From the NCBI GenBank assembly GCA_902794125.1, contig CADBFX010000021.1, positions 1 to 33,178 on the forward strand: 33,178 bases of DNA, written 5' to 3'. The stretch's first letter is position 1. Each line of letters begins with the position of its first letter. A program made the translations under genes and the position numbers. The stretch is from an uncultured Elusimicrobium sp. (lineage in GTDB: Bacteria > Elusimicrobiota > Elusimicrobia > Elusimicrobiales > Elusimicrobiaceae). Below the pieces are notes generated by a model. The model had not been told where the DNA came from. It made no database searches and worked only from the letters and a program-made list of their open reading frames with translations. Below are positions 1 to 33,178 of the stretch, piece after piece.

Positions 1-320
1 GGGATAATTTTTAAATATTTCGTGCCGATAATACCCGTCATCACCACCGAAAATTGGGAACCTTGGTGAACTGGAACATCTTTGTGCACTTCGGCTACTA
101 CAATCACGTCGCCGTTTTCAATTTTAATTTTTTTAACGCGGCCTACTTCCACCCCGGCCAATTTGACAGGGGCTTTTACCGGCAAGCCGGAAACGTCCGC
201 AAATTTAATGTTTAAATCATACGTGCGCGTAACGGAAAATCCACCCAAAAAATACAGTGAAAAGCCGAACACACACAACCCTAGTACAGTAAAAATACCC
301 AATTTTGTTTCTGGTTTCAT
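1..320 (-). CDS. mlaD: MlaD/MCE-family lipid-transport substrate-binding protein (partial, C-terminus outside window)
   Basis: The minus strand reads open from an ATG at 320 to the left edge. It gives about 106 residues that begin MKPETKLGIFTVLGLCVFGF, a short cytoplasmic tip followed by one membrane anchor at about residues 7-27. An MCE-type beta domain follows, with the segments VSGLPVKAPVKLAGVEVGRV and VVMTGIIGTKYLKII. MlaD proteins form periplasmic hexameric rings that bind phospholipid and sit on the MlaE/MlaF ABC transporter in the inner membrane. The start lies 26 bases beyond the mlaF stop, and the order mlaE-mlaF-mlaD is the usual one. The rest of the MCE domain and the C-terminal helix are outside the window. 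Confidence 0.88.
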   Translation of the reverse strand, partial: MKPETKLGIFTVLGLCVFGFSLYFLGGFSVTRTYDLNIKFADVSGLPVKAPVKLAGVEVGRVKKIKIENGDVIVVAEVHKDVPVHQGSQFSVVMTGIIGTKYLKII

Positions 321-345
321 GATACCCTCTTGTCTATAAAATAAA

Positions 346-1110
346 TTAATCCTTCATCAACTTCATTTGAATCGGCCCGTGACTCGAGCCGGCCACAAAT
401 TGTTTTACATACGGATTATCCGTTTTACGGAATTCTTCCGGAGTTCCATAGAGCAAAATTTGACCTTCATACAAAAATGCAATATAGTCTGCAATTTTAA
501 AAGCCGAGTGCATATCGTGCGTAATGACGACGGAAGTTACCCCAAGTTTAGCTTTTAAATCCAATATTAAATCGCTAATAATATCCGACATAATCGGGTC
601 CAACCCGGTGGTCGGTTCGTCATACAAAATTACTTTGGGGTTTACCGCCAACACCCGCGCCAGCGAAACGCGTTTTTTCATACCGCCGGAGAGTTCGCTG
701 GGGTTTAATTTGGCTACATCTTCCGTCAGCCCCACTAATGCCAATTTTTCTTTAATAATTTTGGGGTAATCACTTTCCGGCACGTTCGTTAAATATTTTA
801 AACCAAAGGTTACATTTTCCCCCACCGTCATAGAGTCAAACAACGCCCCTTCCTGAAACAAGTAGCCAAAGTGACGGCGAATAGCGGCCATTTTAATTTC
901 GCTTTTTAAGCGGGAAATATCTTTTCCGTTTACAATAATTTTTCCGTCCGTCGGGTCTTCCAAACGGATTAAACATTTAATCAGTGTACTTTTGCCCGAG
1001 CCGGACCCTCCCAAAATACAGGTTACTTTGCCTTCCTCAATTTTGAGGTTGACCTTTTTAAGCACCTTTTTTTCGCCAAAGTCTTTTTGGAGGTTGATAA
1101 TTTCAATCAT
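346..1110 (-). CDS. mlaF: MlaF-type phospholipid ABC transporter ATP-binding protein
   Basis: This is a 254-residue ABC ATPase. It shows Walker A GGSGSGKST near residue 35, the signature LSGGMKKRVSLARVL, Walker B VILYDEPTTGLDP and the switch histidine in VVITHDMHS. The LSGGMKKR signature and the TTGLDPI stretch are typical of the Mla/Ttg2A subfamily, which powers lipid transport across the envelope with MlaE and MlaD. I chose the ATG at 1110, which gives MIEIINLQ and lies 18 bases after the mlaE stop. A TTG at 1122 in the same frame is possible but less likely. A weak TGGAA stands in for the ribosome site. Co-transcription with mlaE and mlaD is inferred from the spacing. Confidence 0.93.
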   Translation of the reverse strand: MIEIINLQKDFGEKKVLKKVNLKIEEGKVTCILGGSGSGKSTLIKCLIRLEDPTDGKIIVNGKDISRLKSEIKMAAIRRHFGYLFQEGALFDSMTVGENVTFGLKYLTNVPESDYPKIIKEKLALVGLTEDVAKLNPSELSGGMKKRVSLARVLAVNPKVILYDEPTTGLDPIMSDIISDLILDLKAKLGVTSVVITHDMHSAFKIADYIAFLYEGQILLYGTPEEFRKTDNPYVKQFVAGSSHGPIQMKLMKD

Positions 1111-1128
1111 ATTAAATTCCAAATGCCG

Positions 1129-1847
1129 TCAAAATGGCATCGTGGTAACTACCGCCCCGGTGGTGGACTTACCAACTCCTTCCGCCCCACCACGGGTGCT
1201 AATGCCTTTATAGCAACACACCGTGCCAACCATAAAAGCAAACGCAAACGATTTAATAAATCCGTGCATAAAATCTTTTGCGCCCATGAAAGATGTAATA
1301 TCCGTCATATAAATTTCTCCGGGAACGCCTAAGGCATACACGGCCACGAAATATCCGCCCAGCACCCCAAATAAGTTGGAAAAAAGTGTTAATATGGGCA
1401 TGGTAAACACAAACCCTACCATCCGCGGAATGACTAAATAACGAATCGGGTTTGTGCCTAATGTATAGAGAGCATCAATCTGTTCCGTCACCGCCATCGT
1501 ACCAATTTGCGCCGTTACGGCGGCCCCCGCCCGACCGGAAACGACCACACTGGTAAGCACCGGGCCTAACTCGCGAATTAACGAAAACGTAACAATAGTG
1601 CCTACAAAAATTGGGTCACCGAAGATGCTATCAATCGTATTCCCCGCCTGCAAGGCGAGCACCATGCCGGTAAAGAAACTGGTTAGCGCAGTGACCCCAA
1701 ATGATTCCACCCCTATCGTTACACTCTGTTCTACGGCTTGTTTAAATTCAAAACGGACAGCCAAAAGAAGCACGAGCGCACCATTTGAGTCGCCCCTCCC
1801 ACTTGGCCCAAAAGCCCCATCATATATTTTCCAATCGCTGTAAACAT
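1129..1847 (-). CDS. mlaE: MlaE-type phospholipid ABC transporter permease, reading frame shifted near the N-terminus
   Basis: Most of the protein is a clear MlaE permease with segments FFTGMVLALQ, SLIRELGPVLTSVVVSGRAG, TEQIDALYTLGTNPIRYLV and a hydrophobic C-terminal half. It is the membrane channel of the Mla system. The natural start is the ATG at 1847, which overlaps the alr stop as TAATG and begins MFTAIGKYMMGLLGQVGGAT. That frame does not join the rest: the conserved downstream frame is entered only after a shift somewhere between about 1760 and 1790. From 1847 to the stop is 719 bases, one short of 240 codons. Restoring one base in the ATGGTG stretch near 1781 would give QMGALVLLLAVRFEFK and a 239-residue protein of normal length. 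A 247-residue open frame from 1872 exists, but its first 25-30 residues look like out-of-frame translation. Confidence 0.85.
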
Positions 1848-2953
1848 TACTTTTTATAAATCCTCGGCACACGCGGCATTAAAAGTGTGCACAGTTCGTA
1901 GTCAATCGTACCTGCTTTTTGCGCCAGTTCCGAAAGCGTAATTTCCTCGTCCCCTTGGCAGCCAACCACCACTACTTCTTCCCCTACTTGAGCGGAGGGC
2001 ACATCCGTAATGTCAACCATTAGCATATCCATAGTTACATTGCCAAGCACCCGGCAACGGCGTCCTTTTACCAGCACTTCTGCCTTGTTGGAAAACACCC
2101 GCAAATAGCCGTCCCCATATCCAAGCGGTAAGGTAGCCACTTTCATCGGCTTGGGTGCAATAAAACTGCGGCCGTAACTAATACTGCTACCGGCAGGAAC
2201 GTCTTTTACGTACACAATTTTCGTTTTTAAAGATAAAATCGGTTCATAGCCCGGTTCTAAGCCGTAAATACTGTGCCCGGGGCGGACCATATCGTAATGC
2301 ACATCCGGCCGGGCTACGATAGCCGCCGACGCTGCTACGTGACGATGATTAATATGAATGCCATGTAACTCTACATTGGTTAGCGTATCGCGGTAGTACC
2401 CGATTTGTTCTTCGGTAAAAGCCGGGTCACTATCTACGCTGGACAAATGCGTATATAAGCCGTCCAAAATAACGTGCGGATTACTTGCCAAAGTTTGAAT
2501 TACTTTAAATACATTGCCGCGGCGGGTGCCGATGCGGCCCATGCCTGTATCTTGCTTGACGTGACAAAGAGCTTTTTTACCTAACTTTTCCGAAATTGCG
2601 CAAACAGCCTCTGCGGCGGCTTGGCTGGCAATCGTAATTGCCAAATCGTTTTTAATGGCGTATTCAAACGCTTCAAACGGATAGATACTGCCAAGTACCA
2701 AAATGGAATTTTTAATTCCGGCTTCGCGCAGACAAATTCCTTCTTCTACAGAGGCCACTCCGAAAAATTCACACAATTTATTTTCTTCCAAAAATTGTGC
2801 CACCGGCACCGCTCCGTGACCATAGGCATTGGCTTTTACCAGGGCTAACAGTTTTACACCGTCAGCCACTTGCCCCCGCACCTTACGCATATTGCGGGAA
2901 AGTTTAGCCAGGTCCACTTCGGCTACGGTAGGGCGAAGTATCGGAATATCCAT
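1847..2953 (-). CDS. alr: alanine racemase
   Basis: This 368-residue enzyme is a PLP-dependent alanine racemase. It interconverts L- and D-alanine in the cytoplasm for peptidoglycan precursors. The PLP lysine is K40 in ALVKANAYGHG, and the second catalytic residue is Y260 in SISYGRSF. The barrel domain shows GMGRIGTR and YTHLSSVD, and the length is normal for the family. The ATG at 2953 lies 2 bases after the dnaB stop, with GGAG inside the end of dnaB as its ribosome site. The stop overlaps the mlaE start as TAATG, so dnaB, alr and mlaE look translationally coupled. Confidence 0.96.
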   Translation of the reverse strand: MDIPILRPTVAEVDLAKLSRNMRKVRGQVADGVKLLALVKANAYGHGAVPVAQFLEENKLCEFFGVASVEEGICLREAGIKNSILVLGSIYPFEAFEYAIKNDLAITIASQAAAEAVCAISEKLGKKALCHVKQDTGMGRIGTRRGNVFKVIQTLASNPHVILDGLYTHLSSVDSDPAFTEEQIGYYRDTLTNVELHGIHINHRHVAASAAIVARPDVHYDMVRPGHSIYGLEPGYEPILSLKTKIVYVKDVPAGSSISYGRSFIAPKPMKVATLPLGYGDGYLRVFSNKAEVLVKGRRCRVLGNVTMDMLMVDITDVPSAQVGEEVVVVGCQGDEEITLSELAQKAGTIDYELCTLLMPRVPRIYKK

Positions 2954-2955
2954 AA

Positions 2956-4374
2956 TTACTCCGGCAACGTAAGGGCCGTATTTCCTCCCATGTCCTGGGC
3001 TACTTCCATATTTTCCGGGGCGGGGTTGGTAAACAAAGCGTATTCGCCAAAGAAGGCCAAATCGATATCCCCCACCGGACCGTTGCGCTGCTTAGCAATA
3101 ATGAGTGTGGCTTTATTTTTGAGCGACTCATCTTCGCGCTTATAATACCAATCGCGGTGAATTAAGGCCACCACATCGGCATCCTGTTCAATAGAGCCGG
3201 ATTCGCGCAAGTCGGAAAGTTGCGGTTTATTATCGGTGCGGGCTTTATCTTCGTTTTTGCGGCTTAACTGCGAAAGCGCCAACACCGGCACGTTTAATGT
3301 GCGTGCCAAATCTTTAAGCATACGGGAAATTTCACTCACTTCCTGTTGGCGGCTTTCCACACGGCGTTCGCCGCCGCGAATTAACTGCAAATAGTCTATG
3401 ACGATAAGCCCCAATTCTTTGCCTTGCTTTTTAAGTTCGCTGGCCAAGCGGCGCGAACGCATACGAAGTTCTGTAATTGAAATACCGGACGTATCGTCAA
3501 TGTAAAAAGGCGCGGCAGCCAAACGGCCCAATTCGCGGGTTAAATCGCCCCATTTGCTTTTATCCATCCAACCGGTACGCAGTTTGTGGATTTCCACCAT
3601 CGCCGCCGCCCCAATCATACGTTCAAAAATGCTTTGCCGTCCCATTTCCAGCGAGAAAAACGCCACCGGAATACCGCAATTTACGCATGCGTGGTGGGCA
3701 ATGTTTAAAGCAAGAGCTGTTTTCCCCTGGCTGGGGCGCGCCCCCAAGATGATAAGGTCGGATTTGCGAAGCCCGCCGGTGCGGTGATCAAAAGCATCCA
3801 ACCCGGTAGGGACCCCTTGAATGGAATTTTTGGTTTTAATGGCTTTTTCCAAAATATCCATAACTTCGGGGGCTAAATCTTTGGCGGCAATAAAACCGGA
3901 AAGTTTTTGCTTTTGGCTGAGTTTATAAATTTGATCAGCCGCCGAATCAATTAAAATTTGCGGGTCGTCATCTTCCTCTTTATAGCAACGTTGCACTAGC
4001 CCGGTAGCCGTGCGGATTAAATCACGCACAACATATTTTTTATAGACAATTTCCGCATAGTGTTTAGCATGGGCTGCCGTGGCTACTTTGTCTACCAGCT
4101 GCGTAAGATATACTTCACCGCCCAGTTGGGCCAGCAAATTATTCTTCTTTAATTCTTCGCTGACGGTTACAATATCTACCGCTTGACCACGATCCACCAG
4201 CGTTTTCATAGCGTCAAAAATCTTTTGATGAGCTTCTTTATAAAAGTGTTCCGGTTTTAAAATTTCCAAAGCATCGCTGACAGCTTCGCTGTCTAACAGC
4301 ATAGAGCCCAATACTGCCATTTCCGCATCAATGGCTTGCGGGGGAATACGTTCTTCTAACAAATTACTGGCCAT
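2956..4374 (-). CDS. dnaB: replicative DNA helicase DnaB
   Basis: This is a 472-residue hexameric replicative helicase that unwinds DNA at the fork. The N-terminal DnaB domain (PPQAIDAEMAVLGSMLLD, about residues 10-110) is followed by a RecA-like C-terminal domain. Walker A is GARPSQGKT at 211-219, Walker B is LIVIDYLQLI, and the arginine-finger region is LSDLRESGSIEQDADVV. The length is normal and no intein is present. The ATG at 4374 is preceded by AGAGG at a good distance. It follows the rplI terminator, so it probably has its own promoter or depends on readthrough, and it heads the alr-mla run. Confidence 0.97.
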   Translation of the reverse strand: MASNLLEERIPPQAIDAEMAVLGSMLLDSEAVSDALEILKPEHFYKEAHQKIFDAMKTLVDRGQAVDIVTVSEELKKNNLLAQLGGEVYLTQLVDKVATAAHAKHYAEIVYKKYVVRDLIRTATGLVQRCYKEEDDDPQILIDSAADQIYKLSQKQKLSGFIAAKDLAPEVMDILEKAIKTKNSIQGVPTGLDAFDHRTGGLRKSDLIILGARPSQGKTALALNIAHHACVNCGIPVAFFSLEMGRQSIFERMIGAAAMVEIHKLRTGWMDKSKWGDLTRELGRLAAAPFYIDDTSGISITELRMRSRRLASELKKQGKELGLIVIDYLQLIRGGERRVESRQQEVSEISRMLKDLARTLNVPVLALSQLSRKNEDKARTDNKPQLSDLRESGSIEQDADVVALIHRDWYYKREDESLKNKATLIIAKQRNGPVGDIDLAFFGEYALFTNPAPENMEVAQDMGGNTALTLPE

Positions 4375-4431
4375 ACATAACCTCTAACAACAAAAAAATC
4401 CGACCTTTTATAGATAAAAAGGGATATTATT

Positions 4432-4460
4432 ATTGTAGCAATTTAGACGCGCTGCGGAAA
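4432..4460 (-). promoter_or_regulatory. possible promoter for dnaB
   Basis: On the minus strand a TACAAT box (4437-4432) lies 17 bases from TTTCCG (4460-4455), a poor -35 match. The position, between the rplI terminator and dnaB, makes a promoter reasonable. The match alone is weak. Confidence 0.3.
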
Positions 4461-4485
4461 GATTTTTATATTCCTATTTAACCGC

Positions 4486-4515
4486 AAAAAAGGCCCCTAA
4501 AAAGGGGCCTTTTAA
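4486..4515 (-). terminator. intrinsic terminator after rplI
   Basis: A perfect 10-bp stem, AAAAGGCCCC (4488-4497) with GGGGCCTTTT (4504-4513), has a 6-base loop and is followed on the minus strand by a T run. It lies 20 bases beyond the rplI stop and separates the ribosomal/ssb genes from dnaB. Confidence 0.9.
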
Positions 4516-4534
4516 AACGCAAATACGTCGTGGT

Positions 4535-5035
4535 TTATTTTGCTTCGGCCGTATCAGCGGGTTTAGCATCCGCGATTTTTTCTTCCACCGTGGTCAAGGG
4601 GTTGATTTGAACCTTGATGGTAGCGGTAACGGTCGGTTTCAAATAAATGCCAACTTCCGTTTCGCCTAGGGCTTTAATCGGCATATTGAGTTCAATAGCG
4701 TCTTTGGCAATTTTGTGGCCAAGAGCCGTTAAGGCTTTGTAAATGTCGGCTTTGTTGACAGAACCGAACACTACGCCGTCGCTGTTAACGGTTTTGGTAA
4801 ACGGCAATACGACGCCGGTTAATTTTTCGGCAATAGCGCGAGCTTCCGCGAGTTCCGCATCAATGCGTTTTTGGCGGCGTTCGGCACCGAGTTGCCAATT
4901 CTTAATAGCACCTTCAGTGGCGATTTCCGCCAAGCGGTGCGGGACTAAAAAGTTACGGGCATAGCCGGGTTTTACGTCTACTACCGTGCCTACCATACCC
5001 AAATTTTTGACGTTTTGTTTCAAGATTACTTTCAT
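4535..5035 (-). CDS. rplI: 50S ribosomal protein L9
   Basis: This is a 166-residue L9. The N-terminal RNA-binding domain shows MKVILKQNVKNLGMVGTVV and VKPGYARNFLVPHRLA. A long connecting helix rich in Arg, Glu and Ala follows, then the C-terminal domain with DGVVFGSVNKADI. It is slightly longer than E. coli L9 (149 residues) because of an Ala/Lys/Glu-rich tail. The ATG at 5035 has GGAG seven bases upstream. It is the last gene of rpsF-ssb-rpsR-rplI and is followed at once by a terminator. Confidence 0.97.
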   Translation of the reverse strand: MKVILKQNVKNLGMVGTVVDVKPGYARNFLVPHRLAEIATEGAIKNWQLGAERRQKRIDAELAEARAIAEKLTGVVLPFTKTVNSDGVVFGSVNKADIYKALTALGHKIAKDAIELNMPIKALGETEVGIYLKPTVTATIKVQINPLTTVEEKIADAKPADTAEAK

Positions 5036-5048
5036 GGTTTACTCCGTC

Positions 5049-5366
5049 TTATTTTTTGGGTAAAGAATACGGCAAGATGGCCAGGTTGCGGTCGCGCTTA
5101 ATCGCTTTGGTGATTTGGCGTTGGTGCTTGGCGCAGGTGCCGGTAATTCTTCTGGAAAGGATTTTACCGCTTTCCATGGTAAAGGACTTTACAAACTGAA
5201 AGTTTTTATAGTCCACGTTATCAATTTTTTCAGCGCATACTTTGCAGACTTTTCTTCTGCTTTCAAAGCGCTTTTTCCCAAACGGGCGGGCCGGTCTTTC
5301 GGCGCGCGCGGCCGGAGCGGCAGGAGCCGTTTCCGTCGTGGGGGTTACTTTCGTTTCTTCGGACAT
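5049..5366 (-). CDS. rpsR: 30S ribosomal protein S18
   Basis: This is a 105-residue S18. The conserved core runs from RRKVCKVCAEKIDNVDYKNF to QRQITKAIKRDRNLAILPY. Three cysteines and a histidine (CKVC and CAKH) are placed as in zinc-binding S18 proteins; actual zinc binding is inferred. The first 30 or so residues are an Ala/Pro/Glu-rich extension not found in the shortest S18 proteins. S18 pairs with S6 on the 30S platform, and the two genes flank ssb here as in many bacteria. AGAGGA precedes the ATG. Confidence 0.96.
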   Translation of the reverse strand: MSEETKVTPTTETAPAAPAARAERPARPFGKKRFESRRKVCKVCAEKIDNVDYKNFQFVKSFTMESGKILSRRITGTCAKHQRQITKAIKRDRNLAILPYSLPKK

Positions 5367-5388
5367 TTGATTCCTCTTTTAGTAATGT

Positions 5389-5835
5389 TTAAAAAGGCAC
5401 GTCGTCTTCCATCACGTCTGTGGTGGGGACGTCGTCCTTTGCGGCCGCTTGTGCACCGTCATTGTAGGTGCCTCCGGCGGCACCGGATTCCAGTATTTGG
5501 ATCCGGCGGGCAGTAACCTGCATAGATCTGCGGGTTTGACCCGTTGTTTTATCGGTGTATTCGCTAGAGGTGAGGCGGCCTTCCACGCTGATGGGAGTAC
5601 CTTTTTTCACCCGGTCTTTGCACCGTTCGGCTGCCGCGCCCCAAACTACCACGGGCACAAACACAGTGTCATCTTTCCACTCGTTTGTGGTAGCATCTAA
5701 GTACCTGCGGTTGACCGCAATATCACAACGGCACACTGCCTGACCTTTCTGCGTAAAAGTTACGTTCGGGTCACGTGTTAACCGTCCGACCAGAAGGACA
5801 AGGTTTTGTTCCGGTAATTTGATGGATGCTGGCAT
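5389..5835 (-). CDS. ssb: single-stranded DNA-binding protein
   Basis: This 148-residue protein has an OB-fold at about residues 8-110, with NLVLLVGRLTRDPNVTFTQ, FVPVVVWGAAAERC and GTPISVEGRLTSSEY. A short disordered linker follows, and the acidic tip EDDVPF recruits partner proteins in this family (E. coli ends DDDIPF). It coats single-stranded DNA during replication and repair. Its place between rpsF and rpsR is the widespread arrangement. The start at 5835 is 10 bases after the rpsF stop, with AAAGG as ribosome site. Confidence 0.96.
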   Translation of the reverse strand: MPASIKLPEQNLVLLVGRLTRDPNVTFTQKGQAVCRCDIAVNRRYLDATTNEWKDDTVFVPVVVWGAAAERCKDRVKKGTPISVEGRLTSSEYTDKTTGQTRRSMQVTARRIQILESGAAGGTYNDGAQAAAKDDVPTTDVMEDDVPF

Positions 5836-5845
5836 AGTTTAACCT

Positions 5846-6163
5846 TTATTTAGCGATAGGAGCCGGTTTGGCTTTAACTTCCACGGCGTTCATCGTCAGG
5901 AAGCGGAGCACATTTTCATTGAGTTTCAAAGCACCGTCTAATTCTTTTACGAATTTCGGTTCGGCTTTGAATTTCAAATAGAGATAGAAACCATCGCGAA
6001 CGTGATTAACTTCATGGGTAAATTTGCGTCTGCCCAATTTTTCTTCGCTGGTTACTTCTCCACCATTTTTCGTGACCAAGGCTTTTACTTTGGTTACGAA
6101 TTCACCCACTTCTCCATCGGAGAGTTGGGGTTTTACAATAATTACGCTTTCGTAAGTTCTCAT
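5846..6163 (-). CDS. rpsF: 30S ribosomal protein S6
   Basis: This 105-residue protein matches S6 along its length, with MRTYESVIIVKPQLSD at the start, KLGRRKFTHEVNHVRDGFYLY in the middle and NVLRFLTMNAVEV near the end. S6 binds S18 and together they join the 30S platform. It is the first gene of rpsF-ssb-rpsR-rplI. The ribosome site is poor (TTGG about 6 bases from the ATG). The mRNA leader carries a hairpin that could serve autoregulation. Confidence 0.96.
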   Translation of the reverse strand: MRTYESVIIVKPQLSDGEVGEFVTKVKALVTKNGGEVTSEEKLGRRKFTHEVNHVRDGFYLYLKFKAEPKFVKELDGALKLNENVLRFLTMNAVEVKAKPAPIAK

Positions 6164-6195
6164 AATACCAATTTCTTTTTATTTGCGTTTTTGCA

Positions 6196-6237
6196 GGGCA
6201 AAAAATACCGCAGGTGTAACCCTGTGGTTTTTTACCC
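6196..6237 (-). promoter_or_regulatory. rpsF leader hairpin, candidate S6:S18 autoregulatory element
   Basis: On the minus strand, GGGTAAAAAA pairs with TTTTTTGCCC. After a 2-base bulge come CC/GG, an A-C mismatch, CAGG/CCTG and a 6-base loop. The hairpin starts about one base after the predicted transcription start and ends 32 bases before the rpsF ATG. No T run follows, so it is not a terminator. Leader motifs bound by the S6:S18 complex are known in front of rpsF in several bacteria. I could not match the published consensus base by base, so the assignment is inferred from position and structure. Confidence 0.5.
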
Positions 6238-6244
6238 TACAGAT

Positions 6245-6253
6245 ATTATAACA
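6245..6253 (-). promoter_or_regulatory. extended -10 promoter of the rpsF operon
   Basis: The minus strand has TGTTATAAT, a perfect TATAAT preceded by the TGn extension. No good -35 is seen at 17 bases, as is common for extended -10 promoters. Transcription would start near 6238, at the foot of the leader hairpin. Confidence 0.75.
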
Positions 6254-6287
6254 AATTTCAACCGTTTTTTTGCACTTATACGCAAGG

Positions 6288-6307
6288 CGGCCCGCTTTCG
6301 CGGGCCG
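6288..6307 (-). terminator. GC-rich hairpin after the 6326-7267 gene, probable terminator
   Basis: CGGCCCGC (6288-6295) pairs perfectly with GCGGGCCG (6300-6307); on the minus strand the loop is GAAA. It lies 18 bases past the stop of the secreted protein and just upstream of the rpsF promoter. There is no clear T run, so termination is likely but unproven. Confidence 0.55.
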
Positions 6308-6325
6308 TAAATAAAGGCAATTCAT

Positions 6326-7267
6326 TTATTTGTTAAGAGGCTTACCCTCATCCGTAAAACGCTCTTTGGTCCCATCCGGATAAACAATGTCCACGGTAAC
6401 CAGCAAATTCCACAGCGTCTCAAGTTTGGTGCCGTCCTTTAATTCGGCCATTATATCGCTTGAACGGGGACCCGTTCGATGGATCGTTTTAAGCTGTTCT
6501 TTAAATACCATTTTGCCACATGCTTCTAACGCGGTTTTTTGGTCTTCGCCGGCAAGCTCTCTTAATAAACCCATTGCTTTGGCAGCCATAGAAGCGTTTA
6601 AAGTGCCGTCTTCTTCAAATACTTGCACATCCTGTAACGCGGCGCGCACCTCTTCTTCTTCCCGCGCGTTAGCTTCTGCGCGTTCCCGCGCACGCTGGGC
6701 TTCGAGCGCTGCTTTTTGTTCGGCACGTTCTTTTTCTGCCGCGCGGGTATGCTTTTTGGCACTTTCTACTAAGAATTTCCTTTCTTGCGGATAGGCCTTT
6801 GCCAAGCCCCCCGTTTCTCCCAAGGAAGGATGCGTATCCATTTTAAATTGCTCTTTTCTCTGTGCAGGGTTCATTTCCAAATTGGCGTCTAACAATACTA
6901 GCATGGCCAATAATTCCGGTTCGCTTACCACATTAGGATCTTGATCCTGGGTAGCCACATCCGCCAATATTTCGCGTTGGGCATCCGACAGGGCCGCAAA
7001 TTCCCTCTTAAAATACGGCTGCTGCATAAGCGCCGCAAAGGAAATAGTGGTCTTATTCTTTCCCATAATGGTATTTACCTGGTCAAATAAAAATTTTTGG
7101 TATTTGGGAAAATAAAATGCCTGTTTAAAACCAAAAAATTGAAAATCAGGATGTGTGACAGCCGTTTGTGCGGCCACTTGAGTCTGCACGCGCTGTTGTA
7201 ATGTATCCGCCCCTGCCGCCATGGGCAGCAGAGCAAGCACTAATACCGGAAATAAAATTCTTTTCAT
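6326..7267 (-). CDS. secreted coiled-coil protein of unknown function
   Basis: I do not recognise this 313-residue protein. It begins with a signal peptide (MKRILFPVLVLALLPMAAGA, probable cut before DTLQ), so it is exported to the periplasm or beyond. Residues 60-150 are mixed helix and contain a Glu/Asp-rich stretch. Residues about 165-215 are a highly charged Ala/Glu/Arg segment that looks like a coiled coil. The last 100 residues form a separate domain ending in a beta-like segment (TLWNLLVTVDIVYPDGTKER). An AGGAGG ribosome site precedes the ATG at 7267, and promoter and terminator signals flank it, so it looks monocistronic. It lacks the CxxC motifs, lipobox and membrane segments that would suggest a known class. 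Confidence 0.85.
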   Translation of the reverse strand: MKRILFPVLVLALLPMAAGADTLQQRVQTQVAAQTAVTHPDFQFFGFKQAFYFPKYQKFLFDQVNTIMGKNKTTISFAALMQQPYFKREFAALSDAQREILADVATQDQDPNVVSEPELLAMLVLLDANLEMNPAQRKEQFKMDTHPSLGETGGLAKAYPQERKFLVESAKKHTRAAEKERAEQKAALEAQRARERAEANAREEEEVRAALQDVQVFEEDGTLNASMAAKAMGLLRELAGEDQKTALEACGKMVFKEQLKTIHRTGPRSSDIMAELKDGTKLETLWNLLVTVDIVYPDGTKERFTDEGKPLNK

Positions 7268-7292
7268 AATAGCCTCCTAAGAAAGAGAAACG

Positions 7293-7306
7293 GCCCCTAC
7301 TGGGGC
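7293..7306 (-). terminator. short GC hairpin between the DUF167 gene and the secreted-protein gene
   Basis: GCCCC (7293-7297) pairs with GGGGC (7302-7306) over a 4-base loop, followed on the minus strand by CG and a pyrimidine-rich stretch. It could end the DUF167 transcript, or form a 5' hairpin on the downstream mRNA, whose predicted start is near 7310. Confidence 0.35.
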
Positions 7307-7316
7307 ATATAGGATA

Positions 7317-7345
7317 AGTATAATCGCAAAATACAGTAAAAACAA
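7317..7345 (-). promoter_or_regulatory. promoter of the secreted coiled-coil protein gene
   Basis: On the minus strand TTGTTT (7345-7340) and TATACT (7322-7317) are separated by exactly 17 bases. The predicted start is near 7310, about 43 bases upstream of the gene's ATG. Confidence 0.55.
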
Positions 7346-7348
7346 GGG

Positions 7349-7576
7349 TTAATCCCTTTTTAGAAAAATTTTGGCCGGGCTGGTGGCTCCCTTAATTAAA
7401 GAGAGTTTATTTTCCGCTACACCCATATACTCCGCCAGCACCATGCGCACGGCTTCATTGGCGCGGCCTTGTTCGGCCGGAGCTTTGACCCAAATCTCAA
7501 ACGTGTCAGCCGATTTTTCCACCAGTTTATTATGTTTTTCGCCCGCGTGCACTTTTACTTTGATGTACTGTTCCAT
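7349..7576 (-). CDS. DUF167/YggU family protein
   Basis: This small protein (75 residues from the ATG at 7576) matches the DUF167/YggU family. It starts MEQYIKVKVHAGEKHNKLVE and carries the family signature VKAPAEQGRANEAVRMVLAE followed by a conserved SLIKGATSPAKIF. The function of the family is not established. An upstream in-frame extension to 7660 would run through the gpmI terminator stem and is rejected. There is no ribosome site before the ATG; instead TACAAT lies 7 bases upstream, which suggests a leaderless mRNA. Confidence 0.88.
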   Translation of the reverse strand: MEQYIKVKVHAGEKHNKLVEKSADTFEIWVKAPAEQGRANEAVRMVLAEYMGVAENKLSLIKGATSPAKIFLKRD

Positions 7577-7583
7577 ATAAAAG

Positions 7584-7589
7584 ATTGTA
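7584..7589 (-). promoter_or_regulatory. possible -10 box for leaderless DUF167 transcript
   Basis: TACAAT on the minus strand ends 7 bases before the ATG at 7576, so transcription would begin at or next to the start codon. No convincing -35 is visible, because that space is taken up by the gpmI terminator stem. Confidence 0.35.
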
Positions 7590-7590
7590 C

Positions 7591-7631
7591 AAAAAAGCAC
7601 AACAGCCGGGTTTTGGCTGTTGTGCTTTTTT
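7591..7631 (-). terminator. strong intrinsic terminator after gpmI
   Basis: A perfect 17-bp stem, AAAAAAGCACAACAGCC (7591-7607) with its complement (7615-7631), closes a 7-base loop and supplies its own T run on the minus strand. It starts 9 bases past the gpmI stop. Confidence 0.95.
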
Positions 7632-7640
7632 GATTTGTTT

Positions 7641-9203
7641 TTATTTACTATGTTTGGCAATTAAACTCTTAGCCGTCATATCGGCCGGTTTTTCAATTCC
7701 CATTACATCTAACACGGTTACGGCAATATCACCCAAATTACCGGTGGGTTGCATTTGAGCGTGCAGGTCTTCTTTATTTAAATAAATAAAGTCCACCAAG
7801 TTCGTGGTGTGCGCCGTTTTGGGCATATTGATTTTTTCGTCCCACATTTCTTCGGCGTTACCGTGGTCAGCCGTAATAAACACTGCGTAATCTTTTGCTA
7901 GGGCCGCTTCGGTAACCGCTCCGGTGCATTCATCTACTACTTCCACGGCTTTGATGACCGATTTTAAATTCCCGGTGTGACCTACCATATCGCAGTTGGC
8001 AAAGTTAATGACGATAAAATCGTACTTGCCGCTGGCGATTTGGGCCAAGGCTTCGTCTTTAACGATATACGCTTCCATTTCCGGGTGTTCGGCAAAAGTA
8101 GCCGGATCAAAGCGGCCTTTCTTTTCAATGCGGTCTTCCCCCGGGTACGGCTTAATAAGTTTACCGTTAAAGAAGGAAGTAACGTGTTTAAATTTTTGCG
8201 TTTCGGCCAAGCGTAATTGTTTAAGCCCGGCTTTGGAAATCACTTCGCCCAGCAGATTATCCATACCGCCGCCGTCCGTCATAGAAGGAAGTGCGTTATA
8301 CGGGAAGGCGTCATAGTATTTCGTGAGCCCGCAATATACGCACGGCACGCGCGTACCGCGGTTCTTGCCCGGGTAATCATCATCAATAAACGCGCGGGTG
8401 AGTTGAATGGCGCGGTCTTGGCGGAAGTTAAAGAAAATAACGGACGAATTTTCTTCCATGCCTTTGTAATCGCCTAAAACGGTCGGCGGGATATATTCAT
8501 CCACCATCGGGCCGCCATCCGGTGTTTTTAGGGTTTTGTAATCTTCGGCCACTACTGCTTCGGCCGTAGTGCCGTGCAACCCTTGTGCGCGAACAATTAA
8601 ATTGTAGGCCTTATCGGTCAAGTTCCAATCTTCACCGCGGTCCATGGCGTAGTAACGACCTTGAATGGTGGCAATTTTACCGGCACCCGCTTGTTTCATG
8701 ACTTCTTCTAAGGTGCGGATATAGCCAATAGAACTTTGCGGTGGCGTATCGCGTCCATCAGAGAAAAAGTGTACATAAATTTCTTTAATGCCTTTTTGCG
8801 CGGCAAAATTAATAATGGCGTGCAGATGATCTTGGTGGGCATGGACCCCTTCGTCCTGCACTAGCCCCATAATATGAAGCGGCTTGTGATTATTTATACA
8901 GTTATCAATACAAGCGGCAAACGGAGCCGATTTAAATAAAGAACCGTCTTCAATCGTATCTTTTAAGCGTTTGAGTTCCTGGATCACAATACGGCCTGCC
9001 CCCATATTGAGGTGGCCTACTTCGCTGGAACCCATATATCCGGCCGGAAGACCTACTTGTTCGCCGGATGCTTCAATTTGAGTGTGCGGATAGTTGGCTA
9101 AATACTTCGTAATATTTGGAATTTTAGCATTGCTAACTGCATTGTACGGCCCTGCTTTCGCATTCCCCCAACCGTCGCGGATAATTAAAACTACTTTTTT
9201 CAT
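7641..9203 (-). CDS. gpmI: 2,3-bisphosphoglycerate-independent phosphoglycerate mutase
   Basis: This 520-residue metalloenzyme interconverts 3- and 2-phosphoglycerate in glycolysis and gluconeogenesis. The metal-binding start is VVLIIRDGWG, and the phosphoserine nucleophile is the second serine of GSSEVGHLNMGAGR (residue 60). Other family motifs are HAHQDHLHA, FSDGRDTPP, FITADHGNAEEM and KTAHTTNLVDF. I chose the ATG at 9203 because AGGAG lies 8 bases upstream of it, while the ATG at 9209 is only about 2 bases from it. The start overlaps the stop of the exonuclease gene as ATGA, so the two are translationally coupled. A strong terminator follows. Confidence 0.97.
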   Translation of the reverse strand: MKKVVLIIRDGWGNAKAGPYNAVSNAKIPNITKYLANYPHTQIEASGEQVGLPAGYMGSSEVGHLNMGAGRIVIQELKRLKDTIEDGSLFKSAPFAACIDNCINNHKPLHIMGLVQDEGVHAHQDHLHAIINFAAQKGIKEIYVHFFSDGRDTPPQSSIGYIRTLEEVMKQAGAGKIATIQGRYYAMDRGEDWNLTDKAYNLIVRAQGLHGTTAEAVVAEDYKTLKTPDGGPMVDEYIPPTVLGDYKGMEENSSVIFFNFRQDRAIQLTRAFIDDDYPGKNRGTRVPCVYCGLTKYYDAFPYNALPSMTDGGGMDNLLGEVISKAGLKQLRLAETQKFKHVTSFFNGKLIKPYPGEDRIEKKGRFDPATFAEHPEMEAYIVKDEALAQIASGKYDFIVINFANCDMVGHTGNLKSVIKAVEVVDECTGAVTEAALAKDYAVFITADHGNAEEMWDEKINMPKTAHTTNLVDFIYLNKEDLHAQMQPTGNLGDIAVTVLDVMGIEKPADMTAKSLIAKHSK

Positions 9204-9808
9204 AAACATGTCTCCTTTTTTACTAATAAATCTTTCCAGCGTTTACATTGAAATTCATTTAATTGTTCCAAGGTACAAACGCCTTCTTTTCCCAACGTTT
9301 GCAGGAAATAATACAAAATCTGTTCGGCCATTTTGGTATCTGCCATGGCCCGGTGCCACCCTTCACAACTAATCCCCAGCGTACTGGCAATATTACCCAA
9401 GCGGTTGCTTTCAAACCGACCGCTTTTGCGCGCCAATTTGAGGGTATCAATCACCGGATACGGCGGAAAATTCATTCCGCACGCTTCAAACTCGGCTTTT
9501 AAAAACGAGAGGTCAAAATCTGCATTATGCGCCACCAACACGCACCCGTCCAACAAACCGATAAGCCGCGGTAATATGTCCGCAAAAATAGGGGCATCTT
9601 TTACCATTTCGTTGGTAATGCCGTGGATGGCAATCACTTCAGGTAGCATGGGAATTTGAGGGTTCAGTAGCGTGGAAAATTCTTCTATTACTTTCCCGTT
9701 TTGGGAAACCGATACAGCCAATTCGCAGATTTTACCACCTTGTGTGGCATAGAGTCCGGTTGTTTCGGTATCTAAACAAGCAAATTTGATATCTGTTAAA
9801 TTTGTCAT
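9200..9808 (-). CDS. DnaQ-like 3'-5' exonuclease (DEDDh family)
   Basis: This 202-residue protein has an RNase H-like exonuclease fold. The catalytic residues of the DEDDh group are visible: Asp and Glu in CLDTETTGL, Asp in AHNADFDLSFL, and His and Asp in HRAMADTKMA. Related proteins are the epsilon proofreading subunit, the PolC exonuclease domain and free-standing DNases. No polymerase-binding clamp motif is obvious, so whether this is the proofreading subunit is open. The ATG at 9808 is one base after the stop of the upstream membrane protein (TAATATG). Its end overlaps gpmI by 4 bases. Confidence 0.9.
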   Translation of the reverse strand: MTNLTDIKFACLDTETTGLYATQGGKICELAVSVSQNGKVIEEFSTLLNPQIPMLPEVIAIHGITNEMVKDAPIFADILPRLIGLLDGCVLVAHNADFDLSFLKAEFEACGMNFPPYPVIDTLKLARKSGRFESNRLGNIASTLGISCEGWHRAMADTKMAEQILYYFLQTLGKEGVCTLEQLNEFQCKRWKDLLVKKETCL

Positions 9809-9809
9809 A

Positions 9810-10520
9810 TTAAATTAAGAAAAAGCGCAGACGCACCAAAAATCCGAAGAATACGGCTCCCCCAATCCCTACATAAAAAGCAAACCGGGATACGTCCAAT
9901 AACCGGATGCGCCGCGCATAAAGGCATGCTCCCAACCATACCAGCAAAAGTACCACCCACCGCCAACCGGGCAGCAACATGATAAGAAAGAAGATCGCAC
10001 GTGCCATCATGAGCATCCATTGTTCATCAAAGGAAGGATAATCCCGTCCATAGCGGTCTTGTTCAATGGTAAAAATACACCGTTCCAACACGCGGGTTGT
10101 TAATACCATCCCTACCGTAAAAATAATCCAAGGTTCGGCAAAAAAGTTGCCGGTTTCATATAACACATAGAAGGGAACACACAAAAACAGAAAAAGTAGA
10201 TTAACAAACGTTCTTAGAAAGAAAGATAAGAAATAACCGTATTTAATTTTCCCGCCAAAATCAAAAAACCGGGAAGAAAACGCGGAAAACAAGGCAATTA
10301 GCGGAATAACCGCCCACCCCGGCAAATGGATAAGCTCCAGCAGCGGCCAACGCATAGTTAAATAGCCGTAACACAACCCATAGGCCAACACCAAAAACAA
10401 GCCTACTTGCCAAGCCAACCGCTTGTTGCGGTTTTGGGGGCTCCAAAAGTCAGCCGAGCGAAAACCTAAAATAAAATCTGTTAAAAAATAAGATAAAAAT
10501 AAACGCCAAAATACAATCAT
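9810..10520 (-). CDS. polytopic membrane protein of unknown function
   Basis: This 236-residue protein is very hydrophobic, with about six membrane segments. It starts MIVFWRLFLSYFLTDFILGF, and the LxxxFLTDFILG opening resembles DUF3307-type membrane proteins, but I am not confident of that family. A loop between the later helices carries polar and charged residues (TIEQDRYGRDYPSFDEQW). The ATG overlaps the stop of the histidine kinase gene as ATGA, with AGGAG 6 bases upstream, so kinase and membrane protein are made together. A role in sensing or envelope maintenance can only be guessed from that coupling. Confidence 0.85.
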   Translation of the reverse strand: MIVFWRLFLSYFLTDFILGFRSADFWSPQNRNKRLAWQVGLFLVLAYGLCYGYLTMRWPLLELIHLPGWAVIPLIALFSAFSSRFFDFGGKIKYGYFLSFFLRTFVNLLFLFLCVPFYVLYETGNFFAEPWIIFTVGMVLTTRVLERCIFTIEQDRYGRDYPSFDEQWMLMMARAIFFLIMLLPGWRWVVLLLVWLGACLYARRIRLLDVSRFAFYVGIGGAVFFGFLVRLRFFLI

Positions 10521-12226
10521 TTTGTCTCCTTAGGCAGTGTAATCGTAAACGAACTGCCTTCCCCGGGTTTACTGCTTACGTCCAAGGTTCCGCCGTGAGC
10601 TTCTATAATTTGACGGCTGATAAAAAGCCCCAAACCGTAACCCGGCTTATCTGTATGCACTTGGTGAAACTTTTGAAATAAGCCCTTTACTTCTTGCAGG
10701 GTCATGCCGATACCGCTATCCGCTACTGTAATATGATAGCAAGTTTCATCCTGCGTTGTGGCTAAACGCACAAATCCTTTTTCGGTAAATTTAATAGCAT
10801 TAGAAAGCAAATTGGTAAGCACACGTTGGAAAAGTTTCGGGTCTGCCGATAAGTGGATGGGCTCGCCGCTAACCGTAAGTTCTAATCCTTTTTCTTGGGC
10901 GGTAGGCCGCAACGAATCGGCCGCTTGTTGCGCCAAGGCAAGAATATCTACATTTTCTTTTTGAGGCGTCATTACCCCGGCTTGGATACGGGATACATCC
11001 AGCACATCTTCTAACAGGGTGGATAAATTACGGGCGGCCTGGTTCATGAGGTCCAAATATTGTTTCTTTTCTTCTTCGGTCACTTTTCCGCTTTGTAAAA
11101 TGTACAGATACCCCTGCAAGCCAAGTAGCGGCGCACGCAAATCATGCGCCACGGCACGGAAAACTTGCTCCTTCATCTCGCTAACTTGTTGCTCCAATTG
11201 CAAGACTTGATAATCTTTCAAATCAACGGTCATCTTATTAAAATCAGCAATGAGTTGCTTAAATTCCCCCCAGCCGATTTCTTCGTCAATTTTCTCATCA
11301 AAATTTCCATGGCTGACTTCGTTGGCCGCGTGGGAAAGAGCCCCAATCGGCTCGCCCAACCGCTCGGCAAACGTAAGCGCCGCAAAATAAGAAAGCGTGG
11401 CAATCGTAAGCACAAAAAGTGCCAAAATGATATTGGTGTAATAGATACTGCGGTACGCTTCCCGCTTGGGTTGTAGCACCGCCACATACGCCCCCAAAAC
11501 CGGCGAGGCGGCATACGCCCCAACGTACGATTCCTGCGGTGTTTTTAAATTTTTAATCAGGTGCGAGGTATTGGAAAAATAATCTTTTAAAGCTTGCGTA
11601 TCAAAGGCAGGTTTGTATTGGTACGGATCTGCATACACTTGGCCTTCTTGGTCCACAATATAAATGCGTCCTTCTATCCCAATGCGTTGCTCTTGCACGC
11701 GCGCCAAAAAGCTAAAGAAACTTAAAATCCCGTATAAATAATCTCCGTTGGAAAGCGGATAAATAAATTCGCTAATCGGCCGCCCGTTTACCACATCAAA
11801 ACTGCTAACCGACACCCGCCGGCTGGCTGCTAGAGCCGCCAAAGAAGGATCGTCCTCCAAATTAATAGTGGGCAACTGCGCAAGCACTTGTTTATCCCCC
11901 GCGCGGTATAATTCTTTACCCTTGGAAGACAATACTGCCAACATTAAAAAATCCGGGTTAGCCGTTAAAGCCTCACGCAACAGGGGTTGTGGGTTTTTTT
12001 TCTGTTGTAAATATTCGGAAACGGTTTGGCTAAACGCCAAGCGCCACGTCAAATCTTCTATGTGTTGATTCATAGAAGAAGAAACGATTTGCGCCAAATT
12101 GGAATGTGTTTCCAAAATTGTATCTTTCAAATGCAGTTGGTAATAGGCCAGCAGTAACATCATGGGCACAAACGGCACCAGCACTACCACCAAAAACATT
12201 TTTATTAGTTTAGAAAATAAAGACAT
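10517..12226 (-). CDS. membrane sensor histidine kinase
   Basis: This is a 569-residue two-component sensor. From the N-terminus it has a membrane helix (about 8-28), a large extracytoplasmic sensor region of Cache-like size (about 30-260), a second helix (about 265-288) and a HAMP-like linker. The HisKA dimerisation domain has the phospho-acceptor H361 in FRAVAHDLRAPL, and the HATPase domain has NLLSNAIKF, DSGIGM and GYGLGLF. I chose the ATG at 12226 (MSLFSKLIKMF), which has GAGGG just upstream; a longer frame to 12283 runs through the promoter. No response regulator is in the window. It heads the coupled chain kinase, membrane protein, exonuclease, gpmI. Confidence 0.94.
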   Translation of the reverse strand: MSLFSKLIKMFLVVVLVPFVPMMLLLAYYQLHLKDTILETHSNLAQIVSSSMNQHIEDLTWRLAFSQTVSEYLQQKKNPQPLLREALTANPDFLMLAVLSSKGKELYRAGDKQVLAQLPTINLEDDPSLAALAASRRVSVSSFDVVNGRPISEFIYPLSNGDYLYGILSFFSFLARVQEQRIGIEGRIYIVDQEGQVYADPYQYKPAFDTQALKDYFSNTSHLIKNLKTPQESYVGAYAASPVLGAYVAVLQPKREAYRSIYYTNIILALFVLTIATLSYFAALTFAERLGEPIGALSHAANEVSHGNFDEKIDEEIGWGEFKQLIADFNKMTVDLKDYQVLQLEQQVSEMKEQVFRAVAHDLRAPLLGLQGYLYILQSGKVTEEEKKQYLDLMNQAARNLSTLLEDVLDVSRIQAGVMTPQKENVDILALAQQAADSLRPTAQEKGLELTVSGEPIHLSADPKLFQRVLTNLLSNAIKFTEKGFVRLATTQDETCYHITVADSGIGMTLQEVKGLFQKFHQVHTDKPGYGLGLFISRQIIEAHGGTLDVSSKPGEGSSFTITLPKETK

Positions 12227-12242
12227 AATCCCTCTTATCTTT

Positions 12243-12251
12243 ATTATATCA
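12243..12251 (-). promoter_or_regulatory. extended -10 promoter of the kinase operon
   Basis: The minus strand has TGATATAAT, a perfect -10 with TGn extension. It sits between the etfA terminator and the kinase ATG, giving a leader of about 10 bases that contains the GAGGG ribosome site. Confidence 0.65.
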
Positions 12252-12271
12252 ATTCGTAGGGAAAAACATAA

Positions 12272-12301
12272 AAAATCCCCCACTTTTTTGTAGGGGATTT
12301 T
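12272..12301 (-). terminator. intrinsic terminator after etfA
   Basis: AAAATCCCC (from 12272) pairs with GGGGATTTT (to 12301), with a partly paired loop, and a T-rich stretch follows on the minus strand. It lies about 20 bases past the etfA stop. Confidence 0.85.
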
Positions 12302-12319
12302 AACTAAAAACCAACCAAA

Positions 12320-13513
12320 TTATTTTTTATTGGCTTTTATCTGTTCTAAAATACGCGGCAGGATTTGCGAAGCATCCCCCACTAAACCGTATTTGCAGAC
12401 ATTGAAAATAGGTGCATTGGCATCTTTGTTAATACCAATAATCACGTCGCTATGTTCCATCCCTACTACGTGTTGCACCGCGCCGGAAATTCCGCACGCC
12501 ACGTACAACTTAGCAGAAACGGTTACACCGCTCTGGCCGACTTGTTGTTCTTTGGGTTTGAGCCCCAAATCAATAGCCGCACGGGAGGCACCTACCGCCC
12601 CGCCCAATTCTCCGGCTAATGTTTCCAACAAATCAAACCCGGCTTTATTTTTCATACCGCGTCCGCCGGCAATAACTACTTCGGCCTCATCTAACTTCAT
12701 GCCGGAAGCAGGCGGATTCATCTGCGTGCTGATAATGCGCACTTTAGCCGCTTGCGGCGAAACCGCTACCGCCTCTTTTACAATGATTGCCATGCGGCCG
12801 GGGGTTGTCACTACCTTTTTAAATACGTTTGGACGGACAGTGGACATTTGCGGGCGATAGTCCGGGCATTTAATATCAGCCATAATGTTGCCGCCAAACG
12901 CCGGACGGGTTTGAATTAAATTACCTTCCTTAATAGAAAGGCCCGTGCAGTCTGCCGTTAAACCTACGAACAATTCCGAAGAAATCCGCGGCGACAAATC
13001 GCGTCCGATATAGGTGGAAGGATACAAAACAACGCTGGGCAAGTACTTTTTAATCAGCGTAACCATGGCGTTAGCATAGGCAGCCGTATTATAGCGCGCA
13101 TAAGCCGGGCCTTCCACAGCATAAATTTTATCCGTTCCGTATTGGGAAAGTTCCGCGAAATACGGTTGCAAATTATTACCGATAATTACGGCACATAATT
13201 CTTCGCCCAATTGGTTGGCCAGTTCGCGCCCTTTGGATAAGAGTTCAAAACCTACCGGGCGCACACTTTGCATTTGACCATTATCGGAAATTTCAATAAA
13301 TACCCAAACGCCCTTATAGGCGGACAAATCTTTTTTAGCCGCCCCGGCAGCCGGCAAAGATAACGCCTTGACCGGGCATTGGCTGACGCACGCCCCACAC
13401 ATGGTGCACGCAGCAGACGGAACTGCTTTGCGATTTACTAAAGAGAGCGCCCCGAACGGACACACCGTGGTGCATTTACCGCACCCTACGCATTTTTCGG
13501 AAACTTGAATCAT
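12320..13513 (-). CDS. etfA: electron transfer flavoprotein alpha subunit with N-terminal 2[4Fe-4S] ferredoxin domain
   Basis: The first 55 residues are a ferredoxin domain with two cysteine clusters, CVGCGKCTTVCP (8-19) and CTMCGACVSQCP (36-47). The rest (about 70-397) is an EtfA with the FAD-binding C-terminal part, including VVIAGGRGMKN and VGQSGVTVSAKLYVACGISG. With EtfB it passes electrons to or from an acyl-CoA dehydrogenase. EtfA proteins with extra iron-sulfur domains are known from anaerobes, for instance CarE of the caffeyl-CoA reductase, where flavin-based electron bifurcation occurs. Bifurcation here is inferred. The ATG overlaps the etfB stop as ATGA, and a terminator follows. 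Confidence 0.95.
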   Translation of the reverse strand: MIQVSEKCVGCGKCTTVCPFGALSLVNRKAVPSAACTMCGACVSQCPVKALSLPAAGAAKKDLSAYKGVWVFIEISDNGQMQSVRPVGFELLSKGRELANQLGEELCAVIIGNNLQPYFAELSQYGTDKIYAVEGPAYARYNTAAYANAMVTLIKKYLPSVVLYPSTYIGRDLSPRISSELFVGLTADCTGLSIKEGNLIQTRPAFGGNIMADIKCPDYRPQMSTVRPNVFKKVVTTPGRMAIIVKEAVAVSPQAAKVRIISTQMNPPASGMKLDEAEVVIAGGRGMKNKAGFDLLETLAGELGGAVGASRAAIDLGLKPKEQQVGQSGVTVSAKLYVACGISGAVQHVVGMEHSDVIIGINKDANAPIFNVCKYGLVGDASQILPRILEQIKANKK

Positions 13514-14298
13514 TTGAGCACACTCTCCTTTTTCAAAATCTCAATAAATTTATTGGCTAATTCCGCAGCAGAGCCGGAGAACATTTCCCCTTTTTGGCGG
13601 GCCGGCGGCGGGAAGATGCGGTCCACGCGTGTGGGTGAACCGTTAAGCCCCAATTTGTTGGGATCCGCACCGATATCGGCAGCGGTCCAAACGTGAATCG
13701 TTTTATCTTGCGCTTTGTGAGCCGCCAAGAAAGACGGATACTTAGCCGCATAATCTACCGGCATCGTCATAGTGACCAGCACCGGCAAATCGGCTTCCAA
13801 AATTTGGTGCCCGCCTTCAATCAGTTTTTTAACTACAATCTGATTGCCGTTTGCATCAATAGATTCGCAGAACGTAATTTGAGGAATCCCTAAATGATAC
13901 GCAATACCTGGCCCGGTTTGGGCGGTATCACCGTCAATAGCCATTTGCCCGCAAAGAATCAAATCATACTGGCCGATTTTTTTAACCGCGGTAGCAAGCG
14001 CGTAAGAAGTGGCCCAGGTGTCCGAACCGGCAAAAGCCCGGTCGGAAAGGAGAACCCCTTCATCGGCACCCAGCGCCAACCCTAAGCGAAGCACGGCCGT
14101 AGCTTGGTTGGGCCCCATGGACAAAAGTGTAATCTTGGCACCGGTTTTGGCTTTAATTTCTAACGCACGTTCCAAGGCAAAATGGTCGTACGGGTTTAAA
14201 ATGCTGGGTACGCCCGCGCGGATGAGCGTGCCGGTTTTCGGGTCTACTTTTACTTGGGTAGAATCGGGAACTTGTTTAATACATACAATAATGTTCAT
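13510..14298 (-). CDS. etfB: electron transfer flavoprotein beta subunit
   Basis: This 262-residue EtfB begins MNIIVCIKQVPDSTQVKVDP. It has the adenine-nucleotide-binding segments LICGQMAIDGDTAQTGPGIA and ALGADEGVLLSDRAFAGSD. The middle stretch NPYDHFALERALEIK is typical of the family. It forms a dimer with EtfA; in bifurcating Etf proteins the beta subunit holds the second FAD. The ATG at 14298 is 9 bases past the acyl-CoA dehydrogenase stop, with AGGA as ribosome site. The stop overlaps the etfA start. Confidence 0.96.
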   Translation of the reverse strand: MNIIVCIKQVPDSTQVKVDPKTGTLIRAGVPSILNPYDHFALERALEIKAKTGAKITLLSMGPNQATAVLRLGLALGADEGVLLSDRAFAGSDTWATSYALATAVKKIGQYDLILCGQMAIDGDTAQTGPGIAYHLGIPQITFCESIDANGNQIVVKKLIEGGHQILEADLPVLVTMTMPVDYAAKYPSFLAAHKAQDKTIHVWTAADIGADPNKLGLNGSPTRVDRIFPPPARQKGEMFSGSAAELANKFIEILKKESVLK

Positions 14299-14307
14299 GC
14301 GATTATC

Positions 14308-15890
14308 CTATTTTTTGAAAATTTCTCTGAGTTTGGCGGAAACCGTGTCCATATCTTCAATGAGTCCGCGCATTTTGTCTTCAATAGCGGTTAAGTTAAT
14401 AGCCGCGCTGACTTCCGCCGTGTTGATAGCCGGGCAGGTGCCTAAAATCAGGCGTAAGCCCTCGCTGGCGGTTTTAAACGCACTTTGGCGCGCATTAACG
14501 CGGGCCATCGTGGACAAGGTGGCAATATCAAAGCGGCTGCCTTCCGTTACGCGTTTGTTGGCACATTCGCGTGTAAATACAGCGGCCACTTCCATCTCGC
14601 TAATCAAATCACCCAACATAAAGGTAACATATTGATGGCGGGTGAGTTTGTTAGCGCGGCAATCGTCTAGCACGCGTGCCAACGCTCTGAAGCCCAAGGC
14701 CACGCTGTCGGCACCCACATCCGGGTGTTGAGCGTGCAAGGCATCAAACTCGGCCGCTTGGTTGATATAGTATTGCCCACGCGATTTTAAATGTTCCTGC
14801 CAGCGTCCGCGGAAAATTGTCATTTCCAACACTTCGCTGGTACCTTCATAAATGCAGGTAATTTTAACATCGCGTTTGATTTTTTCTACAGAAAATTCTT
14901 TCGTATAGCCAAATCCGCCCATGGCTTGGATTGCATCTTCGGCGGCTTTGTTGCCCGATTCGGTAGCATAGTCCAGTCAATATACGCACGCGCCGCTTCA
15001 AAGCGTACATAATGCGGCGTGATAAGTTTGAGCATGAAGCCCTGTTTTTCGGCTAACGGGCCTCCGGCTTGGATACGTTGTTGGGCATAGGTTAAAGCAG
15101 TCTCTACCGCTTCTTCACCGCCGCCTAAACCAAACGCGGCTACCATTAAACGTGTATAGCCAAATACGGCTTGGGCTTGTAAGAACCCTTGCCCTTCCTT
15201 TAAACCGATTAAATTTTCTGCCGGCACGTATACTTCGTCAAACGCGAGCCCGGCCGTGTTGGACAGGCGAATTCCGTGTTTGTCTTCGTGTGCATCTTGC
15301 GTAAAGCCGGGGGTTCCTTTTTCCACGATAAACCAAGACGGACCGCCCGGAGCCAGCGCGAGCACCGTGTAAATATCGGCTACGCCGCCGTTAGAAATCC
15401 ACATTTTACTGCCGGTAATCTTATATCCCACGACTTTGCCGTCTTTAATGACGTGTTCCGCGCGGGTACGCAAGGAAACTAAGTCGCTCCCGGCATCGGC
15501 TTCCGTTGCGCCGTAGGCCACAAGTTTATTTTCGTGCGCAATCTTTTTAAACCATTTTGCTTTCTGTTCCGGCGTGCCGCCCACATTTAAGGGGTCACTG
15601 CCCAAGAAGGTAGCAAATACGCCGGTAGCGATCCCCAAATCTATGCGGGCCAATTGTTCGCACACGCGGTAGATTTCGGTTGTTTGGCCGCCTAAGCCGC
15701 CGTATTCTTCGGGAATAAGTAAAAGGTGTACACCGAGGATATCATGGTCGTACATTTCTTTTAAAATGTCTAACGGAATTTCGTTTTTAGCATCGTGTTC
15801 GCGAATCAAATTAAACGAAATCCGGTTTTTTGCATATTGTTTCAAACTGTCCAGCATGAGGTTGCGGGTAGTTAGATCGTTTTTAGCCAT
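14308..15890 (-). pseudogene. acyl-CoA dehydrogenase, reading frame broken in the C-terminal half
   Basis: The first part (ATG 15890 to about 14978) is a good acyl-CoA dehydrogenase. It has PEEYGGLGGQ, AYGATEADAGSDLVSLRT, GSKMWISNGGVAD and GEEAVETALTYAQQRIQ. After ARAYIDW the frame is lost. The continuing protein appears in another frame as YATESGNKAAEDAIQAMGGF, FGYTKEFSVEKIKRDVKI and YEGTSEVLEMTIFRG, plus the C-terminal extension of the long ETF-linked type. From start to stop is 1583 bases, one base short of a whole number of codons. In relatives I recall, the helix between YIDW and the ATESGNKAAEDAIQ part is about 15-20 residues longer, so a stretch of 3k+1 bases appears missing near 14967-14978. 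The gene leads the etfBA operon and would oxidise or reduce acyl-CoA. Confidence 0.85.
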
Positions 15891-15921
15891 TGATTAGGTT
15901 CTCCAAATACAATATAAATAT

Positions 15922-15927
15922 ATTATA
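15922..15927 (-). promoter_or_regulatory. -10 box of the acd-etfBA operon
   Basis: A perfect TATAAT on the minus strand lies 31 bases upstream of the acd ATG, with a GGAG ribosome site between them. No good -35 is seen at 17 bases. Confidence 0.5.
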
Positions 15928-15968
15928 CAAAAAATATGAGTGAAACTTTCTGTACCCCGTTCTGCCCT

Positions 15969-15996
15969 TTTTTAGAAATTGAAAAAAAGGTACAAT
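15969..15996 (+). promoter_or_regulatory. promoter of the YejM-like gene, leaderless type
   Basis: TACAAT (15991-15996) ends exactly 6 bases before the ATG at 16003, so transcription would start at the start codon. A weak TTTTTA lies 16 bases upstream. The block AAAAAGGTACAAT resembles AAAAAGGTATAAT in front of the HIT gene. Confidence 0.45.
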
Positions 15997-16002
15997 ATAA
16001 GT

Positions 16003-17796
16003 ATGCTCCCCCGTAATCTCTTTACTTTTTTTCTTCTGCAAGGCTTCTTGTGGTGTTTAACGGCCTTAGGATTTTTTTACAGCAATGGCTTTTATACGGA
16101 CGGGTGGGGACTTTTATTTACACTCGTTTTTATCCCCGGGCAAATGTTTCTGTTTGCTTGGGCCTTTGCCTTATTATGTTTCCCCTTTAAATGGATTGGC
16201 CCGCGTGCCTTGGCAAGTGCTTGCGTAATAAGCGGCAGTTTATTCTCCTTTTTTTTGGCCGCGGATATAGTCGTCTTTGCGCAATACCGTTTTCATATCG
16301 GGATATCTTTACTGGAACTGTTTTTCGGGCCGGCCGGGCGGGAAATTTTTATATTTTCTGCCGGTATGTGGTTGTTAATAGTAGGACTCATACTCTTAAT
16401 TATTTCCCTGGAAATAGGCCTGGTCTTTCTATCAAAAAAAATTCATTTGTCGGGCCGTGTTTTCTTGCTGATAGCGGGGATATGGATTGTTTGTTTTTCC
16501 CTATATAATGGAGTATATGCATGGGGCAAATTTAAAATGATCCCGTCCGTCATGGCGCAATCATCCGTTTTGCCCCTGGCCTATCCGCTATCTGCCAACC
16601 GCCGTTTAGAAAAATGGGGATTTACCCACTCTCAAACGCCCTACCAGTTACCACATAAAGGCAGCCTTACTTATCCCCTTCAGCCGCTGACTTGCGCCGC
16701 GAAAACTCCCTTGAAAAATATATTAATTATTTTGGTAGATTCCTGGCGGGGCGACATGTTAAACCCACAGGTAATGCCTAAATTATCATCTTGGCTCAAA
16801 CATCCCGGCATGCATGTATTTACCAACCATTTATCGGGTGGAAATTCCACAATGGGTGGCGTATTTTCCCTGTTTTACGCAATTCCGTCCTCGTACTGGG
16901 ACGATTTTACTTCCGAGCAATTGTCCCCCGTTATTGTTACCCATGCACAAGAACTCGGTTACGAGTCGGGCATTTTTGCCAGCAGCAACTTGTCCAGCCC
17001 CGAATTTTACCGCAATGTTTTTGCCACCATCCCCAACTTGCGTTTAGGCTCGGCCGGTAATTCCAGCTGGGCCCGCGATATAAATGCGGTAGAAGATTTT
17101 GAAAAATTTTTGCAAACGCGCGACACTCAAAAACCGTTTTTTGGGTTTATCTTTTTAGATGCTCCCCATGCATATGACTATCCGGCAAACGCGGCCCGTT
17201 TTACCCCGGCTAAACCGATAAATTATTTACTGCTTACCCATAAAACGGACCCCGCGCCCTATCTCAACCGATACAAAAACGCTGTTTATTTTAATGACGG
17301 ATTGATTGACCAAGTTTTAACTTCTCTAAAACAACAAGGGTTGCTGAAAAACACTTTGATTATTTTAACCGGAGATCACGGACAAGAACTGAATGACTCC
17401 CATCAAAATTACTGGGGACACAACAGTAATTTTACCGATTACCAAACAAAAGTACCGTTTGTCATCTATGATCCTTCCCGCCCACAGACAACTTCTTATA
17501 CACATCGCACGTCCCACCATGACGTCGCCCCTACAATCTTGCAGGATATATACGGTTGCACCAATCCGCCTGCGGATTACGCATTGGGTCGTTCGCTTTT
17601 TGACCAAACCCCCCGCCCGTTCACCGTATTTGCCGGGCATACCGAAAAAGTCATACGCATCGGAGATGACATTACGGTATTTAATAAATTCGGCGGTTTG
17701 AATAGATACGACGCGCATCTATCCCCTGTGCAAACGTCGCCGGATCCGGACACTTTAAAAGAAGGGCTCAAAGCGTTTGGCCGTTTCTACAAATAA
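16003..17796 (+). CDS. YejM/PbgA-like inner-membrane protein with alkaline-phosphatase-fold (sulfatase) domain
   Basis: This 597-residue protein has five N-terminal membrane helices (about residues 1-165) and a periplasmic sulfatase-fold domain (about 235-590). Order and motifs match YejM/PbgA/LapC, including LPLAYPLSANRRLEKWG before the domain, and LSGGNSTMGG and SLFYAIPSSYWDDF within it. E. coli YejM senses lipopolysaccharide and controls LpxC breakdown, and has lost most metal ligands. Here LVDSW, the NST serine/threonine, GDHGQE and GHNSN look intact, so this copy may be an active hydrolase or phosphoethanolamine-type transferase. The start is the ATG at 16003; a TTG at 15979 is less likely because it sits upstream of the -10 box. 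Confidence 0.88.
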   Translation: MLPRNLFTFFLLQGFLWCLTALGFFYSNGFYTDGWGLLFTLVFIPGQMFLFAWAFALLCFPFKWIGPRALASACVISGSLFSFFLAADIVVFAQYRFHIGISLLELFFGPAGREIFIFSAGMWLLIVGLILLIISLEIGLVFLSKKIHLSGRVFLLIAGIWIVCFSLYNGVYAWGKFKMIPSVMAQSSVLPLAYPLSANRRLEKWGFTHSQTPYQLPHKGSLTYPLQPLTCAAKTPLKNILIILVDSWRGDMLNPQVMPKLSSWLKHPGMHVFTNHLSGGNSTMGGVFSLFYAIPSSYWDDFTSEQLSPVIVTHAQELGYESGIFASSNLSSPEFYRNVFATIPNLRLGSAGNSSWARDINAVEDFEKFLQTRDTQKPFFGFIFLDAPHAYDYPANAARFTPAKPINYLLLTHKTDPAPYLNRYKNAVYFNDGLIDQVLTSLKQQGLLKNTLIILTGDHGQELNDSHQNYWGHNSNFTDYQTKVPFVIYDPSRPQTTSYTHRTSHHDVAPTILQDIYGCTNPPADYALGRSLFDQTPRPFTVFAGHTEKVIRIGDDITVFNKFGGLNRYDAHLSPVQTSPDPDTLKEGLKAFGRFYK

Positions 17797-17812
17797 TAAA
17801 ACCACCGTTAGC

Positions 17813-17833
17813 ATTTACACGCTACGTGTAAAT
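17813..17833. terminator. hairpin at the convergent 3' ends, possible bidirectional terminator
   Basis: ATTTACACG pairs perfectly with CGTGTAAAT over CTA. It covers the stop codon of the minus-strand gene and lies 17 bases past the stop of the plus-strand gene. Neither side has a clear T run, so termination is uncertain. Confidence 0.4.
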
Positions 17834-19134
17834 AAAGACTTCACGCGCGTTTTGAGATATTCTTTTAATCGCTGGTGCCACCGAGGATATTGCACCGGAG
17901 CAATGCATAACACCGGGATTACATAATCCGGCCCATAAGTATTAAGCAACCAACATAAACGATGCTGCCCATCTAACAATTCATATGTTCCTTGTGCCAC
18001 AACCGGCATAAATGTTTTATCATATCCATTCTGCAAAGAATGAATGAGTTTAGAAAAACGCTGTTCAGACATGCAAAGACCCGATAATTTTTCGTTTTCC
18101 ATACAGTATTCTCTATATTGATGTACTTGCCCTTGCAGATATCGATATGCATGTGTTTCTTGTAACGACAGCCATTGTCCGTTCCACAATCTTTTAATGC
18201 AGCGTAGCGGAAGTTCTTTTATTTCGTAAACCAATTGCCGCCCTTCTATAAACTTGTAAAAGAACTCATAATCTATCCGAATATGGGGATCTTCCAACAA
18301 TCGTAATGCCGTATATGTACGATAGCGTTTCAATTTTCGCCTATACACCGGATGCCTTGTTTTCCGTCCGAACATCGTATAGCCAAGAGGCTCTATAAAC
18401 CCACAAATAAACCTCTCTGCCGCATGAGCCAGGGAAAACGTCCCTCGCTGGGTAGGCATAAAATCTTCCAAACGAATTTTCCACTTCTTAACCTGTTCCA
18501 ACAATTCAGCCCTGATAGCAAAACAGGTACCTGCTACAAAATGATAATTTTCGTTAATAGAAATGTTTTTCTCTCGTGCATACGCCAATGTAAAGGCCTG
18601 TTTATGTTTAGGATCTTGGGTAATTAAGTTTTCTGCCGCAACTAATCCAATTGTTTTATTGTTATACAGGGCATCAATCGTCGCATGAACGGATAAACCT
18701 CCCAAGATAGCGTTATATAAATTTTTGAACCAATCCGACCGTTTAAAAATTTGATCATAAATATAAATACATTTTCGCCCGGTTCCTTTGGAATGAAGTT
18801 TATAGACAATATCATAGCGTTTTAAATCTGTTTCTGATAGCACTTCCAAAAAGGGCCCGACATCAAATCCTCGGTTTTCACAGGCACACAATTTCACCCC
18901 GGGTTTGTATTTTTTAATTTCTTCTAAAGTTTCCGCAGAAGAATGCTCTGGTATATATGTGACTATTAAATCATGGGTATAAGGAGAAAGATTGCGTAGG
19001 TATTTCCGAATAGCGGGCCAACTATCCATATAATACAGATGTAGGATGACTAAAATCCGACATTTGCGGTTTTTTTCTATTGTTTTCTTATAGAGGAATT
19101 GCCCAACCAGGTGGGAAAAATAAGTATTAGACAT
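17815..19134 (-). CDS. RgpF-like polysaccharide-synthesis protein with C-terminal ParB/sulfiredoxin-like segment
   Basis: This 439-residue protein resembles the rhamnan-synthesis F (RgpF) family, with ILVILHLYYMDSW, CENRGFDVGPFLEVL, YDIVYKLHSKGT, FVAGTCFAIRAELLE and an aromatic/basic stretch. RgpF-like proteins take part in surface polysaccharide assembly. Residues about 345-415 form an extra part with YELLDGQHRLCWLL, like the DGxHR signature of ParB/sulfiredoxin-fold domains; this is inferred from the motif alone. Sampled stretches are about 32-43% GC, against roughly 42-58% in nearby dnaG, so recent transfer is possible. AAGGAG lies 9 bases before the ATG at 19134. No other polysaccharide gene is adjacent. 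Confidence 0.8.
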   Translation of the reverse strand: MSNTYFSHLVGQFLYKKTIEKNRKCRILVILHLYYMDSWPAIRKYLRNLSPYTHDLIVTYIPEHSSAETLEEIKKYKPGVKLCACENRGFDVGPFLEVLSETDLKRYDIVYKLHSKGTGRKCIYIYDQIFKRSDWFKNLYNAILGGLSVHATIDALYNNKTIGLVAAENLITQDPKHKQAFTLAYAREKNISINENYHFVAGTCFAIRAELLEQVKKWKIRLEDFMPTQRGTFSLAHAAERFICGFIEPLGYTMFGRKTRHPVYRRKLKRYRTYTALRLLEDPHIRIDYEFFYKFIEGRQLVYEIKELPLRCIKRLWNGQWLSLQETHAYRYLQGQVHQYREYCMENEKLSGLCMSEQRFSKLIHSLQNGYDKTFMPVVAQGTYELLDGQHRLCWLLNTYGPDYVIPVLCIAPVQYPRWHQRLKEYLKTRVKSLFTRSV

Positions 19135-19178
19135 GATAGACGCTCCTTACAATTCCTGTTAGAGGAGGCCTATCAAAA

Positions 19179-19377
19179 CGGCTGTTACACGTGAGCCAAG
19201 CGAACGGTTCTCAACGTATAACAGCCGCGGTCTGCCGTCCATATAGACGGCAGACACTCGGCACAAAAAACAGGCTCATGACTTCCCATTTTTTGTGCCT
19301 TGAACGGACTGTCTTTTGGAGTTCGCTCGGCCTTTTAGATTTGTGTCTAAAAGTAACCCCGTACCCTAATGATACGG
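19179..19377. repeat. cluster of five hairpins in the intergenic region
   Basis: The 329 bp between the RgpF-like and HIT genes contain no gene. In order they hold: a 16-bp imperfect stem 19179-19195/19210-19227; a perfect 10-bp stem GTCTGCCGTC 19230-19239/19246-19255; a perfect 11-bp stem GGCACAAAAAA 19260-19270/19289-19299; an 8-bp stem CTTTTAGA 19332-19339/19346-19353; and a 5-bp stem CCGTA 19359-19363/19373-19377. The blocks TTTTGTGCC and AACGGACT also occur in the structure at 24431-24550, so this looks like a worn copy of the same repeat family. Confidence 0.7.
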
Positions 19378-19429
19378 TTCCAAAAACAGTAAAATTGTAC
19401 GTATAGTATAGCAAAAATAGATATTTTGG

Positions 19430-19457
19430 TGGAAAACCTGATGCAAAAAGGTATAAT
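19430..19457 (+). promoter_or_regulatory. promoter of the HIT gene, leaderless type
   Basis: TGGAAA (19430-19435) and a perfect TATAAT (19452-19457) are 16 bases apart. The ATG at 19464 is 7 bases past the -10 box, where transcription should start. The only purine-rich stretch, AAAAGG, lies 12 bases from the ATG and upstream of the -10. Confidence 0.65.
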
Positions 19458-19463
19458 AAAATT

Positions 19464-19799
19464 ATGAATTGTATATTTTGTGGCATTGCCGATGGCTCTG
19501 TAAACAGCCAACTGATTTACGAAGACGAACAAGTAGTCGCGTTTAAAGATTTAAACCCGCAAGCGCCGACCCACTTGCTCATCATCCCGCGCAAACACAT
19601 TGCGCGCTTAACTGAAGCGGATGAACAAGACGCTGCTTTACTAGGGCACATTTTGCTGGTTGCCAAAAAATTGGCCGAAAAATTTGACTTAAAAGATTTT
19701 CGGTTGGTTACCAATAACGGCAAAGGTGCCGGGCAGAGTGTGGATCATTTGCATTTCCACCTGATGGCCGGACGCCGATTCATGTGGCCGGCCGGGTAA
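19464..19799 (+). CDS. HIT family (HinT-like) nucleotide-binding protein
   Basis: This 111-residue protein has CIFC at the N-terminus and the histidine triad HLHFHLM (H95, H97, H99) near the end, with APTHLLIIPRKH in the middle. These define the HinT branch, small homodimeric purine nucleoside phosphoramidases. The CIFC cysteines could hold zinc, as in some HinT proteins. The length is normal. It stands alone between a repeat cluster and the rpsU promoter. Confidence 0.95.
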   Translation: MNCIFCGIADGSVNSQLIYEDEQVVAFKDLNPQAPTHLLIIPRKHIARLTEADEQDAALLGHILLVAKKLAEKFDLKDFRLVTNNGKGAGQSVDHLHFHLMAGRRFMWPAG

Positions 19800-19802
19800 C
19801 GC

Positions 19803-19831
19803 TGGAAAAAAAGAGTAAAATAATCTATAAT
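19803..19831 (+). promoter_or_regulatory. promoter of rpsU-dnaG-rpoD
   Basis: TGGAAA (19803-19808) and a perfect TATAAT (19826-19831) are separated by 17 bases. The same -35 hexamer is used in front of the HIT gene. The leader is about 50 bases. Confidence 0.7.
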
Positions 19832-19889
19832 ATATAGGAAAGATTTTCTTTATTTTTAACTACAGCCGTAGAAGGTGGTGAAAAACGGA

Positions 19890-20084
19890 ATGGTTTTCGT
19901 GAAAGTAAGAGATGCCGAACATTTGGAAGAAGCTCTCAAACGCTTCAAACGCGAATGTGAAAAAAACGGTATCTTACGTGAAATCAAAAGACGCGAAACG
20001 TATATGCCTCCGAGCGTAAAACGCAAAATCAAATCGCAGGAAGCTCAACGCCGCGCCAGACGTACCAAACGCAGACGTTTTTAA
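19890..20084 (+). CDS. rpsU: 30S ribosomal protein S21
   Basis: This 64-residue basic protein matches S21, with [20 protein letters not shown] at the start, [16 protein letters not shown] in the middle and an Arg/Lys-rich tail [12 protein letters not shown] chose the ATG at 19890, which fits the usual S21 start; GTG codons at 19875 and 19878 in the same frame would add five or four residues. GGTGG lies 11 bases upstream. It is the first gene of the macromolecular synthesis order rpsU-dnaG-rpoD. Confidence 0.95.
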
Positions 20085-20100
20085 TTAAAGAAGTTGCACA

Positions 20101-20136
20101 GGCAATAGTCCTTTACGTAAGTATCGGGCTATTGCC
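20101..20136 (+). terminator. hairpin between rpsU and dnaG, probable partial terminator
   Basis: GGCAATAG (20101-20108) pairs with CTATTGCC (20129-20136), followed by TTATTTGCCTTT. In E. coli a partial terminator sits at the same place and lowers dnaG relative to rpsU. A similar role here is inferred. Confidence 0.6.
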
Positions 20137-20173
20137 TTATTTGCCTTTAAATTAGCGCTCTTCGGCGGTAGAT

Positions 20174-21916
20174 GTGAACAACGATATCGTAGAACAAATT
20201 AAAGACAAGTTAGACATTGTAGAATTTATCCGGCAATACGTACCCAGCCTTAAACGCGCGGGTAAAACCTACAAGGCCTGCTGCCCTTTTCATAAAGAAA
20301 AAACACCTTCTTTCACTTGCAGTAGCGAAAAGGGGCTCTTTTATTGTTTCGGTTGCCAAGAAGGCGGCGATATCTTTGCGTTTCTGATGAAGATAGAAAA
20401 TTTATCCTTCAACGAAGCGTTGGAAAAATTAGCCGAACAGGCCGGGGTAGAATATAAGCCGCAAAAGCCATTAACCGGCGAAGAACAACGCCGGGCCAGC
20501 GCACGCCGGGTGTTGGATTTTGCCAAAACGTTCTATCATAAAAATTTAATGTCAGCTGCCGGCACACACGCGCGCGCGTACGTTAAAAAGCGCAATTTGA
20601 CCAAAGAAACGTGTGAGCATTTTGAACTTGGTTTGGCCTTTAATGAGCCGACGTCTTTGGCTGGAGCGGCTCGGGCGGCCGGATATACCAACCAGGATTT
20701 ATCAGACGGCGGTTTGTGCGCCAGCACTTCCTACGGTTTGCGCGATTATTTCAGAAACCGGCTAATGTTCCCTATTATCAATCACCGGGGAGATACGATA
20801 GGTTTTGGCGGGCGTATTTTAGGGGACGGGGAACCTAAATATTTAAATTCTCCGGAAACGGTTTTATTTACAAAATCACATGTATTGTATGGGCTCAATT
20901 TTGCAGGACCCGCCATCCGCAAAGCCCAACGGGCCGTGTTATTGGAAGGATACATGGACGTAATCGGTTGCCACCAAGCGGGCGTAAATTATACGGTCGC
21001 TCCGTTGGGAACCAGCTTAACGGAAGAACATGCCCGGTTGTTAAAGCGCTATACGGATAACGTAATCGTTCTTTTTGACCCGGACGCCGCCGGAATTAAA
21101 GCGGCTTTACGCGGCTCGCTTATTTTGATTGAACAAGGGCTTTTTGTAAAAGTAGCCTCTTTGCCGGAAGGCTTAGACCCCGATGAATTTATTGCTAAAT
21201 ACGGCAAAGAAGCATTTGAAAAAATTTTAGATAATGCAGAAGAATTGATTGCGTTCCATACAAAATTACAACTAGAGTTGCATCCTCAGCCGCTGGGCGC
21301 GCAAGATAAAACACGCGTAGTAAGCGAGTTGGTGGAAACAATTTTGAAACAGCCGGACGAAATTGTCCGGCGGGAATGGGCCAAATATGTGGCCGAACAT
21401 GTAGGAGTAGATGAACAATTGGTCGTAGAGCGGTTGCGTAAACCGACTTTGCGCATGACTCCTTTTCGCAAGAAAGAACCGGTAGCCGTTTCTGCCCCGG
21501 TATTTACACCGGCAGAAGCGGAGCTTGTTTCTTGGCTGTTAAAAGCCCCCATGCATATTGGTTTATGCGACGGGCTTACCCAAACGCATTTTTCTACGCC
21601 GCAAGCGTGGAAAACGTTTGAAGTGCTTCGCACGGCCGCGCGCACGTCCTCCGAAGGGAAAGAGGTGCTGGAACAGACGGCGTCGCAAGTGCCGGCCAGC
21701 AAACCGTTACTGGTAAAATTAGCCTTACAGCCAACGCCGGACGATTTTGACCCGGCACGGGATATTGCCGCATGTGCGGCCAAGTTGGAACAACTCGGCG
21801 TACAGAAGCGCCTCAAAGAGGTGCAACGCCAAATGAAACAATTAGGGGCGGGCAACGTGCCGTCGGAAATTATTCAAGAATACATGCAGTTGCAAAACAA
21901 ATTAAAAAATAAGTAG
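20174..21916 (+). CDS. dnaG: DNA primase
   Basis: This 580-residue primase makes RNA primers at the fork. Its N-terminal CHC2 zinc finger has C37, H40, C58 and C61 (CCPFH then CFGC). The RNA polymerase core has [20 protein letters not shown], and the TOPRIM part has [11 protein letters not shown] and [12 protein letters not shown]. The C-terminal helicase-binding region (about 430-580) is poorly conserved, as usual. The start is GTG at 20174, since an ATG two bases earlier meets a stop at once. The ribosome site is weak (GGCGG), which fits low primase levels. rpoD starts 12 bases after the stop. Confidence 0.96.
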
Positions 21917-21927
21917 TTGAGGAAATT

Positions 21928-23621
21928 ATGGCAACGGGAAATAACAAACCATTAAAAGAGTTATTGGAAGAAGGTAAAGAAAGCGGATTTTTATCGTTAG
22001 AAGAACTAAACCGTTCTATTGCGGAAGCAGACATGAGTGCCGAAGATGTAGACGGAGTAATGGGGACATTGGATAATTTAGGTATCCAAGTGGTAGATCA
22101 GAAAAAATTAAAAGCGGTTGCCGCCCAAGAAAAAGAAGCCCTCAGTGAAGATTGGTCCTCTGTGCCGGATATTTCCAACTCCATTCGCATGTATTTAAGC
22201 GAGATGGGTAAAGTGCCTCTCTTAACGCGCGACGAAGAAATCACTTTAGCCCGCAACATCCGCGAACGCGAAAAAGAACTACGCAAACTTGTGTTGGAAT
22301 CCCCCATCACCATGCGCGAAATTTGCAACTGGGAAGAACTCGTGGACCAGGAAGAAATGACCACCAAGGAACTCATGCCTCGCGGTAAACGCACCACCCG
22401 CGAACTTAACAACATGCGCCGCAAACTGAAAGATGCGGCCACGTTTATCGGCAAACGTGAGCAGGAAATTACTAAGCTGATGAAGGAACTGCGCGAAGGG
22501 AATTTGAGCGATAAAAAGCGCAATAACTACATAGAAAAATTGGAAGCCAAACAAAAAGAAGTAGTTACTGTTATCAATAAATTAAATTTAAACCAAAATA
22601 AAATCAAACGCCTCACCAATAAAATTAAAAACTTGGCAGACCGTCTAACGGAAACCACCAACGACATGAAGCGTTTTGATGAATATTTTGGGCCTTATAA
22701 CGAAGTAAAACGACTGGTTAATCAATTAAAAAACAAAAAAATTACCGAAAAAGAATTTAAAAAGAGAACAAAATTCTCGTTGGAAGAACTAGAACGGGCG
22801 CTAGCAAACATTGAAGACGTGCGCCGCCGCCACGCCCAAATGGTAGATATGCTACCCATGACGGAAAAAGAATTCATTTCGTTTAATGACCGCATCGTGT
22901 TTTTTGAAAACATGATTTTGCAAGATAAACTAAAACTTATCAAAGCTAACTTGCGTTTGGTGGTGTCCATTGCCAAAAAACACGTTAATTCCAATTTGGA
23001 ACTGTCCGACCTGATTCAAGAAGGTGGGTTAGGACTTATGAAAGCGGTGGAAAAATTTGAATACAAACGCGGATTTAAATTTTCCACGTATGCCACTTGG
23101 TGGATTCGGCAGAGCATCAACCGCGCACAATCCGTATTCCCGTGCACATGAAGGAACTCGTTTCCAAATTGACCAAAGTAACAAACAAATTCCGCCAAGA
23201 ACACGGTCGCGAACCCACCTTGGAAGATTATTCCAAAACGCTGCGTCTTTCTATGGAAAAAGTAAAGAGCGTGCTTAAAATCATGCAAGACCCGATTTCT
23301 CTTTCCACGCCAATTGGTGAAGATGAAGATTCCAACTTGGAAGATTTTATTGAAGATAAGTCCGGGCCAAACCCGACCACTGCGGCGGGCGATTTCCTAC
23401 GCAAGCAAGAAGTGGCTGAGGTGCTAAAAACCTTGTCCGAACGCGAAGCCAAAATTATTAGCCTTCGCTTTGGGATTGATTCGGGTTATCCCCGCACGCT
23501 GGAGGAAGTGGGCAAGATGTTTAATGTAACACGCGAGCGTGTGCGCCAGATTGAAGCCAAGGCCATCCGCAAATTGCGTCATCCCAGCCGCACGAAACTA
23601 CTCAAAGATTACCAAGAGTAA
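21928..23621 (+). pseudogene. rpoD: RNA polymerase primary sigma factor (sigma-70), reading frame broken in region 2.4
   Basis: The first frame (ATG 21928, TTGAGGAAATT as ribosome site) has region 1.1, region 1.2 ([20 protein letters not shown]), a lysine-rich non-conserved region of about 190 residues, and region 2 through [16 protein letters not shown], then meets a stop at 23151. The second frame continues from 23124 with [11 protein letters not shown], region 3, and region 4 with LEEVGKMFNVTRERVRQIEA, ending at 23621. Nearly all primary sigmas read [16 protein letters not shown] here, so the codons for IADQA are missing. The junction fits loss of 19 bases at 23121-23128. Restoring 19 bases gives exactly 571 codons. 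As the gene is essential, an assembly error or a second copy elsewhere is likely. Confidence 0.9.
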
Positions 23622-23624
23622 TAA

Positions 23625-23647
23625 CGGCAAAAATGCCGGGGGTTTTT
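23625..23647 (+). terminator. intrinsic terminator after rpoD
   Basis: CGGCA (23625-23629) pairs with TGCCG (23634-23638), followed by GGGG and a run of five T. It starts four bases past the rpoD stop. It may also serve the convergent pilin gene on the other strand. Confidence 0.75.
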
Positions 23648-23658
23648 AAAAATATTTT

Positions 23659-24135
23659 TTAATTACTACTTAACATACTACCTGGGAAATATTGACTGCA
23701 CCCGGGGCCGGAACACGTAACATAATTAAGTTTTCCATGAGAAAGATGATACACTAAATCAAAATTATCACTTCCGCTGTTAGTAGCATATCCGGCATTT
23801 ACAGTGCCCGAGGAACCGCTTGCATTAGTAACAATCCATAAAGTTCCTCCCGGAAGTTCTACACGCGGTATCTCTATATCAAAATCATTCTCCCCCCATA
23901 AATTATTCCAATCCCCTGTATAAGAGCCATAACCACGTTGATAACTACCATCTTCCAAATAAGCCATGTTTACTGCCTTCACTAGCGCGCCAGTAGCGGT
24001 AAGGACTTTTACTCCTTTTGCTTTTTTAACTGCCTTAGTATATTGCGGCAACGCTACGCTGGACAATATACCAATAATTAACACTACTACTAATAGTTCT
24101 ACAAGCGTAAAACCGCGTTTAAATGTGTTTTTCAT
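23659..24135 (-). CDS. type IV pilin (PilA/PilE-like prepilin)
   Basis: This 158-residue prepilin has a short basic leader MKNTFKRG, cut before FTLVELLVVVLIIGILSSVA. The glycine at -1 and glutamate at +5 are present. The hydrophobic helix is followed by LPQYTKAVKKAKG and a globular head. Two cysteines in CSGPGC near the end could form a small disulfide loop. It would be the fibre subunit of a pilus or pseudopilus, with PilT encoded 600 bp away. The ATG at 24135 has AAGGAA 8 bases upstream; a TTG at 24156 is not needed. It stands alone, convergent with rpoD. Confidence 0.92.
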   Translation of the reverse strand: MKNTFKRGFTLVELLVVVLIIGILSSVALPQYTKAVKKAKGVKVLTATGALVKAVNMAYLEDGSYQRGYGSYTGDWNNLWGENDFDIEIPRVELPGGTLWIVTNASGSSGTVNAGYATNSGSDNFDLVYHLSHGKLNYVTCSGPGCSQYFPGSMLSSN

Positions 24136-24154
24136 TGTTTTGTTCCTTTTTTTC

Positions 24155-24178
24155 AAATTTTACTGACAAGTAAAATTT
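24155..24178 (-). promoter_or_regulatory. perfect hairpin in the pilin mRNA leader
   Basis: AAATTTTACT (24155-24164) pairs with AGTAAAATTT (24169-24178) over GACA. On the minus strand it ends 19 bases before the pilin ATG, next to the ribosome site. It has no T run. It could affect mRNA stability or translation, or be part of the adjoining repeat region. Confidence 0.45.
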
Positions 24179-24220
24179 ATCAAAAAAACAAAACGATTAC
24201 AAGCCCTTCTAGTTTTCCTT

Positions 24221-24246
24221 GGTACTTTTGTGCCGACAAAAGTACC
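24221..24246. repeat. palindromic repeat, copy 1 (GGTACTTTTGT stem)
   Basis: A perfect 11-bp stem, GGTACTTTTGT with ACAAAAGTACC, closes a GCCG loop. It shares TTGGTACTTTT, GCCGA and CAAAA-GTAC with the palindrome at 24603-24628. Confidence 0.75.
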
Positions 24247-24430
24247 CAAAACCTCGCGGCCCGGTAAGCATAAACGCAGGGGTATTTCTTCCGGGCGGAC
24301 AACTGGGCGCGTACGCCGCCTTAATGGGCCGTTTTAACGACAAACAACAAAAAAGGTGAGATGCTGAATCAAGTTCAGCATGACTAATAAACTAAAGACG
24401 TTGTCCCTGTTTTTATCGTGTAATTTTTCC
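24247..24430. other. gene-free stretch with a small palindrome
   Basis: No gene is seen here. An 8-bp perfect stem ATGCTGAA/TTCAGCAT (24361-24368 and 24374-24381) with a TCAAG loop resembles short REP-like palindromes found in many bacteria. A GC-rich part (24255-24330) has a 6-bp GCCCGG/CCGGGC pair and a GGCG/CGCC pair but no coding signal. Confidence 0.5.
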
Positions 24431-24550
24431 CCGCCCTTTTGTGCCGTTTACAAAAAGCGTTCCAAACGGACTAGAAAATAGTTATGTTTGAGCAAAGCGA
24501 GTTTAACTATTTTCCCGTTTGGAACTGATTTTTGTGGCACGCTTGGGCGG
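24431..24550. repeat. 120-bp nested inverted repeat (38 paired bases per arm)
   Basis: Five blocks pair in nested order: CCGCCC 24431-24436 with 24545-24550; GTGCC 24441-24445 with 24536-24540; ACAAAAA 24450-24456 with 24529-24535; TTCCAAACGG 24460-24469 with 24515-24524; and AAAATAGTTA 24475-24484 with 24504-24513. Small internal loops separate them, and a 19-base terminal loop contains GAGCAAAGCGAG. No open frame of note is inside. It may be a small non-autonomous mobile element or a structured RNA. Confidence 0.8.
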
Positions 24551-24561
24551 TGTTCTTTTTG

Positions 24562-24589
24562 TTACTTTTTCTCACACGAGAAAAAGTAA
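24562..24589. repeat. perfect palindrome (TTACTTTTTCTC stem)
   Basis: A 12-bp perfect stem, TTACTTTTTCTC with GAGAAAAAGTAA, closes an ACAC loop. The stem resembles the neighbouring TACTTTT palindromes. Confidence 0.7.
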
Positions 24590-24602
24590 GTAGAATCTTT
24601 TG

Positions 24603-24628
24603 GTACTTTTTGCCGATACAAAAAGTAC
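24603..24628. repeat. palindromic repeat, copy 2 (GTACTTTTTG stem)
   Basis: A 10-bp perfect stem, GTACTTTTTG with CAAAAAGTAC, closes a CCGATA loop. It is a diverged second copy of the palindrome at 24221-24246; the pair brackets the 120-bp inverted repeat. Confidence 0.7.
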
Positions 24629-24664
24629 AGAAAAAGCTCGCCGTTTATCAATCTTTACAGCACG

Positions 24665-24706
24665 AAAAAAAGCGGAAAATGATTTTAATTCATTCTCCGC
24701 TTTTTT
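24665..24706 (-). terminator. intrinsic terminator after pilT
   Basis: AAAAAAGCGG pairs with CCGCTTTTTT, with further AATGA/TCATT pairing inside. On the minus strand it lies 17 bases past the pilT stop and ends in a T run. Confidence 0.88.
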
Positions 24707-24722
24707 ATTTAATTAGTACCAG

Positions 24723-25829
24723 TTACCTGAAATTCGTCGTACCCAATTTTTGTTGCAAATACGTACGCAAGCCGGAAGGATCGCCCGTATGGCTGATGGC
24801 TTCCTGGTAGCTGATTTTCTTTTGGATATACAAATCACCCAAGGCTTGGTTCATAGTGATCATACCCGCTCCGGCGTTGGTTTGCATGGTAGTCATAATC
24901 TGTTCGGCTTTACCGTCGCGGATTAAACTGCGAACAGCGGAATTTGCCAACAACACCTCGGCCGCCATTGCGCGTCCGCCAACTAACGTAGGAATTAACT
25001 GTTGGGAAATAATAGCCTCCAACACGAAAGACAATTGCGTGCGAATCTGCGGTTGTTGGTTGGGCGGGAACACGTCAATAATACGGTTAATAGATTGAAC
25101 GGCGTCGTTGGTGTGCAACGTAGCAAATACCAAGTGACCCGTTTCAGCTAACGTTAAGCACATTTCCATAGTTTCTTTATCGCGCAACTCACCGACCAGT
25201 ACGATATCCGGGTCTTCGCGCAGGAAGTGTTTCAAAGCTGCCGCAAAGGAGTGTGTATCCGCCCCCACCTCGCGCTGGTTGACAATACTGCGTTTATGCG
25301 GGTGCACGAATTCGATCGGGTCTTCTACCGTCATGATATGGTTACTTTCGTTCATGTTGAGGTAGTTAATCATACTAGCTAACGAGGTAGATTTACCGGA
25401 ACCGGTGGCCCCTGTTACCAGCACCAACCCTTTGTTTAGTTTCATGATGTTGTAAACAACGGCAGGCAAGTTCAATTCTTCAAAGGTCTTAAAGTCGTTC
25501 GGAATGGCACGAAGGGCTGCGGCCACATTTCCTTTTTGCTTATATACGTTTACACGCAGACGTCCCATAGATTTTAATCCAATAGAGCAGTCCAATTCCA
25601 GTTCTTCTTCAAAGCGCTGGCGTTGCTCGTCATTTAAAATAGAATAAATCAATTTCTGGGCGCCTTCTTTATCGAGGGTTTCAAACGGGGTCTGATACAA
25701 ACGGCCCTGAATACGAAGTACCGGCGGCACTCCTACGGTGAGGTGAATATCGGAAGCATTTTTTGCTTTCATCATTTTAAACAGATCATCCATCGTCGCT
25801 TTGACCCGTTTCTGTTCTTGTTCTGCCAT
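24723..25829 (-). CDS. pilT: type IV pilus retraction ATPase PilT
   Basis: This 368-residue hexameric ATPase drives pilus retraction and twitching. It has an N-terminal PAS-like part with ASDIHLTVGVPPVLRI, Walker A GATGSGKST (140-148), the Asp box EDPIEFVHPH, Walker B DIVLVGELRDKETM and the His box LVFATLHTNDA. Length and motifs match PilT rather than the longer PilB. I chose the ATG at 25829 (MAEQEQKRV), which has GAGAGGG just upstream; a longer frame to 25862 is not needed. It is the last gene of gltX, GYF-like gene, pilT. Confidence 0.95.
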   Translation of the reverse strand: MAEQEQKRVKATMDDLFKMMKAKNASDIHLTVGVPPVLRIQGRLYQTPFETLDKEGAQKLIYSILNDEQRQRFEEELELDCSIGLKSMGRLRVNVYKQKGNVAAALRAIPNDFKTFEELNLPAVVYNIMKLNKGLVLVTGATGSGKSTSLASMINYLNMNESNHIMTVEDPIEFVHPHKRSIVNQREVGADTHSFAAALKHFLREDPDIVLVGELRDKETMEMCLTLAETGHLVFATLHTNDAVQSINRIIDVFPPNQQPQIRTQLSFVLEAIISQQLIPTLVGGRAMAAEVLLANSAVRSLIRDGKAEQIMTTMQTNAGAGMITMNQALGDLYIQKKISYQEAISHTGDPSGLRTYLQQKLGTTNFR

Positions 25830-25883
25830 AAAAACCCTCTCTGTGTTAAATTCGCCGCACAAGTGGCGGTTTTCTATATATTA

Positions 25884-27122
25884 CTATATCTTTCCTATTA
25901 AATCTAATGCTATGTTATTTAATGCTCCGGTCAATTTCCCGGCGGCACCGTCTGCCTGAAATACATACACCACCGGCTCGGTGCGTGTTTTCGTCAATCT
26001 GTATTTTACAATATATGTATTTTTGTGCAAAGGCTCTACTGACCAACTTCCCAAGTAACCTTGGTTTAGTTTCGGTTGATACACTTTATCCAAATACGCC
26101 GCTAATGTTCCCCGGTCTCCAGAAAGTTGATATTGTTTCACGGCAGACAAAGCTTTATCCGTCTCTGTTTCCGCTTTTGGAACCGGCACGGCAGCGGGTT
26201 GAGTGTGCGGAGCAGTCGGAGTTTGCAAATCCGGTTGGGAAACAAAAAGTTCCTGGTTTATTTCATCCGACACAAAATCAATTCGTTGCGGTTTATATTG
26301 CCGCACAGCATACAAGCCACACCAAACCACCCCGGGCACCATTAACACCGCAACTACCCACAACATTAGCCCTGCTTTGCTGGGTTTTACAGGCGGTTTT
26401 TGTTTTTCTAAAAAGTGCGCCACTTCCGGCGTAGTGGGAACCCGTACCGAAATCCGTTTGGCCGTAGGTCTGGACATCGGAGGCTCTTCCGACATCAAAG
26501 CCTTTTCCTCCGGAGAAAAAAACGGCCCGCTCTTTTTGGAAAGCACTAAATCTTCCGGCGTTTCCGAAATAGACACTGCCGGCGGCTCTTTCCACGGCAA
26601 AATAGCCGGTTCGGGGGCCGGAGGCAAATCACCTTCCGGTAAAGGCGGTAAAAAAGAAAGATCTGTTTCTTCTCTGATAAGCGGCAAACTGCATGGGATT
26701 GCTTCCGAGGGGAATCGCTCTAACACCGTTAATACAACAGCGGGCTTTTCCTGTTTGGCAGCCGGTTGTTCCGGCAAGGTTTTAGGGGTTGCCGCCGGCA
26801 CAACGGTTGCAGGTTTGGGAAGCGCAATTACGTCTTCTTTCGCTTGGATTAGCGGCAGCGGTTTAATTTTATCCAACTTTTTGGACTCGCTGCGAGACAA
26901 CGGAACAGATATGCGGTCCGTCTTTTTTTGAGAACCCGTTGTTTTTTTCAACAAAGCGTCTTGTAATTCCGTTACCGAATCGGCCGTGTGCCAACTGTTT
27001 TGGTCCTCGCTGGCGCCTTCCGGGCAAACCATACTGGCCGCAGAAAACCCCTCCTGCACCACCAACTCTTGCGGTGCGAACGGGCCTACTATATCTTCTC
27101 CGTTAAATAACCAGTATCTCAC
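25884..27122 (-). CDS. GYF-like domain, proline-rich single-pass membrane protein
   Basis: This 412-residue protein starts with a GYF_2-like domain (about residues 1-50: MRYWLFNGEDIVGPFAPQEL, then MVCPEG and SWHTA). A long Pro/Glu/Lys-rich linker (about 60-248) follows, with repeated proline clusters such as LPPLPEGDLPPAPEP, then one membrane helix (about 250-272) and a C-terminal domain of about 140 residues. The order suggests a cytoplasmic GYF domain and linker with an outer C-terminal domain. GYF domains often bind proline-rich peptides or act in assembly. The start is a GTG at 27122 with AGGGG upstream, 22 bases after gltX; pilT follows 54 bases downstream. A role with the pilus machinery is inferred from context only. 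Confidence 0.88.
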   Translation of the reverse strand: MRYWLFNGEDIVGPFAPQELVVQEGFSAASMVCPEGASEDQNSWHTADSVTELQDALLKKTTGSQKKTDRISVPLSRSESKKLDKIKPLPLIQAKEDVIALPKPATVVPAATPKTLPEQPAAKQEKPAVVLTVLERFPSEAIPCSLPLIREETDLSFLPPLPEGDLPPAPEPAILPWKEPPAVSISETPEDLVLSKKSGPFFSPEEKALMSEEPPMSRPTAKRISVRVPTTPEVAHFLEKQKPPVKPSKAGLMLWVVAVLMVPGVVWCGLYAVRQYKPQRIDFVSDEINQELFVSQPDLQTPTAPHTQPAAVPVPKAETETDKALSAVKQYQLSGDRGTLAAYLDKVYQPKLNQGYLGSWSVEPLHKNTYIVKYRLTKTRTEPVVYVFQADGAAGKLTGALNNIALDLIGKI

Positions 27123-27144
27123 GTTTTGCCCCTAAAGGGTATTT

Positions 27145-28608
27145 TTATTTACAATACGACAACGCTTTTTGCAACCGGGAAATTACCTTTTCCTTCCCCA
27201 TGTATTCCAGCATTTTAAACAAAGTGGGTCCATGCGTCCGGCCGGACACAGCTACACGTACCGGGTGGAAAATCTGGCCGGCTTTAAGCCCGTTTTCTTT
27301 GGCGGTTGAACGAGCGATGGTTTCCAAATTAGCTTCGGTAAAATCTTCCAGTTTCCCGTACGCCGCAATCATCAGCTCCAACGCTTGTTTGGCCTCCGGC
27401 TTGCCGAACACTTTTTCAATTGCTTCCGGTTCAAACACCGGGTCTTCAAAGAAGAAACGAATCAAATCCGGCACTTCGGTAAGTAGCTTATATTTTTCTT
27501 GCTCCAAGGAAACAATGCCTTCCAACTGCGCGCGGCTAACGCCCGACACATTAATCCCGGCTTTTTCAATAAACGGCAACGCCAAATCCGTTAGCCGACT
27601 AATCGGCGTAGCGCGGATGTATTCACCGTTCATCCAGTTTAGTTTTTCCGGGTCCATAACCGCAGGGCTGGGTTGGCAACCGGAGATATCAAATTTTTCT
27701 TCCAGCTCTCCGGGCGCAAAAATTTGTTGCGAGTCAGAGGTGGCCCACCCTAATAGCGCCAAATAGTTTTTTAACGCCTCGGGCAAATACCCCATGTTGC
27801 GAAATTCCACCACGTTGGTAGCCCCGTGACGTTTGGACAATTTTTTACCGTCCGGTCCGTGAATCATAGACAAGTGGGCAAAGATAGGTTCCTTCCACCC
27901 TAAGGCGCGGTACAATTGAATTTGCGCCGGCGTGTTGGAAATGTGGTCATCCCCGCGGATCACATGCGTCATACGCATCAAATGGTCATCCACTACAACC
28001 GCAAAATTATACGTCGGGTAACCGCTTGTTTTTTGAATAACCAAATCATATAAATCTTTGCTGGCAAATTTTACATGTCCGCGGATTAAATCGTCCCACT
28101 CCACATCACCTTCGGTAGGCATGCGGAAACGAATCACATATTTGCGACCTTGGGCTTCCAATTCTTTTTGTTGTTCTTCGGTTAAATGGGCGCACTTGCC
28201 GGAGTATTTCGGCGGGCGGTGTTCGGCCAAGCATTTTTGGCGGTTGGCTTCCAATTCTTCTTCAGTGCAATAGCATTTGTATGCTTTGCCTTCGGCAAGA
28301 AGTTGGTCAATATATTTTTTATAAATTCCTTGGTCAGCGCGAATGGCTTGATAATACGGAGCATCGGGACCTTTATCGGTACCGTCCGGCATGGGGCCTT
28401 CGTCCCAATTCAAATTCATCCATTGCATCCCTTCAAAAATAGCATCTGTGGAAGCTTGGGTAGAGCGTTCTTCGTCGGTATCTTCAATGCGAAGTAAAAA
28501 AGTGCCTTTATTGCGTTTGGCAAATAAATAATTAAATAAAGCGGTGCGCACCCCTCCGATATGCAAAAATCCAGTAGGTGATGGGGCAAATCTAACTCTT
28601 ACGGTCAT
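27145..28608 (-). CDS. gltX: glutamyl-tRNA synthetase
   Basis: This 487-residue class I synthetase charges tRNA-Glu (or also tRNA-Gln where GatCAB is used). The HIGH-type motif is PSPTGFLHIGGVRTALFNYL (HIGG at 16-19), the KMSKS-type motif is KKLSKRHG, and DTDEERS and VIRGDDHISNTP fit the family. The C-terminal helical anticodon domain is complete. I chose the ATG at 28608 (MTVRVRFAPSP); the longer frame to 28659 adds a non-conserved tail. AGAGGA lies about 12 bases upstream. Confidence 0.97.
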   Translation of the reverse strand: MTVRVRFAPSPTGFLHIGGVRTALFNYLFAKRNKGTFLLRIEDTDEERSTQASTDAIFEGMQWMNLNWDEGPMPDGTDKGPDAPYYQAIRADQGIYKKYIDQLLAEGKAYKCYCTEEELEANRQKCLAEHRPPKYSGKCAHLTEEQQKELEAQGRKYVIRFRMPTEGDVEWDDLIRGHVKFASKDLYDLVIQKTSGYPTYNFAVVVDDHLMRMTHVIRGDDHISNTPAQIQLYRALGWKEPIFAHLSMIHGPDGKKLSKRHGATNVVEFRNMGYLPEALKNYLALLGWATSDSQQIFAPGELEEKFDISGCQPSPAVMDPEKLNWMNGEYIRATPISRLTDLALPFIEKAGINVSGVSRAQLEGIVSLEQEKYKLLTEVPDLIRFFFEDPVFEPEAIEKVFGKPEAKQALELMIAAYGKLEDFTEANLETIARSTAKENGLKAGQIFHPVRVAVSGRTHGPTLFKMLEYMGKEKVISRLQKALSYCK

Positions 28609-28659
28609 AACAATACTTAGTCCTCTTTGATGTAGTTTGTGTACATACCAACAATACAC

Positions 28660-28676
28660 ATTATAGTTATATTATA
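28660..28676 (-). promoter_or_regulatory. -10 boxes for gltX in the divergent promoter region
   Basis: Two perfect TATAAT boxes lie on the minus strand (28676-28671 and 28665-28660), 52-68 bases upstream of the gltX ATG. Neither has a good -35. The 133-bp region is shared with the divergent metallophosphoesterase gene. Confidence 0.5.
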
Positions 28677-28698
28677 CTTATTTATGATGTAAAATATT

Positions 28699-28725
28699 AA
28701 GGAGAGCTTTTTGATAAACCTGTAA
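28699..28725 (+). other. strong ribosome site with a four-codon mini frame
   Basis: AAGGAG (28699-28704) is followed after 6 bases by TTG-ATA-AAC-CTG-TAA (28711-28725). The metallophosphoesterase ATG lies 16 bases past this stop and has no ribosome site of its own. It might be a leader that feeds ribosomes to the gene, or chance. Confidence 0.3.
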
Positions 28726-28741
28726 AATCGGATTAAAAATC

Positions 28742-29821
28742 ATGGGATTATTTTTCGTAATATCCACCCTCCTCATATGGGGTATGTGTTTAACCGTGTG
28801 GAAATGGTGCGCGTTGGCTTTTCCGGCCTTGGACGGGCGGCTATTAACGTGGCTGTTGCCCGCCTTGGTCACCCTTTTTATCTGCACGGGAATTGCCTAT
28901 CCGCGCACCCATTACGGGCCGGGTTGGGTCAGCATCCTGTATTACGCTGCGTATATTAGCTTCGGATTTGTCTTTTTGGCCTTTTGCACGACGGCCGTTT
29001 TTGCACTTACCCAAGGGATTTTAAAATTATTTCACGTCCACGCCTTACAGGTACTGGGGCCGCTTAGTTTACTGACTATGGCAATCGTGTTCACCATGGC
29101 TGTTTGGGGTGGATTTTCGCAGCCCAAAATAAAACGTATTGCCGTTTCAGTTCCGGGAACCCCTTCCCTAAAAATTGCTTTATTATCCGATTCACATTTA
29201 GGATTAGGGGTCTCTCTTTCCCGGTTTGACAAGGCCCTGGCGCGGTTGGAAGCCGAAAAACCGGACGTATTATTTGCTTTAGGGGACATCTTTGAATATG
29301 GCCCAAACCGCTTGGCTTATGCCCAGCGGCTAGCCCGCTTTTCCGCGCCCTTGGGCAAATACGGTGTGTTAGGAAACCACGAGTATTATGTGGGATATGG
29401 CGACAGCAAAGAATTTTTTAAGGAGGCCGGTCTGACACTACTGGAAAATAATACCGCCACTTTATCTAACGGCGTGCAAATAGCCGGGCTGAAAGACATT
29501 CACACAGCCCATGTCACTCCGCAAGAGATAGCCGCCGTGTTAAATACGTTAGACAAAAACCGACCGACAATTTTACTTTCGCATACGCCCAAATACGCAG
29601 AGGTTGCTGCCGAGAATGGTGCAAATTTAATGTTTAGCGGTCACACACATAACGGACAAATTTGGCCTTTTAATTATTTGGTGCGATTGCAGTTCCCGCG
29701 CGTGTACGGGTTATTTGATGTAAACGGTATGAAATTTTATATTACATCGGGCATGTTTTACTGGGGGATTCCCTTGCGCTTTTTAGCTCCGGCCGAACTA
29801 CCGATTATTGAGGTAAATTAA
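28742..29821 (+). CDS. membrane-anchored metallophosphoesterase (YkuE/YaeI-like)
   Basis: This 359-residue protein has four N-terminal membrane helices (about 1-125) and a calcineurin-like phosphoesterase domain (about 140-355). The metal-site motifs are complete: SDSHLG, ALGDIFEYG, GNHEYY, LLSHTPKY and GHTHNGQIWPF. Relatives such as YkuE and YaeI/LpxG act at the membrane, some on lipid pyrophosphates, but the substrate here cannot be told. The ATG at 28742 is the first possible start after in-frame stops and has no ribosome site nearby. The stop overlaps the next start as TAATG, coupling it to the glycosidase. Confidence 0.9.
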   Translation: MGLFFVISTLLIWGMCLTVWKWCALAFPALDGRLLTWLLPALVTLFICTGIAYPRTHYGPGWVSILYYAAYISFGFVFLAFCTTAVFALTQGILKLFHVHALQVLGPLSLLTMAIVFTMAVWGGFSQPKIKRIAVSVPGTPSLKIALLSDSHLGLGVSLSRFDKALARLEAEKPDVLFALGDIFEYGPNRLAYAQRLARFSAPLGKYGVLGNHEYYVGYGDSKEFFKEAGLTLLENNTATLSNGVQIAGLKDIHTAHVTPQEIAAVLNTLDKNRPTILLSHTPKYAEVAAENGANLMFSGHTHNGQIWPFNYLVRLQFPRVYGLFDVNGMKFYITSGMFYWGIPLRFLAPAELPIIEVN

Positions 29822-31446
29822 TGCGCCGTCTAGGAATTTTATTTATTTTGCTAATTATGCCCCTTTTAACAGTGGCGGCTACCTCGTTTGACGAATTATC
29901 ATTTGAGGAAAAATTAGGCCAAACACTCGTTGTATTTGTAGATATAGATAGTGCCGAACAAGTCCGTCCGTTAATTGAAAGCGGAAAACTAGGCGGCGTA
30001 CTGATTCAATGGGGCAATTACTCGCTTTCCCAAACAAAAACCCTGATAAATAAATTACAGAGTTGGGCTAAAAAAAGCCCTCACCAGTTGCCGCTTCTTA
30101 TTTCAATTGATTATGAAGGCGGCACGGTATATACCCCCATTACCTTAGGGTTTGACTATTTGCCGACCAACATGATGTTTTCCGCCTCCGGCGACGAAGA
30201 AGGGGCAGCCACGCTGGCGTATTTAGCCGGGCTGGAATTAAAACGCACGGGAGTACATATCAATTTTTCGCCGGTGTTGGACGTAAACAGTAACCCCGGC
30301 AACCCGATTATTGGCGTCCGTTCGTTTGGCTCCAAGCCGGAAAACGTAACCCGCATGGGATTGGCATTGATAGACGGTTTTAAAGCCGCCGGAATTTTAA
30401 GTATCGTTAAACACTTCCCCGGCCATGGTGACACGTCGCAAGATTCGCACTATAACGTCCCGGTAGTAAAAGCCTCGCGGGAGCAAATGCAAAACATCCA
30501 CTTAGCTCCGTTTGCCGGTGCCATTACGCACCAAGTGGACGGAATTATGACCGGGCATGTGATGTATCCGGCGTTGGACGCCAAGAACATAGCCACGTTT
30601 TCTAAACCGATTTTGCAAGATTTATTACGAAAAAAAATGGGATTTAACGGGCTTTTAGTAACTGATAGTTTGGATATGAAAGGAGCTACCGCTTACTGCA
30701 CGTTGGCCGGGTGCGCGGCCAAAGCATTGGATAGTGGCGAAGATATGATTTTATTGGGTCGTTACATTAAACCCGTCACCCTATACAACCAAATTTTACA
30801 AGAAGTTACTTCCCGCGGTTTACAAAAACGGGTGGAAGTGGCCGCTAAAAAAATTTTTGAAACAAAAGAAAAATTGGGCCTTTTCTCCAACGACCCGCAA
30901 GATATCCCGGCCCCATCAGCCAATGCTTATCAGGCCGCCTTGGAAAAATTAAGCGATAAAGCCGTAACGCTGGTGCGCGACACGCCGCATTTACTGCCGG
31001 TAACAGCTCCCAGCGGTAAAACGCCTACCGTTTGCGCGGTGTTCTTTTCACCGGCCCGCTTTGCAGACCAACTCATGAGTTTAACAAAACCTTTCCTGGA
31101 AAACGGTTGGAAGGTGCGCAGCTATAACGCCGCGCTTACCCCCCATCAGAAGGATAGCCAACGCGCTGCACAATGCGCCAAAGGGGCCGATTTACTAATA
31201 GTAACCAGTTTACAATGGGCCGATAAAACAAACATCAACCAAAAAAATGCGATTAACGGGTTATTAAAAGAAAATAAAAGAACTGTGTTTATTTCCACCA
31301 TGAGCCCTTACGATATCAAAAACTACCCCGAAGCCCCCACCGTGCTGGCCACGTACGGACTTAACAAATATGTATTGCAAACTGCCGCCAAGATCATCCT
31401 GGGCAAGGTAAAGCCTCAGGGAACATTACCGGTAGAAATTAAATAG
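29821..31446 (+). CDS. glycoside hydrolase family 3, NagZ-like beta-N-acetylhexosaminidase (exported)
   Basis: This 541-residue protein has a signal peptide (MRRLGILFILLIMPLLTVAA), a GH3 barrel and a second alpha/beta domain (about 350-541). The NagZ-type loop KHFPGHGDTSQDSH (197-210) supplies the catalytic Asp-His pair, and the nucleophile is D282 in VTDSLDMKGA. NagZ enzymes cut GlcNAc from peptidoglycan fragments. Cytoplasmic NagZ is single-domain (about 340 residues), whereas this exported two-domain form resembles those of Bacillus or Bacteroidetes and probably trims muropeptides outside the inner membrane. The gene is coupled to the phosphoesterase by a TAATG overlap. The stop abuts that of dedA with no intergenic base. 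Confidence 0.93.
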   Translation: MRRLGILFILLIMPLLTVAATSFDELSFEEKLGQTLVVFVDIDSAEQVRPLIESGKLGGVLIQWGNYSLSQTKTLINKLQSWAKKSPHQLPLLISIDYEGGTVYTPITLGFDYLPTNMMFSASGDEEGAATLAYLAGLELKRTGVHINFSPVLDVNSNPGNPIIGVRSFGSKPENVTRMGLALIDGFKAAGILSIVKHFPGHGDTSQDSHYNVPVVKASREQMQNIHLAPFAGAITHQVDGIMTGHVMYPALDAKNIATFSKPILQDLLRKKMGFNGLLVTDSLDMKGATAYCTLAGCAAKALDSGEDMILLGRYIKPVTLYNQILQEVTSRGLQKRVEVAAKKIFETKEKLGLFSNDPQDIPAPSANAYQAALEKLSDKAVTLVRDTPHLLPVTAPSGKTPTVCAVFFSPARFADQLMSLTKPFLENGWKVRSYNAALTPHQKDSQRAAQCAKGADLLIVTSLQWADKTNINQKNAINGLLKENKRTVFISTMSPYDIKNYPEAPTVLATYGLNKYVLQTAAKIILGKVKPQGTLPVEIK

Positions 31447-32097
31447 TTAGTTTTTTTGAGAACGGTGCGCAGCAATAAATTCGTATATAGCCGGCAGCAC
31501 CGAAAGGAAGATAATTACTACTACCACATAGTGAAAATGATGTTGCACAACAGGTAAATCCGCAAAGAAATACCCACCTAGTACAAACAAACACACCCAC
31601 AAAAAAGCGCCGATTACGTTGAAAGAAGCAAAGTGAAAATACGTCATTTTTCCAATCCCCGCCACAAACGGGGCAAACGTGCGGATAATGGGAATAAAAC
31701 GCGCTAAAATAATCGTTTTCCCGCCGTATTTTTCATAAAATGCGTGTGCTTTTAACAAGTGCTTTTTATTTAAAAAAATGCTGTCTTCTTTTGTAAACAC
31801 TTTAGGGCCCAGCCACTTGCCGATTTCATAATTACAAAAATCACCCAACACCGCGGCCGCAAACACCACAGGAATCAACACCCAAAGCGAAATAGAACTA
31901 CCGGGCGCAGCTGCCAAGGCTCCGCACGCAAACAGCAAAGAATCCCCCGGCAAAAACGGTGTTACCACAAGCCCTGTTTCACAAAAAACCACCGCAAAAA
32001 TCACCACATACAACCAAATACCCATCCACGCCGCCCAGGCGTTTAAATGGATGTCCAAATGTAAAAAAATATCTATTATCTGTGAAAGCAGTTCCAT
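31447..32097 (-). CDS. DedA family membrane protein
   Basis: This 216-residue protein has the DedA (SNARE-associated) pattern. It includes ETGLVVTPFLPGDSLLFACG near the start, GKWLGPKVF and YEKYGGKTIILARFIPIIRT in the middle, and several membrane helices. DedA proteins are inner-membrane transporters; some flip undecaprenyl phosphate or phosphatidylethanolamine. The substrate here is unknown. The ATG lies 6 bases past the holA stop, so the two are probably co-transcribed. The stop directly abuts that of the convergent glycosidase gene and no terminator is visible between them. Confidence 0.93.
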   Translation of the reverse strand: MELLSQIIDIFLHLDIHLNAWAAWMGIWLYVVIFAVVFCETGLVVTPFLPGDSLLFACGALAAAPGSSISLWVLIPVVFAAAVLGDFCNYEIGKWLGPKVFTKEDSIFLNKKHLLKAHAFYEKYGGKTIILARFIPIIRTFAPFVAGIGKMTYFHFASFNVIGAFLWVCLFVLGGYFFADLPVVQHHFHYVVVVIIFLSVLPAIYEFIAAHRSQKN

Positions 32098-32103
32098 AAC
32101 TTT

Positions 32104-33111
32104 TTACCGAAAAAGCGTCATTAAAATCCCTTTGAGCATAATTTTAGGGTCGCTAGCTTGGGAAGATTTAAAAGACGCATCCGCCTCTATAATGCGGTTC
32201 AGCGTGGCTAAAAATTGCTTTTGGGAAGGGAAATTACGCGCCGCACTGACAAGCCGGCTTTCCCACGGAAACAAACCCGCTGCTCTTAAAATTTCACCAG
32301 AGGCCATACCGGCTTCGCTCATGCGTTTAATGCGTGCCATTTTTTCAATGGGATACGTCATTTTGGCAAGCACGGCTACCGGTTCTTCACCATCATCTAA
32401 CAATTTATCCACCAATTTTATAGCGCGCGCCTTGGCGCACGATGTAATCGCATTAGAAAGTTCAAACGGATTTTCTTCTTTGCTAAAACCGATGCACGCC
32501 AGCACATCTTCGGTGGAAATGGTTTTATCCGACCGTTCGGCTACGTATAAGGATAGTTTTTCTATTTCATTTTCTAATGCTAACAGTTCACTACCCACAC
32601 TTTCGCACAATAAATCTACCGCTTCAAAATGGGCCGTTAATCCTTTCTCACGCAATTTCTCACGCGCCCATAACGTTAGTTCATCCCGTTTGAGTTCTGC
32701 AAAATCGGCCACGGTTCCCGCTTCGGCACTGAGGGCTGCCAGATTTTTCTCTGTCTTAAATTTTTTAGTGTCATTATGGGTAAGTACTAAAGTGGTAGTC
32801 GGAAGCGGATTTTCCAAATAACGCAAAAGTGCTTCTTTGGGTTCCTTACGCAATTTTTCAATACCCGTCAGAACAAGCATACGCGCAGACGAAAAAACAG
32901 GAGCTGTATTAGCCATCGCCAACACTTCGGCAAAATCGGCTTTGTCAGCTTCGGACTCGTAGAAATTAAAATCATCCGGCTGAATAATCTGCCGGATACG
33001 GCGGATAATTAACTGCTTGCGGTAGGTATCTTCCCCGGTTAGTAAATAGACGGGAGAAACCGTGCCCTTTTCCAAGGCGGCAGTTAATTTTTCAGCAGTA
33101 AGTTTAGGCAT
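32104..33111 (-). CDS. holA: DNA polymerase III subunit delta
   Basis: This 335-residue protein matches HolA, which opens the sliding clamp within the clamp loader. It starts with LTAALEKGTVSPVYLLTGED followed by RRIRQIIQP, and has NTAPVFSSARMLVLTG, ALENEIEKLSLYV and an ENPFELSNAI segment, as in the family. There is no functional P-loop, as usual for delta. The ATG at 33111 follows the upstream stop by one base (TAATATG), so translation is probably coupled to the gene beyond the window edge. Confidence 0.93.
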   Translation of the reverse strand: MPKLTAEKLTAALEKGTVSPVYLLTGEDTYRKQLIIRRIRQIIQPDDFNFYESEADKADFAEVLAMANTAPVFSSARMLVLTGIEKLRKEPKEALLRYLENPLPTTTLVLTHNDTKKFKTEKNLAALSAEAGTVADFAELKRDELTLWAREKLREKGLTAHFEAVDLLCESVGSELLALENEIEKLSLYVAERSDKTISTEDVLACIGFSKEENPFELSNAITSCAKARAIKLVDKLLDDGEEPVAVLAKMTYPIEKMARIKRMSEAGMASGEILRAAGLFPWESRLVSAARNFPSQKQFLATLNRIIEADASFKSSQASDPKIMLKGILMTLFR

Positions 33112-33112
33112 A

Positions 33113-33178
33113 TTATTGGGTAATGGTGGTATATTCCGGGTTGTTCATTACTTTTTTCTTGTTTTCGCTCATCACCGA
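33113..33178 (-). CDS. C-terminal end of an unidentified gene upstream of holA (partial)
   Basis: The minus strand reads 21 codons and a TAA, ending in KKKVMNNPEYTTITQ. The stop lies one base before the holA ATG. Too little is present to name it. lptE often precedes holA in other bacteria, but nothing in these residues proves that. Confidence 0.6.
   Translation of the reverse strand, partial: SVMSENKKKVMNNPEYTTITQ

What the first reader, a model, noticed from the sequence alone, without database searches (positions are those of the whole stretch)
17815..19134. RgpF-like protein with a C-terminal DGQHR motif, in AT-rich DNA
The N-terminal two thirds resemble RgpF. The C-terminal segment YELLDGQHRLCWLL resembles the nucleotide-binding signature of ParB/sulfiredoxin folds. 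Such a fusion could couple polysaccharide assembly to nucleotide hydrolysis or phosphorylation. Composition differs from neighbours, and no polysaccharide cluster is adjacent.
Basis: partly seen in the sequence, partly recalled or inferred. Interest (0 to 1): 0.6.

Follow-up and report, generated by a model that had tools for sequence, protein, structure and literature searches.

The report
Sugar-transferase fusion behind pilin-type leader RNA
A rumen bacterium carries a sugar-transferase fused to a ParB-like nucleotide-binding domain, and the gene sits behind a large, previously uncatalogued folded RNA that the same bacterial family places in front of dozens of pilin and surface genes, probably to control them.

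Summary
Window 17815-19134 (-) encodes an intact 439-aa protein: an RgpF domain (PF05045, E 3e-19) plus a C-terminal domain with DGQHR. The same architecture occurs in two other rumen Elusimicrobium genomes, with both halves under purifying selection. It also occurs in pieces, broken by an IS30 element, in an exopolysaccharide/dTDP-rhamnose cluster of a Lactiplantibacillus plasmid. Profile comparison places the C-terminal domain with ParB N-terminal (ParB/Srx-fold) domains (probability 92-94%; shuffled controls at most 3%). Pfam cut-offs are not reached and the shallow AlphaFold models are uninformative. Nucleotide use is inferred, not shown.

Outside the given coordinates is a stronger find. 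The gene's leader (19175-19390, -) is one copy of a ~215-nt structured RNA absent from Rfam. It has a long-range pseudoknot of usually 9-12 bp whose sequence differs in almost every copy yet stays complementary (24/24 discovery copies; 46/49 validation copies). It ends in an intrinsic-terminator-like hairpin. It occurs in 77 of 231 class genomes, all in two genera of one family, up to at least 52 copies per genome. It lies about 37 nt upstream of type IV pilin-like genes in 49 of 65 copies, otherwise mostly of exported or glycan genes. Leader plus gene fill a site that is empty in eight relatives.

The parts
17815..19134 (-). 439-aa RgpF + ParB-like fusion gene (CDS)
   Evidence: intact ORF; full-length homologues in G015/L010 (64%) and G011/L011 (60%)
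18409..19095 (-). RgpF domain (PF05045), residues 14-242, putative glycosyltransferase
   Evidence: Pfam E 3.3e-19, 69 bits against cut-off 25; the N[KR]G.D..PF and YD.V.K.H.K motifs are also in the stand-alone RgpF of L054
17896..18234 (-). C-terminal ParB/Srx-like domain, residues about 301-413
   Evidence: conserved unit with the Lactiplantibacillus homologue; HHalign 92-94% to ParB_N domains; dN much smaller than dS
17959..17973 (-). DGQHR (residues 388-392), equivalent of the ParB Box II (GxxR) motif
   Evidence: invariant in all four homologues; aligned with DGHxR/DGWxR of ParB_N domains
19175..19390 (-). structured leader RNA element, about 215 nt (P1-P6 plus pseudoknot and U-run)
   Evidence: MFE z-score -9.3; CM R1 117.7 bits, E 1.6e-32 in the window for its P4-P6 part (this copy is one of the sequences in the model); covariation; many copies in related genomes
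19379..19390 (-). P1 5' strand ACUGUUUUUGGA
   Evidence: pairs with 19309-19320; changed on both sides in copy L121; coordinates
19309..19320 (-). P1 3' strand UCCAAAAGACAG
19359..19378 (-). hairpin P2 inside P1
   Evidence: fold and alignment
19333..19352 (-). hairpin P3 inside P1 (variable)
19321..19332 (-). junction strand J (GGCCGAGCGAAC) of the pseudoknot
   Evidence: 12 consecutive pairs (G-U allowed) with 19194-19205; complementary in 24/24 copies, own score 24.7 against permuted 13.1 sd 0.7; validated in 46/49 further copies
19194..19205 (-). P6 loop strand L (GUUCGCUUGGCU) of the pseudoknot
19260..19299 (-). hairpin P4, with a loop that falls into a few sequence classes between copies
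   Evidence: helix 1 of A8, 9 of 9 pairs with changes on both sides
19227..19257 (-). hairpin P5
   Evidence: helix 3 of A8, 10 of 11 pairs with changes on both sides
19175..19227 (-). P6 hairpin plus U-run, intrinsic-terminator-like
   Evidence: helix 4 of A8, basal pairs invariant or nearly so; mean 6.6 T in the 8 nt after the hairpin over 60 matched copies
19405..19410 (-). -10-like hexamer TATACT upstream of P1 (putative promoter)
   Evidence: sequence; similar TATACT in part of the copies; not tested
19143..19148 (-). AAGGAG ribosome-binding site
   Evidence: sequence
15979..17796 (+). DUF3413 + sulfatase (YejM-like) gene flanking the insertion site
   Evidence: Pfam; full-length homologues across most of the genus
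19464..19799 (+). HIT-family gene, other flank; directly after the sulfatase in eight relatives
   Evidence: family name assigned from its sequence

Best explanation
The gene encodes a cytoplasmic surface-glycan glycosyltransferase (RgpF type) whose C-terminal ParB/Srx-like domain most likely binds a nucleotide and gates or assists the transferase. Shown: the two-domain architecture, its conservation across species and in a distant polysaccharide cluster, purifying selection on both parts, and profile similarity to ParB_N. Inferred: catalytic activity, nucleotide binding and the coupling. The gene is expressed from a structured leader RNA. Shown: the fold by covariation, the copy-specific pseudoknot, the terminator-like 3' hairpin and its position close upstream of pilin-like and other surface genes across two genera. 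Inferred: the leader is a cis-acting attenuator, with transcripts ending at P6 unless an unknown signal or factor changes the fold or lets polymerase read through, so that this glycan enzyme is co-regulated with the pilin-like repertoire in genomes that carry many copies. Leader and gene occupy the site together, as a single-gene insertion between the sulfatase and HIT genes.
For: RgpF hit. Same architecture in two other species at 60-64% identity. dN 0.2-0.3 with dS saturated over both domains. Lactiplantibacillus plasmid pMK01 carries RgpF pieces and a DGQHR domain inside an EPS cluster with rfbACBD. HHalign 92-94% to ParB_N against at most 3.2% for shuffled controls. A stand-alone RgpF in the genus follows dTDP-rhamnose genes, and the window's genome has a dTDP-sugar epimerase elsewhere. 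Leader: fold z -9.3; 26 of 33 pairs with compensatory changes, 98% of cells paired, 0/500 shuffles as high; pseudoknot in 24/24 and 46/49 copies; T-rich tract after P6; 49 of 65 copies precede pilin-like genes, others include polysaccharide pyruvyl transferase, DUF4422+GT8, GT9 and sulfatase genes. Empty site in eight relatives.
Against: No Pfam or NCBIfam ParB model reaches its cut-off. Canonical chromosomal ParB alone does not match (HHalign 1.4%). The AlphaFold models are weak and have no PDB match. The third homologue (G011) lacks the leader at its locus. The window's U-run is short (TTTTGATA). In the window's own genome only one strong copy of the RNA was found, so co-regulation with pilins there is not supported. 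No expression data.
Confidence: 0.6

Rival explanations
1. The C-terminal domain is a small-molecule or glycan kinase of the SerK/SbnI kind that phosphorylates the acceptor or a precursor, making a phosphoglycan.
For: DGxHR motif of the ParB/Srx fold; an archaeal ParB-annotated protein is an ADP-dependent serine kinase (PMC5120207, abstract); ATP binders occur among ParB-like fusions (PMC12704722).
Against: The 2025 survey found that nucleotide specificity cannot be read from sequence. No glycan-phosphate pathway is adjacent, and no kinase-specific residues could be tested.
Confidence: 0.25
2. The C-terminal domain has lost catalysis and serves as an oligomerisation or docking module for the glycosyltransferase.
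For: The three Elusimicrobium proteins are the only full-length examples found; the ParB fold is known for dimer switching.
Against: DGQHR and the flanking Box I-like region are invariant across two phyla and strongly constrained, which suggests an active pocket.
Confidence: 0.2
3. The leader RNA is an independent, self-terminating small RNA (own promoter and terminator) acting in trans, and lies near pilin genes only because it is copied with them.
For: Promoter-like box, complete fold and terminator-like end; many copies per genome.
Against: Consistent orientation and a tight distance (median 37 nt) to the downstream start codon in nearly all copies point to action in cis.
Confidence: 0.2
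4. The repeated leader is a DNA-level mobile or recombination element (attC-like or transposon end) rather than an RNA regulator.
For: Dispersed, high copy number and variable between genomes; the window site is empty in relatives.
Against: Compensatory changes in every helix tested, a pseudoknot, a U-run and one fixed orientation towards the start codon fit RNA function; no recombinase is linked in the window; copies differ in sequence as old, diverged elements would.
Confidence: 0.12

Closest known systems
RgpF / rhamnan synthesis F family (PF05045)
   Same: residues 14-242 match well above cut-off; a stand-alone relative in the genus sits beside dTDP-rhamnose genes
   Different: only the C-terminal half of the Pfam model is present (positions 258-493), and it carries a ParB-like C-terminal domain; no rhamnose genes adjacent
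ParB_N / ParB-CTPase fold fusions (PMC12704722)
   Same: Box I/Box II-like arrangement with DGxHR; fused to another enzyme domain as many orphan ParB-like proteins are
   Different: partner is a glycosyltransferase, not named in the main text of that survey; below the PF02195 cut-off; extra conserved N-terminal part (T..Y.YL.G....Y..Y)
SerK, the ADP-dependent serine kinase of the ParB fold (PMC5120207)
   Same: ParB-type domain in a metabolic rather than partition role
   Different: substrate and activity unknown here
DGQHR-domain (DndB) proteins
   Same: share the DGQHR pentapeptide (from memory)
   Different: no NCBIfam match of any such model
c-di-GMP / cGAMP riboswitches ahead of pilin genes; processive antitermination leaders (EAR, put)
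   Same: structured 5' leader in front of pili/surface genes (analogy from memory and abstracts only)
   Different: no Rfam family matches; different helix plan with a J-to-terminator-loop pseudoknot of copy-specific sequence; ligand unknown

Membership tests
RgpF (PF05045) | match above curated cut-off | tested here: met
   69.4 bits against 25, E 3.3e-19
RgpF (PF05045) | glycosyltransferase activity | not testable with these tools
   motifs retained; activity needs biochemistry
ParB/Srx fold | profile similarity to ParB_N domains across Box I and Box II | tested here: met
   HHalign 94.1% and 91.8% on a second set; shuffled maximum 3.2%
ParB/Srx fold | Pfam PF02195 / PF08857 / NCBIfam cut-off | tested here: not met
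   no hit
ParB/Srx fold | predicted structure matches ParB/Srx structures | tested here: inconclusive
   3-sequence AF2 models, pLDDT 47 and 71, no PDB match
canonical ParB partition protein | HTH and dimerisation domains, parA neighbour | tested here: not met
   RgpF is the only family above cut-off; no partition gene seen among the window's ORFs
ParB-fold NTP binders (CTP/ATP/GTP) | nucleotide binding | not testable with these tools
   needs binding assay
DGQHR/DndB proteins | NCBIfam model match | tested here: not met
known Rfam families | match to any of 4227 models | tested here: not met
   none at gathering threshold in the whole window; only a chance-level Histone3 hit at E 0.17 around the gene
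structured cis-regulatory RNA | compensatory base changes beyond column shuffles | tested here: met
   26/33 pairs, score 0.475 against 0.232, 0/500 shuffles; pseudoknot
structured cis-regulatory RNA | fixed position in front of a defined gene set | tested here: met
   median 37 nt before the start codon; 49 of 65 pilin-like
riboswitch | ligand-dependent switching | not testable with these tools
   no ligand known

The most novel reading that the evidence does not exclude
Gut Elusimicrobiaceae use a new class of large pseudoknotted leader RNAs, up to at least 52 copies per genome, each with its own complementary J-loop barcode, to control pilin-like and envelope-glycan genes one by one. The RNA and its gene can travel as single-gene insertions, and the RgpF-ParB enzyme, itself a new nucleotide-gated glycosyltransferase, is one such cargo.
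Probability: 0.35. Interest if true: 0.85.

Novelty: new variant of a known kind. Interest (0 to 1): 0.68.

Why it matters
If right, the protein adds glycan assembly to the roles taken over by the ParB nucleotide-switch fold, and the leader RNA is a large, uncatalogued regulatory RNA class tied to the many pilin-like genes of gut Elusimicrobiaceae. Each part is testable: the domain by nucleotide binding, the RNA by transcription assays with pseudoknot-breaking and restoring changes in a laboratory reporter. The copy-specific yet always complementary pseudoknot is an unusual signal that asks why each copy needs its own sequence.

Tried and rejected
Phage or plasmid origin of the gene: no full-length or close C-domain match in phages, plasmids or IMG/VR, apart from the Lactiplantibacillus plasmid; the RNA's P6 pattern is also absent from IMG/VR. 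Weak profile hits of the C-domain elsewhere in Elusimicrobiota: in the seven loci inspected none held DGxHR in an open frame. GmrSD_N (DUF262) assignment by Pfam at E 0.014-0.048: below cut-off and covering only part of the domain. PDB sequence search with the C-domain profile gave only PDZ and other chance hits. Structure search with the AlphaFold domain model: no match, judged uninformative because only three sequences were available. Canonical ParB as the closest relative: rejected (1.4%). The E. minutum and riboswitch literature searches found no description of this RNA; most subscription papers are not held.

Full report
WHAT WAS CHECKED. The window lies in a 1.43-Mb genome (G000) of an Elusimicrobium-like gut genus. 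The two named records holding the gene are rumen Elusimicrobium assemblies RUG130 and RUG129. The ORF at 17815-19134 (-) is intact, 439 aa. Pfam gives one family above cut-off: RgpF, residues 14-242, E 3.3e-19. GC is 0.388 against 0.447 for the neighbouring sulfatase gene, and third-position GC 0.36 against 0.47-0.49.

IS THE ARCHITECTURE REAL. Full-length homologues exist in G015 (64% identity) and G011 (60%), both with DGQHR. A profile of the C-terminal domain finds nothing else convincing in 235 class and 341 phylum genomes. A tblastn search of plasmids finds the same two parts on Lactiplantibacillus plantarum plasmid pMK01: an RgpF piece, an IS30-like ISLpl1 transposase gene, a further RgpF piece and then a DGQHR-domain ORF. 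That locus is an exopolysaccharide cluster with rfbA, rfbC, rfbB, rfbD, flippase, polymerase and several glycosyltransferases. The alignment of the four C-terminal domains shows a skeleton of invariant residues including T, YL.G, Y, Y, M, F..LI.S, GYD, V, DGQHR, L, G.D, I and L. Within Elusimicrobium, dN is 0.2-0.3 and dS saturated over RgpF, linker and C-domain alike. The C-domain is therefore kept by selection.

IS THE C-DOMAIN PARB/SRX-LIKE. Pfam and NCBIfam give no ParB hit above cut-off; the best weak Pfam hit is GmrSD_N at E 0.014-0.048. The Lactiplantibacillus domain hits, among very few weak matches, proteins annotated as ParB in two phages, and a Persicobacter plasmid protein that Pfam assigns to ParB_N at E 6e-6. 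HHalign of the four-sequence profile against a ParB_N set containing these gives probability 94.1%, score 46.7; 40 column-shuffled controls reach at most 2.7% and score 19. Because that set was found by similarity to the query, I built a second set from phage homologues of the Persicobacter protein (one of its eight rows was only a short fragment): probability 91.8%, score 43, alignment over residues about 348-413 including the last strand; 60 shuffled controls at most 1.5%. The three-Elusimicrobium profile alone scores 63% (its shuffled controls at most 3.2%), and the N-terminal half of the protein 0.2%. Canonical chromosomal ParB alone gives 1.4%. AlphaFold models (pLDDT 47 full length, 71 domain, three sequences) match nothing in the PDB: the domain model was searched; with so few sequences this says nothing either way. 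My reading: a divergent ParB/Srx-fold domain, probability about 0.85; nucleotide use is inferred. The 2025 survey of this fold reports many fusions and binders of CTP, ATP and GTP; the words polysaccharide and rhamn do not occur in its main text and glycosyl occurs only in a reference title (PMC12704722).

CONTEXT. In the window no polysaccharide gene is adjacent; the gene converges on a DUF3413-sulfatase (YejM-like) gene and is divergent from a HIT-family gene. Elsewhere in the genus a stand-alone RgpF (293 aa) directly follows rfbA, rfbC, rfbD and rfbB homologues (L054; gene names read from sequence), and 14 of 61 genomes have an RgpF match. The window's genome has a dTDP-sugar epimerase gene on another contig. 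In eight relatives (G086, G096, G100, G011, G021, G031, G003, G030) the sulfatase is followed directly by the HIT gene after about 17-43 bp; in the window and in G015 the same interval holds this gene and its leader, about 1.67 kb in the window. G011 has its copy at another locus, without the leader. The sulfatase of the window is closer to empty-site genomes (75-76%) than to G015 (62%), so either an old insertion was lost several times or the site was filled more than once.

THE LEADER. The 329 nt between the start codon and the HIT gene fold far better than shuffled sequence (with ten coding bases included: -123.7 against -80.8, sd 4.6; z -9.3). BLAST finds dispersed relatives of it in 41 of 61 genomes of the genus. 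Rfam has no match. Alignment of 24 copies (A6) gives this plan: P1 (CUGUUUUUGG/CCAAAAACAG) encloses hairpins P2 and P3 and a junction strand J; then hairpins P4 and P5; then P6, whose stem CGGCUGUU.../...AACAGCCG is followed by a T-rich tract (mean 6.6 T in 8 nt over 60 matched copies). J is complementary to the loop of P6 over 9-12 consecutive pairs (occasional G-U) in all 24 copies although the sequence differs in nearly every copy: own score 24.7, permuted 13.1 with sd 0.7 and maximum 16.5. In 49 copies not used for that discovery, 46 have a helix of at least 9 bp, with 47 distinct sequences; own 23.5 against permuted 12.6 with sd 0.4. The P4-P6 helices show compensatory change in 26 of 33 pairs, 98.0% of cells paired against 86.2% shuffled, 0 of 500 shuffles as high on any measure; sliding the partners destroys the signal (this alignment was fitted to the model, which favours it somewhat).

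DISTRIBUTION AND CARGO. A covariance model of P4-P6 (R1) finds the element in 61 of 66 genomes of the genus, with 52 copies in G025 and G081 (the number of candidates scored, so a lower bound), 44 in G082 and 43 in G077, but only one strong copy in the window's own genome. In the class it occurs in 77 of 231 genomes, all in two genera of one family. Of 65 copies examined, 48 lie in front of an ORF with the type IV pilin N-terminus FTLIEL or FTLVEL and one more in front of FTFIEL, median 37 nt from element end to start codon (N_methyl confirmed by Pfam for one). The rest include putative lipoproteins and other exported proteins, a polysaccharide pyruvyl transferase, a DUF4422+GT8 protein and a sulfatase, and in the first set a GT9 protein. 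The RgpF-ParB gene is thus one of several envelope-glycan genes behind this RNA.

HOW IT MOST LIKELY WORKS. Inference: transcription starts just before P1 (a TATACT box lies 15-20 nt upstream in the window; other copies vary), the RNA folds with J docked on the P6 loop, and P6 plus the T-tract terminates most transcripts unless a ligand, protein or polymerase modification allows read-through into the gene. The enzyme would then add a sugar, perhaps rhamnose, to a surface glycan, with the ParB-like domain reading a nucleotide. Neither the regulatory signal nor the nucleotide is known. Rivals are listed separately; the self-terminating small-RNA reading and a DNA-element reading are less likely because of the fixed orientation, the tight spacing to the start codon and the compensatory changes.

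LIMITS. The genomes searched appear to be mostly draft or metagenome assemblies; no expression or biochemical data exist here. The window's T-tract is short (TTTTGATA). The count of copies per genome is capped by the search. The literature library holds open-licence papers only, so absence of a description of the RNA is not proof that none exists.

Noticed in passing
window 21928-23621 (+): rpoD is split into two overlapping frames (407 aa and 174 aa) after [10 protein letters not shown], whereas the relative L010 has a single 573-aa ORF; probably a small deletion from assembly rather than biology.
   Followed up: partly
L053 13954-16366 (NZ_CP012657.1 67129-69541): In L. plantarum pMK01 the homologous RgpF + DGQHR gene is interrupted by ISLpl1 and its two later pieces lie in different frames, inside an EPS cluster; no intact copy was seen in the plasmid collection.
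   Followed up: partly
A6/A8 columns of P4; window 19260-19299: The P4 loop falls into a few sequence classes (GGAAGUCAUGAGCC, GGACUAAUUACCC, GGCCUUAUAACCC, GGACCUUCGAAACCC, GAGCUGAUCCCUUA), as if there were subtypes of the RNA.
   Followed up: no
copies such as L100, L102, L105, L113 just upstream of P1: Instead of the TATACT box some copies carry what looks like a short GC-rich hairpin and an AGGAGG-like sequence before ACAATTT; it could be a leader peptide, an upstream terminator or another promoter type.
   Followed up: no
window 23659-24156 (-), L010, L011: Pilin-like ORFs (FTLIELLVVVLIIGIL) in the window's own lineage have no R1 hit near them, although copy-rich relatives carry the RNA at dozens of pilin-like genes.
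   Followed up: partly
G000 contig C38 1056-1114 (L236): A second, weak and shortened R1 hit (29.6 bits) in the window's genome; possibly a decayed copy.
   Followed up: no
G025, G081, G082, G077 against G003, G005, G010, G014: Copy number of the RNA ranges from none detected to at least 52 between species of one genus.
   Followed up: partly
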